Shown: piece by piece, positions 1 through 64,000 of the stretch | Position numbering within the stretch: position 1 is the stretch's first letter | How the letters are laid out: each line of letters begins with the position of its first letter | Origin: Cyanobium sp. FACHB-13342 | Lineage (GTDB): Bacteria; Cyanobacteriota; Cyanobacteriia; PCC-6307; Cyanobiaceae | Reading direction: 5' to 3' | Length of the DNA stretch: 64,000 nucleotides | NCBI RefSeq assembly: GCF_014697415.1 | Contig: NZ_JACJRT010000008.1 | Coordinates: 248,001 to 312,000, forward strand | Notes under the pieces: model-generated | The model's database searches: none | Told to the model about the DNA's origin: nothing | Seen by the model: only the letters and a program-made list of their open reading frames with translations | Position numbers and translations under genes: made by a program

Positions 1-975
1 CAGGGGCCGATTCCGGAGGGCCTGGGGCTTGCCAGTACGGACAGCGCCACCCCCACCTCCCCGGGGGACGAACCGGCCGCCACGGCGGTGCCCACAGATG
101 GGCAGGTGGCTGGACCCAACGATCACCGTTCCGAGGCCGTGCCCGAGGAACCGGCCCTCGATCCCCCGTTCTGGGGCAGCCAGGTGCTCACCGAGCAGGA
201 CATCAACCTGCAGGAGGTGTTCGCCTACCTCGACCGCAACGCCCTGTTTGCGGGCCAATGGCAGCTGCGCAAGACCCAGCAGCAGAGCCGGGAGGAGTAT
301 GAGGCGATGCTGGCTGAGAAGGCCGAGCCCGTGTTGCAGCAGTGGATGGAGCGCTGTCTTGAGGAGGAGCTGCTCACCCCACGGCTGGCCTACGGCTATT
401 TCCCCTGTGGGCGCAGTGGCAACGCCGTGGTGGTCTTCGATCCCACCCAGCCTCAGCAGGAACTGGGGCGCTTTGGCTTGCCCCGCCAGCGGTCGGGGAA
501 TCGCTACTGCATCGCTGATTTTTACCGTGATCTCTCGCTCGGAGTCGATGGCGCTGTCACGCCTACTGACGTGTTGCCGATGCAAGCCGTGACGATGGGG
601 GAGAGGGCCTCTGCCTTTGCCCGGGAGCTGTTCAAAGCTGACCAATACAGCGACTATCTCTACTTCCATGGGCTTGGGGTGCAGATGGCCGAGGCCCTGG
701 CGGAGTGGGTGCATGCCCGGATTCGGCGGGAACTGGGCTTTGCCGATCCCGCCGACATGCCGTTGCGGGATGTGCTCGCCCAGCGCTACCGCGGCAGCCG
801 CTACTCCTTCGGCTATCCGGCCTGCCCCAATGTGGCGGACTCCCGCCAGCAGCTCATCTGGCTGGGTGCTGATCGCATCGGTCTCACCATGGATGAAAGC
901 GATCAGCTCGACCCCGAGCAGAGCACCACGGCCCTGGTGGCCCTGCACAGCCAGGCCCGTTATTTCTCGGCCTGA
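1..975 (+). CDS. metH: Methionine synthase, B12-dependent, C-terminal part (partial)
   Basis: The frame is open from the first base, so this is the 3' end of a longer gene cut by the window edge. The roughly 324 visible residues match the C-terminal AdoMet-binding reactivation domain of cobalamin-dependent methionine synthase. Recognisable stretches are the 'QEVFAYLDRNALFAGQW' entry to the domain, 'AYGYFPC', 'GLGVQMAEALAEWVH', 'YRGSRYSFGYPACPN' and the closing 'HSQARYF'. MetH transfers the methyl group of methyl-tetrahydrofolate to homocysteine through methylcobalamin, and this domain remethylates oxidised cofactor using AdoMet. The GTG at 88 is an internal valine codon, not a start. The catalytic and cobalamin domains should lie to the left of the window. 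The same window carries cobU and a B12-riboswitch cobalt locus, which fits use of a cobalamin. Confidence 0.93.
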   Translation, partial: QGPIPEGLGLASTDSATPTSPGDEPAATAVPTDGQVAGPNDHRSEAVPEEPALDPPFWGSQVLTEQDINLQEVFAYLDRNALFAGQWQLRKTQQQSREEYEAMLAEKAEPVLQQWMERCLEEELLTPRLAYGYFPCGRSGNAVVVFDPTQPQQELGRFGLPRQRSGNRYCIADFYRDLSLGVDGAVTPTDVLPMQAVTMGERASAFARELFKADQYSDYLYFHGLGVQMAEALAEWVHARIRRELGFADPADMPLRDVLAQRYRGSRYSFGYPACPNVADSRQQLIWLGADRIGLTMDESDQLDPEQSTTALVALHSQARYFSA

Positions 976-1022
976 CCGGACGCGCTCCCTCTTAGCCTGC
1001 AGGCGTTCTTGCTGAGCAGGCC

Positions 1023-1295
1023 ATGGCCATTGCAGGCCCCGGCGGCGTTGACGCCGCGATCGCATCGGGCATCGATCTCGATGGCACACCCATCCCCGCG
1101 GAAATGATCGCCCTGTACACCGAGGTGATGGACCTGGAGAGTCAGCGCGCCCGCAGCGGCGTTAAGAAGTCGATGCGCAACCGCATCGTCAAGACCGGAT
1201 CCAAACACTTCGACCAGGCCACGTTGGATGCCCGCCTGCAGGCGGCCGGATGGGAGGGGCTTAAAGCCAAGGAGATTGCCTTCTTTTACTCCTGA
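1023..1295 (+). CDS. Small conserved cyanobacterial protein, DUF4090-like
   Basis: A 90-residue soluble protein with no signal peptide or membrane segment. It has the features I associate with the cyanobacterial DUF4090 family: an N-terminal 'GVDAAIASGIDLDGTPIP', a central basic 'KKSMRNRIVKTGSKHFD' and a C-terminal 'LKAKEIAFFYS'. Function is unknown. It starts 47 nt after metH on the same strand and could be cotranscribed with it. The ATG at 1023 is the natural start. The family name is from memory and is less certain than the coding call. Confidence 0.8.
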   Translation: MAIAGPGGVDAAIASGIDLDGTPIPAEMIALYTEVMDLESQRARSGVKKSMRNRIVKTGSKHFDQATLDARLQAAGWEGLKAKEIAFFYS

Positions 1296-1298
1296 TCC

Positions 1299-1526
1299 CT
1301 AGCTGCACATCTCCTCGAGGGCATCGATCACCTCTTGCTGAAACTCCTCCAGATCGGAGGAGTCGCTCAGGTCGATTCCCTCTCCGGCGGCATTCTGGGT
1401 GAGCTCCTGGAAATGGAAGGCCCCTTCGCCGTGGGCGAGGAATTCCATGGCGGAGGGTTCACCGCTCTCTTTGTAGGCGTCGCAGAGGGCCAGGAAGGCC
1501 GCATCCTCGGTGAATTCCCAGCTCAT
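1299..1526 (-). CDS. Small acidic hypothetical protein
   Basis: A 75-residue, strongly acidic protein with the motif 'SAMEFLAHGEGAFHFQELTQ' and an acidic C-terminal tail ending in 'EEMCS'. I do not recognise a family. It converges on the DUF4090-like gene with only 3 nt between the stop codons, and its start faces the DUF2237 gene across about 210 nt. Compact placement and a plausible composition support a real gene, but no function can be given. Confidence 0.6.
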   Translation of the reverse strand: MSWEFTEDAAFLALCDAYKESGEPSAMEFLAHGEGAFHFQELTQNAAGEGIDLSDSSDLEEFQQEVIDALEEMCS

Positions 1527-1735
1527 GAAGGGGGCCGCGCTGAAAAACAGGGTGAACGCGCTAACCGACCTTTAACGCCTCCCCCCCGGAATCCGTCAAC
1601 CACCTCGCCCCACTTTGTGCCGGTGTGTTGCCTTTGGTGCAGCCCTGTGGCTCCCCGGAAAGCCTGGGTTCCGGCCCGATGCGGCGCCCGGATCCCTTGG
1701 CCAGACTTGCGGCACTGCCGTTGCCAATCCCTGTC

Positions 1736-2119
1736 GTGAGCGATTCCAGCCCCAGCCTCCCGCCCTCGCTCAATGTGCTCGGTGAGCCGCTGGAGGTGTG
1801 TGGATGCCAGCCCATGACCGGCTGGTTCCGCGATGGCCACTGCCGCACCAATGCCGCAGATCTGGGCCGCCACAGCGTCTGCTGCGTCGTGACGGAGGCG
1901 TTTCTGCGCTACAGCGCCGCCCAGGGCAACGATCTGAGCACCCCGGTCCCGGCCTACGACTTTCCCGGACTCCAGCCAGGGGACCACTGGTGTGTGTGTG
2001 CCCCCCGCTGGCTGGAGGCCTATGAGGACGGCATGGCCCCTCCCGTGCGGTTGGAAGCCACAGAGGACTCCACCCTCGAGGTCATTTCCCTGGAGCTGCT
2101 GCGGGCCAACGCCGCCTAG
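1736..2119 (+). CDS. DUF2237 family protein
   Basis: About 127 residues with the DUF2237 pattern: 'NVLGEPLEVCGCQPMTGWFR', 'DGHCRTNAADLGRHSVCC', 'GNDLSTPVP' and 'FPGLQPGDHWCVCAPRW'. The conserved cysteines and tryptophans are in place. The family is widespread in bacteria and some eukaryotes and has no established biochemical role. I chose the GTG at 1736 because the family normally begins close to the 'NVLG' motif. An ATG at 1679 and other in-frame starts would add a proline-rich tail that the family lacks. Confidence 0.8.
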   Translation: MSDSSPSLPPSLNVLGEPLEVCGCQPMTGWFRDGHCRTNAADLGRHSVCCVVTEAFLRYSAAQGNDLSTPVPAYDFPGLQPGDHWCVCAPRWLEAYEDGMAPPVRLEATEDSTLEVISLELLRANAA

Positions 2120-2137
2120 GCGAACTCCGGGCACTCC

Positions 2138-2941
2138 TCACCAGGGGATGGGTTGGCCGTCCCAGGCCCAGAAGCCGCCAGACCGCTCCGGGCTGAGCCC
2201 TTCCAGGACCCTGAGCAGCTGGGTAGCTGCGCGTTGGGGGCTGAACAGCCGGCCAGGGGGCACGCCGGCCTGGAATGGCGCTGAGAGGGCCGTTGCCGTG
2301 GTTCCGGGATGGAGCAGGCTGACGCATCCTTGGGGCTTGCGGCGACGCCACTCGAGGGCAAGGGTGCGCAGCAGCTGGTTCTGGGCTGCCTTGGCGGCGC
2401 GGTAGGCGTACCACCCACCCAGCTGGTTGTCGCCGATGCTGCCCACCCGAGCCGACAGGCTGGCGAAGTGGAAGGGGGCATCGCCGGGCAGGCAGCACTC
2501 GATGGCTTGGGCCAGCAGCAGCGGTGCGAAGGCATTGATCGCAAAGCTCCGCTCCAGGCCGAGGCGGTTCACCTGGGCCAGGCGCTTCTCGGGTTGGAGC
2601 CCGGGCCCGTGCAGCACCCCAGCGGTGTGGATCACCAGGCGCAGGGGAGGGCGATCCCTCAGGCTGGCGCCAAGTCGCTCCAGGCTGGCGTCATCGGTGA
2701 GGTCGAGGGGCAGGTAATCGACCCCCTGACAGTCCGCTGACGCTGCGGAGCGCCAATCCCTTCGGGAGGCCCCCACCCGGTGCAGGTGGGGCGCCAACGG
2801 AGCGAGCTCCTGCAGAAGGGCCTGGCCGATCCCCCCACAGCCCACCACCAGGGCCGTGCCTTGCCAGGAGCTCCAGTTCGATCGCAGGGGCGTGACCACA
2901 GAACGCTTCGGGGGCTGGGACGGCACCGCTCCCTGGCGCAT
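2138..2941 (-). CDS. Short-chain dehydrogenase/reductase (SDR) family protein
   Basis: A 267-residue protein with a classical SDR layout: a glycine-rich dinucleotide-binding loop 'LVVGCGGIGQALLQELA' near residues 30-47, an acidic 'LDLTDDASLE', a 'HTAGVLHG' strand in place of NNAG, a serine-containing 'FHFASLSARVGS' and the catalytic 'YAYRAAK' (Y-x3-K). It should be a cytoplasmic NAD(P)-dependent oxidoreductase. The closest general type I recall is the C-factor/CsgA-like subgroup; the substrate is unknown. The gene is divergent from gpsA, with only about 36 nt between the ATG codons, so the true start may be a little inside. The first 25 residues are not conserved-looking. Confidence 0.85.
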   Translation of the reverse strand: MRQGAVPSQPPKRSVVTPLRSNWSSWQGTALVVGCGGIGQALLQELAPLAPHLHRVGASRRDWRSAASADCQGVDYLPLDLTDDASLERLGASLRDRPPLRLVIHTAGVLHGPGLQPEKRLAQVNRLGLERSFAINAFAPLLLAQAIECCLPGDAPFHFASLSARVGSIGDNQLGGWYAYRAAKAAQNQLLRTLALEWRRRKPQGCVSLLHPGTTATALSAPFQAGVPPGRLFSPQRAATQLLRVLEGLSPERSGGFWAWDGQPIPW

Positions 2942-2977
2942 GATGGCAGCGCTGTTCTGCCTGCCGCCTCACACCCG

Positions 2978-3901
2978 ATGGGCCTTCGCATCACCGTATT
3001 GGGTCTGGGCGCCTGGGGGCAGACCCTGATGGGGCGCTGGCAAGCCCAGGGCCACCGGGTGGAGGGCTGGTCCCGGAGTTCGGGCGGCAGCCCGATCGAT
3101 CTGCTGGTGGATTGCGAGCTGGTGGTGTCGGCCGTGGCGATGGCGGGGGTGCAGCCCCTGGCTGAGGCCCTGGCCCCCCACTGGCCCCCAGGCCTTCCCC
3201 TGCTCAGCTGCAGCAAGGGTCTCGACCTCTCCAGCCTGGCTACGGCCACCCAGCTCTGGGCCGCCCCATTGCCTGCCACTCCCCTGTTGGTGCTGAGTGG
3301 GCCGAATCTGGCGACGGAGGTGCGGCAGGGTCTGCCAGCGGCCAGCGTGTTGGCCGGAACCGACCACGATCTCACCCGCGAACTGCAGCGTCAGCTCAGC
3401 GATGAAACCCTGCGTCTCTATACCAACGGCGATCCGATCGGTACGGAGGCTGCTGGTGCCCTCAAGAACGTGATGGCCGTGGCGGCGGGGATTGCCGATG
3501 GCCTGGCCCTTGGGGCCAACGCCAAGGCCTCCCTGCTCTGCCGGGGTCTGGCGGAGATCGGCGTGGTGCTGGAGGGGCTCGGCGGGGTGACGAGCACCCT
3601 CTATGGCCTGGCCGGTCTAGGCGACCTGCTGGCGACAGCCAACAGCACCCTCAGCCGCAACTACCGCTGCGGCTTGTTGCTGGCGGAGGGATGCAGTGAG
3701 GAGCAGGCCCGGGAGCGCATCGCGGCCACGGTGGAGGGCCCCCGCACGGCCCGTGCCGCCTTGCAGCTGGCTGCTCGTCGGGGATGGCATCTGCCCATCT
3801 GCGAGCAGGTGGTGCGGGTGCTCGATGGCGAGGCCAGACCGGCAGACGCCGTGCGGGCCCTGATGGAGCGGGACCTGCGACCCGAATGGAGCCAGCCATG
3901 A
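2978..3901 (+). CDS. gpsA: NAD(P)H-dependent glycerol-3-phosphate dehydrogenase
   Basis: A 307-residue GpsA that makes sn-glycerol 3-phosphate from dihydroxyacetone phosphate for phospholipid synthesis in the cytoplasm. The N-terminal Rossmann motif 'VLGLGAWGQTLMGRW' begins at residue 6. The substrate/catalytic region 'EAAGALKNVMAVAAGIADG' contains the conserved lysine, and 'GLGDLLATANSTLSRNYR' is a family signature. At 307 residues it is slightly shorter than the usual ~330. The ATG at 2978 sits right before the Rossmann strand. The stop overlaps the start of the PhzF-like gene (ATGA at 3898), opening a four-gene run of overlapping frames to 6660. Confidence 0.96.
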   Translation: MGLRITVLGLGAWGQTLMGRWQAQGHRVEGWSRSSGGSPIDLLVDCELVVSAVAMAGVQPLAEALAPHWPPGLPLLSCSKGLDLSSLATATQLWAAPLPATPLLVLSGPNLATEVRQGLPAASVLAGTDHDLTRELQRQLSDETLRLYTNGDPIGTEAAGALKNVMAVAAGIADGLALGANAKASLLCRGLAEIGVVLEGLGGVTSTLYGLAGLGDLLATANSTLSRNYRCGLLLAEGCSEEQARERIAATVEGPRTARAALQLAARRGWHLPICEQVVRVLDGEARPADAVRALMERDLRPEWSQP

Positions 3902-4812
3902 TCAGCTCCACGCCCGCGGTACTGGTGGAAGCCTTCGCCGCCGGACCCTGCCGGGGGAATGGGGCCGCCGTCGTGCTGCTCGACCAGCCCTTGGGGGATG
4001 GGGGCCTGCAGGCGATCGCCCGCAGTCTCAACCAGTCGGAAACGGCCTTTTTGTTGCGCCAACAGGATCGCTGGTGTCTGCGCTGGTTCACCCCCACCTG
4101 CGAAGTGCCCTTGTGCGGCCACGCCACCCTGGCTGCCCTGCTGGCGCTGGGGCATTGGCAGTTGCTGGAAGCCGGGCAGCCGGTGTCGCTCTGGACCCGC
4201 AGCGGTCCCCTGGCCGTGCGGCTGGAGCTCCCCGGTGGGCCAAACCAGCCCGCGAGTGGCTCCGTCGTGCTGCCCAGCGCCGGCTTGCTTCCCGCCGAAC
4301 CGACTCCCCCCCTGATTCGCCTGTTGCAAGGGCGCTTGGGCGTCAAACCAACGGACTACTGGGGCTCGTCCCTGGGCTACCGGATCGCCCTGCTGCCACC
4401 GGAGGCTCCGTTGGCGGCGATGGCCAGTGTGGCCTCCGAGTTGCAGGGGCCGGATCGGATGGGATTGGTGCTGATGCAGTCGCTTGAAGGGCTGGAGCAG
4501 GATCCGCCCCCCTCCGTCCTGGGTCAACGGGCCGACTATCAATTGCGCTTCTTTGCCCCAGGACTGGGCATCGAAGAGGATCCAGTGACCGGGTCCGCCC
4601 ATGCCTTGGTGGCGCCGTTCTGGCTCGACCAGTTGAAACGGCCATCGGTCGTGGGCTGGCAATGCTCCCCCCGACCGGGCGGCATGGTGCTCGAAACGGC
4701 GTCTTCAGGCATGATCCGCTTGAGCGGTACGGGCCATCTTCTGTGGAACGGCACATTGCACGTGCAAGCCGATGGCTGCGGAGTCGAGCCATGGGCCGCG
4801 TTGCTCGCCTGA
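3898..4812 (+). CDS. PhzF family isomerase-like protein
   Basis: A 304-residue PhzF-fold protein. It keeps the family's active-site features: 'LNQSETAFLL' with the catalytic glutamate near residue 45, 'PLCGHATLAALLAL' in the N-terminal half, and 'EEDPVTGSAHALVAPFW' in the C-terminal half. PhzF of phenazine biosynthesis isomerises trans-2,3-dihydro-3-hydroxyanthranilate. No other phenazine gene is present, so this is almost certainly one of the many PhzF-like proteins of unknown substrate. It overlaps gpsA by 4 nt and the SpoIID-like gene by 22 nt, suggesting translational coupling. Confidence 0.88.
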   Translation: MISSTPAVLVEAFAAGPCRGNGAAVVLLDQPLGDGGLQAIARSLNQSETAFLLRQQDRWCLRWFTPTCEVPLCGHATLAALLALGHWQLLEAGQPVSLWTRSGPLAVRLELPGGPNQPASGSVVLPSAGLLPAEPTPPLIRLLQGRLGVKPTDYWGSSLGYRIALLPPEAPLAAMASVASELQGPDRMGLVLMQSLEGLEQDPPPSVLGQRADYQLRFFAPGLGIEEDPVTGSAHALVAPFWLDQLKRPSVVGWQCSPRPGGMVLETASSGMIRLSGTGHLLWNGTLHVQADGCGVEPWAALLA

Positions 4813-5816
4813 GCCTGCTCCCGTCTGGGCTGCGGCTCCGCAGTCCCTTCAACCGCCGCTTGATGGTGGCGGGTCCCATGGCCATCGCGGCCGTGGCGGT
4901 GGGCTTCGCCGCCCAGGGACTCGTCCCAAAGCCCTACGGCGCCGCCCAGGGCGAACTGCTCGACGCGCTGATTGAGACTCCGCCGCCTCCGCAGGACACC
5001 ACCGCCGCCGCTGAGGGCCTGCGCCGGCTGGAGGCCCGCCGTGCCGCCGTCCCCACGACGGCCGGCTCCGGCGGCACCCTCGGCCTGGCCGAACCCGAGG
5101 CCGGGCCGACGGTGGATCTGGAGATCCGCGTGGCCCTGCTGACTGCTGGATCCAGCCCTGCGCTCTCAGCCACTGGCCCCTGGCAATTGGTGAGCCGGGA
5201 TGGCCAGTTGTTGCAGCAGGGGGACGGCGGTGCGCCGGTCAATCTGGCTGAGCTCTGGTCCCAGGGTCCCGAGGCCTGGCTCCAGACCACGGGGGGGGCG
5301 CTTCTGGTCAATGGCAGCCCCTATGGCGGCCGTTTGCGGTTGATCCGAGACAGTGATGGGCTGCGCCTGGTGAACCATCTCGGCCTCGAGACCTACATCG
5401 CGTCTGTGGTGGGTGCGGAGATGCCCAGCAGTTGGTCGATGGAGGCCCTGCGGGCCCAGGCCGTTGCCGCCCGCTCCTACGCCCTGGCCCACATGGCCAG
5501 GCCAGCCAACCGTCACTGGCATCTCGGTGACACCACGCGCTGGCAGGCCTACAAGGGCCTCTCCAGGAGTAACGCTCGCACCCGTCAGGCGGCCGCAAGC
5601 ACCGCAGGTTTGATTCTCAGTTACCAGGGTGGAATCGTGGAGAGCCTCTATGCCGCCAACCGCCAGATCAGTCTTGAGGCCCACGGTCACCTGGGGGCCA
5701 GCATGAGCCAGCACGGAGCCCAGGATCTGGCCCAGCAGGGCTTCCGGTACAACCAGATCCTTGGCCACTACTACCAAGGGGCGTCCCTGGCACGCCTCAA
5801 GGCCGGTGCGGGCTGA
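4791..5816 (+). CDS. SpoIID/LytB-domain protein
   Basis: A 341-residue exported or membrane-anchored protein. After a basic N-terminus a hydrophobic segment 'MAIAAVAVGFAAQG' (around residues 30-42) acts as signal or anchor. A linker follows, then the SpoIID domain with 'LETYIASVVGAEMPSSWSME', 'EALRAQAVAARSYAL' and 'MSQHGAQDLAQQG'. SpoIID is a lytic transglycosylase acting on peptidoglycan stripped of stem peptides, so a wall-remodelling role is likely here. The ATG at 4791 overlaps the phzF-like stop; an ATG at 4863 just before the hydrophobic segment is an alternative. The final stop overlaps the next gene. Confidence 0.88.
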   Translation: MGRVARLSLLPSGLRLRSPFNRRLMVAGPMAIAAVAVGFAAQGLVPKPYGAAQGELLDALIETPPPPQDTTAAAEGLRRLEARRAAVPTTAGSGGTLGLAEPEAGPTVDLEIRVALLTAGSSPALSATGPWQLVSRDGQLLQQGDGGAPVNLAELWSQGPEAWLQTTGGALLVNGSPYGGRLRLIRDSDGLRLVNHLGLETYIASVVGAEMPSSWSMEALRAQAVAARSYALAHMARPANRHWHLGDTTRWQAYKGLSRSNARTRQAAASTAGLILSYQGGIVESLYAANRQISLEAHGHLGASMSQHGAQDLAQQGFRYNQILGHYYQGASLARLKAGAG

Positions 5817-6660
5817 GCAGTACTGGAACAGGGCGCTGGAGCGTTCCGTCGAGGCCCAGCGCAGCGGGGCCCTGGTCCCTCTGGCCACCGAGGTGGTGGA
5901 TCTGCCGGGGTTGGAGCCGTTTGTGCTGCGCCGGTTGCTCAGCCGCACGCCCAAACACCTGCGCCGTGGCGGGCCCAAACCCAATCCCTTCCTTCCCTGG
6001 GAGCCTGAGTTGGAGGTGGAATGCCTCGCTTCCGGACATGTGGTCCTGCTCAACAAATATCCCGTGCAGCCTGGCCACCTGCTCGTGATTACCCAGGCCT
6101 GGCAACCCCAGGCGGGCTGGTTGCGTCCTGACGATTGGGCAGGTGTGGCCCAGGTGGCCTCCGATACGGCGGGGCTGTGGTTCTTCAACAGTTCCCCCGC
6201 CTCCGGCGCCAGCCAGCCCCACCGCCACCTGCAGCTGCTCCCCAGGCGTAGCGGCGAACCCAGCTGTCCGTTGGCAGGGGCCCTGCAGGCCCAGCTGGAG
6301 GAGCGTCAGGAGACCGGGGGCCGTGCCAGCTCGGCCTGGCCTTGGGCCTATTGCTTGAGTCGCCGCCGTGATCCTCTGGCTGGCAGCGACCTCGAGGACC
6401 TCTACCTCCGCCATGCCGAGCAGCTGGGCCTGGGCTCACCGCTCCACGATCCCCAACCCCTCCACCCGTACAACCTGCTGTTTGACGACCATTGGATGCT
6501 CACGGTGCGGCGCACCGAGGAACACTGTGCCGGTTTCAGCCTGAATGCCCTGGCCTTTGGTGGGTCCCTCCTCGCAACCGAGCGCTCGGATCTCACCTGG
6601 TTGCAGCGGGAAGGGCCCTGGCAGTTGCTGCGATCGGTCGCCAGCCCTCCGCTGTCATGA
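5806..6660 (+). CDS. ATP adenylyltransferase / Ap4A phosphorylase-like protein
   Basis: A HIT-superfamily protein of about 284 residues. The active-site stretch 'NSSPASGASQPHRHLQLLP' carries the H-x-H-x-Q signature of Ap4A phosphorylases, and 'VLLNKYPVQPGHLLVIT' upstream is the matching substrate-side motif. 'LLFDDHWMLTVRR' follows in the C-terminal part. Enzymes of this type split diadenosine tetraphosphate into ATP and ADP using phosphate. The start is not settled: GTG at 5806 overlaps the SpoIID-like stop by 11 nt, and a TTG at 5761 would add 15 residues. It is the last gene of the run that begins with gpsA. Confidence 0.85.
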   Translation: MRAEQYWNRALERSVEAQRSGALVPLATEVVDLPGLEPFVLRRLLSRTPKHLRRGGPKPNPFLPWEPELEVECLASGHVVLLNKYPVQPGHLLVITQAWQPQAGWLRPDDWAGVAQVASDTAGLWFFNSSPASGASQPHRHLQLLPRRSGEPSCPLAGALQAQLEERQETGGRASSAWPWAYCLSRRRDPLAGSDLEDLYLRHAEQLGLGSPLHDPQPLHPYNLLFDDHWMLTVRRTEEHCAGFSLNALAFGGSLLATERSDLTWLQREGPWQLLRSVASPPLS

Positions 6661-6756
6661 ACCGGGTTCCGTAATTTCCCGGTTGCGGAACCACCTGTTG
6701 CCGGGCCTGGTTGGAAAGCAAGGGGGAACTGCCCCTGCTGAATCACTCCTGTCACG

Positions 6757-7566
6757 ATGACCAAACCCCTCAAGACCCCTGCCAAAGCCGGGGGCTCGAC
6801 GTCCCGCCGTGCCCTCCTGCAACGGAACCAGCGGGTCAACCAGTACCGCGCTCTAGTGACCCCGATTGCGGCGCACTATTGCCGCCGTTGCCCCGAACCA
6901 TTCGATGATCTGATGCAGGTAGGCCTGCTTGGCCTGCTGCGAGCCGCCGAGCTCTATCAAGCCAAGACCGCAACCCCGTTTGAAGCCTTTGCCAGACCCC
7001 ACATCCGCGGGGCGATCCTGCACTATTTACGGGATTCCTCCCAGGCCGTACGGCTGCCCCGTCGCCAGATGGAGCTCCAGGACAAGCTGCGCCAGCTGAG
7101 GGCCGGCTGGTGTGCCCGCCATGGCCAGGAACCAACGGCTGAGGAGCTGCGTCAGGCCCTCGACCTCACCCGTCAGCAGTGGCAAGACCTTCTCAGAGGT
7201 CAAGCCATGGCCCGTCCGTCAGCCCTTGGGGCCACGACGGAAGACCTTCAGGCCCTGGCCGCCGATGGCGAGGAGAGCTGGATGGAGCCCATGGAGACCG
7301 ACCAAACCATCTTGCGCCAGTTAGCCCGGCTGGAGCCCTGTCTCCGATTGGTGATCCAAAAGGTGGTGCTAGCCGGCTGGACCTATCGGCGTACGGCTGC
7401 CCTGCTGGAGGTGAGTCCGATGACCGTGCAGCGACGACTCAAGCGGGGGTTGGCCCTGCTTCAAGAGGGCTTTCCCGCTGCGGTGGCGGATGACGCAGCC
7501 CTACTAGGGCCCCTCAGCCGTTCCCGGACCCTGCATCACGCTGCATCTGTTGCTCCAGGGTGGTGA
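6757..7566 (+). CDS. Sigma-70 family RNA polymerase sigma factor, group 3-like
   Basis: A 269-residue sigma factor. Region 2 is visible as 'DDLMQVGLLGLLRAAELYQ' followed by 'PFEAFARPHIRGAILHYLRD', which binds core enzyme and the -10 element. Region 3 follows with 'GQEPTAEELRQALDL'. Region 4 ends with the helix-turn-helix 'YRRTAALLEVSPMTVQRRLK', which reads the -35 box. There is no long region 1, so it is not a primary (group 1/2) factor; it resembles the group 3 factors that cyanobacteria use for special regulons such as motility or stress. No anti-sigma gene is adjacent. The C-terminal 55 nt overlap a small gene on the other strand. Confidence 0.88.
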   Translation: MTKPLKTPAKAGGSTSRRALLQRNQRVNQYRALVTPIAAHYCRRCPEPFDDLMQVGLLGLLRAAELYQAKTATPFEAFARPHIRGAILHYLRDSSQAVRLPRRQMELQDKLRQLRAGWCARHGQEPTAEELRQALDLTRQQWQDLLRGQAMARPSALGATTEDLQALAADGEESWMEPMETDQTILRQLARLEPCLRLVIQKVVLAGWTYRRTAALLEVSPMTVQRRLKRGLALLQEGFPAAVADDAALLGPLSRSRTLHHAASVAPGW

Positions 7567-7708
7567 TGGCTGCCGTGACGGCAGCCAGTTGCCGTTCCGC
7601 GCCGTCCCGCCAGAACCGCAGCATGCGCAGTTTGCGTTCCTGATGGCGACGCCAGCTGCTCTGGCCACCTTCGTCGCCGTTGCCGCAGCAGCCAAGGAGG
7701 GGGAGCAT
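7514..7708 (-). CDS. Small basic hypothetical protein, probably conserved in picocyanobacteria
   Basis: A 64-residue protein whose core 'RKLRMLRFWRDGAERQLAAV' leads into a helical, probably coiled-coil, 'TTLEQQMQRD'. The pattern (basic helix, FWRD, alternating hydrophobic positions) looks like small cyanobacterial proteins I have seen, but I cannot name a family. The first 18 residues are Cys/Gly-rich and unlike the rest, so the real start may be internal. Its 3' end overlaps the sigma factor gene by 53 nt in antisense, which lowers confidence. Confidence 0.45.
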   Translation of the reverse strand: MLPLLGCCGNGDEGGQSSWRRHQERKLRMLRFWRDGAERQLAAVTAAITTLEQQMQRDAGSGNG

Positions 7709-7799
7709 GAGAAAGTGGAGAAGTGCCCTGAGGTTCTAGCGACCTCGGTGCGTCACCCGAGTGCCGTGTTGCCCGCCCCAACGGGTGTTTCCCCCAGCA

Positions 7800-9506
7800 A
7801 TGGTCATGAAGCACTGCTGGACCCGACGACCCTGGCTAGGCCGGCCAGATGCGGCATCCCGTCTTCGGATCGGTCCGCTGTCTGTCCTGTTGATTGCCGG
7901 GCTTGTGGGTCCAGGGGTGCTGGTTCAGGCCCCTGCCGCCATGGCCTACGTGGCGCTGATGGCCGGACAACAAGCTCGGCCCCTCAAGGGCAGTTTCAAC
8001 CAGGTGCCCGTTCTGCACTCCAACCAGCCCGAAGAGGTTGAAGGCGAGGGCATTCTCATCAATACGGCACCGGGCTACGCCTATGCCGCTGAAACGGGCC
8101 AGCCCCTGCGCAATGCCGAATACACCTTCAACGGTGAGTTTGGCGTCCACATGCATCACAAATATTTCCCCCCCAACCGGCGCCAGCTTTCGGCATCAGG
8201 GCGACGTCCGGAACTCACCCTGGGGCTGATTTTGATCAACCCAGGCGGGCGAGCCGTTCACATCCGTTTCGAAAATGGAGCTGTGCGCAACAGCTTTGAG
8301 GCCCCCTACTTACAGCAGTACAAGATGGGCGTGCGGCCCTTGGGACCGAGACCCTGGAATACGGGGCCGGGGGATGCCACCGCGATCCAGATGTTGCGGG
8401 GCCGTTTGGATTCCAAGCTGAGCCAAGAGATCACCATCCCGGCCCGCAGCCGCATTGTGTTGTTCCACACCCAGCTCCCAGCCCTGGGGATCGCCAATGC
8501 GTTGCTCAAGGGGCGCAGCGACGGCCCATTTCAGATGGCCGTGGTTGCGGCCAAGAATCCCCAGAGCGACTGGGAGTTGCTGTCGGTGCTCGACCAAGGT
8601 CGGCTGGCCCCCGGGCGGGTCTATCTGAACCGGATCGCTGACATCAATGGAAGGCGGGTGTTCTCCCGAGTGGGTGGTGTCGCCATTGGCGATGCCTACC
8701 AGGCCACCCTCAGCCATGACCTGGCCCAGCAAGGGCCCCTGCACGTCCCCCTCACGAGCACCCATCGCCACAATTTCGGCACCCGGGAAGTGCAGGTGAA
8801 CCCCCTGGTGAGTCGGATGATCGACTCCTCCCTCGACAATGTGGGCACCTACGGCGTTCGCTTTGACGTCGATCTCAACCTCAAGGGTGCGGGGCCCTAT
8901 GAGCTGGTCTTGAGCCATCCATCCACCACCGGCAGCAGCCGGCCCTTCACGGCCTTCCGGGGATCGTTTCAGGTCCGCACGGAGGAGGGCCTGCAGGAAA
9001 TGCATGTGGGCCTGCGCTCCGGCCAGAGCGTGGCTCTCACAACCTTGAATCTGCGTGCCGGTGTAGCGAACCCCGTGCGCGTGAGCTTGGTGTATCCCGC
9101 TGACGCCACACCCGGCCATCTCCTGAGTGTGGTGCCAGCCAGTCAGGTCGCCATGGTGCAGGACCGTGAACGCCAGCTCGAGCTGGCCCGCAACGCTGCC
9201 AGCAGTACGGCAGCGCCTCTCCCCTCAACCCTGCCGGCGTTACCCGATCCGGACGAGGGAGCCGCCGGAGGGCTGCCCAGCCTCCCCCCCCTGGTGCTGC
9301 AACCGGGAGCCCCGACGCTTCAGCCAGAGCTCTCCCCCTATCGCTCCCTCCCGCTGGCCCCCCCACCCCCGCCGGCCCCAGCTCGGACGACCCAGCCACG
9401 CTCCACAGCCCCCACTCCAGGCATGGCAAGTGAATCCCTGGTGGATCGCTACCGACAGGCCCTGGAAGCGCAGCAGCAGATGATGCGCGGCTTGATGGGC
9501 CGTTAG
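7800..9506 (+). CDS. Secreted DUF3370 domain-containing protein
   Basis: A 568-residue exported protein. A signal peptide runs through 'SVLLIAGLVGPGVLVQAPAA' with probable cleavage near 'AMAYVA'. The mature N-terminus 'ALMAGQQARPLKGSFNQVPV' begins the DUF3370 domain, a family I know mainly from cyanobacteria and of unknown function; it runs to about residue 440. Later landmarks are 'VHMHHKYFPPNRRQL', 'GRVYLNRIADINGRRVFSRV' and 'HRHNFGTREVQVNPLVSRM'. The last ~120 residues are a low-complexity Pro/Ala-rich tail followed by a short helix 'RYRQALEAQQQMMRGL'. ATG codons at 7800 and 7806 are both possible starts. The J-domain gene begins 3 nt after the stop, so the two are probably cotranscribed. 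Confidence 0.87.
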   Translation: MVMKHCWTRRPWLGRPDAASRLRIGPLSVLLIAGLVGPGVLVQAPAAMAYVALMAGQQARPLKGSFNQVPVLHSNQPEEVEGEGILINTAPGYAYAAETGQPLRNAEYTFNGEFGVHMHHKYFPPNRRQLSASGRRPELTLGLILINPGGRAVHIRFENGAVRNSFEAPYLQQYKMGVRPLGPRPWNTGPGDATAIQMLRGRLDSKLSQEITIPARSRIVLFHTQLPALGIANALLKGRSDGPFQMAVVAAKNPQSDWELLSVLDQGRLAPGRVYLNRIADINGRRVFSRVGGVAIGDAYQATLSHDLAQQGPLHVPLTSTHRHNFGTREVQVNPLVSRMIDSSLDNVGTYGVRFDVDLNLKGAGPYELVLSHPSTTGSSRPFTAFRGSFQVRTEEGLQEMHVGLRSGQSVALTTLNLRAGVANPVRVSLVYPADATPGHLLSVVPASQVAMVQDRERQLELARNAASSTAAPLPSTLPALPDPDEGAAGGLPSLPPLVLQPGAPTLQPELSPYRSLPLAPPPPPAPARTTQPRSTAPTPGMASESLVDRYRQALEAQQQMMRGLMGR

Positions 9507-9508
9507 GA

Positions 9509-10543
9509 ATGGCTGGAAGGGACGATCCGCGTCGGCGCCGGTTCAGCCTGGAGCTTCCGGTGGACCTGCTGGACAAAATCGATGGCCTCAAGGCCGAACT
9601 GGGACTGCGCAGCCGCGGCGATCTCGTCGAACGGTTGCTCGAGGACCTCTTCCCCAGCGACAACGACGCCAGCGACGGCAGTGACGCCAACGCCGCTGGT
9701 GATCTCCAACGCGATCTGGGTACCAGTTCTCCAACCAGCTTCAACGAGCAGGGTGCCCTTGTGCTGGTGACCCGTGGCGCCGGGGGGGAACTCACCCTCG
9801 ATCTCGACGAGTCCGACGACAACTGGGCGGATCCCACTCGCATCACCACCCCCCAACCTCGCCAGAGCGGTATCGACCTGCCCGGATTTGTGAGGCGCCA
9901 ATCCGACCAGCTCAAGCGCAGCCTCCACCCCCGTCAACCCGACGTTCAGGCATCGCTCGAACCCCTGCCCCAGGTTGGCGGAGAGTTGATCGCCCAGGCG
10001 TTGGTGCGGGCTCGCACGCACTGGATGGAGCTCTACGGCAACGATGCCAATGAGGCCGTTCTTGAGGCTGCCATGGTCTGGCTGGCCCAGGACATCTGGC
10101 CCCAAAGTGACCAGAGCGACAACAGACCGTTCACCTGGTCCCTGGCCTGTGATGTGGTGGGTTCTACCGCCCCGAGTTGGGGTCGCGAACCTGCCAGTTT
10201 TGAGCGCGTGATGGTGATGGCGGGACTGCTGGAAGATCCATTCAGCACCTCCACCCTGGAGCTGCGTTTGCCCACGCTGATTCGACGCTTTGTCCATCGC
10301 TTCCGCAAACGGCGCAAAGGCACGTCTTTCCAGACCCTGGAGCACACCATGACCCTGCATGGAGCGCTGAAGTTGTTGAAGTTGCCGACAGCACCGGGCC
10401 ACCGGCTCACCCTCGGACAAATCCGAGACGCCTACCGAGATCTGGCGATGAGCAACCATCCGGATGCTGGCGGCAGCGAAGACAGCATGCGCCGCCTCAA
10501 CGAGGCCTACCAACTCCTCAAGGAGCTCTACCGCAATAAATAA
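9509..10543 (+). CDS. Ribbon-helix-helix-like / J-domain protein
   Basis: A 344-residue protein with two recognisable ends. Residues about 9-50 ('RRFSLELPVDLLDKIDGLKA' then 'LGLRSRGDLVERLLEDLF') read like an Arc/CopG ribbon-helix-helix DNA-binding or dimerisation unit. The C-terminus is a J domain with 'LGQIRDAYRDLAMSNHPDAG' containing the HPD motif that stimulates DnaK ATPase, and 'LNEAYQLLKELYRNK' as its last helix. The middle is acidic, then helical, with no domain I can name. No zinc-finger or G/F region is present, so it is a type III (J-domain-only) co-chaperone. A role in presenting a specific client or regulator to Hsp70 is inference. It follows the DUF3370 gene by 2 nt. Confidence 0.85.
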   Translation: MAGRDDPRRRRFSLELPVDLLDKIDGLKAELGLRSRGDLVERLLEDLFPSDNDASDGSDANAAGDLQRDLGTSSPTSFNEQGALVLVTRGAGGELTLDLDESDDNWADPTRITTPQPRQSGIDLPGFVRRQSDQLKRSLHPRQPDVQASLEPLPQVGGELIAQALVRARTHWMELYGNDANEAVLEAAMVWLAQDIWPQSDQSDNRPFTWSLACDVVGSTAPSWGREPASFERVMVMAGLLEDPFSTSTLELRLPTLIRRFVHRFRKRRKGTSFQTLEHTMTLHGALKLLKLPTAPGHRLTLGQIRDAYRDLAMSNHPDAGGSEDSMRRLNEAYQLLKELYRNK

Positions 10544-11094
10544 GTGTCTTGCCTGGCTCAAACACGTCTAGCCTCAAGACCCAATAAGAGCCCCGGCTGA
10601 GTCGAATGATTGATCGTGTTGTCGCCGCCTCGCCGACCGACGGTGCCTGCGTTCCCGTTTACCGGACCGCCCGGAGCGAACATTAAACAATCTTCAGTCT
10701 TAGCTGAGTCTGGTTATGAGTCTATTTACGATCTTCATCAGCAATTGGCGTGACCTGCCCAACGCCAGCAGAAATAAACGGAGCCATCCAGTCGCATACG
10801 TCATATTCTCGGCAACAAGCAAGTCCCAGGTTGTGTCGCAATCACGAGCAATGACCGCAGAATTTTGCGCTCCGTTGCAGCCCTTGTTCGTAGGAAGGAG
10901 CTGCGACTCTTGCCATCAGCGGAAAACCGCAAAAACGCGTCATTCTGTCTGTAGCGCTTAGCCAACGAATACCCAGCGCGGCCCTTGGCTGCGCCCTCGT
11001 GAATTCTGCCCTCTTTTCCATCAGGGCTTGTCCCGTTTCCTGTCCAATTCTGGTGCGCGGTTCCAAACCGCTGCTCTCTCAGCGTTCTTGGGTT

Positions 11095-11123
11095 TGAGTA
11101 CCTGTGTCATACACAGGTACTCA
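11095..11123. repeat. Perfect 13-bp inverted repeat with a 3-nt loop
   Basis: The left arm 'tgagtacctgtgt' (11095-11107), loop 'cat' and right arm 'acacaggtactca' (11111-11123) are exactly complementary. No T-run follows on either strand, so it is not a standard intrinsic terminator. It may be part of a structured RNA or a palindromic protein-binding site. It is the strongest isolated palindrome I noticed in the window. Confidence 0.85.
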
Positions 11124-11279
11124 CTTGGAATCCCTCTCCTATTCAGCGATTGGTCGTCTCGGCCGGTCTTACGGAAGCGACATTGACATCGTGACCCCTT
11201 GGATTACTCCTGCTTGTCTTGTCTCAAACTTGCACTAAAACCCATAATAAGAACATACTGAGAACAATAAGACCATTCA

Positions 11280-11357
11280 CTTGGCCGTTGCCAAGACGTC
11301 ACGCCACGAGCAGCCCACGCAGGTGAGGTTGAAACGGCCAAGGGGGTAGCAACGGCC
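11280..11357. repeat. Cluster of mutually exclusive inverted repeats
   Basis: The segment 'cttggccgttgccaag' (11280-11295) is itself a 6-bp hairpin with loop 'cgtt'. Its first ten bases are exactly complementary to 'aacggccaag' (11333-11342), and its inner 'ggccgttgc' (11283-11291) is exactly complementary to 'gcaacggcc' (11349-11357). Only one of the three pairings can form at a time, the sort of arrangement seen in switching or pseudoknotted RNAs. Transcription of this segment is not shown by the sequence. Confidence 0.6.
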
Positions 11358-11403
11358 TCGCCTTCATTCTCGCAATTCTGGAATGGGTCTCACTAACGTC
11401 TAG

Positions 11404-11440
11404 AAAAAAGACCCAGCTGAGACCGATGTCGGCTGGGTCT
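11404..11440 (-). terminator. Intrinsic terminator of apcD
   Basis: Read on the minus strand, 20 nt after the apcD stop, a 9-bp stem 'agacccagc ... gctgggtct' with a 14-nt loop is followed by a run of six T. This is a standard rho-independent terminator and marks apcD as its own transcription unit at the 3' side. Confidence 0.88.
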
Positions 11441-11460
11441 GGAGAGTCTTTGACGAGGAA

Positions 11461-11955
11461 TCAGGTGCTGGTCTGCATCCCCTGGATCAGGAAGTCGAAG
11501 TAGGGGCCGGCCATCGCGGCTTGTTCCGTGCTCAAGAGTGCAATGGCCGCATCCTTCATGGTGCGCATGGCCTCCACCATGCCAGGCATCGGCACACCAA
11601 GGCTGTTGTACATCTCGCGGGCACCCACAAGACCGATCTGTTGGATCATCTCGGTGCTGCCGGCCAGCACCCCGTAGGTCACCAGGCGGAGGTACCAGCT
11701 GTAGTCCCGTAGGCACTGGGCCCGTTGCTTTTGTCCGTAGGCGTTGCCCCCGGGGGCGACGTAGTCAGGCTTGCGTTGGAACAGCTGCTTGGCAGCCTCA
11801 TCCACAATCTTTTTCTCGTTGTCCGTGAGCACCCGAACCACGGCCAGCCGGTCGGCCCCACGGCTGAGGTACTCCACCATGGAGCGCAGCTCGCCGCCGC
11901 TCGGATAGCGCAGCTGATCATCTGCCTGGAGGATCAGATCCCGAACGACGCTCAT
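11461..11955 (-). CDS. apcD: Allophycocyanin alpha-B subunit (terminal emitter)
   Basis: A 164-residue phycobiliprotein alpha-type subunit. The N-terminus '[20 protein letters not shown]' and '[20 protein letters not shown]' fit the AP alpha-B subtype (ApcD) better than ApcA. The chromophore-binding cysteine lies in '[20 protein letters not shown]', where it binds phycocyanobilin. ApcD sits in the phycobilisome core and passes energy to photosystem I and II as one of the terminal emitters. The start at 11955 gives the conserved N-terminus; an in-frame ATG 12 nt upstream would add four residues. The gene stands alone, divergent from rlmD and followed by its own terminator, not in the apcABC cluster. 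Confidence 0.93.
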
Positions 11956-12048
11956 CGCAGCGACCACACGCGTGCATCACTGTATCGACTCCCTCGGGGG
12001 AACCTGCCTCTCGATACCAAGGTGTAACGCCCCTTTGCACGGCGTAGG

Positions 12049-13476
12049 GTGAGGGATTGCCTGGCGCGCGTGGATAGCCTCACCACCGGCAGCAACCTGG
12101 ACCTATCCACCGGCAGCCGGGTGGAGGTGGAGATCACGGGCCTCTCCCATGACGGACAAGGGGTGGCCCGCCTCAACGATCGGGTTCTGTTCGTGTCTGG
12201 GGCCCTGCCTGGGGAACGGGTGAAGGTGCGGCTCACCCACCGGGCTCGGCGCCATTGGCTGGCCGAATTGGACCAGGTGTTGGTTCCTGCTCCGGAGCGG
12301 CAGCGCCCTCCCTGCATCCTGGCGGAGCACTGCGGTGGGTGCAGCGTGCAGCACCTGGCGGACTCTGGGCAGCAGCACTGGAAGCACCAGAAGGTGGTCG
12401 ACGCCATCCGGCGCATCGCCCATCTCGATACCCCAGTGTCTCCCTTGCTCGTGGCGCCCGACAGTCTGGGCTATCGCAACCGCGCCATCATCCCCTTGGA
12501 GCGTTGTGAGGATGGTCGACTGCGGGCAGGCTTCTATCGCCGCGGCAGCCACACGATCGTCAACATGAACCACTGTCCAGTGCTGGATCCCCGCCTGGAC
12601 AGCCTGATCGCTCCGCTCAAGGCCGATCTGGAATCCAGTGATTGGCCTGTGGACCGGGACTTTCGGGAGGGGGGCGGCCTTCGCCATCTGGCCCTGCGTC
12701 TTGGCAGTCACAGTGGAGATGTGTTGATCACCCTGGTGAGCAGCCACGCCGAGCTGGAGGGCCTCGAAGTTCTGGCGGCGGCGTGGATGCAGCGCTGGCC
12801 CCAGGTGGTGGGCGTGTGTCTCAACCTGCAGCCCCTGGCCACCAACACCCTGATGGGACCGGAGACCCGGGTGGTGGCCGGTCGGGGTTGGGTGGAAGAG
12901 CGCTTCAGCGGTCTCACCCTGCAGATTGCGGCTGACACCTTTTTTCAGGTTCACACCCGCCAGGCTGAGCGGGTCGTGCCGTTGGTCCTGGCCGCGCTGG
13001 ACACAGTCCCCACCGGGATGATGGTGGATGCCTACTGCGGGATCGGCACCTACACCCTGCCGGTGGCGGCCGCTGGCTGGCAGGTGCATGGCATCGAGCT
13101 CAGTGCCGAAGCCGTGCAACAGGCCCGAACCAATGCCCGGGAGAACGGTCTCACCGATCGGGCCTCGTTCGAGGCCGGCGTCGTCGCGCAGTGCCTGGCA
13201 GCGCACCTGGCCCACTGCGATGTGTTGTTTCTCGACCCGCCCCGGAAGGGTCTGGAGCCCGCCACCCTGGCGGCCATTTTGGAGCGGCCACCGGCCCAGA
13301 TTCTCTATCTCAGCTGCGATCCGGCCACCCTCGCCCGCGACCTGGCCCAGCTGGTGGCCCATGGGGGCTACCGGCTGGAGTCCCTGCAGCCGCTCGACTT
13401 TTTCCCCCAGACCAGCCACGTGGAAACCCTGGCCGTGCTGCGGCGTGGTGCCGCTGGTCCCGGGCCAGGGGCTTAG
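12049..13476 (+). CDS. rlmD: 23S rRNA (uracil-5-)-methyltransferase RlmD/TrmA-type
   Basis: About 475 residues. An N-terminal TRAM domain ('EVEITGLSHDGQGVARLNDR') is followed by a cysteine cluster 'CILAEHCGGCSVQHL' plus a later 'NHCP', which together form the [4Fe-4S] site of the RlmC/RlmD group. The C-terminal methyltransferase domain shows 'MVDAYCGIGTYTLPVA' for AdoMet, 'LFLDPPRKGLEP', and 'YLSCDPATLARDL' with the catalytic cysteine. It methylates uracil C5 in RNA, most likely 23S rRNA; the exact position cannot be told from sequence. GTG at 12049 or GTG at 12070 could be the start. Its 3' end overlaps pheT by 4 nt, convergently. Confidence 0.85.
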   Translation: MRDCLARVDSLTTGSNLDLSTGSRVEVEITGLSHDGQGVARLNDRVLFVSGALPGERVKVRLTHRARRHWLAELDQVLVPAPERQRPPCILAEHCGGCSVQHLADSGQQHWKHQKVVDAIRRIAHLDTPVSPLLVAPDSLGYRNRAIIPLERCEDGRLRAGFYRRGSHTIVNMNHCPVLDPRLDSLIAPLKADLESSDWPVDRDFREGGGLRHLALRLGSHSGDVLITLVSSHAELEGLEVLAAAWMQRWPQVVGVCLNLQPLATNTLMGPETRVVAGRGWVEERFSGLTLQIAADTFFQVHTRQAERVVPLVLAALDTVPTGMMVDAYCGIGTYTLPVAAAGWQVHGIELSAEAVQQARTNARENGLTDRASFEAGVVAQCLAAHLAHCDVLFLDPPRKGLEPATLAAILERPPAQILYLSCDPATLARDLAQLVAHGGYRLESLQPLDFFPQTSHVETLAVLRRGAAGPGPGA

Positions 13477-15914
13477 GCCCGCAGCTGGGCGCCCAGCTGC
13501 TTCTCCAGGGCTGCCTGCACCGCGGCATGGGCCTGTTCCACGGCCTCATCGGTGAGGGTGCGCTCGGGATCCCGGTAGCGCAGCCGAAAGGCCTGGCTGC
13601 ACTGCCCATCGGCCAGCTGATCACCCGTGTAGCGATCGACCAGTTCGGCATGTTCCAGCAAGGGCTTGCCGGCCTTGCGGATCACCTGGAGGAGGTCGGC
13701 GGAGCGGCAGTCGGCGCTCACCACAACCGCCAGATCCCGTTCTGACGCTGGCACCGTGGCAAAGGGGGCAAAGGCTGGTTGCGAGCGGTTGCGGCGCGTG
13801 GCTGCGGTGAGCAGCGCCCCCAGCTCCAGTTCGAACAGGTGGGTGCTGTCGGGCAGGTCGAGGGTTTGGGCCTGTTCCGGATGGAGTTGGCCAAACCATC
13901 CCGCCGGTCGGCCCTCCACCACGATCTGGGCGGCCCGGCCCGGGTGCAGCAGGGCATGGTCTTGCAGGGGACGGTCTTCGCAGGGGATGGCCAGGGAGGC
14001 CAGGGCCTGCTGCAGCACCCCACGGGCCTGGCCGTAGGAGAGGGGTTGGGGCTTGCCGCTGCTGGTCCAACGTTCGGCCCGCCGTTCGCCGCAGATCACA
14101 CCCACGAGCAGGTGTCGCTCTCCGGTCGCACTGAACACCTGGCCCATTTCAAAGGCCCAGAACCCAGCTTGACCGCTCTGCAGGTTGCGGCGGGCAGCGG
14201 CCAGCAGCTCGCCGTGCAGGTTGTCGCGCAGATGGCCGTAATCGGCCAGCAATGGGTTGGCCAGGGGGATCCGCCCCGGTGCTGACGCCACCAGGGACAT
14301 GCTGCAGGCCTCCTGTAACCCTGTGGCACAGAGTTGGCGCCGCAGTCGCCGCTCAACCTGCTGGGCCGGCTCCAGGCCCCCGGGTTCGAGTGGATCGGGC
14401 AGATGGCAGGCAAACCGGTCGTAGCCGACCAGCCGCGCCACTTCCTCGATCAGGTCCACCTCCCGCTGGAGGTCCATGGAGCGGGAGGGGGGCACGGTGA
14501 CCTGCCATCCCTCCCCATCGGGAGTCTCCACCAGGGTGCAGCCGAGCGCTGTGAGGGTTTGCAGGATCTGGCCATCGCTCAGATCGCCCAGCTCCTCGCC
14601 CTCCTGCACGGGGCCCAGCAAGTTGTGGAGCGCGTCGCGACGCAACTGCAACGGAACGGCCGGTGCCTGGGGGCGCTGGTGAAGCCAGCGTTCCACCACC
14701 TGGGCTCCGCAGAGCTCCTGGAAGAGTTCAACGGCTCGGTCGGCGGCCGTGAGGGTGTTCTCCAGCGGCAGGCCCTTCTCAAAGCGGCTGCTGGCTTCGG
14801 TCCGAAGTCCCACGCTGCGGGCGGAGCGACGAACGGATTGGGGGGCAAAGACCGCCGCCTCCAACCAGATGGCCGTGGTGTTGTCACTGACGGCTTCTTC
14901 CGCGCCACCCATCACGCCCGCCAGGGCGATGGCCCGGCCCCCATAGGTCACCACGAGGGCTTCAGGCGTGAGGGCCTGCTCCGATCCGTCGAGGGTGGTG
15001 AAGCGTTCTCCGGCGCGCGCTTGACGGAGCCCTACGGAGGCCACTTTGGCCTGGCCTCCGCTGAGCGCCGCAAGCCGGGCGCGATCGAAGGCATGCAGCG
15101 GCTGCCCCGTTTCCAGCATCACCAGGTTGGTGATGTCCACCACCGTATTGATCGGCCGGATGCCGGCCTTGACCAGACGTTGTTGCAGCCAGCGCGGCGA
15201 GGGACCAACTTTCACGCCCTCCAGAGCTGTGAGGCTGAACAGCCCTCCCTCCTCCATGGCCGCCCGGTCACTGGCGTCGACCGGCAACTCTGAAGCTGTC
15301 ACGGCCGGTGCCGGCATGACAAAGCACGTCTGGCCGCCCACCAAGGCGGCCACCTCCCGGGCAATGCCCTGCATCGACAGGCCATCGGGGCGGTTGGCGG
15401 TGATGGCCAGCTCCAGCACCTGGTCATCCAGCCCCAGACTCGGCCCCACCGGGGCCCCTACGGCGGGCACCGATTCGAGCAACTCCTCGAGAACGGCGAT
15501 GCCATCGGCCTCGGCATTGAGGCCCAACTCCGCCAGGGAGCAGATCATGCCGCTGCTGGGCACGCCGCGCAGTTCGGCGGGCTTGATCGTGAGGTTGACG
15601 GCCGGCAGGTGGGCCCCCACCAGGGCCACGGGGACGTGGATGCCAGCTCGCACATTGCTTGCCCCACAGACGATTTGGAGCGGTTCAGGCGCCCCAACCT
15701 CCACCACACAGACACTGAGCTTGTCGGCGTTGGGGTGGGGCTGGCGATCGCGCACGTAGCCCACCACCACCCCTGCGGCCTGGGCGGCCAGATCCTCAAT
15801 GCCGTCAACTTCAAAACCGGCGAGCGACAGGCGCTCCGCTAGGGCCTCCACCGCGAGCGCCTCGCCTGGGGCGGTCACCAGCTCCTGCAACCATTGGAGC
15901 GAGACCCGCATCAA
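13473..15914 (-). CDS. pheT: Phenylalanine-tRNA ligase beta subunit
   Basis: An 813-residue PheT, the usual length. In order: an N-terminal tRNA-binding (EMAP-like) domain with '[14 protein letters not shown]' and '[13 protein letters not shown]', the B3/B4 editing region with '[20 protein letters not shown]' and '[20 protein letters not shown]', a B5 domain, a core class II-like fold, and the C-terminal FDX-ACB anticodon-binding domain '[20 protein letters not shown]' to the end. The protein forms an alpha2-beta2 enzyme with PheS, which is not in this window. It is divergent from rpmG. Confidence 0.97.
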
Positions 15915-16024
15915 CCCATCCCATCAGGAAGCGGGATCCTAGGGATCCACAGGGTTCCGGGTTCTGCCGCCAGGTATGGTGGCAGCTTGTCCTTTCGCAT
16001 CGCACCAGCGGCGCAACGTCCTTC

Positions 16025-16219
16025 ATGGCTAAAAACAAGGGCGTCCGGATCGTGATCACTCTTGAGTGCACGGAATGCCGGTCCAACCCCGCCAAGCGGT
16101 CTCCCGGTGTGTCCCGGTACACCACCGAAAAGAACCGCCGCAACACCACCGAACGGCTTGAGCTGAAGAAGTTCTGTCCGCATTGCAACTCCTCAACGGT
16201 TCACAAGGAAATCAAGTGA
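16025..16219 (+). CDS. rpmG: 50S ribosomal protein L33
   Basis: A 64-residue L33 of the type with a zinc ribbon: '[13 protein letters not shown]' supplies the first cysteine pair and '[17 protein letters not shown]' the second. It binds the 50S E-site region. The gene is followed 102 nt later by rpsR, the usual cyanobacterial rpmG-rpsR pair, and both are probably transcribed from the gap between pheT and rpmG. Confidence 0.97.
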
Positions 16220-16321
16220 GTCTGGTTTCAGGGCCCTACCACCTGGTGATCGCCCTGTTCCCCTTGCCTTTTCCCTGGCCTTGACAGGCGTCGGCTTCCC
16301 TTCACCTCAGCGTTTTTTTCA

Positions 16322-16543
16322 ATGTCCAGTTCCTTTTTCAAGAAGCGTCTGTCGCCGATCAAGCCCGGCGACCCCATTGACTACAAGGACGTCGATCTGC
16401 TCAAGAAGTTCATCACGGAGCGCGGCAAGATCCTGCCCCGCCGTCTCACTGGCCTCACTGCCAAACAGCAGCGTGACCTCACCAATGCGGTCAAGCGAGC
16501 CCGCATCGTGGCCCTGCTGCCCTTCGTGAACCCCGAAGGCTGA
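16322..16543 (+). CDS. rpsR: 30S ribosomal protein S18
   Basis: A 73-residue S18, recognisable by '[20 protein letters not shown]' and '[20 protein letters not shown]'. It binds the platform of the 30S subunit next to S6. The start ATG at 16322 gives the normal N-terminus '[16 protein letters not shown]'. The next gene on the same strand, encoding an RNase II-like protein, begins immediately downstream and may even overlap its 3' flank. Confidence 0.97.
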
Positions 16544-16628
16544 GGCGCATCCGCTGGTCTCAGCAACATTCCAACCCGGCGATCTGGTCGGCCTCAGCGA
16601 CGAGCGGGGGCCCCAGGTCGCCGTTGTT

Positions 16629-18587
16629 TTGACTGTCCAATCCACGAAGGCCTCCGTGGCCATTGGTGGTTCAGGACGCCAACAGATCATCCCCCTGCGG
16701 CAGCTGCAGTTGCTCTGCCCCCTGCCAGGCCTGGCCACCGTGCCCCAGCGGGTTAGCCAGCCCCCCTGGGGCATCAACGAGGCCAGCCTGGCGGCAGCGC
16801 TGCCACCCCGGCGCGATTTTGGTGCGGCCTGGCTGTTGCTTCAGGACGACGGTGCTGCCCTGCCCCTGGACCAGTGGGTCGAACTGGTGTGTTCCCAGCG
16901 CGACGGTCTGGCGGTTGCCGCCTGTTGGCTCTGGTGCCAGGGGCCCCAGACCCTGTTTCGCCTGCGTCAGGGACTGGTTCAGCCCCGCAGTCGCGACGAC
17001 CTGAGACGGCTGCGGCGTGAGCGGCGCCACCAGATGCTCCACGTCCAGGCGGAACAGCGATGGCATCAACTGCTGCGAGCACGGGCCAAGCTCGATCCCC
17101 AGTTCCTCGATCCGGAGCAGCAGCAGCAACTGGAGGTGTTGCTGGCTTGGGCCGCTGGTGACTGTGACACCCCCTTGCCCTTGCCCCTGCGGCAGGCCCT
17201 GCAGGCTGCCGATTGCAGCCCCGATACTGGCTCCATCCGCCACTTGCTGGTGGATCTGGGGCAATGGGAAGCCCACCATCTGCCGTCCCTCCGTGCCACC
17301 ACCTGGGAGCAGGGCTTCTCCGCCGCGTTGCTCGCGGAGGCCGATCGCCTGGTGGCGGCTGCCGAGCAGGAGCAGCCGGGCGATGCCACCCGCCTCGACC
17401 TCACGGCCCAGCGCAGCGTCACCATCGACGATGCGGACACCTGCGATATCGACGACGGCCTCGCCCTCGAAACCACGCCCTCAGGCCAGCAGCGGATCTG
17501 GATCCACGTGGCGGATCCGGGGCGCCTGATCCCCGTGGATTCACCGCTCGATCTGGAAGCGCGCCGACGGGGCACCAGCTTGTACCTGGCCAGGGGCATC
17601 CTGCCGATGTTTCCCGAGGCCCTGGCGACCGGGCCGATGAGCCTGCGGGCGGGGCAGCGCAGCGCCGCCTGGAGCGTCTGGGTGGAGCTGGATGGGGCTG
17701 GCGCCATTGCCGCCTCGGGCCTCCAGCGCAGCTGGGTGTCGCCCACCTATCGGCTCTCCTACGCCGATGCCGATGAGTTGATTGATCTGGCACCCCCCCA
17801 GGAGCGCGACCTCGCCGATCTCCACGTCCTGCTGGAACGCCGCCGCCAGTGGAGGGTGCAGCAGGGCGCCCTGCTGTTGGACCAGCCGGAAGGGCGGATT
17901 CGCGCCGACGGCGATCAGGCGCTGCTGGAGATCACCGAGCCAAGTCCGTCCCGGTTGCTGGTGGCTGAGGCCATGATCCTGGCGGGAGCTGCCGTGGCAA
18001 CTTTTGGGAGGGAGCAGGGCCTTGCCTTGCCCTACCGCAGCCAGTTGCCAGCAACCCTGCCGCCGGAAAGCGAACTGACCGCCTTGCCTGAGGGGCCCGT
18101 GCGTCATGCGGCGATCAAACGCTGTCTGAGCCGGGGGCACACCGGTACCGAACCCAGTGGCCACTTCAGCCTCGGGCTGCCTGCCTATGTGCAGGCCACC
18201 TCACCCATTCGTCGCTACGCAGATCTGGTGGTGCAGCGCCAGCTGCTGGCCGTGCAGCAGCACACCCCACCGTTGGCCGCCGAGGCCCTTCAGGATCTCC
18301 TGACTCAGCTTGATGGGGCTATCCGCCAGGGCATCCAGATCAGCCGCGAGGATCAGCGCCACTGGCAACAGGTGTGGTTCCACGACCACCGCCAGGAGCA
18401 CTGGGCTGGCCTGTTCCTCCGTTGGTTGCGTCCCCAGGACCGATTGGGCCTGGTGCATGTGGACGCCCTGGGCCTGGATCTGGCGGCCGAGTGTCCCGCC
18501 GGATCCCAGCCCGGGGATGGACTCTTGCTGCGAGTGCAGCTGGTGGATCCCCTGCGGGACCAGCTGCGGTTGCTGGCCACCGGCTAG
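16629..18587 (+). CDS. RNase II family (RNB domain) exoribonuclease
   Basis: A protein of at least 652 residues with a full RNB catalytic domain. The Mg-binding aspartates are in 'TIDDADTCDIDDGLAL' (residues ~260-275), followed by 'IWIHVADPGRLIPVDSPLD', 'ARRRGTSLYLARGILPMFP' and 'YVQATSPIRRYADLVVQRQL'. A short S1-like tail closes the protein. It should be a processive 3'-5' exoribonuclease like cyanobacterial RNase II/R. The first canonical start in frame is TTG at 16629, but the upstream in-frame sequence 'FQPGDLVGLSDERGPQVAVV' reads like the family's missing N-terminal beta strand. A CTG at 16554, preceded 8 nt upstream by 'gagg', is a candidate start. The stop overlaps the convergent FAD oxidoreductase gene by 4 nt. 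Confidence 0.9.
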   Translation: MTVQSTKASVAIGGSGRQQIIPLRQLQLLCPLPGLATVPQRVSQPPWGINEASLAAALPPRRDFGAAWLLLQDDGAALPLDQWVELVCSQRDGLAVAACWLWCQGPQTLFRLRQGLVQPRSRDDLRRLRRERRHQMLHVQAEQRWHQLLRARAKLDPQFLDPEQQQQLEVLLAWAAGDCDTPLPLPLRQALQAADCSPDTGSIRHLLVDLGQWEAHHLPSLRATTWEQGFSAALLAEADRLVAAAEQEQPGDATRLDLTAQRSVTIDDADTCDIDDGLALETTPSGQQRIWIHVADPGRLIPVDSPLDLEARRRGTSLYLARGILPMFPEALATGPMSLRAGQRSAAWSVWVELDGAGAIAASGLQRSWVSPTYRLSYADADELIDLAPPQERDLADLHVLLERRRQWRVQQGALLLDQPEGRIRADGDQALLEITEPSPSRLLVAEAMILAGAAVATFGREQGLALPYRSQLPATLPPESELTALPEGPVRHAAIKRCLSRGHTGTEPSGHFSLGLPAYVQATSPIRRYADLVVQRQLLAVQQHTPPLAAEALQDLLTQLDGAIRQGIQISREDQRHWQQVWFHDHRQEHWAGLFLRWLRPQDRLGLVHVDALGLDLAAECPAGSQPGDGLLLRVQLVDPLRDQLRLLATG

Positions 18588-20443
18588 TCAGGGGCCAGCC
18601 GGGATGCCCGCAACCAAGGCCCCCAGGGATTCGCACAGCCGATCAGGCGGGCCGATGTCGGCCGCTCCAGGTCCTGGAGCCAGCGGTTGAGCCCGGGTTC
18701 GAGAGTGATCAGGGGCCAGGTGTGGGCCTCGGTTCCGCTGGCATCGACTGCCGGCCCGGGGGCGACCGTGATCTGGAAGCCACCCTGGCCATCGGGCGCG
18801 ACCATGCCGGACCAGAGGGTCTCGAGCCGCTCCGCATGGCTCCTACGGGGGTCAACGGGACGGGCAAAGCTCTGGGCCAGTTGGCCATGGGCCTCCACCA
18901 GATCGGGGGCATCCAGCAGCTGCAGCTGGCGGTCGGCCCAGTCCTCGGCGTCCCACGGGGTGTCCCAGAGCGGCACCACCGCTGCCGGTGCCCAGGCATC
19001 GCCGATCAGCTGTTCCTGCAGGGTCCGCACCGGCAGGTCCGCTGGCAGCACGTTGTGCCGTACCGCCAGCGCCGCCGCGGCACCGGCGGCCTGGCCGATG
19101 TTGAAGATCAAGGGCTGCAGCCGGGTGGCGCCGTTGGCCATGTGGCTGACGCTGAGGCACTTCTCGGCAGCGAGCAGGTTGTCACAGCCGTTGCTGAGCA
19201 GGGCCCGGTAGGGAATGGTGAATGGCGTCCCACTCCAGCGGCCGCCCCAGCGGATGCTTTTGGGGGCGAGTGGCCAATCGGGGCCGGGATAGTGGTGGTC
19301 GTTGGCATAGTTGCCCACCGCCACCGACTCGACCTGGCCGTTCTCGTTGAGGGGCAGCGGTGCCTGGGATTCACCTGGCCCCAGGGGCAGGAGGTGCTGT
19401 TCCAGCACCACCGTGCGCCCCGCCAAACGACGCCCCTCCCGCCAGTAGGGCATCAGGGCCAGAGCTGACGGCCCCTCGAGGGCCGAACGCCCCCCGCTGC
19501 TCACCCCGGGCAGGGGGAAGCAGGCCGCCGGCCGGAGCCATCCCCCGGAGGCTGCTTGCAACGCTGTACTGAAGGCCTGGCTGTGGGCCTGCATGGCCGC
19601 GCCGATCGGGCCGTCAGGCGCCTGGGGCTCCAGAAGCTCCAGGCCTGATCCATGCCAATCGTTGCCGCCGAGGGGCCAGTTGAGCATCACCAACCCCCCC
19701 GGCAACCTGCCGTAGCTGATGGTGCGCTCCAGCCCGAAGGCCTCGGTAGCGGTCCCAAACGGCGCCGCCAGCCGGGGTGTCTCCCCCATGGGCAGCGAGC
19801 CGGGTGTCGCACCGGATGGCAATTGGCCCATGGCCACCCAGGTGGGCGACTGGAGCGGATGCTCCCGAAAAAAAGGATCTTTCTCGAGCCTTGCTTGGGC
19901 TGGGGCACTGGGCTCCTGCCACTGTTCCTGGGCCTCCCAGCCTTGGCGGTAGGGAGCGGCGCCATGGGCCAGAAGCTCACCGCGGTCGCTGCCGTCAATG
20001 ACCACCGTGGCTCGGATCTGCAGCACCTCACCCCGATGCTCCACGTCGATGGCGTCAAGGCGCTGACCCTGGCGGTGGACCGCCTTCAACACCACGCCGT
20101 CGAGCCATTGCAGGGTTCGCTGGCCCTTGCACCAGTCCCGCAGGATTGCCTCGGCCGTCGCGGGTCGATAGCCAAAGCAGCTCACCCAGTTGTGGTCGAG
20201 GCCTTCCGGTTCGCGCCGCTGCAGCTCCCGCAGGAACGCGCCCCAGAGGCCCGTCTGCCAGGGGGAGAGCTCATTTCCATCGGGGGCGCAGACCCCGGCC
20301 GCACTCACCATGCCCCCCAGCCAGGGGCCCGGGGTGAGCAACAAAACGTTGGCTCCGCTTCGGGCCGCTTGCAGCGCGGCCGCCACCCCGCCGGTGCCGC
20401 CGCCCCAAACCACCACCTCGACCTGTTCGTGCCTGATCGCCAT
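18584..20443 (-). CDS. FAD-dependent oxidoreductase (FAD_oxidored type)
   Basis: A protein of about 619 residues. The N-terminus is a dinucleotide-binding fold, 'VEVVVWGGGTGGVAAALQAA' then 'LLLTPGPWLGGMVSAAGV', typical of the FAD_oxidored family often annotated as FAD-dependent oxidoreductase or xanthan lyase-like. The C-terminal half has 'TPFTIPYRALLSNGCDNLLA' and 'HMANGATRLQPLIFNIGQAA', the FAD-closing motif of the same family. No signal peptide is visible. The substrate is unknown. I prefer the ATG at 20443 because the family begins just before the FAD strand; an ATG at 20452 is also possible. It is divergent from metG and overlaps the RNase gene at its 3' end. Confidence 0.85.
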   Translation of the reverse strand: MAIRHEQVEVVVWGGGTGGVAAALQAARSGANVLLLTPGPWLGGMVSAAGVCAPDGNELSPWQTGLWGAFLRELQRREPEGLDHNWVSCFGYRPATAEAILRDWCKGQRTLQWLDGVVLKAVHRQGQRLDAIDVEHRGEVLQIRATVVIDGSDRGELLAHGAAPYRQGWEAQEQWQEPSAPAQARLEKDPFFREHPLQSPTWVAMGQLPSGATPGSLPMGETPRLAAPFGTATEAFGLERTISYGRLPGGLVMLNWPLGGNDWHGSGLELLEPQAPDGPIGAAMQAHSQAFSTALQAASGGWLRPAACFPLPGVSSGGRSALEGPSALALMPYWREGRRLAGRTVVLEQHLLPLGPGESQAPLPLNENGQVESVAVGNYANDHHYPGPDWPLAPKSIRWGGRWSGTPFTIPYRALLSNGCDNLLAAEKCLSVSHMANGATRLQPLIFNIGQAAGAAAALAVRHNVLPADLPVRTLQEQLIGDAWAPAAVVPLWDTPWDAEDWADRQLQLLDAPDLVEAHGQLAQSFARPVDPRRSHAERLETLWSGMVAPDGQGGFQITVAPGPAVDASGTEAHTWPLITLEPGLNRWLQDLERPTSARLIGCANPWGPWLRASRLAPD

Positions 20444-20525
20444 GGCTAGCAAGGGTCAAGGACTGGCTCCCCAGCGTGTCAGGGTGGGCCCCGGTCCAGG
20501 CGCCGCGTGCCCCCCTCCCGGCTGC

Positions 20526-22094
20526 ATGTCTTACACCCTCACCACTCCGCTCTACTACGTCAACGACCGGGCCCATCTCGGCAGCGCCTACACCACGCTC
20601 GCCTGTGACACCATCGCCCGCTTTCAGCGCCTGAAGGGGGAGCAGGTGGTGTTCATCACGGGCTGCGATGAGCACGGCCAGAAGATTCAGCGCACCGCCG
20701 AAGCTGCGGGGCTCACACCCCAGGCCCACTGCGATGGGGTGAGCGAGGGCTACCGGTCGTTGTGGAACCGCTGGCAGATCAGCCATGACCGCTTCATTCG
20801 CACCACGGACCCGCGGCACCGTCAGCTGGTCGAGCAGTTTTTTGCCAAGGTTGAGGCCAATGGGGATGTGGTGGAGGGCCGCCAGCAGGGCTGGTACTGC
20901 GTGGCCTGCGAAGAGTTCAAGGACGATGCGCCGGGGAGTGAAGACCCGGAATGCGGCATCCACCGCAAGCCGCTGGAATGGCGCGATGAGGTGAACCTGT
21001 TCTTTCGCCTCTCGCGCTATCAGAGCCAGATCGAGGCCTTGATCCGGCGCCCGGGCTTCATTGCACCGTCTAGCCGACAGAAGGAAGTGGAAAATTTCGT
21101 GGCCCAGGGGCTGCGCGACTTTTCCATCTCCCGTGTGGATCTCCCCTGGGGCATTCCAGTTCCAGGCCATGCAGGCCACACGTTCTATGTGTGGTTTGAT
21201 GCCCTGCTGGGCTATCTCTCGGCCCTGCTGACCCAGGACGATCCTGTCGACCTGGATCTGATCCTGGAGCGCGGTTGGCCCGCCCAGCTGCATGTGATCG
21301 GCAAGGACATTCTGCGCTTTCACGCCGTGTACTGGCCCGCCATGCTCCTGTCGGCTGGCCTGCCCCTACCCGAGCGGGTGTTTGGCCACGGCTTCCTGAC
21401 GCGAGAGGGCCAGAAGATGGGCAAATCCCTCGGCAACGTCCTGGATCCGGATGTGCTGCTGGAACGCTGCGGCCGGGATGCGGTGCGTTGGTATTTGCTG
21501 CGGGATATTCCCTTCGGTGATGACGGCGATTTTCAGCAGCAACGGTTCATCGATCTGGTCAACAACGACCTGGCCAACACGATTGGCAACCTGCTCAATC
21601 GCACCTCCTCGATGGCGCGGCGCTGGTTCGCTGATGCCGTGCCGCCAGCCGGCAGCGCCATGCAACCGGACCACCCCCTGGCGGTTGCGGCCCAGAGCGC
21701 CGGCCAGACGGTGTCCGATGCCCTGGAATCCCTTGATTTCCGCACCGCCGCGGAGGCTGCCCTGCAGCTGGCCACGAGCGCCAACGGCTTCCTCAATGAC
21801 CAGGCTCCGTGGAAACGGATGAAACAGGCCGGTGAGGAGGCCCAGGTGGCGGCTGATCTCTATGCGGTGTTGGAGGCCACCCGCTGGGTTGCCGTGTTGC
21901 TGGCTCCGTTGGTGCCCGAGCTGTCCGGGCGGATGCTGATCCAGCTCGGTCAGCCACCGTTTGACAGTGAGCACGCCCATGGCGTCCCCTCCGCCTGGCG
22001 GGACGCCCAACGCTGGGGCTTCCTGGCCCCGGGCCTCCCCTTGATCGAACCCCAGCCGGTGATGCAGCGGCTTGAGTTGGAGGCGCCCCTGTGA
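20526..22094 (+). CDS. metG: Methionine-tRNA ligase
   Basis: A 522-residue class I synthetase. The ATP motif (HIGH equivalent) is in 'PLYYVNDRAHLGSAYTT' at the very N-terminus, and the second ATP motif (KMSKS equivalent) is 'GQKMGKSLGNVLDPD'. A cysteine-bearing connective region 'WYCVACEEFKDDAPGSEDPE' followed by 'CGIH' corresponds to the knuckle. It ends after the anticodon-binding helix bundle with no C-terminal EMAP-like dimerisation domain, as in short bacterial forms. The ATG at 20526 gives the conserved start 'MSYTLTTPLYYVND'. The stop overlaps lptC (GTGA), so the two are probably translationally coupled. Confidence 0.97.
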   Translation: MSYTLTTPLYYVNDRAHLGSAYTTLACDTIARFQRLKGEQVVFITGCDEHGQKIQRTAEAAGLTPQAHCDGVSEGYRSLWNRWQISHDRFIRTTDPRHRQLVEQFFAKVEANGDVVEGRQQGWYCVACEEFKDDAPGSEDPECGIHRKPLEWRDEVNLFFRLSRYQSQIEALIRRPGFIAPSSRQKEVENFVAQGLRDFSISRVDLPWGIPVPGHAGHTFYVWFDALLGYLSALLTQDDPVDLDLILERGWPAQLHVIGKDILRFHAVYWPAMLLSAGLPLPERVFGHGFLTREGQKMGKSLGNVLDPDVLLERCGRDAVRWYLLRDIPFGDDGDFQQQRFIDLVNNDLANTIGNLLNRTSSMARRWFADAVPPAGSAMQPDHPLAVAAQSAGQTVSDALESLDFRTAAEAALQLATSANGFLNDQAPWKRMKQAGEEAQVAADLYAVLEATRWVAVLLAPLVPELSGRMLIQLGQPPFDSEHAHGVPSAWRDAQRWGFLAPGLPLIEPQPVMQRLELEAPL

Positions 22095-23242
22095 TCGGTC
22101 AGCTGCTGCTTGGTCTGGCCTTGGTTCTGGGCCCGCAGCTCCTGGGGGGCTGCCGCGCCCCCGCCCCCAAGGAGGAGCCCGCCCAGCCCTTTGTGTTCCG
22201 CTCGCTCAACCTGCGCCAGAGGGATCCGAGTGGTCGCCCCTTGTGGGAGCTCAGCAGTCCCGAGGCCCGCTATGACCTCAGCCGGCGCGTGGCCCAGGCC
22301 AGGGACCTGAGGGGGGTGATCTACGCCAAGGGCCAACCCCTCTATCGGATCACGGCCAGCAACGGTACGGTGATCAATGACGGCGAAGTCGTGCAGCTGG
22401 AGGGGCCGACCCGGCTCCAGCGGGTGGGGCCGAAGCCGTTGCTGGTGAGTGCGAGTCGGGTGCGCTGGTATCCCAAGCAGGAGCGGATGGAGATCGACCG
22501 CCGTCCCCGGGCGAGCCAGGGTGATCTGCGTCTCACCGCCCAGCGGGCACGGTTTTGGATCCAGCAGGACAAGCTGGAGTTGCTGGGCCGGCCCGTGTTG
22601 GAGCGCACTGGCGTCAGTGGCATGACCCTCACGGTCAGCTCCGCGGATTGGTTCCCCGGAACCGGCCAACTGCTGGGACGTGGTCCGGTTCGGGGCGAGC
22701 GCCGTCTGCCAGGGAAGGGGCTTCAGACCCTCAGCTCACCGGCCCTCACCGGCAACTCCCTCACCCAGGTGATCGACTTGCAATCCCCGGTCCAACTGCT
22801 GGATCCAGGCCGCAAGGCCAGGCTCGATGCCCGCCAGACCCGCATCCAGCTGGCCGACGAACGGATCAGTAGCCCCCACCCCTTCACCGCCCGGCTCGAT
22901 CAATCCCTGTTGACGGGCATCGGCTTCGAGGTCCTGGGGCCCATCCAGACCTTGGTCATTCCCCAGGCCTGTCGACTCAACCAACCCACCGATGCCCTGC
23001 GCGCCGATCGCTGCAGCTGGAACTGGAAGACCAACCAGGTGGAAGCCACTGGCCATGTGGAATTCCGCCGCACCGCCTTTCAACAGGTCACCAAGGCCCA
23101 ACGCCTCACCGGCCTGGTTTCGAAACAGGGGCAGGCGGTGTTCAGCAGTCCCGGGAGTCGGGTTCAAACCCGGATGACCCTGCCGCCGGCCCGGAACCGA
23201 CCCCAGACAAAGGAACGGAAAGCGCCTCCAATTTCCCTCTGA
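22091..23242 (+). CDS. lptC: LPS export protein LptC-like
   Basis: A 383-residue protein starting with GTG within the metG stop. The N-terminus is hydrophobic and ends in a lipobox-like 'LGPQLLGGC', suggesting a lipoprotein anchor where proteobacterial LptC has a transmembrane helix. The mature part is a repeated beta-strand architecture with 'LWELSSPEARYDLSRRVAQA' and later 'RCSWNWKTNQVEATGHVEFR', fitting the LptC/OstA-like jellyroll. It is about twice the length of E. coli LptC, which I believe is normal in cyanobacteria. It would link the LptB2F complex to LptA in LPS transport. The last 101 nt overlap the CCB gene on the opposite strand. Confidence 0.82.
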   Translation: MIGQLLLGLALVLGPQLLGGCRAPAPKEEPAQPFVFRSLNLRQRDPSGRPLWELSSPEARYDLSRRVAQARDLRGVIYAKGQPLYRITASNGTVINDGEVVQLEGPTRLQRVGPKPLLVSASRVRWYPKQERMEIDRRPRASQGDLRLTAQRARFWIQQDKLELLGRPVLERTGVSGMTLTVSSADWFPGTGQLLGRGPVRGERRLPGKGLQTLSSPALTGNSLTQVIDLQSPVQLLDPGRKARLDARQTRIQLADERISSPHPFTARLDQSLLTGIGFEVLGPIQTLVIPQACRLNQPTDALRADRCSWNWKTNQVEATGHVEFRRTAFQQVTKAQRLTGLVSKQGQAVFSSPGSRVQTRMTLPPARNRPQTKERKAPPISL

Positions 23243-23843
23243 TCCGCTGGGACCAGCCCTCGAGCCAGGTGAGATCACTGCGGCTGAAGCAGCGCGGCGA
23301 CCACCCGCCCAGCACCACCAGCCCATCGCGGCCCAGGGGTTGGACCACCACGGCAGGCAAGCCCGGCAGCAGGGAGGAAAATTCTTCCCGCCCTGGGTAC
23401 AGGCGTAAATCCACCAGCGAAATGACACCCCCCTTGTCCTGGGCTCGCTGACAGATGGCTCCGGGAACAAAGGTCCCTTCCGCCAGCAAACCCCGGCGCA
23501 GCAAGCATCGGCCCTGCCAGCTCACCAGCACCACGGCGGCCGCACTCGCCGTCAGCAACATCTGGCTGCCCCAGCCCAGTTCTTCGGCCAGATCGTCCGG
23601 CAGCCCCTCTGCGAGGACCAGGCCCTGGGCGCCCTTCAAATCCACGCGGGCAGCCGTTTCCGGGATGGCGCGTGTCCAGAGCACCCCTACCAACATCAGG
23701 GCCACCGCCAGAAAGCTCGCCAGCACAGCGGCCCGTTCCAGGGACGGATCGGTGCTGGTGGCGGTGGTCTGGTTCAGAACCACCAGGCCCAAAGCGGCCA
23801 CGCCTGACCAGAAACTGACGCGGGCGGGGATGGAGGCGGTCAT
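23142..23843 (-). CDS. Cofactor assembly of complex C subunit B (CCB2/CCB4-like)
   Basis: About 233 residues with two N-terminal hydrophobic segments ('FWSGVAALGLVVLNQTTATS' and 'AAVLASFLAVALMLVGVLW') and a soluble C-terminal half containing 'QGLVLAEGLPDDLAEELGWG' and 'VISLVDLRLYPGREEFSSLL'. This layout fits the CCB2/CCB4 family that attaches haem c' (ci) to cytochrome b6 of the b6f complex. The ATG at 23843 precedes the first hydrophobic segment; a longer frame to 23912 adds a non-conserved leader. Its C-terminal tail lies within the overlap with lptC. The family call is from memory of its sequence style. Confidence 0.72.
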   Translation of the reverse strand: MTASIPARVSFWSGVAALGLVVLNQTTATSTDPSLERAAVLASFLAVALMLVGVLWTRAIPETAARVDLKGAQGLVLAEGLPDDLAEELGWGSQMLLTASAAAVVLVSWQGRCLLRRGLLAEGTFVPGAICQRAQDKGGVISLVDLRLYPGREEFSSLLPGLPAVVVQPLGRDGLVVLGGWSPRCFSRSDLTWLEGWSQRIRGKLEALSVPLSGVGSGPAAGSSGFEPDSRDC

Positions 23844-23911
23844 GGCCGGAGAGCAGGAGGCGACAGCTGGGCCCGCAAGCGGCAAACTAGGGCCAAGCTT
23901 GGCCTGATCCA

Positions 23912-24607
23912 TTGCCGACTTCCCCTCGCGCGACCCGTTGGACTCCCCTTCTGGCGTTGCTGGCTGCCCTGTGTTGCAGCCTCGGCAGCCTGGTTTGTCC
24001 CGCCCCGGCCCTGGCCATCTCCGCTGCTGGCTTACCCGCCGCTGCCCCCCAGGAGCGGGTGCTGGACACGGCTGATGTGCTGAGCAGGGCCGCCCGTGCC
24101 GAACTCGGTAAGACCCTGGAGACGTTCAGTGCCGATCGGGTGGATGCCCACCTGGTCACCGTCAACCGCCTCGACTATGGGTTGAGCCTGCCCGCACTTG
24201 GTGCCGACTTGCTGCAGCGCTGGGCCGATGCAGGGGCAGAGCCCAACCAATTGCTGTTCCTGATCGACAGCCAGACCAACAGCGCCGCTGTGGTGGCCGC
24301 CCCTGCCCTCAGTGCCCAGCTGGACGCCAACCTGCTGCGCAGCACGGCCCGAACCACCATGGCCCAGCCGATCCGTGATGGGGGTCGCTACCGGCAGGGC
24401 AGCCTGGACGCCATGACCCGCCTGCTCACCGTCTTGGAAGGGGGGGAAGATCCGGGGGAGCCAGTCACCGCCGAAGTCGTCACCCAACCCACCAACATTC
24501 CGACCAAGGAAGAAACAGCATCCAGCAACGCGTTCACCTGGGTGGTCGTCCTCTTGGTGCTGGGCACGATCGTGCCGATGCTCACCTGGTGGGTTTTCTC
24601 ACGCTGA
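23912..24607 (+). CDS. TPM-domain protein, Psb32-like
   Basis: A 231-residue protein with an N-terminal signal peptide ('PLLALLAALCCSLGSLVCPA', cleavage near 'ALA'), a lumenal/periplasmic TPM domain ('DTADVLSRAARAELGKTLET' to 'NQLLFLIDSQTNSAAVVAAP') and a C-terminal transmembrane helix 'TWVVVLLVLGTIVPMLTWWV'. This topology matches Psb32-type TPM proteins that aid photosystem II repair; that role is inferred from the family. The only start near the signal peptide is TTG at 23912. pcxA follows after 4 nt, so they form one unit. Confidence 0.82.
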   Translation: MPTSPRATRWTPLLALLAALCCSLGSLVCPAPALAISAAGLPAAAPQERVLDTADVLSRAARAELGKTLETFSADRVDAHLVTVNRLDYGLSLPALGADLLQRWADAGAEPNQLLFLIDSQTNSAAVVAAPALSAQLDANLLRSTARTTMAQPIRDGGRYRQGSLDAMTRLLTVLEGGEDPGEPVTAEVVTQPTNIPTKEETASSNAFTWVVVLLVLGTIVPMLTWWVFSR

Positions 24608-24611
24608 ACCG

Positions 24612-25757
24612 ATGGCACTCACCAACTGGATGGGCGCCTTCGGGCGTGCCCAGGCCCAAGATGTCAGCCATGACCTGGAGCGGGGTTACGAATCCGCCCT
24701 GCTGATCCAGAGCATTGAACTCGAGCACTACAACGATCGCCCCGTTCGCCCCGAGCTGGATCTGCGGATCCCCAGGACCGCCCAGGCCCAGTTGTTGCGC
24801 CGATTCCGCGCTGCCCTCGACGTCTGTCGCCAATCCATCAGCACCGTGGGGCCCCACCGGGGTGAACTGGCTGGCCAGGAGATCCGCCAATTCCAACTGA
24901 TCGAAACGGTGGTGGCCCGCTATGGCGCCAAGCGGGATCCACTTCCGGCCATCAGCCGATCCCCGGAGGTTCTGCCACGCAGCCTGATTGGTGTGGTGGA
25001 TCAGGTGCGGAGGCAGCTGGATCCGGAGGCCGAAGCCAACGTGGTGGCTGGCTTCCGCCGTCGCCGCGACTCCACCTTGGTGTCGCTGCGCATCCTGTTG
25101 CTGTTGATTCTGGTGCCAGTCCTGGTCCAGCAGATCAGTCGCACCTATGTGGTGTCGCCCCTGGTGGATCGTTTTGCACCCGATAACGCCTTCCTCACCT
25201 ATCCCAAGCCCAAATTGGAGGAGAAGGCCGTTGAAAAGCTGCGGGTCTTCCAGGCGGAGATTGAGTTTGACGCCCTGTTGCAGGGCAATCCACTACCCAG
25301 CCGCGAAGAGTTGCAGGCGCAACTCGCCAGTCGGGCCCAGGAGCTCAAGGAGGAGGCCGATCTTGAGAGCACCCATGCCATCAAGAACGTCTTGGCCGAT
25401 CTCGGCGGGCTCGTGGGTTTCGTGTTGGTGTGTGTGTTCGGACGCCGCGATCTTCAAGTGCTGCGTGGCTTTCTCGATGAGCTGGTGTATGGCTTGAGCG
25501 ACAGCGCCAAGGCCTTTGCGATCATCCTGTTCACAGACATCTTTGTGGGGTTTCACAGCCCTGAGGGCTGGACCGTTCTCCTCGATGGTGTGGCCCATCA
25601 CCTGGGGCTTCCCGCTCGCGAGAACTTCATCATGTTGTTCATCGCCACCTTCCCGGTGGTTTTGGCGACCGTGTTCAAGTACTGGATCTTCCGCTATCTC
25701 AACCGGGTCTCCCCTTCGTCGGTGGCCACCTTGCACAACATGAACGGTGGCGGTTGA
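24612..25757 (+). CDS. pcxA: Proton extrusion protein PcxA (CemA family)
   Basis: A 381-residue inner-membrane protein. The N-terminal third is soluble ('QAQDVSHDLERGYESALLIQ'). Then come a hydrophobic helix 'LRILLLLILVPVLVQQI', a loop, and three more membrane segments in the C-terminal half ('NVLADLGGLVGFVLVCVFG', 'SAKAFAIILFTDIFVGFHSP' and 'FIMLFIATFPVVLATVFKY'). The end 'YWIFRYLNRVSPSSVATLHN' is a CemA/PcxA signature. PcxA is required for light-induced proton extrusion and indirectly helps inorganic carbon uptake. It follows the TPM gene by 4 nt and overlaps cobU by 11 nt. Confidence 0.93.
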   Translation: MALTNWMGAFGRAQAQDVSHDLERGYESALLIQSIELEHYNDRPVRPELDLRIPRTAQAQLLRRFRAALDVCRQSISTVGPHRGELAGQEIRQFQLIETVVARYGAKRDPLPAISRSPEVLPRSLIGVVDQVRRQLDPEAEANVVAGFRRRRDSTLVSLRILLLLILVPVLVQQISRTYVVSPLVDRFAPDNAFLTYPKPKLEEKAVEKLRVFQAEIEFDALLQGNPLPSREELQAQLASRAQELKEEADLESTHAIKNVLADLGGLVGFVLVCVFGRRDLQVLRGFLDELVYGLSDSAKAFAIILFTDIFVGFHSPEGWTVLLDGVAHHLGLPARENFIMLFIATFPVVLATVFKYWIFRYLNRVSPSSVATLHNMNGGG

Positions 25758-26307
25758 TTCAGCAGCAGGTCCCACCCTGGTGCTGGGCCCTGCCCGCAGT
25801 GGCAAAAGTCGTTGGGCCGAGCATCTGGCCATCCAATCCGGCCAACCGGTGGTGTATCTCGCGACCGGACCCTCACCCACGGATCAGGATCCCTCCTGGT
25901 CCAGCCGCATCGCCGCCCACCAACGCCGCCGCCCGTCCAGTTGGCGCACCCTGGAGGTGGGAGCTGATCTGGCTCCATCCCTGCTCGACCTTCGACCTCC
26001 AGGCCTCGCCCTGGTGGACTCCCTCGGCACCTGGGTGGCGGCCGGACTCGACCTGGATGCCGCAGCTTGGCGGTTGCGCTGTGCCGGCTTAGAACAATCC
26101 CTGCGTCACTGCGCCGTGTCCGTGGTGCTCGTCAGCGAGCAGGCCGGCTGGGGGGTGGTCCCGGCCACGGCCATCGGGGGACTGTTCCGGGACCGACTGG
26201 GAGCCTTGGAGCAGCAACTGGAGCCCCTCTGCTCAGGCCTTTGGCTGGTGGTGGCAGGTCGGGCCCTCGACCTGCGGGCCTGCAGCGTGCCCGTACCGGC
26301 CGGCTAA
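25747..26307 (+). CDS. cobU: Adenosylcobinamide kinase / adenosylcobinamide-phosphate guanylyltransferase
   Basis: A 186-residue CobU. The P-loop 'LVLGPARSGKSRWAEHLA' is at the N-terminus. 'RIAAHQRRRPSSWRTLE' carries the histidine that is guanylylated in the family. 'EQAGWGVVPATAIGGLFRD' is the usual C-terminal motif. It phosphorylates adenosylcobinamide and then makes the GDP derivative that receives the lower ligand, a late step of cobalamin (or pseudocobalamin) assembly. The GTG start at 25747 overlaps the pcxA stop. Other cobalamin-related genes here are metH and the riboswitch-hupE-cobW locus. Confidence 0.92.
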   Translation: MAVDSAAGPTLVLGPARSGKSRWAEHLAIQSGQPVVYLATGPSPTDQDPSWSSRIAAHQRRRPSSWRTLEVGADLAPSLLDLRPPGLALVDSLGTWVAAGLDLDAAAWRLRCAGLEQSLRHCAVSVVLVSEQAGWGVVPATAIGGLFRDRLGALEQQLEPLCSGLWLVVAGRALDLRACSVPVPAG

Positions 26308-26327
26308 GCGGCCTTTCACCGATCACC

Positions 26328-26837
26328 ATGCCAAGGATCGTCCTCTACCAACCCCAGATCCCCCCCAATACGGGCAACGTGGCCCGCACCTGTGCAGCCA
26401 CCGGCACCGATCTGCACTTGATCGACCCGCTCGGCTTTCAGATCGACGACCGCCAACTCCGCCGTGCCGGGCTGGACTACTGGCCCCTGGTGGCTTTGGA
26501 GCGTCACGCGAGCTGGTCCGCCTTTGCTGAGCGGCGTCAATCCCGGGGGGGGCGCCTGATTGCCCTGAGCAGTCACGCCGATCAGGCCTACACCCGTTGG
26601 CGCTTTGCGCCCGACGATTGGCTGCTCTTCGGCCGTGAGACCGACGGCCTACCAGCGGAGGTGATGGACCAGGCCGATGCGGCGATCACGATTCCGATGG
26701 CCCGTTCCGCCCGTGGTGGCCAGGTCGGCGTGCGCAGCCTCAATCTTTCCGTCGCCGTGGGCGTGGTGCTGTTCGAGGCGTTGCGTCAACAGGATCTCCT
26801 GACTTCAGCGGGATCGACTGGCACCACAGGCCTCTAG
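26328..26837 (+). CDS. trmL: tRNA (cytidine/uridine(34)-2'-O)-methyltransferase
   Basis: A 169-residue SPOUT methyltransferase of the TrmL (YibK) type. The N-terminus has 'LYQPQIPPNTGNVARTC', the mid part 'LFGRETDGLPAEVMD', and the knot that binds AdoMet is 'VGVRSLNLSVAVGVVLFEAL'. TrmL methylates the ribose of the wobble base in tRNA-Leu species in E. coli. The ATG at 26328 gives the normal start. It follows cobU by 20 nt and may be in the same transcript. Confidence 0.93.
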   Translation: MPRIVLYQPQIPPNTGNVARTCAATGTDLHLIDPLGFQIDDRQLRRAGLDYWPLVALERHASWSAFAERRQSRGGRLIALSSHADQAYTRWRFAPDDWLLFGRETDGLPAEVMDQADAAITIPMARSARGGQVGVRSLNLSVAVGVVLFEALRQQDLLTSAGSTGTTGL

Positions 26838-26957
26838 ACAGATGGGCCCCTGCGGGTGTAGCGGCCGTCACTTGTGGCCCAGGGTTCCGTCCGCTACTCT
26901 CTGCCCGGCTCGGGGATGTCGGCTTCTCCACGAGCTTTGTCCGATGGGAAGAACTGC

Positions 26958-27980
26958 ATGAAGCCTTTGCTCACCAGTCTGCGAATCCTGATCCCCTGCG
27001 CCGTGGCCGTGCCGGCCGTGGTTGTGGCTCTCTCCCCCGCCGACCTCGACAAGGCTTCCGTCGACACCCTCATCGCAGCCCTCCCCGCCCCCAGTGCCGA
27101 TCGGATCTGGGTCAAGGTCCGCCAACCGATCACGGTGGAGGACCTTTCCACCAGCCTCCAGCTCGACGAGGAGCGGCTGGCCAAACTGAACGACGTCAAC
27201 GAAGACCACCGGTTCCGCCAGGGTGACTGGTTGGTGGTTCCCAGCCTCAAGACCCGCCAGATCAAGCATCTGGCCGCCATTGACACCAGCGAGCTCCGCC
27301 GTACCCCCCCGCTGCAGTCGCTCCCGCCCGTCGAAGATCGGGCGGTGGTTCGCTTCGGCGACACCGTCGTCAAGATCGCCCAGCGCTACGGCCTGACCCT
27401 GCAGGAGCTCCTCCAGCTCAATCCAGGCTTGGAAACCGCCCGCCTGGTGGTTGGCAGCCAGGTCCGCCTAGCCCAGTCCGCTCCCGGTCGTACCCGCATG
27501 GTGCTGGGGCTCAAGCCAACCACCAGCGGCGGCGTGAGTTGGCCGGAATTGCCTGGTTTTGGGGAACCCACCAAGCCCTTTGACGGACCCACCTCCTCCC
27601 AGGGTTGGATCTGGCCGACCCGGGGCGTGTTCACCTCCGGCTACGGCTGGCGTTGGGGGCGCATGCACAAGGGAATTGACGTGGCCAACAACGTCGGCAC
27701 CCCGATCGTGGCGGCCAAGAGCGGCCGGGTTGTCTTCTCTGGATGGCACGACGGTGGCTACGGCTATCTGGTCACCCTCGCCCACCCGGATGGCAGCCGC
27801 TCCCTCTACGCCCACAACAGCCGTCTGATGGTGCGGGTTGGCCAGGAGGTGGACCAGGGATCCCTGATTTCCCACATGGGCAGCACGGGTCGCAGTACCG
27901 GCCCCCACCTCCACTTTGAGATCCACCCCCCGGCTGCAGGGGCGGCCAACCCCCTCCAGTTCTTGCCACCCAGGGCCTGA
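26958..27980 (+). CDS. LysM-M23 peptidoglycan DD-metallopeptidase (EnvC/NlpD-like)
   Basis: A 340-residue exported protein. A signal peptide begins 'MKPLLTSLRILIPCAVAVPA'. Two LysM-like peptidoglycan-binding repeats follow ('SLQLDEERLAKLNDVNEDHR', and 'FGDTVVKIAQRYGLTLQELL'). The C-terminal M23 domain has zinc ligands in 'MHKGIDVANNVGTP' (HxxxD) and 'STGPHLHFEIHPP' (HxH). Both metal motifs are intact, so it is likely an active endopeptidase rather than only an amidase activator. ATG at 26958 was chosen because it directly precedes the signal peptide. It is followed by tRNA-Met. Confidence 0.92.
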   Translation: MKPLLTSLRILIPCAVAVPAVVVALSPADLDKASVDTLIAALPAPSADRIWVKVRQPITVEDLSTSLQLDEERLAKLNDVNEDHRFRQGDWLVVPSLKTRQIKHLAAIDTSELRRTPPLQSLPPVEDRAVVRFGDTVVKIAQRYGLTLQELLQLNPGLETARLVVGSQVRLAQSAPGRTRMVLGLKPTTSGGVSWPELPGFGEPTKPFDGPTSSQGWIWPTRGVFTSGYGWRWGRMHKGIDVANNVGTPIVAAKSGRVVFSGWHDGGYGYLVTLAHPDGSRSLYAHNSRLMVRVGQEVDQGSLISHMGSTGRSTGPHLHFEIHPPAAGAANPLQFLPPRA

Positions 27981-27997
27981 TAAAGTCAGTTCACCGC

Positions 27998-28071
27998 GGC
28001 TCGGTAGCTCAGCTGGTTAGAGCGTGGGATTCATAACCCCAAGGTCGGGAGTTCAAGTCTCCCCCGAGCCA
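27998..28071 (+). tRNA. tRNA-Met (anticodon CAT)
   Basis: A complete cloverleaf: acceptor stem GGCTCGG/CCGAGCC with discriminator A at 28071, D arm GCTC...GAGC, anticodon CAT at 28032-28034 in loop TTCATAA, and a T arm GGGAG-TTCAAGT-CTCCC. G1 pairs with C72, which argues against initiator tRNA. The missing C4/C5 pattern in the acceptor argues against the lysidine tRNA-Ile2, so elongator tRNA-Met is most likely. The anticodon stem has an A·C mismatch next to the loop. CCA is not encoded. Confidence 0.93.
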
Positions 28072-28081
28072 TTGGCGTGCG

Positions 28082-28107
28082 GACGGCCCTCGGGCCGTCT
28101 TTTTTTT
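28082..28107 (+). terminator. Intrinsic terminator after tRNA-Met
   Basis: An 8-bp GC-rich stem 'gacggccc / gggccgtc' is followed at once by eight T. It lies 10 nt after the tRNA and ends the M23 peptidase/tRNA transcript. Confidence 0.92.
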
Positions 28108-28165
28108 GCCAACAAGCCCCAGTGTTGGGCTTGGGCTGGCGGTGCCGTGCAAGGCCCGGAACGGT

Positions 28166-28522
28166 TTAGCGCAGCTCCACGGCGTTCAGGCGTTCGCGAA
28201 AGCTGGCTGACCCCGCACCGTCGTCCCCTGCCCCCTCGGTGCCTGCGGTCCAGGTGGGCTCTTGTGCCGCTTGGGGAGGGGCCTGGGGCGCAGACGCGGC
28301 CACCGTGCTTTGGCTCGCCCCACTGCGGCGTCCGCGGCCATACCCCTGGGAGCGGCCTTCAATGGCTCGAATCAGGGCCTTGCTGCGGTTCACCTCACCC
28401 ACACTCTGTCCCTCCTTGGGGCGTACCAGGGGGTTGGCCTTCAGTTCGGAGCGCAACTGGTTGAGCAGGCGAAAATGGCCAGTGGTGTTGTATTTGCGCA
28501 GCACGCTCGGCTCCCAGGCCAT
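28166..28522 (-). CDS. Hypothetical protein, conserved-looking N-terminus
   Basis: About 118 residues. The N-terminal half 'SVLRKYNTTGHFRLLNQLRS' followed by 'LKANPLVRP' looks like a small folded, conserved module; the C-terminal half is a low-complexity Ser/Ala/Pro/Gln linker ending 'FRERLNAVELR'. No signal peptide or membrane segment is visible from the ATG at 28522. A longer frame to 28642 adds a hydrophobic stretch, so a membrane-anchored version cannot be excluded. I do not recognise a family. The gene is divergent from the peroxiredoxin gene. Confidence 0.65.
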   Translation of the reverse strand: MAWEPSVLRKYNTTGHFRLLNQLRSELKANPLVRPKEGQSVGEVNRSKALIRAIEGRSQGYGRGRRSGASQSTVAASAPQAPPQAAQEPTWTAGTEGAGDDGAGSASFRERLNAVELR

Positions 28523-28775
28523 GGACAGCGATCTCGATGGGGTGACGTCTGTCCAGACTATGGCCACAAGCACCAGGAGGCTGTGATAAATTGTTGAAGT
28601 CTCAACTGGAAGTCGATCCGACTTTGGGCTGACCGTCCCCATGGGACTTGCCCCAAGCCTGGTCTGAGCGCTGGCTCACCGTCGTCCCCAGGACTGCCCT
28701 GGAGGGCCCTACGTGTGGTTGAGCCGAGGGCCCCTTCCAGTTGGTTCGACGCCCCTGTTCTTCATCCCCTCCAGC

Positions 28776-29366
28776 ATGTCCCGGCTCGTTGGCCTGCAGG
28801 CTCCTGACTTCACCGCCACCGCCGTGGTGGATCAGGAGTTCAAGGAGATCACCCTCTCCCACTACCGCGGCAAGTACGTGGTGCTGTTTTTCTATCCCCT
28901 CGACTTCACCTTCGTGTGCCCCACGGAGATCACGGCGTTCTCCGACCGTTACGGTGAGTTCTCCAGCCGCAACTGTGAAGTCCTGGGCGTCTCGGTGGAC
29001 AGTCAGTTCAGCCACCTCGCCTGGGTTCAAACCGAACGGAAAAACGGTGGTCTTGGCGACATCGCCTACCCACTCGTCGCCGATCTGAAGAAGGACATCG
29101 CCCGTGCCTATGAGGTGCTGGACGAGGACGCTGGTGTGGCCTTGCGCGGACTGTTCATCATTGATCCCGATGGGGTGATCATGCAGAGCACCATCAACAA
29201 CCTGCCGGTGGGTCGCAGCGTGGAGGAGACCCTGCGTCTGCTGCAGGCCTTCCAGCACATTCGCAACAATCCTGATGAGGTGTGCCCCGCCAACTGGACT
29301 CCTGGCGAAAAGACCATGAACCCTGACCCCGTCAAGAGCAAGGAGTTCTTTGCCGCCGTCAACTGA
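28776..29366 (+). CDS. 2-Cys peroxiredoxin
   Basis: A 196-residue typical 2-Cys peroxiredoxin. The peroxidatic cysteine is in '[19 protein letters not shown]' (about residue 49) and the resolving cysteine in '[11 protein letters not shown]' (about residue 170), inside the C-terminal extension. It reduces hydrogen peroxide and alkyl hydroperoxides, with thioredoxin or NTRC as electron donor in cyanobacteria. I chose the ATG at 28776 because it directly precedes the conserved '[17 protein letters not shown]'. A strong terminator follows, so the gene is monocistronic. Confidence 0.96.
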
Positions 29367-29388
29367 GCCTCGGCTCCTGAACGGCAGC

Positions 29389-29416
29389 AAGGGGGCCACT
29401 AGGCCCCCTTTTTTTT
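29389..29416 (+). terminator. Intrinsic terminator after the peroxiredoxin gene
   Basis: A stem 'gggggcc / ggccccc' with loop 'acta' is flanked by A and T runs and followed by eight T. It is 22 nt after the peroxiredoxin stop. The A-run on the left side means it could also serve weakly in the opposite direction, where purQ ends 33 nt away. Confidence 0.9.
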
Positions 29417-29449
29417 GAGCTTTTTGGTTGAAAGGATTTGGGCTGGAGC

Positions 29450-30115
29450 TCAACCCAGCAGGCTGGCCAGCAGGCGCCGGCCATCAAGGCCTCCGGTGCA
29501 GGGGTCACAGGCCCGTTCCGGGTGGGGCATCAGCCCCAGCACATTTCCTGCCGGGTTGCTCAACCCGGCCACATCGCCCACCGAACCATTGGGGTTGGCC
29601 GCGTAGCGCAGCACCACCTGTCCATTGGCCTCAAGGGATGCGAGCTCCTCGGGGGCACATTGGAAACGGCCTTCACCGTGGGCGATGGGCAGCACGATGG
29701 ACTCTCCCTCGCCATACCCCCGTAACCACTGGGATCGTCCGGGATGGACCTCCAGGGGCGAGGGTTCGCAGAGGAAGTGCAGGCGGGCGTTACGGGTGAG
29801 CGCTCCGGGGAGCAAGCCCATCTCGGTGAGCACCTGGAAGCCATTGCAGATGCCCAGAACGGGCCCTCCCGCGGCGGCAAAGCCACGCACGGCGTCCAGC
29901 ACCGGGGCGAAGCGGGCAATGGCTCCACAACGCAAATAGTCGCCGTAACTGAAGCCCCCGGGGATCACCACAGCATCCAGACCGCCCAGATCGGTCTCCT
30001 CATGCCACAGAAAGCGGGTCGCGAGGCCCAGGCACCCCTCGAGGGCCCAGCGCACATCCCGGTCGCAATTGGATCCTGGAAACACCACGATGCCGATGGT
30101 CCTGGCGGCGCTCAT
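29450..30115 (-). CDS. purQ: Phosphoribosylformylglycinamidine synthase subunit PurQ
   Basis: A 221-residue class I glutamine amidotransferase. '[18 protein letters not shown]' opens the protein, '[20 protein letters not shown]' is the oxyanion side, '[20 protein letters not shown]' holds the nucleophilic cysteine, and '[14 protein letters not shown]' the catalytic His-Glu. It supplies ammonia to PurL for the fourth step of purine synthesis. It overlaps purS by 4 nt (ATGA), the standard small-subunit arrangement where PurL is a separate protein. Confidence 0.97.
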
Positions 30116-30384
30116 GCCGACTGCTCCCCATTGGCGTCGACCATCTCCAGGCTCCAGTCTTCGATCACGGGATTGGCGAACAGCCGATCACTGAGCAATT
30201 CGAGCTGACTCCTGGCACTGGCTGCGTCTGCAGCATCCAACTCGAGCTCAATGGCTTTGCCGATGCGCAGACGGCGAACCCCATCGACACCCAACCTGGC
30301 GGCGGCAGCCCTGGTGGCTTCTCCAGCCGGATCCAGCACCGATGGTCGGAGGGAAACCTGAACGCGAGCGCGAAAGACGGGCAC
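30112..30384 (-). CDS. purS: Phosphoribosylformylglycinamidine synthase subunit PurS
   Basis: About 90 residues. The pattern '[20 protein letters not shown]', '[19 protein letters not shown]' and '[20 protein letters not shown]' is diagnostic for PurS, which bridges PurQ and PurL. I chose the GTG at 30384 because it sits just before the family's first strand. Upstream in-frame sequence is open but looks non-coding. No clear Shine-Dalgarno sequence is seen. It is divergent from a small secreted-protein gene with about 95 nt between the chosen starts. Confidence 0.9.
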
Positions 30385-30479
30385 CTGAGGAGCTTGAGGT
30401 TTGTTAAATCTTGGCAGCTCGATGGTCCCCGTACCCAGGCCCTGGCCAGCTTGAAAGCAGCCCCCCTGTCCATCCCGCC

Positions 30480-30905
30480 GTGGGCCGGCCCGTTCCCCAC
30501 TCCCCAGAGGCTCCATGCCCGCCAGCGCCAGCTTCGCCTGGCCGGTGTTTTCTTCTGAGGGCTGTCTTGGCTGCCTTTGTGAGTCTGGCGGCTCTGGGGA
30601 TTGGCTTGGGCCCTGCTCAGGCCGACCAGCTCCCCCTGCGCTGTCGGGTGGGTGGTGGCCCCTGGCAACGCTGCAGCATGGAGGTGGAGCAGCCGGGTGA
30701 GCGCTGGTCCCTCCAGGTTGCCGGCCGACGGATCGCTTTCCGTCATGACGGCAGCGGTACGGTGACCATGCAGGATCCCGCTCCGACGTCTCCGGCCACC
30801 GGTGGGGATGGTGGGGCCTGGGTCCCGGTGGCCACCACCTGGATTGCGGGTCCAGCACTCTGTTGGAACGGCGTCTGCGCCCAGGGAGACTTTCCCCTGG
30901 ATTGA
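30480..30905 (+). CDS. Small secreted hypothetical protein
   Basis: About 141 residues from GTG at 30480. A hydrophobic segment 'LRAVLAAFVSLAALGIGLGP' with an 'AQA' cleavage site gives a signal peptide, and the mature protein starts 'DQLPLRCRVGGGPWQRCSME'. It has four cysteines, two near the start and two near the end ('ALCWNGVCAQGDFPLD'), suggesting disulfides in the periplasm. The n-region is proline-rich and unusually long from any canonical start (TTG at 30411, GTG at 30480), so the true start is uncertain. I do not recognise a family. It converges on cobW with a 13-nt gap. Confidence 0.62.
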   Translation: MGRPVPHSPEAPCPPAPASPGRCFLLRAVLAAFVSLAALGIGLGPAQADQLPLRCRVGGGPWQRCSMEVEQPGERWSLQVAGRRIAFRHDGSGTVTMQDPAPTSPATGGDGGAWVPVATTWIAGPALCWNGVCAQGDFPLD

Positions 30906-30918
30906 TGACCTTGGGCCT

Positions 30919-32004
30919 CTACACCGCTGCGGCGGCCTGCAGCAAGGCTGCCTCGATCGCCGCTTGATCGAGCTGAAAACCGAGCACGACCAACTCCAGG
31001 CCCGCTGGTGGAGTGGGCTGATCCCCAGCCGGATCTGGTGATCCGGATTCAAACCAACACTCCAAACGTGGGCCGACGGCCTGGATCTGCAGGGGTCGGG
31101 CCTTGCCCTCCAGCCAGAGGCGTCCCTTCAGACGGATCAGCTTGGGATCCTGGAGCACCTGGGTCAGCTGTTGCTCCAGGGCCGACCGTCCAAAGGCTCC
31201 GCTGAGGTGCAGGGCCAGTGATTCCATGGCGACGTGGCTGTGATCGTGCCCATGGTCATGGTGGTGGTCGTCATGGTCGTGGGCGTGGTGGCCATCGCCT
31301 TGGGGCTCCTGCCGCTCCAGACCGAGGACGAGCTCGGGTGAGACCGCTCCCCGTTCCATGGCCAGCACCGCGGCCCCGGGGCGCATCTGAGGCAGCAGGC
31401 GCGCCTCGAGCTCCCGAAGAGGCCCCTCCCCAAGGGAGTCGGCCCGGCTGATCAGCACCAGATCGGCGGCTTCCAGTTGTTCGGCAAACAACTCCTCGAT
31501 GGCGGAGCCATGGTCGAGGCTGGGATCGGCCTGGCGCTGCGCCTCGAGGGCGGCCGGGTTGGCCACCACAGCTCCGGCGGCCAGCGCCTCTCCATCGACG
31601 ACGGCCACAACCCCGTTCACCCGGATCCGGGTGCGGATCGCCGGCCACTGGAGCGCTGCGATCAACGGTTCGGGCAGGGCCAGTCCGCTGGTTTCCACAA
31701 CGATGCCGTCGAGGCTGTCGGCGCGCGCCAACAAGCGCTCCATCGTTGGCAGAAAATCGTCCTGGACGGTGCAGCAGAGGCAGCCGTTGGCCAACTCCAC
31801 CAATCTGGACTCGATTTCGTCGTCCGGACAAAATCCGCAGCTGCGCAGGAGGGCTCCGTCGATGCCCACCTCGCCGAACTCATTCACCAAGACGGCGAGG
31901 CGCTGGCCGCTGTTGAGCAGGAGATGGCGCAGGAGGGTCGTCTTGCCCGCACCAAGAAACCCGGTCACCACCGTGACCGGCAAACGTTGCTGCAACGAAG
32001 CCAT
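30919..32004 (-). CDS. cobW: CobW-type metal chaperone GTPase
   Basis: A 361-residue G3E GTPase. The P-loop is 'TVVTGFLGAGKTTLLRHLLL', the family cysteine motif is 'ANGCLCCTVQDDFLPTM' (CxCC), and 'VVETSGLALPEPLIAAL' is switch-like. Between the GTPase and C-terminal CobW_C domains lies a histidine-rich metal-binding loop (about residues 239-258, H and D alternating). The C-terminal domain 'LKGRLWLEGKARPLQIQAVG' is intact. CobW-class proteins hand a metal, here most likely cobalt, to a target. It starts 2 nt after hupE and is thus under the same cobalamin riboswitch. Confidence 0.92.
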   Translation of the reverse strand: MASLQQRLPVTVVTGFLGAGKTTLLRHLLLNSGQRLAVLVNEFGEVGIDGALLRSCGFCPDDEIESRLVELANGCLCCTVQDDFLPTMERLLARADSLDGIVVETSGLALPEPLIAALQWPAIRTRIRVNGVVAVVDGEALAAGAVVANPAALEAQRQADPSLDHGSAIEELFAEQLEAADLVLISRADSLGEGPLRELEARLLPQMRPGAAVLAMERGAVSPELVLGLERQEPQGDGHHAHDHDDHHHDHGHDHSHVAMESLALHLSGAFGRSALEQQLTQVLQDPKLIRLKGRLWLEGKARPLQIQAVGPRLECWFESGSPDPAGDQPTPPAGLELVVLGFQLDQAAIEAALLQAAAAV

Positions 32005-32006
32005 CG

Positions 32007-32666
32007 TCAGCCCGCCACAGCCGCGACAGCCCAGGTGGCCCCACAGCCGGCGAGGGCCAGGGCCATCCAGCGAAGCTTGGCGGGAGACAGCCGGGCAGCC
32101 AGGGGCCTGAGCAGGACCAGGGCAAGGATGAGCAAGCCCCCCTGGCTGATCAGCAGCCCGGCGGCGTAGGCGGCCACGGGCATCGACGTCCAACCGAAGA
32201 CGGGTCCACTCAGCACGTACCCGTGCAGGGCCATGGCAGGCAGCAGGAGCCCCAGGGGGAGGCGACGCAGAAGCACCAGGGCCTCCACCACCAGCGTGCA
32301 GGCCACCAGCACTTCAGCGCCAGGCAGACCCGGCCAGAGAAGTCCCGCGGCGCTGCCCAACAATCCGACAACCAAAAGACCGAGGGACCAGCGGCGGCGG
32401 TGCTGCAGACCCACCAGTGAGAGGGCGAGCAGGAAAAGCAGGTGGTCGGGCCCGAGCACCGGGTGGGCCAATCCACTCAGCACCCCGTTGAAGGCGGTGG
32501 GCGCCAACTGGCCGAGGTCGGCCACGTGGTGGGCCAGGGCGGGGGACCCAAGCAACAGGGGAGCAACCAGGGCCGTGCCGGCGACCACTGGACCAGGCAT
32601 GGATCTGGATCTGGGCAACAAGGATGGTCCTCGCAGACCGGGCGTCTGGGTCGTCTGAATACTCAT
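32007..32666 (-). CDS. hupE: HupE/UreJ family metal (cobalt) permease
   Basis: About 219 residues. A signal-like segment ('ALVAPLLLGSPALA') precedes 'HHVADLGQ' with the N-terminal histidines. The family hallmark 'LAHPVLGPDHLLFLLALSLV' follows, then roughly five more membrane segments. HupE/UreJ proteins are nickel or cobalt permeases, and cyanobacterial members behind a B12 riboswitch have been proposed as cobalt importers. ATG at 32666 is used here; ATG at 32600 would begin nearer the signal segment. It is the first gene after the riboswitch and is coupled to cobW. Confidence 0.88.
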   Translation of the reverse strand: MSIQTTQTPGLRGPSLLPRSRSMPGPVVAGTALVAPLLLGSPALAHHVADLGQLAPTAFNGVLSGLAHPVLGPDHLLFLLALSLVGLQHRRRWSLGLLVVGLLGSAAGLLWPGLPGAEVLVACTLVVEALVLLRRLPLGLLLPAMALHGYVLSGPVFGWTSMPVAAYAAGLLISQGGLLILALVLLRPLAARLSPAKLRWMALALAGCGATWAVAAVAG

Positions 32667-32724
32667 GGGTCCGGTCCGCGCCGTGGATGGAAACAAAACC
32701 GGCGGGCGTTCTGACTGGACGGTC

Positions 32725-32823
32725 GGAATGACGCGCCTTCACAGCTGCGGGACAGTGCCGGATTCGCACCGGACTTTCCCCCTTGCGTCCGGTGGCTGTT
32801 CCCCACCGGAACCGGTGTGCTGA
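32725..32823 (-). promoter_or_regulatory. Cobalamin riboswitch controlling hupE-cobW
   Basis: Read on the minus strand, the segment contains the conserved cobalamin-aptamer core: 'ggtggggaacagcc', then 'gggggaaagtccggtgcg', 'aatccggcactgtcccgc' and the B12 box 'agctgtgaagg'. Bound cobalamin would be expected to lower expression of the downstream cobalt uptake gene. The aptamer ends about 60 nt before the hupE ATG at 32666; the expression platform in between was not resolved by eye and no T-run terminator is evident, so translational control is likely. Its 5' end is only about 20 nt downstream of the stop codon of the pentapeptide-repeat gene. Confidence 0.9.
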
Positions 32824-32841
32824 TGCTATCGGCCTGTCGCC

Positions 32842-33366
32842 CTATCGGCAGGCCAGGCTGTCCCGGGTCGCCACGCCGGACACGGGGTTGGTTCCTGTGG
32901 CCCTCTGGCAGAGGGCCTTCTGCTCGGGAAGATCGAGCACCGCATCACTGAAATCAGCCCCGTCGATCTGGGCCCCCTTGAAGTGGCTCTGCATCAACAT
33001 GGCGTTGCGCAGCACGGCCCCACGCAAATCCGTGTCTTCGAAGTGGCTGGCAAAGGCCACCACATCCTCCAGGTTGGCGCCCTGCAGATCAGCCCCGCGC
33101 AGGTCGCTGCTGTTGAACACCGCCCCACGCAGATCGCTGGCGCTCAGATCAAACCCGGCCAGGGAGGCCTTGAGAAACTCCTGTTGCTGCAGGTTGCGGC
33201 CATGCATATCAGGCTGAAGGTCCTGGAGCGAGCGCTGGCTTCGCAGTTCCGGTGCCGTGATGGCCCAGGCCGGTGGGACCGCCAAGCACCAGGCCAGGAG
33301 GACGCCAAGCGCCGCCATACCCCAGCCCGTCCAACGGGTGATGGGGGTTGCTGTCAGAGAGCCCAT
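32842..33366 (-). CDS. Secreted pentapeptide-repeat protein
   Basis: About 174 residues with an N-terminal signal peptide ('GMAALGVLLAWCLAVPPAWA') and a run of A(D/N)LxX-type pentapeptide repeats ('LASLAGFDLSASDLRGAVFN' style, from about residue 65 to 145). This gives a right-handed quadrilateral beta helix, probably in the thylakoid lumen or periplasm. The short C-terminal segment has a cysteine pair that may close a disulfide. Function is unknown, as for most lumenal pentapeptide proteins of cyanobacteria. A hairpin overlaps its stop codon (32831-32854), and the cobalamin riboswitch follows directly. Confidence 0.85.
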   Translation of the reverse strand: MGSLTATPITRWTGWGMAALGVLLAWCLAVPPAWAITAPELRSQRSLQDLQPDMHGRNLQQQEFLKASLAGFDLSASDLRGAVFNSSDLRGADLQGANLEDVVAFASHFEDTDLRGAVLRNAMLMQSHFKGAQIDGADFSDAVLDLPEQKALCQRATGTNPVSGVATRDSLACR

Positions 33367-33396
33367 GGGCGCGCATTTACGGTGGGTCATCAAGTT

Positions 33397-34062
33397 ATGT
33401 CAACCATGGTCATGGCCCTGCGGGTGGTGGTTCCCCCCCATCCCCTGATCGGTCACTGGTTGGGAGTGTTGCGCGATCGCCACACCCCTGCCGCGCTCTA
33501 TGCCACCGCCACAGCCGAACTGGGTCGCTGGCTGAGTTACGAAGCCCTGCGCGACTGGCTACCCCACCGGCGGGTTGACCTGGACACCCCCCTGGCACCC
33601 ACGCAGGCCGACCTGGTGGATGCCGCCGTTCCACTGGTGGCCATCCCCCTGCTTACCGCAGGACTAGGCCTTTGGCAGGGGGCCCAGGCCGTCTTGCCAT
33701 CGGCCCGGGTGATCCATCTTTGGGACCAGCACGGGGAGATCGCCGGCCTGGACTCTCCCATCGACCCCCGGGCCGGCGTGCTGCTGTTTTGCGCGGAGTT
33801 GGGCGACGGTGATCGGTTGATCCGGGTGCTCGATCGCCTCGCCGAGCAGGGCGTTAGCGGGGATCGACTTCGGGTCGTCACGGCCCTGGCCTCGGCCCCA
33901 GGACTCCAGTCCCTGGGTGAACGGCACGGCCATCTCACCCTTTACACGGCCGCGATCGATCCAGACCTCAATGCACTCGGTCAGATCGTGCCCGGCATCG
34001 GCCCCGTGACGGAGCGACTCTTCGCAGGCACCGTGCTGGAAAGCGTCGCTGGCCCTGCCTAG
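33397..34062 (+). CDS. Uracil phosphoribosyltransferase-like protein lacking the PRPP loop
   Basis: A 221-residue protein that aligns end to end with UPRT: 'HPLIGHWLGVLRDRHTPA', 'LSYEALRDWLPHRRVDLDTP', 'VAIPLLTAGLGLWQGAQAVL' and the C-terminal uracil-side 'LNALGQIVPGIGPVTERLFAG'. The PRPP-binding loop, DPMLATGGS in active enzymes, is replaced by 'CAELGDGDR', and the arginine of the 'LRAGLG' motif is a threonine. It therefore probably does not make UMP from uracil and PRPP; a binding or regulatory role is inference. ATG at 33397 is chosen; an ATG at 33406 is alternative. It is divergent from the pentapeptide-repeat gene, with about 30 nt between starts. Confidence 0.82.
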   Translation: MSTMVMALRVVVPPHPLIGHWLGVLRDRHTPAALYATATAELGRWLSYEALRDWLPHRRVDLDTPLAPTQADLVDAAVPLVAIPLLTAGLGLWQGAQAVLPSARVIHLWDQHGEIAGLDSPIDPRAGVLLFCAELGDGDRLIRVLDRLAEQGVSGDRLRVVTALASAPGLQSLGERHGHLTLYTAAIDPDLNALGQIVPGIGPVTERLFAGTVLESVAGPA

Positions 34063-34087
34063 GCTGGCGTCAACACACCTCGGTTTG

Positions 34088-34375
34088 ATGGGCGATCGCA
34101 GCGGCAACGCCACCCCAACGGGCAACGGATCCGCCCTCAGCGTGCTGGCCGGAGCGGTGATCGGCGCCGCGGGGCTGGCCTGGTGGCTGCTGTCGGAAGC
34201 AGAACGGCGCCGCCTTGAGGCCGATCGCCCCAGGCGTCAGCGTTCAATCCCTCTCCAGGACGCTGTGGCCGCCGAGCCCTACACCGAGCGCGACCTCCAC
34301 GATCGGGTTCATGAGCTCAACCAGGCGATCGATGACGTCCGTCGCCAACTGGAAACCATGAACCCCCAGCCCTGA
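34088..34375 (+). CDS. Small membrane-anchored hypothetical protein
   Basis: A 95-residue protein with one N-terminal membrane segment 'LSVLAGAVIGAAGLAWWLLS', followed by a basic stretch 'RRRLEADRPRRQRS' and a C-terminal helix with coiled-coil character ('LHDRVHELNQAIDDVRRQLE'). The basic residues just after the membrane segment predict a cytoplasmic C-terminus. No family is recognised. It lies between the UPRT-like gene (25 nt) and ilvD (57 nt) on the same strand. Confidence 0.72.
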   Translation: MGDRSGNATPTGNGSALSVLAGAVIGAAGLAWWLLSEAERRRLEADRPRRQRSIPLQDAVAAEPYTERDLHDRVHELNQAIDDVRRQLETMNPQP

Positions 34376-34432
34376 TCCCAGGAGCTCCTTGGCGGCCGGT
34401 CGGTAGGTTTCTCTCAGCCCGAAAACTCGCCC

Positions 34433-36103
34433 ATGCTTCGCTCCACCGCGATCACCCAGGGGATCCAGCGCTCCCCGAACCGCGCCATGTTGCGGGCGGT
34501 GGGCTTCGGTGACGGCGATTTCAACAAGCCGATCATCGGCATCGCCAACGGCTACAGCACGATCACGCCCTGCAACCTGGGCCTGAACGACCTGGCCCAG
34601 CGGGCCGAGGAGGCCGCCCACACGGCCGGGGCGATGCCGCAACTGTTCGGCACGATCACCGTGAGCGACGGCATCTCCATGGGCACCGAGGGGATGAAGT
34701 ACTCCCTGGTGAGCCGTGAGGTGATCGCCGATTCGATCGAAACGGCCGTCAACGGTCAGAGCATGGATGCGCTGCTGGCGATCGGCGGCTGCGACAAGAA
34801 CATGCCGGGGGCGATGCTCGCCATGGCCCGCATGAACATTCCCTCCATTTTTGTGTACGGGGGCACGATCAAGCCGGGCAAGCTCGGCGCCTGCGATCTC
34901 ACCGTGGTGAGTGCCTTCGAGGCGGTGGGTCAGTTCAGCGGCGGCAAGATCGACGAGCAGGAGCTCACGGCGATCGAGAAAAACGCCTGTCCCGGTGCCG
35001 GCAGCTGCGGCGGCATGTTCACCGCCAACACCATGAGCGCGGCTTTCGAGGCCATGGGACTGAGCCTGCCGTTTAGCTCCACCATGGCGGCTGAAGACCC
35101 CGAAAAGGCCGACAGTGCCGCCCGCAGTGCGGAGGTGCTGGTGGCAGCGATCGAAGCCAACATCCTTCCGCGGGATCTCATGACCCGCGAGGCCTTCGAG
35201 AACGCCATCAGCGTGATCATGGCGGTGGGCGGGTCCACCAACTCCGTGTTGCATCTCCTCGCCGTGGCCCGCACCGCCGGTGTACCGCTGAGCATCGACG
35301 ATTTCGAAACGATCCGCCAGCGGGTACCGGTGATCTGCGACCTCAAGCCCAGCGGCCGTTACGTGACGGTGGATCTGCACCGGGCCGGTGGCATCCCCCA
35401 GGTGATGAAGCTGCTGCTCGATGCCGGGTTGCTCCACGGCGACTGCGGAACCATCGAGGGCCGCACCCTGCGCGAGGTGCTGGCGGATGTGCCCAGCGAT
35501 CCCCCCGCGGGCCAGGACGTGATTCGTCCGCTCTCCAATCCGCTTTATGCCAAGGGTCACCTGGCGATCCTCAAGGGCAACTTGGCCGAGGAGGGCGCCG
35601 TGGCCAAGATCAGCGGCGTGAAGAACCCGGTGATCACGGGCCCTGCCCGGGTCTTCAACAGCGAGGAAACCTGCCTGGCGGCCATCCTCGACAAGCAGAT
35701 CCAGCCTGGAGATGTGGTGGTGGTGCGCCAGGAGGGCCCGGTTGGCGGTCCCGGCATGCGGGAGATGCTCAGTCCCACCGCGGCGATTGTGGGTCAGGGG
35801 TTGCTGGATTCGGTGGCCCTGATCACCGACGGCCGCTTTTCCGGTGGATCCTTTGGTCTGGTGGTGGGTCACGTGGCACCTGAGGCCGCTGTGGGCGGCA
35901 CCATTGGCTTGGTGCATGAGGGCGACAGCATCACGGTGGATGCCAACCAGTTGTTGATCCAATTGAATGTGGATGACGGTGAAATCGCCCGTCGTCGCGC
36001 TGCCTGGGTGAGGCCCGAGCCGCGCTACCGCACCGGAGTGCTGGGCAAATATGCCCGTCAGGTGAGCAGCAGCAGCCTTGGCGCCGTCACCGACCAGCCC
36101 TGA
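34433..36103 (+). CDS. ilvD: Dihydroxy-acid dehydratase
   Basis: A 556-residue IlvD of normal length. Iron-sulfur ligands are in '[14 protein letters not shown]' and '[19 protein letters not shown]'; other signatures are '[16 protein letters not shown]' near the N-terminus and '[20 protein letters not shown]' near the C-terminus. It dehydrates 2,3-dihydroxy-isovalerate and -methylvalerate to the keto acids of valine and isoleucine, using an oxygen-sensitive [Fe-S] cluster. The ATG at 34433 gives the conserved N-terminus '[20 protein letters not shown]'. Confidence 0.97.
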
Positions 36104-36132
36104 GCTGGATCCCCAGCTGGCTTTGGGGCGGC

Positions 36133-36519
36133 TCAGTCCAGAGGGAGCAGCAGGGCCCGCAACCGCCGGGCCAAGGCCTCCAAAGGAGCCCCATCGGGCG
36201 GCCGTTCACAGCGCTCTCCAGATGCGGGATCCATCCACACCGGATGGTTCCCATGCCAGAGCAGGGGGCGTTCCTGATCCTCAGACCAGGCCAGGTTGAG
36301 GTTGAGCGCATCGCCGCTGCGATAGATCTCCAGCTCCAGATCCTCCTCAGGGCAGCGGATCCCATCTGGTTGACGGGCCTCCAGCCGTAGACAGCAATCA
36401 TCCAGGTGCTGGGCCGCACCGAGTGGGAGCACGGCGTGCCTCAGGGGCTTGCGGCAGAGGTCGGCCGCCGCTGCCACCAACTGCTGCAGGTTGGTGTTGA
36501 CCAGCTCAGGGGTAGCCAC
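36133..36519 (-). CDS. Hypothetical protein
   Basis: About 128 residues from GTG at 36519, chosen because it overlaps the upstream CIA30-like gene by 14 nt in the manner of the other junctions here. The sequence has an N-terminal helix 'LVNTNLQQLVAAAADLCRKP', a middle strand-rich part 'EEDLELEIYRSGDALNLNLA' and a C-terminal helix 'LEALARRLRALLLPLD'. There is no signal peptide. I recognise no family. It is the last gene of the run pgl-CIA30-this, and converges on ilvD with a 29-nt gap. Confidence 0.68.
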   Translation of the reverse strand: MATPELVNTNLQQLVAAAADLCRKPLRHAVLPLGAAQHLDDCCLRLEARQPDGIRCPEEDLELEIYRSGDALNLNLAWSEDQERPLLWHGNHPVWMDPASGERCERPPDGAPLEALARRLRALLLPLD

Positions 36520-37048
36520 GAATCGAGAGCAGTTCCAGATGGATCGGACCGGATCGAAAGCCCGCATTCAGGCCACCATCATCGGCGAATCGGGAGTGCA
36601 GCACCTGCAATCGGGTGATCCGGGCTGGATCGAAGACCAGGGGCAGGCCCACCGGTTTCGCCCGGACCGAGGCCCGCAGATCGCGGAAGGGAATGCGCAG
36701 CAGGGTGGCGCCTTTACTCTCAGTGCCGAATTCGATCACCCAACGCAAGCCACCGGGGATCAGATTGGTCAGCCCTGCCAGTCCATCGGCGCAGGCCACG
36801 GCCAACTTGAACCGTCGTCCTTCCCCCACAAGCTCGAGCTCCAGGCCTTCGCATGCCGAAAGATCCAGCGGCGGCGAAAACAGGGGGGAGCGGGCACTGA
36901 TGAAGCCTCCGCCCTCCTCGATCAACAGGCCATCAAACACCAACCCCTGGGGCCCGACCCGGCAACTGCCCTGGCTGCGCCCTCCCATCACGGTGTCGTT
37001 GAGGGCGTGCCAACCACTGAAGCCGTCCCCCGAGGAAATCGGGATCAC
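36506..37048 (-). CDS. CIA30 family protein (NDUFAF1-like)
   Basis: A 180-residue protein with the CIA30 (complex I intermediate-associated protein 30) beta-sandwich pattern: 'WHALNDTVMGGRSQG', 'LIEEGGGFISARSPLF', 'LVGEGRRFKLAVACADG' and 'IPFRDLRASVRAKPVG'. The eukaryotic namesake assembles mitochondrial complex I. The cyanobacterial role is unknown, and an NDH-1 link is only inference. Its start overlaps the pgl stop (ATGA), and its 3' end overlaps the next gene. Confidence 0.85.
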   Translation of the reverse strand: MIPISSGDGFSGWHALNDTVMGGRSQGSCRVGPQGLVFDGLLIEEGGGFISARSPLFSPPLDLSACEGLELELVGEGRRFKLAVACADGLAGLTNLIPGGLRWVIEFGTESKGATLLRIPFRDLRASVRAKPVGLPLVFDPARITRLQVLHSRFADDGGLNAGFRSGPIHLELLSIRGYP

Positions 37049-37794
37049 GGGGCCACTCCTGCAGCCGCCGCGCGGTCAGCCAGGATCCACACGTCGGACG
37101 AGGGTCGGACCAGCTTGGCTGGGGTGCGCTCGGGGGATTCCTGGGGATCCAGCAGGCGGCGCAGCGCCTCCACTTTTCCCGAGCCACTCACGAGGAACAG
37201 CACCTGCCGGGCCGCCGACAGGGTTGGGGCGGTCAGCGTCACCCGGGGCAGCCCCTTGCCTTCGCCGAGGGTGACGGCCCTGTCCACCACACCCGGGGCG
37301 GCGGTACCCGGAAACAGCGAGGCCGTATGGCCGTCATCGCCCAGCCCCAGCAGCACCAGATCAAGCACCGGTGGGGTGGTGCGACAGAGCTGATGCAGGG
37401 TCTCCCCATAGGCCTCGGCCCCCTGTTCGGGCGAGGCGAGGGTGGTGGGCACCGCATGAAGGCAGGCGTGGGACCCTGGCTCCCCGGCGAGCAGGGTCTC
37501 CCGGAGCATGCGGGCATTGCTGGAGGGGTCATCGGCTGGAACCCAACGCTCATCCCCAAGAAGCACATCCACCCGCTCCCAGGGGAGATGCTGCTGGCCG
37601 AGTAACCGGTAAGCCGCCTTCGGCGTTTCTCCACCCGCCAGAGCGATCTGGGCCCGGTCCCGTTCCGCCAGCACTAGATCGAGGGTTGTGGCGATGGCCT
37701 GGGCCGTGCGGCTGGCGAGCTCGTCGGCGGAATCGGCCACAACCAGGCGGTAGAGGGTCGGGGACGGATTGGCGGGGGAGGGAGGGGGATTCAT
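37045..37794 (-). CDS. pgl: 6-phosphogluconolactonase
   Basis: A 249-residue protein of the NagB/Pgl fold. 'AQIALAGGETPKAAYRLL' binds the phosphate, 'VDVLLGDERWVPADDPSSNA' and 'LVLLGLGDDGHTASLFPGT' carry the other family signatures. It hydrolyses 6-phosphogluconolactone in the oxidative pentose phosphate pathway. The gene follows gnd by 24 nt on the same strand, which pairs consecutive pathway steps. ATG at 37794 removes four unneeded residues of a longer frame. Confidence 0.94.
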   Translation of the reverse strand: MNPPPSPANPSPTLYRLVVADSADELASRTAQAIATTLDLVLAERDRAQIALAGGETPKAAYRLLGQQHLPWERVDVLLGDERWVPADDPSSNARMLRETLLAGEPGSHACLHAVPTTLASPEQGAEAYGETLHQLCRTTPPVLDLVLLGLGDDGHTASLFPGTAAPGVVDRAVTLGEGKGLPRVTLTAPTLSAARQVLFLVSGSGKVEALRRLLDPQESPERTPAKLVRPSSDVWILADRAAAAGVAP

Positions 37795-37818
37795 GGCCTT
37801 GGGCACCGGGCAGCAGCC

Positions 37819-39237
37819 TCAGTCAAGCCACTCCGTGTGGAAGCTGCCCGCTTTGTCGACCCGCTCGTAGGTGTGGGAGCCGAAGCAGTCGCGCATGGCC
37901 TGCACGAGGTTCTGGGGCAACCGACCGCTGCGGTAACTATCGATGTAATCGAGGGTGCTGCTGAGGCATGGCACGGGAATCCCAGCCAGAGCCGCACCGG
38001 CCACCACCTGGCGCAACCCGGGCAGACGCCGGTTGATCTGGTCGGCGAACCAGGGGTCCAGCATCAGGTTCGGCAGCGAGGCATTGGCGCCATAGGCGTT
38101 CTGGATCCGCTGCAGCAACCGGGCCCGGATGATGCAGCCCCCCTTCCAGATCTGGCCGATGGAGGAGAAGTTGAGGTTGTAGTTGTGCAGCTTGGACGCC
38201 TCCTGCAGCAGGGCCATTCCCTGGCCATAGCTGACGATGCAGGCGGCGATGCAGGCATCCCGGAGTGGGCCCATGCCATCGGCTGGCGATCCCAGCGAAA
38301 AGGAATGGGCGGGCGGAGCCGGAATCAAGGCGCTGGCACTGAGACGTTCTGGGCGCAGCGAACTCAGCACCCGGGCGTTCAGGGCGGCATAGATCGTGGG
38401 CACTGGCACCCCCATTTCGAGGGCGCTCACCACGGTCCAAAGACCTGTGCCTTTCTGTCCTGCCGCATCGACGATGGCCTCCACCAGGTCGCCGCCCGTT
38501 TCCGGATCCTTGGTGCGCAGGCACACCTCGGTGATCTCGACCAGGAATGAGGCCAATTCCTCGGTGTCATTCCAACCGGCGAGCACATCAGCCATTTGGT
38601 CGCCGTTCATGCCGCCCACCCGCTTCATCAGGTCGTAGGCCTCAGCGAGAACCTGCTCGATGGCGTACTCGATGCCGTTGTGGACGGTCTTGACGAAGTG
38701 GCCAGCGCCCCCCGGACCGATGTAGGTCACGCAGGGACCGTCGTTCACCTGGGCCGCCATCTTGCGCACCAGGGGTTCGATGGCGTCGTAGGCCGCCTTG
38801 GTACCCCCGGGCATCATGCTGGGGCCCTCCAGGGCACCCTTGGCGCCACCGGACACGCCCATGCCGATATACCCGAAACTCTGGCTTTCCAGCTCGGCGA
38901 CCCGCCGTTCCGTGTCGGTGTAGAGCGAATTGCCACCATCAATGAGCAGGTCCCCCTCCTCGAGGTAGGGAGAGATGGCGGCGATGGTGTCGTCCACCGG
39001 CTGCCCTGCCTTCACCATCATCAGGATTCGCCGGGGCCGCTCGAGTGCACCCACAAACTCCTCGAGGGTGGCGGCGCCGACGATGTCCTTGCCTGCCCCG
39101 CGCCCGGCCAGGAAGTCCTCGGTTTTGGCATAGGTGCGGTTGTACACAACCGAGGAGTAACCGTTGCGCTCCGCATTGAGCACAAGGTTTTCACCCATCA
39201 CACCGAGACCAATGAGGCCGAAATGTGCCTTGCCCAT
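37819..39237 (-). CDS. gnd: 6-phosphogluconate dehydrogenase, decarboxylating
   Basis: A 472-residue Gnd. The NADP-binding motif 'FGLIGLGVMGENLVLNAER' starts at residue 5, the substrate loop is 'GMGVSGGAKGALEGPSMMPG', and 'GGAGHFVKTVHNGIEYAIEQ' contains the catalytic lysine. It oxidises 6-phosphogluconate to ribulose 5-phosphate, CO2 and NADPH, which in cyanobacteria matters mostly in the dark. The ATG at 39237 directly precedes the Rossmann strand. It leads the gnd-pgl-CIA30 run. Confidence 0.97.
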   Translation of the reverse strand: MGKAHFGLIGLGVMGENLVLNAERNGYSSVVYNRTYAKTEDFLAGRGAGKDIVGAATLEEFVGALERPRRILMMVKAGQPVDDTIAAISPYLEEGDLLIDGGNSLYTDTERRVAELESQSFGYIGMGVSGGAKGALEGPSMMPGGTKAAYDAIEPLVRKMAAQVNDGPCVTYIGPGGAGHFVKTVHNGIEYAIEQVLAEAYDLMKRVGGMNGDQMADVLAGWNDTEELASFLVEITEVCLRTKDPETGGDLVEAIVDAAGQKGTGLWTVVSALEMGVPVPTIYAALNARVLSSLRPERLSASALIPAPPAHSFSLGSPADGMGPLRDACIAACIVSYGQGMALLQEASKLHNYNLNFSSIGQIWKGGCIIRARLLQRIQNAYGANASLPNLMLDPWFADQINRRLPGLRQVVAGAALAGIPVPCLSSTLDYIDSYRSGRLPQNLVQAMRDCFGSHTYERVDKAGSFHTEWLD

Positions 39238-39354
39238 GGCGGAGTTTGAATCCAATTGGGCTCAGTGTGGCGAAGCCACGCAGCCCTCCACAGCATCCGT
39301 CACAACTTGCTGGCAATGGTGTCAGCAACTCCTGGCTTAAGGGCCAACGCTGGC

Positions 39355-40650
39355 TCAGATCACGGTGCCGTCTGCGATCGAGCCGTTTTTCACCACCACC
39401 ACAATGCCGTTACGAATGTAGAAATTCAACTCGGGCCGATCAGCCTCTTCAACGTGATCCTTATTGACGATGGTCACGTTGTTGCCGATGCGTACGTTCT
39501 TGTCGAGAATCGCGCGCTTGACCGTGGTTCCTTTTCCCACCCCGAGGGGGATACCGCCTCGCTCCCGCAGCACGAGCCGCTCTTCCGAGGATTCGAAGTA
39601 GTCAGCGCCCATCACCAGGGTGTCCTGGAGAACGACTTCATCCTCAACCCTGGTCCGCACCCCCAACACGCAGTGGTGAATGCTGCATGCCTTCAGCAAC
39701 GATCCCTCGCCAATGATCGAGGCGGTGACTTGGGCGTCCTGCAACTTGCTGGGCGGCAAATAGCGGGGACGGGTGTAAATCGGGAACTTTTCGTCGTAGA
39801 AGGAGAAGGCCGGGTTGGGTTGGTCGGTCAGGGCCAGGTTCGCCTCATAGAAGGCGCCAATGGTACCGATGTCTTCCCAGTAATCGTCAAAGAGAAAGCT
39901 CTGGAGCCGATCGCCCCGGGCCAGCGAGGATGGAATGATTTCCTTGCCGAAATCGGTGGAGGTTGGGTTGGAATTCAGCAGGTCGAACAGCGTCTCACGG
40001 CTGAACACATAGATGCCCATGGATGCCAGGTAAGGACGCTTGGCTGCTTCCTCCGCCGACAGTCCCAGCGCCTGGGTATCCACCCGCATGGCAGCCAGAG
40101 CTTCGCCCTTCGGCTTCTCCCGGAATTCCTGAATGCGTCCATCGGCACTGGTCCGCATCAAACCGAAACCCTCAGCCTGGGCGGCATCAACGGGCAGGGC
40201 ACCCACCGTCAGCTGGGCTCCAGTGTCGATGTGATGCTGAACGAAACGGCTGTAATCCATGCGGTACAGCTGGTCTCCGGAGAGGATCAGGTAGTGATCC
40301 ACATCCCATTCCTGGAAGAGCCACTGATATTTCCGCACCGCATCGGCCGTCCCTTCAAACCAGCTCGGGCTCTCTGGGGTTTGCTGGGCTGCCAACACCT
40401 CCACGAAGCCCTGGCCGAAGCCAGCGGAGAGGTTGTAGCTCATCGTCAGGTGACGGTTGAGCGAGGCGCTGTTGAATTGGGTCAGTACATAAATCTTATT
40501 GATCTCTGAGTTGATGCAATTGCTGACCGGAATATCAATCAGGCGGTACTTGCCCGCCAGCGGTACGGCTGGCTTGGCGCGCATCTTGGTGAGCGGATAG
40601 AGGCGTGTCCCAGCACCGCCTCCCAAAATGATCGCCAGTACGCGTTTCAT
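39355..40650 (-). CDS. glgC: Glucose-1-phosphate adenylyltransferase
   Basis: A 431-residue ADP-glucose pyrophosphorylase. The nucleotide-binding signature '[20 protein letters not shown]' is at residues 6-25, followed by '[19 protein letters not shown]'. '[13 protein letters not shown]' carries the metal-binding aspartate, and the C-terminal third is a left-handed beta helix ('[13 protein letters not shown]'). It makes ADP-glucose for glycogen and is activated by 3-phosphoglycerate in this group. It has a 117-nt gap to gnd and is probably its own unit. Confidence 0.97.
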
Positions 40651-40768
40651 AAACCCTGTTGCCGGCGGTTCTCGGGGCTGACCGTACTGGAGCAGCGCGC
40701 ACCAGCGCGACCCTTTTGTTCAGTGGCGGCACGAACTGTTGCAGAGCCACCCTGCCTGGAGTAGGCAG

Positions 40769-42079
40769 TTAGCCCTCTCCAGGCTGCTCCTGAAGCTCAA
40801 ACAGCTCCTCAAGCACGCGCATGGCGCTATGGCGTTGCTGGCGTGGTTGGGGGGCACGCAGGTTGGTGACGGGGGTGTGGAGAATCTTGTTGATGATCCC
40901 CTTGCTCAGGGCTTCCACCACCTTGCGTTCCCGGGCTGACAGATCCGGTCCCATCCGGCTCAGCGCCTTCTGCAGCTCCTGCTCGCGGATGTCCTCCAAC
41001 TGGCGGCGCAGGCGGTTGACGACCGGGACGGCCTCCAGACCATCCCACCACTCCAGGAACAGCCTGGACTCCTCTTCGAGCAGGCCCTCGGCTTCGGCTG
41101 CCATTTCACGCCTGGCCTCCTGGTTGCGGTTCACGACTTCCTGCAGGTCGTCCACATCGAAGGACTGGACACCCGTCAGGGCGGCTGTGTCGGCGGCGAT
41201 GTTTCTGGGGACGCCAATGTCCACCAACATCAGACTGGAGCGCCGGTTGAGGCCACGGAGGCGATCGGCCGTAATGATCGGATTGTCGGCAGCTGTGCTG
41301 GTGAACACCAGGGAGCAGGTGCTCAGGCAGTGGTCCAGATCCTCGAGGGGGCGGCACTGAACGGGCAGGGCTGGAAAGTCGGCCGCCAGCAGCTCCGCTT
41401 TGCTGACCGTGCGGTTGAGCAACACCACGCCCCGGCAGCCCTTGGCCTGGAGGTGCTGGAGCAACAGGCGCGCCATGCGGCCGGCACCCACCACCGCCAC
41501 CTGTTCCTGGTCCAGGGGAACCAGCTCATCGAGGCCACGGGCTTGGCCCACCTTGAGTTGGGCGAGCTCCACGGCGGCGGAACTGATCGATACCGCACCG
41601 GTGCCGAGGTTGGTCTCGGTACGAACCCGCTTGCCCGTGCTCACCGCCTGGGTGAGCAGGCGATTCAGGATTGGGCCCACGGAGCGATGCTCCTGGCCCA
41701 ACCGCACCATCTTCTTCACCTGGGAGAGGATCTGGCCCTCGCCCAGCACCAGCGAATCGAGGCCGGCCGCCACCCGCAGCAAATGGCTGATCGCTTCCTC
41801 GTGGTGGAAGGTGAACAGATGGGGGGTGAGCTCTTCGACCGCCAGACCGGAGTGCTGGCTCAGAAACGAACCCACAGCGGAAATACCCTGCTCCGGATTG
41901 CGGAGCAGGGTGTAGATCTCAAGCCGATTGCAGGTGCTGAGGATGGACGCCTCAAGCACCTGGTCATCGGAGCGGAGCTGCTGAAGCGAAGCCTCCATGG
42001 TTTGCTCCGGGATGCTGAGGCGTTCCCGGATCTCCACTGGAGCCGTGCGATGACTGAGGCCGACGACGGCTATGTGCAT
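40769..42079 (-). CDS. hemA: Glutamyl-tRNA reductase
   Basis: A 436-residue HemA. The N-terminal catalytic domain opens 'MHIAVVGLSHRTAPVEIRER', and the nucleophilic cysteine is in 'SILSTCNRLEIYTLL'. The NADPH domain has 'VAVVGAGRMARLLLQHLQA', and the C-terminal dimerisation helices end in 'PQPRQQRHSAMRVLEELFEL'. It reduces glutamyl-tRNA to glutamate-1-semialdehyde, the committed step to haem and chlorophyll. glpX is 34 nt upstream on the same strand, so the two may share a promoter. Confidence 0.97.
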   Translation of the reverse strand: MHIAVVGLSHRTAPVEIRERLSIPEQTMEASLQQLRSDDQVLEASILSTCNRLEIYTLLRNPEQGISAVGSFLSQHSGLAVEELTPHLFTFHHEEAISHLLRVAAGLDSLVLGEGQILSQVKKMVRLGQEHRSVGPILNRLLTQAVSTGKRVRTETNLGTGAVSISSAAVELAQLKVGQARGLDELVPLDQEQVAVVGAGRMARLLLQHLQAKGCRGVVLLNRTVSKAELLAADFPALPVQCRPLEDLDHCLSTCSLVFTSTAADNPIITADRLRGLNRRSSLMLVDIGVPRNIAADTAALTGVQSFDVDDLQEVVNRNQEARREMAAEAEGLLEEESRLFLEWWDGLEAVPVVNRLRRQLEDIREQELQKALSRMGPDLSARERKVVEALSKGIINKILHTPVTNLRAPQPRQQRHSAMRVLEELFELQEQPGEG

Positions 42080-42113
42080 GGAGGCTGGCTCGAGGGCGCG
42101 GGCTGCGAAGGGG

Positions 42114-43118
42114 TCAGCTCAGCGCGATGCTCTTGGCCCCATCCTTGATGTGGATGGTGTTGGTGAAGCGGGCCGTGTTGTCGAGGGTGCTGATCACCAG
42201 GGAGCTGGTGCGGGTGCAGTCCTTCTCAAACTTGACGCCGTGGAACAGCAGGCCGTCGGTGATGCCACTGCCGGCAAACACCACGTTTTCCCCAGAGGCC
42301 AGCTCTTCGGCCTCGTAGATCTTGTCCACATCGGTGATGCCCATCTCGTTGAGGCGGGCAATGTTGCCCTCCTTGGTGTAGTCGGCCCACTCGGAGGTTT
42401 GGGCAATGGCGGGGTCGTACACCAGCTGGCCCTGGAAGTGGCCGCCTAGGGCGCGCATGGCAGCGGCGGAGATGACGCCTTCGGGGGCGGCACCGATGCC
42501 CATCAGACAATGGGTGCCGGTGCCGGCGAAGCCACAGGCAATGGCGGCTTGCACGTCGCCGTCGGAGATGGGTTGCACCCGGGCGCCGGTGGCGCGGATT
42601 TCGGCGATCAGATCCTTGTGGCGGGCCCTGTCCATCACCACGATCGTCAGTTCACTGGCGGCAAGACCCAGGCACTGGCTGAGGATCTGGATGTTTTCCG
42701 TGGCCGACTTGCGAATGTCCACCTTGCCCTTGGCCGCCGGGGGGGCAGCCAGTTTCTTCATGTAGAAGTCGGGGGCGTTGAACAGGCCACCGCGATCGGA
42801 AGCGGCCAGCACGGCCATGGAGCCGCGTTGGCTGTTGGCGCAAAGGTTGGTGCCTTCGCAGGGATCCACGGCGAAATCCACGCCGGGACCGGTGCCACTG
42901 CCGACCTCCTCGCCGATGTAGAGCATGGGAGCTTCGTCGCGCTCACCTTCACCGATCACGATGCGGCCCTGCATCTGGATCTGGCCCATGCGCTTGCGCA
43001 TGGCCTCCACGGCAGCGGCGTCCGCCTCGTCTTTCTTGCCCAGGCCTGTGAGTTCAGCGGAGGCGATGGCGGCTTGCTCAACGACCTCAAGAATTTCCTG
43101 GATGAGGGTGCGATCCAC
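42114..43118 (-). CDS. glpX: Class II fructose-1,6-bisphosphatase / sedoheptulose-1,7-bisphosphatase
   Basis: A 334-residue GlpX-type enzyme. '[20 protein letters not shown]' and '[20 protein letters not shown]' provide the metal and phosphate ligands, and '[20 protein letters not shown]' is a further signature. In cyanobacteria this bifunctional enzyme serves both bisphosphatase steps of the Calvin cycle. It is divergent from rpe, another pentose phosphate/Calvin enzyme, with a shared ~170-nt upstream region. hemA follows. Confidence 0.96.
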
Positions 43119-43287
43119 GGTGATCCGGCAGGGGAATGGGCTTCAGGGAATGGCTTTGGCCCGGCGGGACACGGGGTCTGAGTCCTGCTGCTGCTAGGCC
43201 TTTCAGGCTTGAAGCGGCCGCAACTGTATCAGTGACTTCGACCCTCGCGGCTCCTTACAATCACCGTCCCTGTGCGACGAGCCCAGC

Positions 43288-43971
43288 ATGAGCACCAAGT
43301 CCCTGGTCATCTCCCCGTCGATCCTCTCCGCCGACTTCTCCCGCTTGGGCGACGACGTGCGTGCCGTCGACCAGGCTGGTGCCGACTGGATTCACGTCGA
43401 CGTGATGGATGGGCGCTTCGTTCCCAACATCACGATTGGTCCCCTGATCGTTCAGGCCCTCCGTCCTGTCACCACCAAGGTCCTGGACGTCCACCTGATG
43501 ATCGTGGAGCCGGAGAAGTACGTGGCTGACTTTGCGAAGGCCGGAGCAGACATCATTTCCGTGCAGGTCGAGGCCTGCCCCCACCTGCACCGCAACCTCG
43601 CCCAGATCAAGGATCTTGGCAAAATGGCCGGAGCGGTTTTGAACCCGAGCACTCCCCTGGACACCCTCGAGTATTGCCTCGACCTCTGCGATCTGGTCTT
43701 GATCATGAGCGTCAACCCGGGCTTCGGAGGCCAGAGTTTCATTGACAACCAGGTGCAGAAGATCCGTGACCTGCGTCGCATGTGCGACGAGCGGGGTCTC
43801 GATCCCTGGATCGAGGTGGATGGGGGCATCAAGGCCGACAACGCCTGGAAGGTGCTGGAAGCGGGCGCCAATGCGATTGTGAGTGGGTCGGGAATCTTCA
43901 ACCAACCCGATTACGCCGCAGCGATCACGGGCATTCGCAACAGCAAGCGACCCGTGGCCGTCGCGGCCTGA
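43288..43971 (+). CDS. rpe: Ribulose-phosphate 3-epimerase
   Basis: A 227-residue TIM-barrel epimerase. '[20 protein letters not shown]' opens the barrel, '[19 protein letters not shown]' holds the first metal/acid residues, '[20 protein letters not shown]' is the mid signature, and '[20 protein letters not shown]' the C-terminal phosphate site. It interconverts ribulose and xylulose 5-phosphates in the Calvin cycle and pentose phosphate pathway. A strong terminator follows 34 nt after the stop. Confidence 0.97.
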
Positions 43972-44005
43972 GCCCTTCCGGCCCACCCGGCTTCATCAGC
44001 TGTGG

Positions 44006-44031
44006 GCCCCCCTCTCCGGAGGGGGGCTTTT
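44006..44031 (+). terminator. Intrinsic terminator after rpe
   Basis: A perfect 9-bp stem 'gcccccctc / gaggggggc' with loop 'tccg' is followed by four T. It ends the rpe transcript and separates it from the convergent ccsA gene, whose stop is 10 nt further on. Confidence 0.88.
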
Positions 44032-44040
44032 GCTTGGCCG

Positions 44041-44994
44041 TCAGCTGTCGAAGAACCAGCCGTAGCTGTGCAGACCGATTCCCAGCAGATTCACGCCGAT
44101 GTAACAGACCACGATCACCACCAAGCCAGCAGCTGCCACCAGGGCGGGTTTGCGACCCTGCCAGCCGCGGATCAAACGGGTGTGCAGATAGGCCGCATAG
44201 ACGAGCCAGCAGATCAGGGCCCACGTTTCCTTGGGGTCCCAGCTCCACCAGCTCCCCCAGGCTTCGTTGGCCCACACAGCGCCACTCACCAACCCCACCG
44301 ACAACAGCAGAAATCCCACCGTGATCGTGCGATAGCTGAGGGAGTCGAGTTGTTCCACCACCGGGATGGCCACGCTGCTGAGCTGCATGGCAGGGGCCGC
44401 AGCAGGGCCATCAGGGCCCTCCCCCACGGCAGCCAGGCGGGCCTGGCGATAGCCACCGCTGCCGATCGAGCTGCTACGCAGCTCCAGTGCATTGCTGCGG
44501 TCCGTGAACAGCACGGCCAACGACAGCAGGGAGCCCACCAACAGGGCTGCGTAACTCACCATGATCACACTGACATGCATGACCAACCAGCTCGAACGCA
44601 GCGCTGGCACCAGGGGTGAGGCTTCCTGGAGACGGTCGGGCAGGGCAAAACTGGCAAAGGCCACACAGCCCAAGGCCATCGGTGTGGCAGCGGCGGGCAC
44701 CAGGGGCGAGGGCCAGCTGCGTTCCACCAGGAGTTGGGTGAGGGTGCAGGCCCAGGCCAGGAAGCAGAGGGATTCGTAGAGATTGCTGATGGGGAAGTGA
44801 CCCGAATCCCACCAGCGCAGCACCAGTTGGGCCGTCAGGCAGAGGTTGGCGACTGCCACGAGCAGCCGCACCGCCGTGCTGGTGCGGCCCCCGCTCAGGG
44901 ACCAGAAGGCCAGGGGCAAGACCAGCAGGAGCAGGGCAAAGGCCGCCAGGCCCAGGCCAAGCACCGGATCAGTCAACAGGGCAGGCACAGGCAT
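44041..44994 (-). CDS. ccsA: Cytochrome c biogenesis protein, CcsA/ResC-type haem exporter
   Basis: A 317-residue membrane protein with about eight hydrophobic segments. The diagnostic tryptophan-rich haem-handling motif is '[20 protein letters not shown]', near residue 230, and '[15 protein letters not shown]' is an earlier conserved segment. This is the system II protein that carries haem across the thylakoid/plasma membrane and, with a CcsB/ResB partner, attaches it to apocytochromes. Databases label the same protein CcsA or CcsB depending on the naming scheme. It is the last gene of the run that starts with typA, 39 nt after lptF. Confidence 0.93.
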
Positions 44995-45033
44995 GGCATG
45001 AGGTGGGGGCAGTCTGGCGAATCGCCGGCGCGG

Positions 45034-46212
45034 TCAGCGGCTGGCCTGCCGCAACAGAAACAGGCCGCCACCAATGCCGATCACCACGGGCAACCAGGCT
45101 GACAAGTAGGGGCTCAGGGTTCCCTTCACACCGAGGGAACTGAACACGAACGCCACCAGGTAATAGCCGAAGATCAACAGCACGCTGAGGCCAAAACCCT
45201 GGCTGCGACTGCGTCGGGAGTGGGGTCTGACCCCCAGGCTGCTGCCGATCAGGCCGAACACCAGGCAGACCGCAGGGAAGGCGAATTTTTCCTGGATTCG
45301 CACCCGTAACTTGCGCGCTCCTTGAAGATCGCTGGCTTCCCGCAGCAACCGTTCGGCCGTGCGGGCCTGACCAATCGTCATCGAGTTGGAGTCCTTCGGC
45401 AATTTGGCCACCTGCAGGGGCTGGCTGCCCAAGGGGTAGAGGTAACGGTCGAAATCCGCCGACGTGGTGGAACTGTCCGCCCCCTCGGTGACCCCGAAGA
45501 CGTGGCCATCCAGGAATTCCCACTGGGCATCGGGTTCACTCCAACGGGCGCGATCGGCACTGAGCAGGACCCGTTGATCACTGCGCGAGAGGTCGAGCAG
45601 GGTGACCCGCTCCATCAGGCCTTTGTTGAAGCGCTGGGCATAGAAAAAATGGGTCAGTCCCTTCTCCGTACTGCCATCGGGAGCCTGAATCTCCCCATAC
45701 TTCGAGAACATGACATTGTCCTTCTGCTCACCCGCCACGGCCCTGCCGATGGCCCGGTTGAGGGTGTTCTTGGCCTCCAGCACGGTACGGGGCACGATCG
45801 CCTCGTTGAAGGTGAAGGTGAGCAGGGTCATCACCAGGGCGACGGCCACGGCAGGCATCACCATGCGCCAGGTGGCCACTCCCACACTGCGCAGGGCCGT
45901 GAGTTCACTGTTCCCCGAGAGCTTGGAATAGGTGAGCAGGGTGGCCATCAAGGTGGCCATCGGGAAGGACAACACCAGAAACGACGGCATTTCCAGCACC
46001 AGCACCCGGACCGCCACGTCGAGGGGGAGGCCAGACTCGGCCACCCGACGAACCAGCTCAAACACCGCGCCCACGGACAGGGAAACGGCCGTAAAGGCGG
46101 CGATGCCAAAGATCAGCGGACCGATCAGTTCCCCCAGCAACCAGCGATCCAGCAGGGGCAGTTGGCGCCAGGGTCGCAGTAGGGATTGGCGATAGCGGTG
46201 CAGCACGGTCAT
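45034..46212 (-). CDS. LptF/LptG family LPS export permease (YjgP/YjgQ)
   Basis: A 392-residue permease. N-terminal segments 'LLDRWLLGELIGPLIFGIAA' and 'LEMPSFLVLSFPMATLMATL' are typical of the LptF/G family, then comes a large periplasmic beta domain with 'FFYAQRFNKGLMERVTLLDL', and C-terminal helices with 'GVRPHSRRSRSQGFGLSVLL'. It should form the inner-membrane LPS transporter with LptB. Only one permease gene is here, and I believe cyanobacteria commonly use a single type. The start overlaps lptB's stop by 4 nt. Confidence 0.9.
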   Translation of the reverse strand: MTVLHRYRQSLLRPWRQLPLLDRWLLGELIGPLIFGIAAFTAVSLSVGAVFELVRRVAESGLPLDVAVRVLVLEMPSFLVLSFPMATLMATLLTYSKLSGNSELTALRSVGVATWRMVMPAVAVALVMTLLTFTFNEAIVPRTVLEAKNTLNRAIGRAVAGEQKDNVMFSKYGEIQAPDGSTEKGLTHFFYAQRFNKGLMERVTLLDLSRSDQRVLLSADRARWSEPDAQWEFLDGHVFGVTEGADSSTTSADFDRYLYPLGSQPLQVAKLPKDSNSMTIGQARTAERLLREASDLQGARKLRVRIQEKFAFPAVCLVFGLIGSSLGVRPHSRRSRSQGFGLSVLLIFGYYLVAFVFSSLGVKGTLSPYLSAWLPVVIGIGGGLFLLRQASR

Positions 46213-46937
46213 AGCCGGAAGGCCTCCCCGAGATAGTGCCGGCGGACCAGGGGATCGGATCCCACCTCTGCGGAGCTACCGGAGGCCAGAATCCCCCCCT
46301 CAGAAAGGATGTAGGCCCGGTCCGTGATCGCCAGGGTTTCGCGAACGTTGTGGTCCGTGATCAACAGCCCCATGCCGCGGTTCCTGAGTTGGTCGATCAG
46401 TTGCTGCAGATCGGCCACGGCGATCGGATCCACGCCAGCGAAGGGTTCATCGAGCAGCAGGTAGCGGGGCCCCTCCAGACCGACGGCGAGGGCCCTGGCG
46501 ACTTCACAACGGCGGCGTTCACCGCCGGAGAGCTGGTATCCCTTGCGGTGCTGAAAGGCCGTGAGGTGGAAATCCGTGATCAGCCCCTCCAGCCGTTCGC
46601 GACGGTGCTCGAGGGGTGTGGCACTTTCCTGCAGGGCCAAGCTGAGGTTGTCGCGCACGCTCAACTGCCTGAACACACTCGGTTCTTGAGGCAGATAGCC
46701 GATGCCCAGCCGTGCTCGCTGGGGCATGGGCAGGAGCTCGATCCGTTGGCCATCCATCAACACCTGTCCTGAATCGGGGCGCATCAGGCCTGTCACCAAG
46801 CCGAAGGTTGTGGTTTTGCCCGCCCCATTCGGGCCCAGCAAACCCACCACTTCTCCGGGCTCAAGCTGGAGCGAGACATGATTCACCAAGAGCCGGCCGC
46901 CAATCGCCAGCACCACATCAACCAACTCCAGACTCAT
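46209..46937 (-). CDS. lptB: LPS export ABC transporter ATP-binding protein
   Basis: A 242-residue ABC ATPase. Walker A is 'LLGPNGAGKTTTFGLVTG', the Q-loop follows 'LPQEPSVFRQLSVRDN', the signature is 'YQLSGGERRRCEVARALAV', and Walker B is 'RYLLLDEPFAGVDPIAVAD'. The last two motifs match LptB specifically. It drives LPS extraction with the LptF/G permease. It overlaps both neighbours by 4 nt, consistent with fixed stoichiometry. Confidence 0.95.
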   Translation of the reverse strand: MSLELVDVVLAIGGRLLVNHVSLQLEPGEVVGLLGPNGAGKTTTFGLVTGLMRPDSGQVLMDGQRIELLPMPQRARLGIGYLPQEPSVFRQLSVRDNLSLALQESATPLEHRRERLEGLITDFHLTAFQHRKGYQLSGGERRRCEVARALAVGLEGPRYLLLDEPFAGVDPIAVADLQQLIDQLRNRGMGLLITDHNVRETLAITDRAYILSEGGILASGSSAEVGSDPLVRRHYLGEAFRL

Positions 46938-47383
46938 GGCTGGGGGGCCGTTGGTGCGTTGAGGCGATAGCGGGAGACGACCTGTTCTCCGAGGGCGGGC
47001 TCAGCCACAACCCGCTCCCGTTCCACCAGGTACACCAGCCGCTCGGCACGGATGCTGTGACCCCCCTCCTGGAGAACATCCACATCTCCACTGAGGACAA
47101 CCCGCCCTTCGCGGCTGAAATACTGCGCCTGACGCGCGGTGGCGACCACCCGCTGATCGGGATAGACGATGCGGACGTTTCCGGTTGCGGTGACCACCCC
47201 CGTGCTGTTGTCAGCTTTCTGCAGGTCTGACTCAATCGTCACCAACCCATTGGTGGGTGTGACCATCACCGGGTTGGCAGCCGGCGCCACTGGGGGGTGC
47301 TGTTGGGCCGTGGCGGCTGAGGCAGCGAAGGAGGCGGCCAAAACCAACGGGGCCGCCAGCCGCCAGGACCAGAAACGCAGCAT
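46934..47383 (-). CDS. lptA: LptA/OstA-like periplasmic LPS transport protein
   Basis: A 149-residue exported protein. The signal peptide 'APLVLAASFAASAATAQ' is followed by an OstA-like jellyroll with 'VTIESDLQKADNSTGVVTAT', 'GNVRIVYPDQRVVATARQAQ' and 'REGRVVLSGDVDVLQEGGHS'. LptA bridges the periplasm between the inner-membrane complex and LptD. The ATG at 47383 is immediately before the signal sequence and shares one base with the DUF309 stop. It overlaps lptB by 4 nt. Confidence 0.92.
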   Translation of the reverse strand: MLRFWSWRLAAPLVLAASFAASAATAQQHPPVAPAANPVMVTPTNGLVTIESDLQKADNSTGVVTATGNVRIVYPDQRVVATARQAQYFSREGRVVLSGDVDVLQEGGHSIRAERLVYLVERERVVAEPALGEQVVSRYRLNAPTAPQP

Positions 47384-47847
47384 CAGATCGACCAATGGCT
47401 TGGGCCTGCACCGCTCTGTGGGCAATCTACAGACGGCTGTTGGCCCCCCGTTGCAACCAATCTGGGGGTTGGACACCCATCGAGTGACCCATTGTCTTGC
47501 AGGGCACGCAAGCGCATGGCGGCTGTCTGGCGGAGCGTTTCCAGCTCGAGGCCCAGGGCGTTGGCGTCGACACGGGCCAACCTGCCCAGCCCCTCCCCCA
47601 TCAAGATCGTGGCCCCACGGCGATTGCCCCGTTCGTGGTGGAGTTCGGCGACGGCAATCTGCAGGATTCCCTGCAGAACGGGCCGCATGGCGCCAGCGGT
47701 CTCGTGCCAAAGGGCCTCAAATCCGTCGTGGCAGGCATACCACTCGCCCGCATTGAATTGGGCCATGGCTTCGGCCAGTCGCGGATCGGCCATCAACCCC
47801 TGTTCCTCAAGGTCCAGGGGGATGGGCCGTTCGTGGGGCTCAGGCAC
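47383..47847 (-). CDS. DUF309 family protein
   Basis: A 154-residue protein with the DUF309 helical signature 'FNAGEWYACHDGFEALWHET' and 'AGAMRPVLQGILQIAVAELH' followed by 'HERGNRRGATILMGEGLGRL'. The family has no known function. The C-terminal 35 residues are variable. It starts 3 nt after typA's stop, and its stop shares a base with the lptA start. Position between a translational GTPase and the LPS genes says little about its job. Confidence 0.88.
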   Translation of the reverse strand: MPEPHERPIPLDLEEQGLMADPRLAEAMAQFNAGEWYACHDGFEALWHETAGAMRPVLQGILQIAVAELHHERGNRRGATILMGEGLGRLARVDANALGLELETLRQTAAMRLRALQDNGSLDGCPTPRLVATGGQQPSVDCPQSGAGPSHWSI

Positions 47848-47850
47848 CCG

Positions 47851-49659
47851 TCAGCGCTTGGCCGCCTTTTTGGACGGCAGCTTGCGAAGGCGGATCGATT
47901 CGGGAGTCACCTCGAGCATCTCGTCTGGACCGATGTATTCGAGGGCCCGCTCCAGGGTCATCTGAATCGGGGCCTGCAAGGTGTCCAGCACTTCAGCGCC
48001 GGCGGAGCGGATGTTGGTCACCTGCTTGGCCTTGCAGACGTTCAGCTCCAGATCGGGCGGACGGTTGTGCTCGCCCACAATCATGCCCTTGTAGACCTTG
48101 GTGCCAGGCGTGATGAAGAACTGGCCCCGATCTTCTGCGCCCTTGAGTGCATAGAAGGTGGCTGTGCCCTCCTCGAAGGCAATCAGCACGCCGTTGCGGC
48201 GATTGTCCATATCGCCCTGCATCGGGCGGTAGTCAAGGAAGGAGTGGCTCATGATCCCTTCGCCGCGGGTGGCGCGGATGAACTCCCCGCGGAAACCGAT
48301 CAGGCCCCGGGAAGGCACCACGAACTCCAGTTGGGTGCGCCCGTCGTTGGTGTTCTCCATGTTCTGCATCTCGGCCTTGCGGATGCCGAGTTTTTCGATG
48401 CAGGCACCCACCGACTCCTCGGGCACATCCAGCACAAGGGTTTCGTACGGCTCCGATGGGGTGCCATCGATGGTGCGGAAGATCACCTGGGGCTGGGACA
48501 CCTGAAACTCATAGCCCTCACGGCGCATGGTTTCGATCAGGATGCCGAGGTGAAGCTCACCGCGACCGCTGACGGCCCAGCGGTCGGGAGAGTCGGTGTC
48601 TTCGACCCGCAGCGCCACGTTGGTGAGCAGTTCCTTCTGGAGGCGGTCGCGCACCTGACGGCTGGTGACGAATTTGCCCTCCTTACCGGCAAACGGCGAG
48701 TCGTTGATGACGAAGGTCATCTGCAGGGTGGGCTCATCCACCCGGATCAGGGGCAGGGCTTCAGGGTGGTCGGGGCAGGCGATCGTCTCGCCAATGTTGA
48801 CCTCATCAAAACCGGCCACAGCCACGAGGTCGCCGGCGCGGGCCTCGTCAATTTCAACCCGCTGCAACCCCTGGAAGCCGAGCAGTTTGCTGATGCGGCT
48901 GCGCTTGATGCTGCCGTCGTCACGGATGAGGGCGGCGGGTTGGCCCGCCTTGATGGTGCCGTTGTGGATGCGGCCGATCATGATCCGGCCGAGGAAATCC
49001 GAGTAGTCGAGGGTGGTGACCTGCAGCTGCAGGGGCTTCTCAGGGTCGCCCACCGGCGGCGGAACGTGGCGCAGGATGGCTTCGAAGAGCGGCTTCATGG
49101 TGTCGCTCTCGGTCTTCATGTCCGGCTTGGCGTAGCCACCCATACCGCTGCCAAAGAGGTAGGGGAAATCGCATTGATCGTCATCGGCACCGAGCTCGAG
49201 GAACAGGTCGAGCACCTTGTCGACGGCCACTTCGGGATCCACCCGGGCCCGGTCGATCTTGTTGACGAACACGATTGGACGCAAGCCCTTCTCGAGGGCT
49301 TTCTTCAGCACAAAGCGGGTCTGGGGCATTGGGCCCTCATTGGCATCCACGATGAGCAGGCAGCCATCCACCATGCCCAGCACCCGCTCCACCTCGCCGC
49401 CGAAGTCGGCGTGGCCTGGGGTATCGACGATGTTGATGCGAATGCCGTCGTAATCAACAGCGGTATTTTTCGACAAAATAGTGATCCCGCGCTCGCGCTC
49501 GAGATCGTTGGAGTCCATCACACAGGTAGGAACCGCCTCTCCCTCACGGAAAATGCCCGATTGACTGAGCAGAGCATCCACCAACGTGGTTTTGCCATGG
49601 TCAACGTGGGCAATGATCGCAATATTGCGAATCGGCGTGCCTGGGTGTGCACTACTCAT
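47851..49659 (-). CDS. typA: Translational GTPase TypA/BipA
   Basis: A 602-residue EF-G-like GTPase. G1 is '[20 protein letters not shown]', the switch II region '[20 protein letters not shown]', G4 '[15 protein letters not shown]', and the C-terminal BipA domain has '[20 protein letters not shown]'. It binds ribosomes under stress and assists 50S assembly. It is the first gene of a probable six-gene run on the minus strand ending in ccsA. A cluster of short direct repeats lies in its upstream region (49719-49780). Confidence 0.97.
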
Positions 49660-49718
49660 ACGTGGGATGACCTACGGTTAGATAGGTCTGATTGAGTGAT
49701 CGGTTGGGGTGGATTCGA

Positions 49719-49780
49719 GTTTGACGAGAAGCTGTCTTGAACGAGAATCTTGAACTTGAACGAGAGTCTTGAACGAGAAG
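49719..49780. repeat. Imperfect short direct repeats upstream of typA
   Basis: The element 'tcttgaacgaga' occurs exactly at 49735-49746 and 49767-49778, a one-base-shorter copy 'cttgaacgaga' at 49755-49765, and related pieces 'ttgacgagaag' just before and 'tcttgaac' in between. The segment is on the 5' side of typA, in the gap to the U32 peptidase gene. Function is unknown; slippage-derived repeats or a multi-site regulator target are possible. Confidence 0.75.
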
Positions 49781-49810
49781 CGACTTTTCACTTGAAGCCA
49801 GCTTCTGACT

Positions 49811-52357
49811 CTATCCCACGCCCCGGCCAGACCTGAGACTGCCGCGGGTCACGCCGAGACGGCTGTCGAGCTGTTCGCGCTGCCACAGCTCGCGACCGCT
49901 GATCTCACCCCGCAGGGTGGCGGCGTACTGCCGCACCCTGTGTCGGGCTTCCTCAGCCGACTCCAGCAACAACTCCAGCCTCACCTGGCGCACTCCAGCC
50001 CTGAGCAGCTGGGGCAACGCCTCGGCCGCGGTCTGCGCGCGCCCATTGAACAGGGTGTTGCGGCAACCAAGATCGGCCAACAGGGGGTGGTCACTGCCGC
50101 TGCGATCGCGCAGCACAACGCTGTGCTGCTCGCAGGGTCGGCCGCAGTCGGTGTGGTCATGCCCGTCGGAGAGAAACGCACAGAACAGGCAGTGCTCCAT
50201 GTGGAACAGGGGCATGTGCTGGTGCACCGTCACGGAGATCCGACCGGCGGGGCAACCGCGCACCAGGGCCAGCATCTGCTGCAAGTCGAGGTCGTAACTG
50301 GCGGTGATGGATTGGAGCCGCCAGTGCTGCAAAAACCAGGCGGCCGTCAGGGGGTTCGCCACATTCAGGGAGAAGTCGCCGTGGCACGGAGCCAGGGGGC
50401 TGAGCATCTCAAGCTGGTCGGCATTGCGGACCAGATAGGCGTCGGGGCTGACCTTCAGCAGGGGGTCCAGGGTCCATCGCTCATCCGGGCGGGTGATGCG
50501 GGATCCAGCCAGCCAGATCCCCCGCGGCCAGCAACCCCGTCCGATCGCCACGGCTTCGCGCAGGTCGCTGGGCTGCTCCAGGTCGGCGATCACTGCGGTC
50601 ACCGGTTGATCCCGCAGGGCCCGCAGCTGGTCGAGGTTGCGCACCAGCACGATCAGTTCGGGGGAGGAGCTGGCCTCGCCCTCAGGGGCGGGGGGCTCAG
50701 CACCCGGTACCGCGGCGAGCCGTTGCAGACAGGCGGGCAGATCGGGGGGCTCGGGGGCCGGAAGCCGGGCCGCTGGTTCCAGCTGGGCCAGCAGCTCCAC
50801 CAGCTCCCGCCGCATGCGGTTGAGCTCCGCCAGGGGGAGAAACAGCGGCCCAGCCAGCTCGAGCTCCAGCCCATCGAGGCGCCAGGGGGTTCCACCGAGC
50901 CGGCCGAGCTGGGCCACCAGCCTGTCGTGGTCGAGGGGCTGGCCCGTGGCGCGCTGGAGGCACGCGAGCGAGTGCACTGTGAGAGCAGCGCCGGCCAGAC
51001 GGGGCTGCTCTGATCTTCCCTCGAGCGCCAGCAGTCGGAGCTCCAAGGGCTGCCCCTCCCGCCCGGACACCGCCAGCCGCAGTCCGACGCTGGCTTCTGG
51101 GGTCGAAGCCGTTGCCAGCCGATGCCAGTGCCGCTCCAGGGTGGGATCGCTCGTCAGCCAGCAGGGGCTGCCCTGGCCAAGGCCGCGACCATCGATCCGA
51201 CCTGGCCCCAGGCGGATCGCCAGTCGGTTGTCAGGTCTTGGCTGCACGGCCATGACCCGGCCACCCACCTCGGCAGGAGCCTCCAGGGGGTTGCTACCCG
51301 CAAGCTCAAAGACCACCCCATCGCCGGGTTTGAGCGCTGCGGAGCTACGCAGCGTCCACCAGCCCTGGGGATCCAGGTGCTCCAGCACCCCGATCAGGGG
51401 GCCCCGCTTTTTGCTCCAGCGCCCGTGCACCAGCTTGCGGTGGTCGATGCCATCCAACCAACCGGTGGACAGGCCGCGCGAAAAACTCAGCTCCAGGGCC
51501 CGGCGTTGCTCCGTACTTTGGGGGCCCGGCCTGTCTCCTTCGGCAAGGCGATTCAGGCTTTGGCGATAGGCCTCGGTCACTGCGGCCACGTAGGTGGCGT
51601 CCTTCAGCCGGCCTTCGATTTTGAGGCTGGCGATCTCCAGATCGACCAGCTGGGGCAACAGCTCCCAGGCCGCCAGATCCTGGGGGGAGAGCAAATAGCG
51701 CTGATCCTGCAGGTCCCGCTCCTCCCCATCCACGATCAACTGATAGGGCAGACGGCACGCCTGGGCGCATTCCCCCCGGTTCGCGCTGCGCTGGCCCAGC
51801 GCTTCGCTGGTGAGGCACTGCCCGGAGTAGGCCACGCAGAGGGCACCATGCACAAACACCTCCAGGGGCATGGCCAGTTGACGCTGACGCAACTGCTTCT
51901 GAAGCCGGCCCAGATCGGTCAGGGTCAGCTCCCTGGCCAGCACCACCCGTTCACACCCCAGGTCGGCGGCCTGGGCAACCCCGGCGGCGCTGGTGATCGA
52001 CATCTGGGTGGAGCCGTGGATGGCCAGTTCGGGCGCCAGTTCCCTGGCCAGTCGTGCCAAGCCGATGTCCTGCACGATCAGGGCATCCACCCCGGCTTCG
52101 GCCGCAGCCTGAATGAGGCCCGCAGCCTCCGTGAGTTCTTCGGTGAAGACCAGCACATTCACCGTGAGGAAGCCCTTCACGCCGCGCTGATGGAGCCAGC
52201 CCATCAGCTCCGGCAGCTCGGAACGGCGGAAGTTGGCGGCCCGCATGCGGGCGTTGAAGGCCTCCACGCCGAAATAGACGGCGTCGGCCCCGTTGGCCAC
52301 CGCAGCCCGCAGGGCTTCCCAGGTGCCTGCCGGTGCGAGCAGCTCAGGAACCGCCAT
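49811..52357 (-). CDS. U32 family peptidase-like protein
   Basis: An 848-residue protein. The N-terminal TIM-barrel has 'LLAPAGTWEALRAAVANGAD', 'VYFGVEAFNARMRAANFRRS' and the U32 signature 'VFVHGALCVAYSGQCLTSEA' with the cysteine cluster 'SANRGECAQACRLPYQL'. A long C-terminal extension (DUF3656-like style) contains a second cysteine group, 'HMEHCLFCAFLSDGHDHTDC'. Related U32 proteins (RlhA, TrhP, UbiU/V) are now known to be hydroxylases with Fe-S clusters rather than proteases. RlhA-like 23S rRNA or TrhP-like tRNA hydroxylation is a reasonable guess. The start shares one base with the VanY stop. Confidence 0.88.
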   Translation of the reverse strand: MAVPELLAPAGTWEALRAAVANGADAVYFGVEAFNARMRAANFRRSELPELMGWLHQRGVKGFLTVNVLVFTEELTEAAGLIQAAAEAGVDALIVQDIGLARLARELAPELAIHGSTQMSITSAAGVAQAADLGCERVVLARELTLTDLGRLQKQLRQRQLAMPLEVFVHGALCVAYSGQCLTSEALGQRSANRGECAQACRLPYQLIVDGEERDLQDQRYLLSPQDLAAWELLPQLVDLEIASLKIEGRLKDATYVAAVTEAYRQSLNRLAEGDRPGPQSTEQRRALELSFSRGLSTGWLDGIDHRKLVHGRWSKKRGPLIGVLEHLDPQGWWTLRSSAALKPGDGVVFELAGSNPLEAPAEVGGRVMAVQPRPDNRLAIRLGPGRIDGRGLGQGSPCWLTSDPTLERHWHRLATASTPEASVGLRLAVSGREGQPLELRLLALEGRSEQPRLAGAALTVHSLACLQRATGQPLDHDRLVAQLGRLGGTPWRLDGLELELAGPLFLPLAELNRMRRELVELLAQLEPAARLPAPEPPDLPACLQRLAAVPGAEPPAPEGEASSSPELIVLVRNLDQLRALRDQPVTAVIADLEQPSDLREAVAIGRGCWPRGIWLAGSRITRPDERWTLDPLLKVSPDAYLVRNADQLEMLSPLAPCHGDFSLNVANPLTAAWFLQHWRLQSITASYDLDLQQMLALVRGCPAGRISVTVHQHMPLFHMEHCLFCAFLSDGHDHTDCGRPCEQHSVVLRDRSGSDHPLLADLGCRNTLFNGRAQTAAEALPQLLRAGVRQVRLELLLESAEEARHRVRQYAATLRGEISGRELWQREQLDSRLGVTRGSLRSGRGVG

Positions 52358-53172
52358 CAGCGGGCCAGGCGCTGGGCCGGTTCAAACACCTTCAGCGCCG
52401 CTGCGGTTCCCTCAAAGCGCCAGTGCCAGGGCTCGTAGCTCACACCCTGGGCATTGCCCCTGGGAAAGGACAGGACAAAGTGATAGCGGGCGGCATGGTC
52501 CTGCAGCCAGGCGAAGGCGGCCGTCTGGTCGAACGCGGGTGAGAGGTTGGCGGCCGGCGCCCGACCATCGCCGAGATCGACGGCATAGCCCGTGCTGTGC
52601 TCTGAAAAACCAGGCGGGGCACTCACCATCGCCCGCTCCCGGGCATTTTGGTTCCGCTCCGATTTCACCCCGAAGAACAGGTCGTTCTGGACCGGGATCG
52701 AGCGAAAGGCACTCAGCACCGCCAAATCCACCCCGGCGGCGGCCGCATCCCGTTGCATGGCCAGCAGGGCCTGGGCGGCATCGCGATGCAGTTCCAGGCC
52801 GGGAGCCACGGCCACCCGTTGGGTTGGGGCTACCTCTGGATAGGGAAAGTGGCCCAGCAGTCGGCCGTCGAGGGAGGTGCGGGCATTGAGTCCCTTCACG
52901 GGCGGCGGAGCCAACAGCCGCAGCAGGGGCTGGGGTCGCCAGACCAACACCAGCGTTAGGGCCACCAGGAGCGTGCCCGTGCCCACCGTCAACCGCAGCA
53001 ACCAGCGGTTGGCGGGGGTCAGGGCCGGGCTGGTGCGCCGGGCCACAGGAATGTCGTCCAAGCCCGTACGGCGGGGAGGACGACGGGTCAGGCGGGTCCC
53101 CTGGCTGGCACCGGACAACGGCCCTGTGAAAGAAGGAATAAAGATCCTAGGTGGGGAGAGCGGATTGGCCAC
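52357..53172 (-). CDS. VanY-type D-alanyl-D-alanine carboxypeptidase
   Basis: A 271-residue protein with a cytoplasmic N-terminus, one membrane anchor 'LLRLTVGTGTLLVALTLVLV' (residues ~60-79) and a periplasmic M15B domain. The zinc/active-site motifs are 'SAFRSIPVQNDLFFG', 'PGFSEHSTGYAVDLGDG' (HxxxxxxD) and 'SYEPWHWRFEG'. It should trim the terminal D-Ala from peptidoglycan stem peptides. It lies upstream of and overlaps the U32 gene. Divergent chlP is 62 nt away. Confidence 0.93.
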   Translation of the reverse strand: MANPLSPPRIFIPSFTGPLSGASQGTRLTRRPPRRTGLDDIPVARRTSPALTPANRWLLRLTVGTGTLLVALTLVLVWRPQPLLRLLAPPPVKGLNARTSLDGRLLGHFPYPEVAPTQRVAVAPGLELHRDAAQALLAMQRDAAAAGVDLAVLSAFRSIPVQNDLFFGVKSERNQNARERAMVSAPPGFSEHSTGYAVDLGDGRAPAANLSPAFDQTAAFAWLQDHAARYHFVLSFPRGNAQGVSYEPWHWRFEGTAAALKVFEPAQRLAR

Positions 53173-53234
53173 CAGCAGGCCGCTCAGCGGTGTTAGCTTC
53201 AGCCCAACATCCTTCCTGGCGGAGCGGTTTTCAG

Positions 53235-54659
53235 ATGTTGCGTGTGGCAGTGGTGGGTGGCGGCCCCAGTGGTTCCTGTGCGGCTGAAGTGCTTGCCAAG
53301 GCCGGCATCCAAACGTGGATCTTCGAGCGCAAGCTCGACAACGCCAAACCCTGCGGTGGAGCGATTCCGCTCTGCATGGTCAGCGAGTTCGACCTGCCCG
53401 AGTCGATCATCGACCGCAAGGTGCGCAACATGAAAATGATTTCCCCCTCCAACCGGGAGGTGGACATCAACCTGGACAACGCTGATGAGTACATCGGCAT
53501 GTGCCGCCGGGAGGTGATGGACGCCTTTCTACGCAACCGCGCTGCCGATCTGGGAGCCCACCTGGTCAATGGACTGGTCACCAAGATCGATACGGGCACC
53601 AACCGTCAGGGGCCCTACACCCTCACCTATTCCGACTACGGGGCGGGCGAGGCCACCGGCGAAACCAAAACCCTGGAGGTCGATCTGATCGTGGGCGCCG
53701 ATGGTGCCAATAGCCGGGTGGCCAAGGCCATGGATGCTGGCGATTACAACGTGGCGATCGCCTTCCAGGAGCGCATCAAGCTGCCGCCTGAGGAGATGAA
53801 GTACTACGAAAGCCTGGCCGAGATGTACGTGGGAACGGACGTGTCCCCCGACTTCTATGCCTGGGTCTTCCCCAAGTACGACCACGTGGCCGTGGGCACC
53901 GGCACCATGCAGCAGAACCAGGGCCTGATCAAGAGCTTGCAGGAAGGCATCCGGGAACGGGCCAAGAAGCGTTTGGTGAACGGTGAGGTGATCAAGGTGG
54001 AAGCCCACCCGATCCCCGAGCATCCCCGGCCACGTCGCGTTGTGGGTCGGATGGCGCTGGTTGGCGACGCCGCTGGCTATGTGACCAAGAGCTCCGGTGA
54101 AGGCATCTATTTCGCCGCCAAGAGTGGCCGGATGTGTGCCGAGCAGATCGTGGAGTCCAGCGCTGGTGGCACCAAGGTTCCCAGTGAAGCCGATCTCAAA
54201 AAGTATCTGAAAAAATGGGATCGCCAGTACGGCGCCACCTACAAGGTGCTCGAGATTCTGCAAAATATCTTCTATCGCAATGACGCAGCCCGCGAAGCCT
54301 TCGTGGAGATGTGCGATGACAAAGATGTCCAACGCCTGACCTTCGACAGCTACCTCTACAAGCGGGTGGTGATGATGAATCCCTGGCAGCAACTCAAACT
54401 GACCCTGCTCACCCTGGGTTCCGTGCTGCGCGGCAACGCCCTGGCCCCCCAGGGTTACAAACCGGTGGACAGTGCCGTGCGCGATGAGGCTGAAGTCAAC
54501 GCCATGCTGGCGGTGAGCACCATCAAGGGCGGTATCAAGGTGGGAGCCAAGCAGACGGCTGCAGGCCGTTCCGCCGTCAAGGGCCCCGATGCTTCTGCTA
54601 CCAAGACTTCCGAAGCTGGCGACGGGGAGCGCGAGCCGGTGCTGGCGGGAAAGGGTTGA
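53235..54659 (+). CDS. chlP: Geranylgeranyl diphosphate reductase (chlorophyll)
   Basis: A 474-residue flavoprotein. The FAD motif 'VAVVGGGPSGSCAAEVLAKA' begins at residue 4, followed by 'KPCGGAIPLCMVSEFDLPES', and 'VVGRMALVGDAAGYVTKSSG' is the second FAD contact. It reduces the geranylgeranyl chain to phytyl for chlorophyll a and tocopherol. The C-terminal 60 residues after about residue 410 are variable and low-complexity. The ATG at 53235 directly precedes the FAD strand; a longer frame is not needed. Confidence 0.96.
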   Translation: MLRVAVVGGGPSGSCAAEVLAKAGIQTWIFERKLDNAKPCGGAIPLCMVSEFDLPESIIDRKVRNMKMISPSNREVDINLDNADEYIGMCRREVMDAFLRNRAADLGAHLVNGLVTKIDTGTNRQGPYTLTYSDYGAGEATGETKTLEVDLIVGADGANSRVAKAMDAGDYNVAIAFQERIKLPPEEMKYYESLAEMYVGTDVSPDFYAWVFPKYDHVAVGTGTMQQNQGLIKSLQEGIRERAKKRLVNGEVIKVEAHPIPEHPRPRRVVGRMALVGDAAGYVTKSSGEGIYFAAKSGRMCAEQIVESSAGGTKVPSEADLKKYLKKWDRQYGATYKVLEILQNIFYRNDAAREAFVEMCDDKDVQRLTFDSYLYKRVVMMNPWQQLKLTLLTLGSVLRGNALAPQGYKPVDSAVRDEAEVNAMLAVSTIKGGIKVGAKQTAAGRSAVKGPDASATKTSEAGDGEREPVLAGKG

Positions 54660-54674
54660 GGCCCTTAGGGCAGC

Positions 54675-55796
54675 TCAGCGCTGATGGGCAGGTTGGGCGG
54701 CTTCACTGAGGGTGATGAGCCGCCCAGCCTCGGCGTCCCAGAGGATGTAGGTGAAACAGCTGGCAAAATCTGACAACCTCAGCACTCGGCTGCTGGCGAG
54801 ATTGTCTGCATTGGCCATGTGGCAAGCCCTCAGCTGGTAATTGGGGATCCGTTCGCACAGATGGTGGATGCTGTGGAAGGAGATATCCGCCCAGAACCAG
54901 TTGAGCAACGGGGGTACATCCAGGTTGCTGCTTCCCTCCAGCGCACCCCGCAGATAACTCCAACCCTCGCTGCCACTGGCGTAGCTGCCTTCAAAATTGT
55001 GCTGTACAAAAAAGATGCACAGAAAAATGGCCGCAGACAGGGTCATCACCAACAGGTAGCTGGCCCAGAACAGTCCCTGGCCTAGCCAGGCTCCCATCAG
55101 CCACCAGCTGGTGAGCACCACCACGTTGTTGGCCACGAGATCACGGAACTCGCCCGCGGTGTACCAGTGGCTGGACTGGAACTGGCGACTGAGGCCGGGC
55201 AGGTCGACAAGACCGGCGAGGCCCTTCTGGCCGACATGGGCGGCCATGGCCTGGAGCCATTCGGTGAGTCCGAGCAGGAGCTGCAGCCGTGGCCTGACCA
55301 GCAGGTAGTAGCAGCCCCCCGGCAGCAACACCAACGGGTGGCGACTGAGGCCATAGAGCCAGCGCTGTCTTGGCTCGAGATCGACATAGGCGCTGCGGGT
55401 GAGCAGGGCCGAAGGACCGCGGTAGAGCTCCCAGTTGCCGTTGTGCAGGTGGTGAAAGGCATGCCCCCGGGCCCAGGGGTGCTGGGGAATGGCATTGAGG
55501 CAGCCGAGCAGGAAGCCCACCGGGCGATTCAGCCAACGGGTGCGGAACAGGGATTCGTGGCCGCAGTCGTGCATCAGCGCAAAGGAGCGCGCTGAAAACA
55601 ACACCAGCAGCACCAGCACCGGCAGAAGCAGGACAAGCAAGCCCGAGCCCGCCCCAGCCAGGGGACCGATGCAGCCCCACAGCAAGGCGGTGGGCACGAG
55701 CGTGTTCAAGAGCTGCCACACCGCGATGCGGTCGTCGCTGCGGCGAAAGGGCTCCAACTGAAAATCCTTGCGGCGCAGGGTCTGTGCCGGCGCCAC
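54675..55796 (-). CDS. Membrane fatty acid desaturase
   Basis: A 373-residue membrane desaturase. The three histidine boxes are 'FALMHDCGHESLF', 'ARGHAFHHLHNGNWE' and 'SFHSIHHLCERIPNY', which bind the di-iron centre. Hydrophobic segments lie at about residues 25-70 and 205-260. The spacing fits an acyl-lipid desaturase using ferredoxin, but I cannot assign the double-bond position. A beta-carotene hydroxylase/ketolase is less likely because the box spacing and HxxHH forms match desaturases. It converges on chlP (15-nt gap). Confidence 0.85.
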   Translation of the reverse strand: MAPAQTLRRKDFQLEPFRRSDDRIAVWQLLNTLVPTALLWGCIGPLAGAGSGLLVLLLPVLVLLVLFSARSFALMHDCGHESLFRTRWLNRPVGFLLGCLNAIPQHPWARGHAFHHLHNGNWELYRGPSALLTRSAYVDLEPRQRWLYGLSRHPLVLLPGGCYYLLVRPRLQLLLGLTEWLQAMAAHVGQKGLAGLVDLPGLSRQFQSSHWYTAGEFRDLVANNVVVLTSWWLMGAWLGQGLFWASYLLVMTLSAAIFLCIFFVQHNFEGSYASGSEGWSYLRGALEGSSNLDVPPLLNWFWADISFHSIHHLCERIPNYQLRACHMANADNLASSRVLRLSDFASCFTYILWDAEAGRLITLSEAAQPAHQR

Positions 55797-55884
55797 GGCC
55801 TGGGCAAAGGGGAGGCTTGTCAGGCGGAATCCCCGGTCTGGACAGGCATCAGGATTCCTGGAATTGATTCAGCCTAAATGGACC

Positions 55885-58050
55885 TCAGCCGGCGATGCGG
55901 CTGAAGTCCGCCAACACGGACGCCTGATTGCGCAGAACACCGAGCAGGTTGAGTCGGTTGCTGCGGACGGCGCCGTCGTCGGCCATCACCAGCACGCTCT
56001 GCTCCCCGTCAAAGAAGGCCGCCAGGGTGTCCCGGCTGGCCGCCAGAGCCTTGGCCAGGGCGGCGTGGCGGCTGGGATCAGTGCCGGTTGCGATGGGCAC
56101 CAGCTGCTCCAACACCTGGAGCATGGCCCCCTCACTGGAGGTTTCGAACAGGCTGGCATCGACGATCCCGGCGGGGCTGAGCACGGTGGCGTCCAGGCTG
56201 CCCTTTTCGGCCAGACGGGCCGCCCGGGTCACCACGGCCTGGACCCCCGCCAACTCCCCGCTGGCCCGCAAGGCCGCCAGCAGATCGGCGCGCTGGCGGG
56301 CGTCGGACGGGTCGCGGAGGATGCGCTCCAGGGGCATTCCATCCCCGGCAACGGCCTGCACCAGATCGCCATCCACGCCCTGGTCCTCCAGCAAGCTCAC
56401 CAACCGCTGCCGCAGGAATTCCGCCAATTCCGCGGCCAGCGCTGGCGCGTCCACCCCGAAGTGCGGCAGTAACGCTGCCCAATGGGCCGTGCAGCGCTCC
56501 AGCAGGGCCTGCAGATCGAGGGTCCAACCCCGCTCCCACAAAATCTGCAGCAAGCCATTGCCGGCGCGGCGGAGCGCGTAGGGATCGGAGGAGCCGCTGG
56601 GCCGCTCCCCTTTGGCATAAATGCTGAGCAGCAGTTCCAGCCGTTCGGCCAGGGCAACGACGGCGCCGGCATCGGAACTGGGTAGGCGGTCGCCAGCTCC
56701 ACGGGGAAGGTAATGCTCCAACACGGCCAGGCCCACAGCGGCGGGTTCCCCTTCCGCCACCAGGTACTTACCCCCCATGGCCCCCTGCAGTTCCGGGAAC
56801 TCGCCCACCATCTGGCTGACCAGGTCGTGCTTGCACAGGTGGGCGGCCCGGCGGGCATGGTCCCCGCAGCTGGGGGGGAGTTGGAGCTGCTTCAGCAACA
56901 CATCGGTGCACCATTCCAGACGCTCGGTGCGATCCAGCAGGGAACCCAGGCCCTCGGCGAAGGTGACCCGGGCCAGCTGATCCCGGCGATCGATGCTGGC
57001 CACGGAGCGGTCGGCCCGCACGAAGAATTCCGCATCGGCGAGCCGTGCCTTGAGCACCCGCTCGTTGCCCCGCGACACCGTGGCTGCCGCTGCGGGCAGG
57101 GCATTGCTGATGAAGAGAAAGCGAGGCAGCAGACTGTCCCTGGCATTGAGGGCCAGGGGATCTGGCGACTGCCCCTGGCGAACCAGGGGGACATAGCGCT
57201 GATGGGCCCGCATCACCGTGCTGAGCACCTCCGCTGGGAGATCCAGATAGGCGTCATCAAACCCACCTTCCAGCAAGGACGGGGATTCGACCAGGTCGAT
57301 CAGTTCCTCAAACAGCGCATCGGGGAGATCGGCCTCGGCACCATGGACGCCAGCCGCCGAGGTCACCGCTGAACGAATCATGGTGCCGCGCCGTTGGCGA
57401 TCCACCTCCACCCCAGCGGCGGCCAGGTCGGCCGCGTAGCTGTCCGCACTGCCAATCTCCACCGTGGCGGCCACCAAGCGATGGCCCCGGCTGATCCTGC
57501 CGGCGCAGATCATCGGATCGCTGTCGGCCAGGGTGACGGGCATGGGCGTGTCCCCCAACAAGGCCACCAGCCAGCGCACCGGCCGCGAAAACCGTCTGTC
57601 CCCCTTCCCCCAGCGCATGAAACGGCGACCCTGCAGGGCCTCGATCCAGAGGGGGATCTGGGTGGACAACACCTCCAGGCTGGTTCGGCCTGGCTCCTGG
57701 CAACGGGCAAACACGAAGGGGCCCTTGGGCGTCTCCCGCAGCTCCAGGCTTTCGGCCGGCACCCCACAGCGCTTGGCAAAGCCAAGGGCTGCGGCCGTGG
57801 GCTTGCCATCGCTCCAGGCCTGGGATCCCGGCGGGCCTTTGCGCTCCTCCACCAAATCGGGTTGCCGCTCCGGGATCCCCATTGCCTGGATCACGAGCCG
57901 CCGGGGGGTGCTGGTGCAATGGATCCCGTCGTGGTGGAGTCGCAGCGCTGCCAGGTCCTGACGCACCAGACGCTCCAGCTGGGGCAGGGCCAGCCGTGCG
58001 AAATCCGCGGGCAGTTCCTCGGTGCCGATTTCGAGCAAAAAGGTCGACAC
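55885..58050 (-). CDS. glyS: Glycine-tRNA ligase beta subunit
   Basis: A 721-residue GlyS of the bacterial alpha2-beta2 enzyme. The N-terminus 'TFLLEIGTEELPADFARLAL' is diagnostic, 'GVPAESLELRETPKGPFVFA' and 'RFMRWGKGDRRFSRPVRWLV' follow, and the C-terminal helical region carries 'RPSGSSDPYALRRAGNGLLQ'. It charges tRNA-Gly together with GlyQ, which is not in this window. It is divergent from sir across about 80 nt. Confidence 0.97.
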   Translation of the reverse strand: MSTFLLEIGTEELPADFARLALPQLERLVRQDLAALRLHHDGIHCTSTPRRLVIQAMGIPERQPDLVEERKGPPGSQAWSDGKPTAAALGFAKRCGVPAESLELRETPKGPFVFARCQEPGRTSLEVLSTQIPLWIEALQGRRFMRWGKGDRRFSRPVRWLVALLGDTPMPVTLADSDPMICAGRISRGHRLVAATVEIGSADSYAADLAAAGVEVDRQRRGTMIRSAVTSAAGVHGAEADLPDALFEELIDLVESPSLLEGGFDDAYLDLPAEVLSTVMRAHQRYVPLVRQGQSPDPLALNARDSLLPRFLFISNALPAAAATVSRGNERVLKARLADAEFFVRADRSVASIDRRDQLARVTFAEGLGSLLDRTERLEWCTDVLLKQLQLPPSCGDHARRAAHLCKHDLVSQMVGEFPELQGAMGGKYLVAEGEPAAVGLAVLEHYLPRGAGDRLPSSDAGAVVALAERLELLLSIYAKGERPSGSSDPYALRRAGNGLLQILWERGWTLDLQALLERCTAHWAALLPHFGVDAPALAAELAEFLRQRLVSLLEDQGVDGDLVQAVAGDGMPLERILRDPSDARQRADLLAALRASGELAGVQAVVTRAARLAEKGSLDATVLSPAGIVDASLFETSSEGAMLQVLEQLVPIATGTDPSRHAALAKALAASRDTLAAFFDGEQSVLVMADDGAVRSNRLNLLGVLRNQASVLADFSRIAG

Positions 58051-58131
58051 GGACAGCTGGCAACACAGCGCGACTGTATTGAACGCCGTTCGCTAACTTC
58101 AAAGGGTGCCGCGCCTTGAGCGAAGGACCTG

Positions 58132-59883
58132 ATGCCAGAAGTCATGAACGGCTCCAGTGCCAAGGCCCCTTCCAAATTTGAACAGCTCAAGGCCAGCAGC
58201 GGCCATCTCAAGGAGCCACTGCTGACCGAGCTCGGTAACACGTCCCCGAACTTCACCGAGGGGGCGGTTCAGATCCTCAAGTTCCACGGCAGCTACCAGC
58301 AGGACAACCGCGACAACCGCCGTAAGGGGGCAGATAAGGACTGGCAGATGATGCTGCGGCTGCGCAACCCAGGCGGTCGCGTGCCCGGTTCCCTCTATTT
58401 AGCGATCGACGAACTCGCCGATCGGCTCGGCAATGGCACCCTGCGGGCCACAACCCGCCAGGCCTTCCAGATGCATGGCGTGCGAAAAGACGACCTCAAA
58501 GAGGTGATCGGCACCATCGTGCGAGAGCTCGGGTCCACCCTGGCCGCCTGCGGCGACATCAACCGCAATGTGATGGGCCCGGCCGCCCCCTTTGAGAAAG
58601 GGGGCTATCCGGCCGCTCGCAAGCTCGCCGATGACATCGCCGATCTGCTCGCCCCCCAGGCAGCGGAAGGGTCCTACCTCGACATCTGGGTGGATGGGGA
58701 CCTGAGCTATCGGATCAAGCCCAGTGCCACCGTGAAATCGGCGAAGGACCGCCAGCAGCAGGGTGGGGTCTTCAGTGGCGACAGCGCGGAACCCCTCTAC
58801 GGAGACACCTACCTGCCCCGGAAGTTCAAGGTGGCCGTGACGGTGCCCGGCGATAACTCGGTGGATCTGCTGACCCAGGACATCGGCCTGGTGCTGTTCA
58901 CGGACCCCCAGGGCCATCCCCAGGGCTGCAATGTCTATGTGGGCGGGGGCATGGGCCGCACCCACAACAAGGAGGAGACCTTCGCGCGCACGGCCGACCC
59001 CCTCGGCTACGTGGCCTTCGAGCACGTGCTCGATCTGTTGCAGTCGATCCTCGCCCTGCAACGGGATCATGGGGATCGGGACGTGCGCCGCCACGCACGG
59101 ATGAAGTACCTCATCCACGACCGCGGCGTCGCCTGGTTCCGCCAGGAGCTGCAGGCCCACTACTTCGCCCATCCGATCAAGGGGATGCGCCTGGAACCCA
59201 AGGCCAAGCTGGAGGACTATCTGGGCTGGCACCGGCAGAGCCGGGGCCTCTGGTTCGTGGGTTTGCCCGTGTTGTGTGGCCGTCTGGCAGGGGAGTTCAA
59301 GCAGGGCCTGCGCCGCCTGGTGGACACCTACAAGCTTGAGGTGAGGCTCACCCCAAACCAGGATCTGCTTCTCTGCAACATCGGCACCTCCCAGCGGGCC
59401 AGCGTGCGGGCAGAACTGGCCGCCCTCGGCTACGACACACCGGAAGCAACTCCCCTCCTGGAGCGCCATGCCCTCGCCTGTCCGGCCTTGCCGCTGTGCG
59501 GCCTCGCCGTCACGGAGGCGGAGCGGATCCTGCCCGAGGTGCTCAACCGTCTCGATGCCCTGCTGCACCGGATCGGCATCACCCGCTCCGTGCTGGTGCG
59601 CATGACGGGTTGCCCCAATGGCTGTGCCAGGCCCTACATGGCTGAGATCGGCCTGGTCGGCAGTGGGGTCGACCAATATCAGCTCTGGCTTGGGGGCACC
59701 CCCAACCTCAGCCGGTTGGCCGAGCCCTACCTCGAGAAGATGCCCCTGGAGGCCCTGGAGACCACCCTGGAGCCCCTCCTGCAGGCCTGGCACAGCGCGG
59801 GCGGGCGCCGCAGCCTGGGGGATTTCGTGGTCAAGAGTGGTCGCAGCACCGTGCAGGAATGGCTGGCGGCCGGAGCTGGATGA
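58132..59883 (+). CDS. sir: Sulfite reductase, ferredoxin dependent
   Basis: A 583-residue assimilatory sulfite reductase. The siroheme/[4Fe-4S] cysteines are in 'LACPALPLCGLAVTEAER' (CX5C) and 'RMTGCPNGCARPYMAEIGLV' (CX3C). The N-terminal half has 'LRATTRQAFQMHGVRKDDLK', typical of sulfite rather than nitrite reductase, and 'MRLEPKAKLEDYLGW' follows. It reduces sulfite to sulfide with electrons from ferredoxin. ATG at 58132 or 58144 could start it. The stop overlaps a small secreted-protein gene (ATGA). Confidence 0.95.
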   Translation: MPEVMNGSSAKAPSKFEQLKASSGHLKEPLLTELGNTSPNFTEGAVQILKFHGSYQQDNRDNRRKGADKDWQMMLRLRNPGGRVPGSLYLAIDELADRLGNGTLRATTRQAFQMHGVRKDDLKEVIGTIVRELGSTLAACGDINRNVMGPAAPFEKGGYPAARKLADDIADLLAPQAAEGSYLDIWVDGDLSYRIKPSATVKSAKDRQQQGGVFSGDSAEPLYGDTYLPRKFKVAVTVPGDNSVDLLTQDIGLVLFTDPQGHPQGCNVYVGGGMGRTHNKEETFARTADPLGYVAFEHVLDLLQSILALQRDHGDRDVRRHARMKYLIHDRGVAWFRQELQAHYFAHPIKGMRLEPKAKLEDYLGWHRQSRGLWFVGLPVLCGRLAGEFKQGLRRLVDTYKLEVRLTPNQDLLLCNIGTSQRASVRAELAALGYDTPEATPLLERHALACPALPLCGLAVTEAERILPEVLNRLDALLHRIGITRSVLVRMTGCPNGCARPYMAEIGLVGSGVDQYQLWLGGTPNLSRLAEPYLEKMPLEALETTLEPLLQAWHSAGGRRSLGDFVVKSGRSTVQEWLAAGAG

Positions 59884-60230
59884 GCCTGGCATCGCTTATC
59901 CGGGGCCTGGTGGGCTGTCTGGTGATCTGTTGGGCTGCGGCGGAGGCCAGCGCGGGGCTTGGACGCCAGCAGCCCCCACCTCCCAGCTCCCCTCCAACCC
60001 GATACGACCCAGACCGCACCACCTGTGAAGCCGAGCGCATCCGTAGCGCGTTCCGTCAGCAACTCCAGCCCTATGGCGACCAAAGCGATGCCGTGATCGC
60101 CCAGTTGCGCCTCATCCAACTCGACATGACGCGCAGCACGTTGCGGCGCTGTGTGTCCCGCGACCTGATGACCCGCCCGCAGGCCGATCAGCTATTTCAG
60201 GAGCTCTCCACCTCCCCGACGCGGCCATAA
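59880..60230 (+). CDS. Small secreted hypothetical protein
   Basis: A 116-residue protein with a signal peptide ('LIRGLVGCLVICWAAAEASA') and a mature domain that opens with a proline-rich stretch, then 'CEAERIRSAFRQQLQPYGDQ' and 'RCVSRDLMTRPQADQLFQEL'. Two cysteines could form a disulfide. No family is recognised. It is coupled to sir by an ATGA overlap and its last 34 nt overlap the convergent VanX-like gene. Confidence 0.72.
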   Translation: MSLASLIRGLVGCLVICWAAAEASAGLGRQQPPPPSSPPTRYDPDRTTCEAERIRSAFRQQLQPYGDQSDAVIAQLRLIQLDMTRSTLRRCVSRDLMTRPQADQLFQELSTSPTRP

Positions 60231-60916
60231 CGGGCGCTGGGGCTCCCGCTGCGCCAGGCCCAGAGCTGATCGCCCCAACTGAAATGCCACCACTCATTGG
60301 GATGTTGCACAAACCCGGCGCTGGCCATCGACAGCGCCAACAGTTGGCGGTTCCGGTGCCACAGGGCGGCCTCGCCATCCGGATCGGCCTGGGCGGCAAC
60401 CCGGTGAAACTGCGGTTCTGAGACGGCCCCGATCGCATCGATGGCCCCCCCCATGGGGCAGGGAATCCCGGCGTCATCGGCCAGGGTGAGGTCCACGGCG
60501 GCTCCGGTGCTGTGGGGAGGAGGGGTGGCTGGATCGTCGCTCGGCGGGGCCCAAAACCGCCCCACCTCGGCCTCGATTCGGTCCCGTTCCGGTGAGGGTT
60601 GGTCCGGGTCTACGCCCTGCTGGCCGCATTCGTGCTCAAGGGCATGGCGCACCATGAAGCGCTGCACCGCCAACGGACGCCAGGCATCGAAAATCGCCAG
60701 CCGCAGCCCGGGAACAGCCGCCTGCAGCGCCTGCTGCGCCTGCAGCAGCCGTTCCAGCACCCCCTGACGTAAGCGGAAGGGATCGCCGTTCGGGCCATAG
60801 GGGGCCCCGAGGTCCCTGTAGGGATGGGGCTCCAGGCGCCACAGGTGGCCCGGCAAGGGCAGCAGCGGTTCGCCGCACTCGTGAATCGGAATCGGGCTCC
60901 AGGGGCGCAGCGCCAT
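60197..60916 (-). CDS. D-alanyl-D-alanine dipeptidase, VanX-like
   Basis: A 239-residue M15D peptidase. The motif 'LAIFDAWRPLAVQRFMVRHA' includes the conserved Arg, 'PHSTGAAVDLTLADDAG' holds two zinc ligands (HxxxxxxD), and 'PNEWWHFSWGD' contains the catalytic Glu and third ligand. It should hydrolyse D-Ala-D-Ala. No signal peptide is visible, so it acts in the cytoplasm or is exported unconventionally. A role in recycling wall dipeptide is more likely than vancomycin resistance, because no vanA/vanH genes are near. It follows recG by 20 nt on the same strand. Confidence 0.92.
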   Translation of the reverse strand: MALRPWSPIPIHECGEPLLPLPGHLWRLEPHPYRDLGAPYGPNGDPFRLRQGVLERLLQAQQALQAAVPGLRLAIFDAWRPLAVQRFMVRHALEHECGQQGVDPDQPSPERDRIEAEVGRFWAPPSDDPATPPPHSTGAAVDLTLADDAGIPCPMGGAIDAIGAVSEPQFHRVAAQADPDGEAALWHRNRQLLALSMASAGFVQHPNEWWHFSWGDQLWAWRSGSPSARYGRVGEVESS

Positions 60917-60936
60917 GGGCAGAAGGCGAGGGGGCG

Positions 60937-63447
60937 TCAGTTGAGGCGGGCAGCCTGATCCATCTGCCGGCGGCGTTGCTCCGCCAGGGCCAGGGCCAAG
61001 CCTGGATGCGCCTGGAGGTCGGGATCGGCCTCGGTGATCTGGAGGGCCACAGCACGGGCCAGCTCCAGCACCTCACCATCGTCCGTGAGACTGGCAAGGG
61101 CCAGATCGGGCAAGCCTGACTGGCGCGTACCCAGCACCTGGCCCGGTCCCCGCAGGCGCAGATCCATCTCAGCGATCTCGAAGCCGTCGCTGGAGCGCAC
61201 GAGCACCTCCAGCCGCTGCCGAGCCAGCACATTGCTGCTGTCGTTGATCAACAGGCAGTGGGAGGCGGCTGCCCCCCGGCCAACCCGCCCGCGCAACTGG
61301 TGCAACTGGGCCAGGCCAAAGCGTTCGGCATGTTCAATCACCATCACGCTGGCTTCGGGCACATCCACACCCACCTCCACCACCGTGGTGCTCACCAACA
61401 CCTGGGTCTGCCCGCTGGCAAAGGCGCCGATGGCGGCCTGTTTTTCAGCGCTGTTGAGTCGGCCATGCAAGAGGCCGACACGGAGATCCGGGAATTCCTC
61501 CTCACTCAACTGGCGGTGGACCTCCACGGCCGAGCGGAGATCGAGCTTGTCGGACTCCTCCACCAGGGGGAGCACCACGTAAGCCCGTTGCCCCAGCGCC
61601 ACCTGCTCCCGGATCAAGCCATAGGCCTGATGGCGCTGGCTGGCCTTGATCAGGTGGGTGCGAATGGGCTGGCGACCTGGGGGCAGGGCATCGATCTGGC
61701 TGACGTCGAGGTCGCCATGGAGGGACAGGGCCAGGGTGCGGGGAATGGGCGTCGCCGTCATGGTGAGCAGGTGGGGCTGGAGCCCCTTGGCGAGCAGGCG
61801 GTTGCGTTGGCGCACCCCAAAGCGGTGTTGCTCATCCACCACCACCAGGCCCAGGCGATCGAACTGCACCGGGTCTTCGAGCAGGGCGTGGGTGCCCACC
61901 AGCAACTGCAACTGGCCATTGACCAGATCCTCCAGCAGGCCCCGGCGGCGGGGCGCGGGGGTGGATCCCGTGAGCAGGGCCGAACGGACATGCAGCTGGT
62001 TCAACCACTCGGCCAACTTGCGGTAGTGCTGCTCGGCCAGCACTTCGGTGGGCGCCATCAACGCCCCCTGGCAGCCCGCTTCGATCGCGGTGAGCAGGGA
62101 GGCCAGGGCCACGACGGTCTTGCCGCTGCCCACATCGCCCTGTACCAACCGGGCCATTGGCTGGGGACGGGCCAGATCGGCGCGGATCTCTGCCAACACC
62201 CGCTCCTGTGCACCCGTGAGCGCGAAGGGCAACAGGGCCAGAAAGCGCTGCACCAAGCCCTCCCCGCCGGGGGGCAGGGCCAGGGGGGGAGCGGGGCGCT
62301 GGCTGAGCTGGCGCCGGCGCTGGGCCAGGCCCAGTTGCAGCAGGAGGAACTCATCGAACACCAGGCGGCGGCGACTCGCCTGCAGCTGCTGTTGATTGGC
62401 CGGGGCATGGATCCAGCTGAGGGCCTCGGCGCGGGTCACCAGGCCCTGGCTTTGGCGTAGGGCCTCGGGGAGGGGATCCGGCCACTGGCGAACCAGCGGG
62501 AGCACGGCTTCCACCACCTGGCGCAGGCGGTCGGCACCGAGGCCTTCCGTCAGCCCGTACACCGGCAGCAAGCGGCCGATGGTGTCGGAGCGGACCGGAG
62601 CCTGGGGCGACTCCAACACCTCCATCAAGGGATCTTGAAAGGCTGGGCCATAGGGAGTCTCTTTGACGAGCCCACTCACCGCCACCGTGGCCCCGGGGGG
62701 GAATTGGCGCTGCTGGGTTTTCAGCCAACCCGGGCTGGAGAAGCGCTGTCCGGCAAAAAACCGGCTGACGCGAATCTTGCCGGTGCAGTCCACCAGATGC
62801 AATTCGAGGATGGAGAGATTGGGGTTGCGCGGGCTGGCGAAGGCGTGGCTGCGCCGCACGGTGGCCACAATCGTGGCGGTCCGCCCCGGTTCCAGACCAC
62901 TGATCCGCACCAGGTTGGCGTAGTCGAGGTAGTCGCGCGGGTAGTAGTGCACGAGGTCACGCACCAACAGCAACCCCAGCTGGGCCAAGCGGGATGCGGT
63001 TTTGGGCCCCACCCCCCGGATCTCCGCTAGGGGGGTGTCGGCGTCGAACTGGAGCTGGCCAGTCGCGCGGGGGCCCTCGGCACCGGGCTGCACCAACCGC
63101 AGACGGGGAGGCGCCACGGCCAACACGGGGCGCTGGGCCTGGCGCAGGGCATGGAGCCGCTCGCGACATTGGCGCACCAACGACTGGCGCCGGCCCAGAG
63201 ACAACCCCCCATAGCCCTCGAAGCCCGGCCGGAGCTCCAGGACCCGTGCCAGGGCTTCCCCGGGCAGCTCAGCGGGAGGCTCGCCCAGCTGCTGGACCAT
63301 GAACACACTGAAACTGCAGTGCCGCCCCTTGAGGTCGCCGAAACCGCGGTCAGCCTCCAGCTGCAAGCCCTGCTGGAGGGCCTTGAGCCAAGCTGCTACA
63401 CCGGCTGGCTCGGAGGGGGCGGGGCTGGATTGATGTCCTGCAGCCAC
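60937..63447 (-). CDS. recG: ATP-dependent DNA helicase RecG
   Basis: An 836-residue RecG. The N-terminal ~125 residues are an extension typical of cyanobacterial forms. The wedge OB fold follows ('GVGPKTASRLAQLGLLLVRD'). Helicase motifs are 'ARLVQGDVGSGKTVVALASL' (Walker A), 'LVVVDEQHRFGVRQR' (DExH variant DEQH), 'TMTATPIPRTLALS' and 'HQLRGRVGRG'. It remodels stalled forks and Holliday junctions. The ATG at 63447 overlaps the upstream unknown gene by 52 nt, so a later start is possible. Confidence 0.96.
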   Translation of the reverse strand: MAAGHQSSPAPSEPAGVAAWLKALQQGLQLEADRGFGDLKGRHCSFSVFMVQQLGEPPAELPGEALARVLELRPGFEGYGGLSLGRRQSLVRQCRERLHALRQAQRPVLAVAPPRLRLVQPGAEGPRATGQLQFDADTPLAEIRGVGPKTASRLAQLGLLLVRDLVHYYPRDYLDYANLVRISGLEPGRTATIVATVRRSHAFASPRNPNLSILELHLVDCTGKIRVSRFFAGQRFSSPGWLKTQQRQFPPGATVAVSGLVKETPYGPAFQDPLMEVLESPQAPVRSDTIGRLLPVYGLTEGLGADRLRQVVEAVLPLVRQWPDPLPEALRQSQGLVTRAEALSWIHAPANQQQLQASRRRLVFDEFLLLQLGLAQRRRQLSQRPAPPLALPPGGEGLVQRFLALLPFALTGAQERVLAEIRADLARPQPMARLVQGDVGSGKTVVALASLLTAIEAGCQGALMAPTEVLAEQHYRKLAEWLNQLHVRSALLTGSTPAPRRRGLLEDLVNGQLQLLVGTHALLEDPVQFDRLGLVVVDEQHRFGVRQRNRLLAKGLQPHLLTMTATPIPRTLALSLHGDLDVSQIDALPPGRQPIRTHLIKASQRHQAYGLIREQVALGQRAYVVLPLVEESDKLDLRSAVEVHRQLSEEEFPDLRVGLLHGRLNSAEKQAAIGAFASGQTQVLVSTTVVEVGVDVPEASVMVIEHAERFGLAQLHQLRGRVGRGAAASHCLLINDSSNVLARQRLEVLVRSSDGFEIAEMDLRLRGPGQVLGTRQSGLPDLALASLTDDGEVLELARAVALQITEADPDLQAHPGLALALAEQRRRQMDQAARLN

Positions 63448-64000
63448 AGCTGTTCCGCCTCGAGCGCCTGAACCCGCCGCTGAATGCGGCGATAGTGCTG
63501 GGCCATTCTGCGCACCTCCTGGCGGTGCTGCTGGATGCGACTGCGGCAGGTGCGCAGGCGGGGCAGGGCCAACTCCAGATCCGTGGTGCGCAGCAGCAAG
63601 GCCGTGGCGTCCAGCCGGGAAGGGGCCGGATCGGGGCCGAAGGGGAGGGGCAGCCGCATCAGATTGGCGGGTGCCTCCTGGGTTTCGAGCTGGCCGGCGA
63701 GGGCAGCATCGAGCAGGCTCACCGGCAACAGGGTGCGGGTGATTCCCAGGCGCAGCAGATCCACATTGAGGGCATGGGACAGGTTGCGCAGCCTGCGGCT
63801 CAGAGCGGCCTCAAAGCCCTTGATCCAAGTGAGCAACAGATCCGGATTCGTGGGCAGTGCCCCCCCCTCCCAAGCCGTGACGGCTGGGCTGGAGGTCTGC
63901 TGGCCGATCCACTCGGCGAGAGCTTCCGCCATTGCCGCCATGGTCGCTTCACTGTCATCTCCCGAATCGTGATCTCCCGAGACGTCATCTGCCGAATCGG
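63396..64000 (-). CDS. Hypothetical protein, 5' part beyond window (partial)
   Basis: The frame has an ATG at 63941 but stays open to the right edge without a stop, so the gene probably begins outside the window. The upstream in-frame residues are an acidic pentapeptide repeat (D/V-S-A/G-D-D/H), three units of which lie at 63955-63999. From the ATG on there are 181 residues: 'AEALAEWIGQQTSSPAVTAW', 'TWIKGFEAALSRRLRNLSHA' and a C-terminal arginine-rich helix, likely coiled coil ('EVRRMAQHYRRIQRRVQALE'), then a proline tail. I recognise no family. Its 3' end overlaps recG by 52 nt, suggesting coupling. Confidence 0.7.
   Translation of the reverse strand, partial: DSADDVSGDHDSGDDSEATMAAMAEALAEWIGQQTSSPAVTAWEGGALPTNPDLLLTWIKGFEAALSRRLRNLSHALNVDLLRLGITRTLLPVSLLDAALAGQLETQEAPANLMRLPLPFGPDPAPSRLDATALLLRTTDLELALPRLRTCRSRIQQHRQEVRRMAQHYRRIQRRVQALEAEQLWLQDINPAPPPPSQPV
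63955..63999. repeat. Three tandem 15-bp units at the right edge
   Basis: Units at 63955-63969, 63970-63984 and 63985-63999 differ by only a few bases from 'tcatctcccgaatcg'. On the minus strand each unit is five codons (DSGDD-like), in the frame of the flanking partial gene. The array may continue past the window. Confidence 0.8.

Follow-up and report, generated by a model that had tools for sequence, protein, structure and literature searches.

Why would a cyanobacterium keep a uracil phosphoribosyltransferase (UPRT) homolog whose PRPP-binding loop is gone? The question is raised by a gene in the 64,000-nucleotide stretch of Cyanobium sp. FACHB-13342 DNA analyzed here (hereafter the window), which an earlier note, made from the sequence alone, had read as an intact open frame at 33397-34062 encoding a retained protein with a new role rather than a decaying enzyme. 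The frame is present and intact, but the gene probably starts three codons further downstream, because the Met shared by family members sits at the fourth codon of the longer frame. With that start, the gene for the putative UPRT-like pseudoenzyme spans 33406-34062 (+ strand) and encodes 218 amino acids; all residues are numbered from it.

An eroded UPRT active site

As the note had claimed, the protein aligned with UPRTs over its whole length (Pfam UPRTase, 120 bits against a cut-off of 27), and HMMER alignments to solved UPRTs reproduced the reported substitutions. CAELGDGDR (residues 129-137; 33790-33816, + strand) replaces the PRPP loop DPMLATGGS, LLTAGLG (33649-33669, +) occupies the place of the LRAGLG motif with TAGLG aligned to RAGLG and Arg84 changed to Thr, and IVPGIGPVTERLF (33985-34023, +), previously named as the uracil-side motif, falls on the UPRT C-terminal motif, where the canonical DAGD (200-203) reads PVTE. 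Neither of the NCBIfam Upp equivalog cut-offs was reached (104 vs 208.35 bits; 111.2 vs 114 bits); these two Upp models were the only matches at E up to 1, with no PyrR model among them. A search for a second, canonical upp found no further full-length UPRT-family gene in the genome (18 contigs, 99.4% complete). Confirmation of the best 80 of 579 matches yielded named relatives that include Cyanobium sp. T1B-Tous (91% identity), Synechococcus sp. CS-1330 and CS-1331, and Synechococcus WH7803; 18 viral stretches matched the search patterns and none was confirmed. A sequencing error at the loop was considered and rejected, as the T1B-Tous homolog reads CAELSDGER there.

The earlier judgement that the rest of the protein is well kept was too generous. 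Our residue table covered 30 type A and 19 type B UPRTs from other cyanobacteria together with 14 intact and 96 eroded family copies, and 45 of its columns held one residue at a frequency of at least 94% in both type A and type B. Among these columns, the window protein's losses in the PRPP/catalytic elements include R84, R109, P130, M131, A133, T134 and D200-A201-G202-D203; R84, R109 and all of D200, A201, G202 and D203 are invariant in both types, and G136, invariant in type B, is likewise lost. At seven of its nine positions the loop departs from DPMLATGGS, and the PRPP/catalytic elements still present are A85, G86, L132 and G135, the last two within the loop. R84, R109 and D200 are the alignment counterparts of Arg77, Arg102 and Asp198 of M. 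tuberculosis UPRT, which have roles in PRPP binding or catalysis according to the accessible text of PMC3570474; the window protein carries T84, H109 and P200 at these PRPP-arginine and catalytic-aspartate positions. The flap (residues 104-117; 33715-33756, +), from which the conserved Arg109 is lost, is shortened in the window protein and deleted in marine/Prochlorococcus-type copies (n = 64). The observation of a lost PRPP loop thus holds and was understated: as judged by alignment, the whole PRPP/catalytic site is gone. Separately, the FR-motif Arg at residue 33 (33502-33504) is invariant in types A and B, but family copies with intact loops keep it in only 7% of cases, so that this residue changed before the PRPP loop did.

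Retention across the 96 eroded copies depended on where in the protein a residue lies. Around the former active site it was 19% for R84, 3% for R109, 19% for P130, 0% for M131, 40% for A133, 26% for T134, 76% for G135, 1% for G136, 31% for D200, 4% for A201, 2% for G202 and 1% for D203, while D185, P196, G197 and G199 were kept in 100%. The N-terminal region (residues 1-53; 33406-33564, +) holds the most conserved stretch, LRVVVPPHPLI.HWL..LR....TP followed by ELGRWL.YEALRDWLP. The residues there that mark type B against type A (P10, P11, W18, P28, G40, W42 and W51) are all present in the window protein and retained in 99-100% of eroded copies; across the family, much of the N-terminal third hardly varies. 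Over the 16 type-B-specific columns of this region, mean retention was 0.81 (Y8 0%, D24 30%), and two of them, 8 and 44, differ in the window protein. When all columns are averaged, residues specific to type B fare no better than those that type A also has (0.60 vs 0.57); what sets kept from lost residues apart is their location, N-terminus versus active site, not their class.

The fold itself appears to be complete. An AlphaFold2 model built from 55 sequences (the window protein plus homologs from named genome contigs) reached a pLDDT of 90.4 and a pTM of 0.87. VIA-align 2 placed it at Z 22.5-27.1 to 14 UPRT entries, with the next class at Z 13, and Foldseek agreed; the Upp structures 1i5e and 2ehj share the fold at Z 25.4 and 26.5, respectively. 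In the model, the CAELGDGDR segment sits between the strand and the helix that normally flank the PRPP loop, so the loop is predicted to have been replaced rather than displaced, and the idea that it had moved elsewhere was rejected. The protein resembles Upp (EC 2.4.2.9) in fold, full-length alignment and the C-terminal PG.G segment, but differs from it in lacking the catalytic aspartate, the two arginines that contact PRPP and the PRPP loop.

Distribution, ancestry and constraint in the Cyanobiaceae

A UPRTase match over the Pfam cut-off was present in 135 of 151 Cyanobiaceae genomes, including every searched genome of at least 94% completeness; the other 16 are 53-93% complete. We fetched 135 family loci, with the locus of the window itself serving as L001. 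Once L166, which is cut by a contig end, and L089, a different second UPRT, were set aside, regular expressions sorted the 134 native copies into 14 with a full loop, 19 with a partial or damaged loop and 101 that are eroded. The gene persists even in genomes of 1.6-1.7 Mb. In one genome (G030) the native copy (L112) is eroded, and a very divergent second UPRT at another site (L089:3974-4633, +) has its loop intact; the latter was perhaps regained by transfer.

On a quick-search tree with SH-aLRT support only (184 rows, LG+G4; L166 and the duplicate L219 left out), the eroded state requires at least three changes and the window protein descends from type B. The largest eroded clade (96 copies, support 92) joins the window protein with copies from Prochlorococcus-sized genomes; the other two comprise L068, L069 and L074 (support 99) and L079 and L083 (support 99). 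Elsewhere in the Cyanobacteriia, some UPRTase match was found in 116 of 117 genomes of the class, type B in most and type A in part, with types assigned by sequence for the fetched loci and by score band for the rest. The window protein shares its lineage, the N-terminal markers P10, P11, W18, P28, G40, W42 and W51, and a neighboring gene with type B, but the loop that it lacks is intact in all 19 type B loci fetched from outside the family (L200-L218).

The gene is under purifying selection. Against Cyanobium T1B-Tous, the window gene gave dN 0.046, dS 0.566 and dN/dS 0.081, and pooled dN/dS was 0.091 for 12 eroded sister pairs and 0.088 for 5 intact pairs (13 eroded pairs were listed; L091/L094 is absent from the codon alignment). 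By region, the eroded pairs gave 0.041 for residues 1-53, 0.079 for the former active-site elements and 0.109 for the rest. Across all pairs with dS of 0.05-1.2, the median was higher in eroded than in intact copies (0.416 in 418 pairs vs 0.233 in 49 pairs), a comparison that we trust less because it includes many old pairs with probable saturation of dS; the higher value is also expected from faster past change in the eroded lineages. The first half of the earlier reading, a retained protein rather than decay, is thus supported by selection on the window gene and the sister pairs and by presence in 135 of 151 genomes. The second half, a new role, fared less well: the role is probably not new but old, as described below, and no finding points to ligand sensing in particular, which the earlier note had offered as an example.

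PyrR and uracil salvage

The window's genome encodes PyrR (240 bits; cut-off 138) with an intact PRPP loop. This protein (NF003549) is annotated as having UPRT activity and shares a genome with the UPRT-like protein, but it is separate from it, and the UPRT-like protein matches no PyrR model. Xanthine/uracil permease and udk models had no match in the same genome. Two other phosphoribosyltransferase genes were over their cut-offs there: a fused OMP decarboxylase-orotate PRTase (L225:1342-3153, - strand; 685 bits, NF004034) and a separate orotate PRTase (L226:1414-2517, -; 136 bits, TIGR00336).

PyrR was over its cut-off in 78 of 81 Cyanobiaceae genomes of at least 95% completeness (the match in another genome, G031, contains one TGA). 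The three exceptions belong to one genus (g56): G086 and G110 have no match, and G130 has a remnant with five stops. In all three, the eroded UPRT-like gene still has an open frame (L169, L155 and L167, respectively), and this retention without an intact PyrR is the strongest argument against hidden salvage or a PyrR-linked role. A general PRTase search found three other genes in each of the three genomes and, in G110, an additional 20.8-bit fragment with a stop; we treat this result as supporting only, because the model misses some PRTases. Within the genus, loss of this pyrimidine regulator is ongoing: G086 and G110 are complete genomes without PyrR, and their relatives G056 and G146 keep it.

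Pairing with a small membrane protein gene

The surroundings of the UPRT-like gene are conserved within the family. Upstream and divergent lies a pentapeptide-repeat gene (32842-33393, -), and an ilvD-like gene, named by recognition, holds a conserved position downstream (34433-36103, +). Among the 135 family loci, homologs of the pentapeptide gene were found in 133, of a cobW-like gene in 131, of the ilvD-like gene in 117 and of a small downstream gene in 115; the corresponding counts by BLAST in the 19 type B loci outside the family were 2, 1, 0 and 0. No pyrimidine gene was seen among the conserved neighbors in the 135 family loci. Further out, a CobW-type GTPase gene with a His-rich stretch (30919-32193, -) overlaps a HupE/UreJ-family gene (32007-32696, -), likely a metal-handling pair. 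A CIA30-domain protein (complex I intermediate-associated protein 30 family; 103.6 bits) is encoded at 36506-37048 (-), 2.4 kb downstream, with a homolog in the fetched stretch of 100 of the 135 family loci.

The small gene (34088-34375, +) begins 25 bp after the UPRT-like stop, close to the median of 24 bp across 109 loci, and encodes 95 amino acids that, by inspection, form one TM stretch and a C-terminal coiled coil. No Pfam family matched it at E up to 0.01, and its sole NCBIfam match at E up to 0.1 was NF053524, 'ssl2009 family thylakoid membrane protein', so that the thylakoid assignment here comes from the family name. It has a TM stretch and a C-terminal coiled coil in common with the ssl2009 family, whose TM stretch, like its own, is glycine-rich, but unlike members of that family it scores under the cut-off (33.7 vs 58 bits). 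Two distant type B neighbors score above it (117.6 and 86.9 bits), and the small protein shares a profile with proteins at the same position in other cyanobacteria, a relationship that is partly circular in that the profiles were built from these sequences.

With one such profile (A3), the small gene was found in 45 of 71 Cyanobacteriia genomes outside the family, and in 41 of these 45 it lies directly downstream of a type B UPRT on the same strand, with match edges 65-451 bp apart. A mixed profile applied to the fetched loci found the two genes side by side in 116 of 136 loci from the family, in 12 of 19 of type B and in 0 of 31 of type A (two of which hold the same gene, and 30 of which are short, up to 3.6 kb). 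Adjacency is not obligatory, since 7 of the 19 type B loci and 20 of the 136 from the family lack the pair. For the 20 non-adjacent family loci, 15 genomes were searched whole and 14 have the small gene elsewhere, the sole miss being an 88% complete genome (G103); four of four additional genomes also have it elsewhere. Family loci with full or partial loops in which the UPRT gene lacks the small gene as a neighbor include L043, L046, L047, L049-L055, L061 and L064-L066, and it is present elsewhere in 13 of these 14 genomes. An apparent fusion of the two genes in L091, where one frame carries both matches, spans a run of N and was rejected as an artefact; in the sister locus L094 a stop separates the genes.

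Across 116 genomes of the phylum, another profile (A4) gave at least 49 bits in 51 of 51 Cyanobacteriia and more than 35 bits in 0 of 65 genomes from other classes, a contrast that is partly built in because A4 was made from cyanobacterial members. Weak matches occurred in 51 of those 65 genomes, and second matches in Cyanobacteriia reached 36.6 bits. The other classes of the phylum are not known to photosynthesize.

A proposed role at the thylakoid membrane

Frequent pairing with the gene for a probable thylakoid protein suggests a lasting job in photosynthetic membranes, not uracil recycling, and the role seems to predate the loss of catalysis because ssl2009-type pairing also occurs beside intact UPRTs across the Cyanobacteriia. 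At a probability of about one half, we favor the reading that the window protein is a catalytically dead type B UPRT kept for a second job at the thylakoid with the small protein. From its residues, the UPRT-like protein would no longer make UMP; its kept surface would work with the ssl2009-type protein at the thylakoid membrane, where the job may be to set up or maintain a photosynthetic complex. The Cyanobiaceae would have dropped the salvage job, which PyrR may cover, and kept the second one. The most speculative step is the target: by analogy with plants, whose plastid UPRT has been reported to be needed for cytochrome b6f, this complex is the best candidate.

Plant plastid UPP, presumably a sequence relative of cyanobacterial type B, is thought to be active, unlike what we propose for the window protein. 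Ohler and colleagues reportedly found in 2019 that a dead UPP rescues the plant mutant and E. coli upp does not; the accessible parts of three further citing papers do not state this rescue. The likeness to the window protein lies in a UPRT-family protein being needed for photosynthesis: as far as their accessible text goes, published studies describe plant UPRT as required for establishing photosynthesis (PMC4137279) and plastid UPRT as required to establish cytochrome b6f (Scherer, 2024), and plant work has also been interpreted to mean that uracil salvage itself is needed (Mainguet, 2009).

A wider version of our proposal is tentative: type B UPRT and its ssl2009-type neighbor may form an ancestral thylakoid module for b6f biogenesis that chloroplasts inherited, of which the enzyme half died several times in the Synechococcus-Prochlorococcus family and the structural half alone stayed under selection.

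Other explanations fit parts of these data. The protein might be a ligand sensor or regulator of pyrimidine metabolism that binds uracil or a uridine nucleotide through PG.G and has no thylakoid role. The complete retention of D185, P196, G197 and G199 in the 96 eroded copies and the constraint on former active-site elements in sister pairs (dN/dS 0.079) speak for such a sensor, which we nevertheless consider doubtful: the remaining C-terminal site (200-203) is lost, the conserved neighbors seen include no pyrimidine gene, and the UPRT-like gene is retained where PyrR is gone. That the thylakoid partnership serves another complex or process, such as photosystem assembly, NDH-1 or membrane organization, strikes us as unlikely. 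The gene pair is well supported, the link to b6f comes from one paper title and a CIA30-domain gene lies 2.4 kb downstream, which leaves room for another target, but the plant parallel, and that parallel only, favors b6f. We regard continued enzyme activity, as a phosphoribosyltransferase or otherwise through an unorthodox site, as very improbable, since the loss of R84, R109 and D200-D203 and the change of 7 of 9 loop positions in the window protein, along with deletion of the flap in 64 marine/Prochlorococcus-type copies, outweigh the complete fold and the purifying selection over the former site. That a dispensable gene is slowly decaying is hardly credible: loop loss is repeated and graded and the all-pairs median is higher in eroded copies (0.416 vs 0.233), but sister-pair constraint is equal (0.091 vs 0.088), every searched family genome of at least 94% completeness has the gene over cut-off, there are no stops, and the gene survives in 1.6-1.7 Mb genomes.

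A literature search mostly confined to papers outside subscription found no paper on UPRT-site loss in picocyanobacteria and none on ssl2009 or sll1035, the latter of which we take to be the Synechocystis upp locus tag. Braakman (2025; PMC11698098) treats nucleotide recycling in Prochlorococcus, and the accessible text contains no discussion of its UPRT.

The retention of a UPRT-like protein at the thylakoid, as we propose, bears on both phototroph physiology and plant biology. A UPRT-family match would credit some of the most abundant phototrophs with Upp uracil salvage, which would be wrong for most Cyanobiaceae. The plant question of why photosynthesis depends on a plastid UPRT becomes directly testable in a lineage where the enzyme site is lost, the protein is kept and there is a candidate membrane partner. 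If the ancestral module proves true, the Cyanobiaceae would represent a natural experiment indicating that the 'moonlighting' role of plant UPRT is old and can stand alone.
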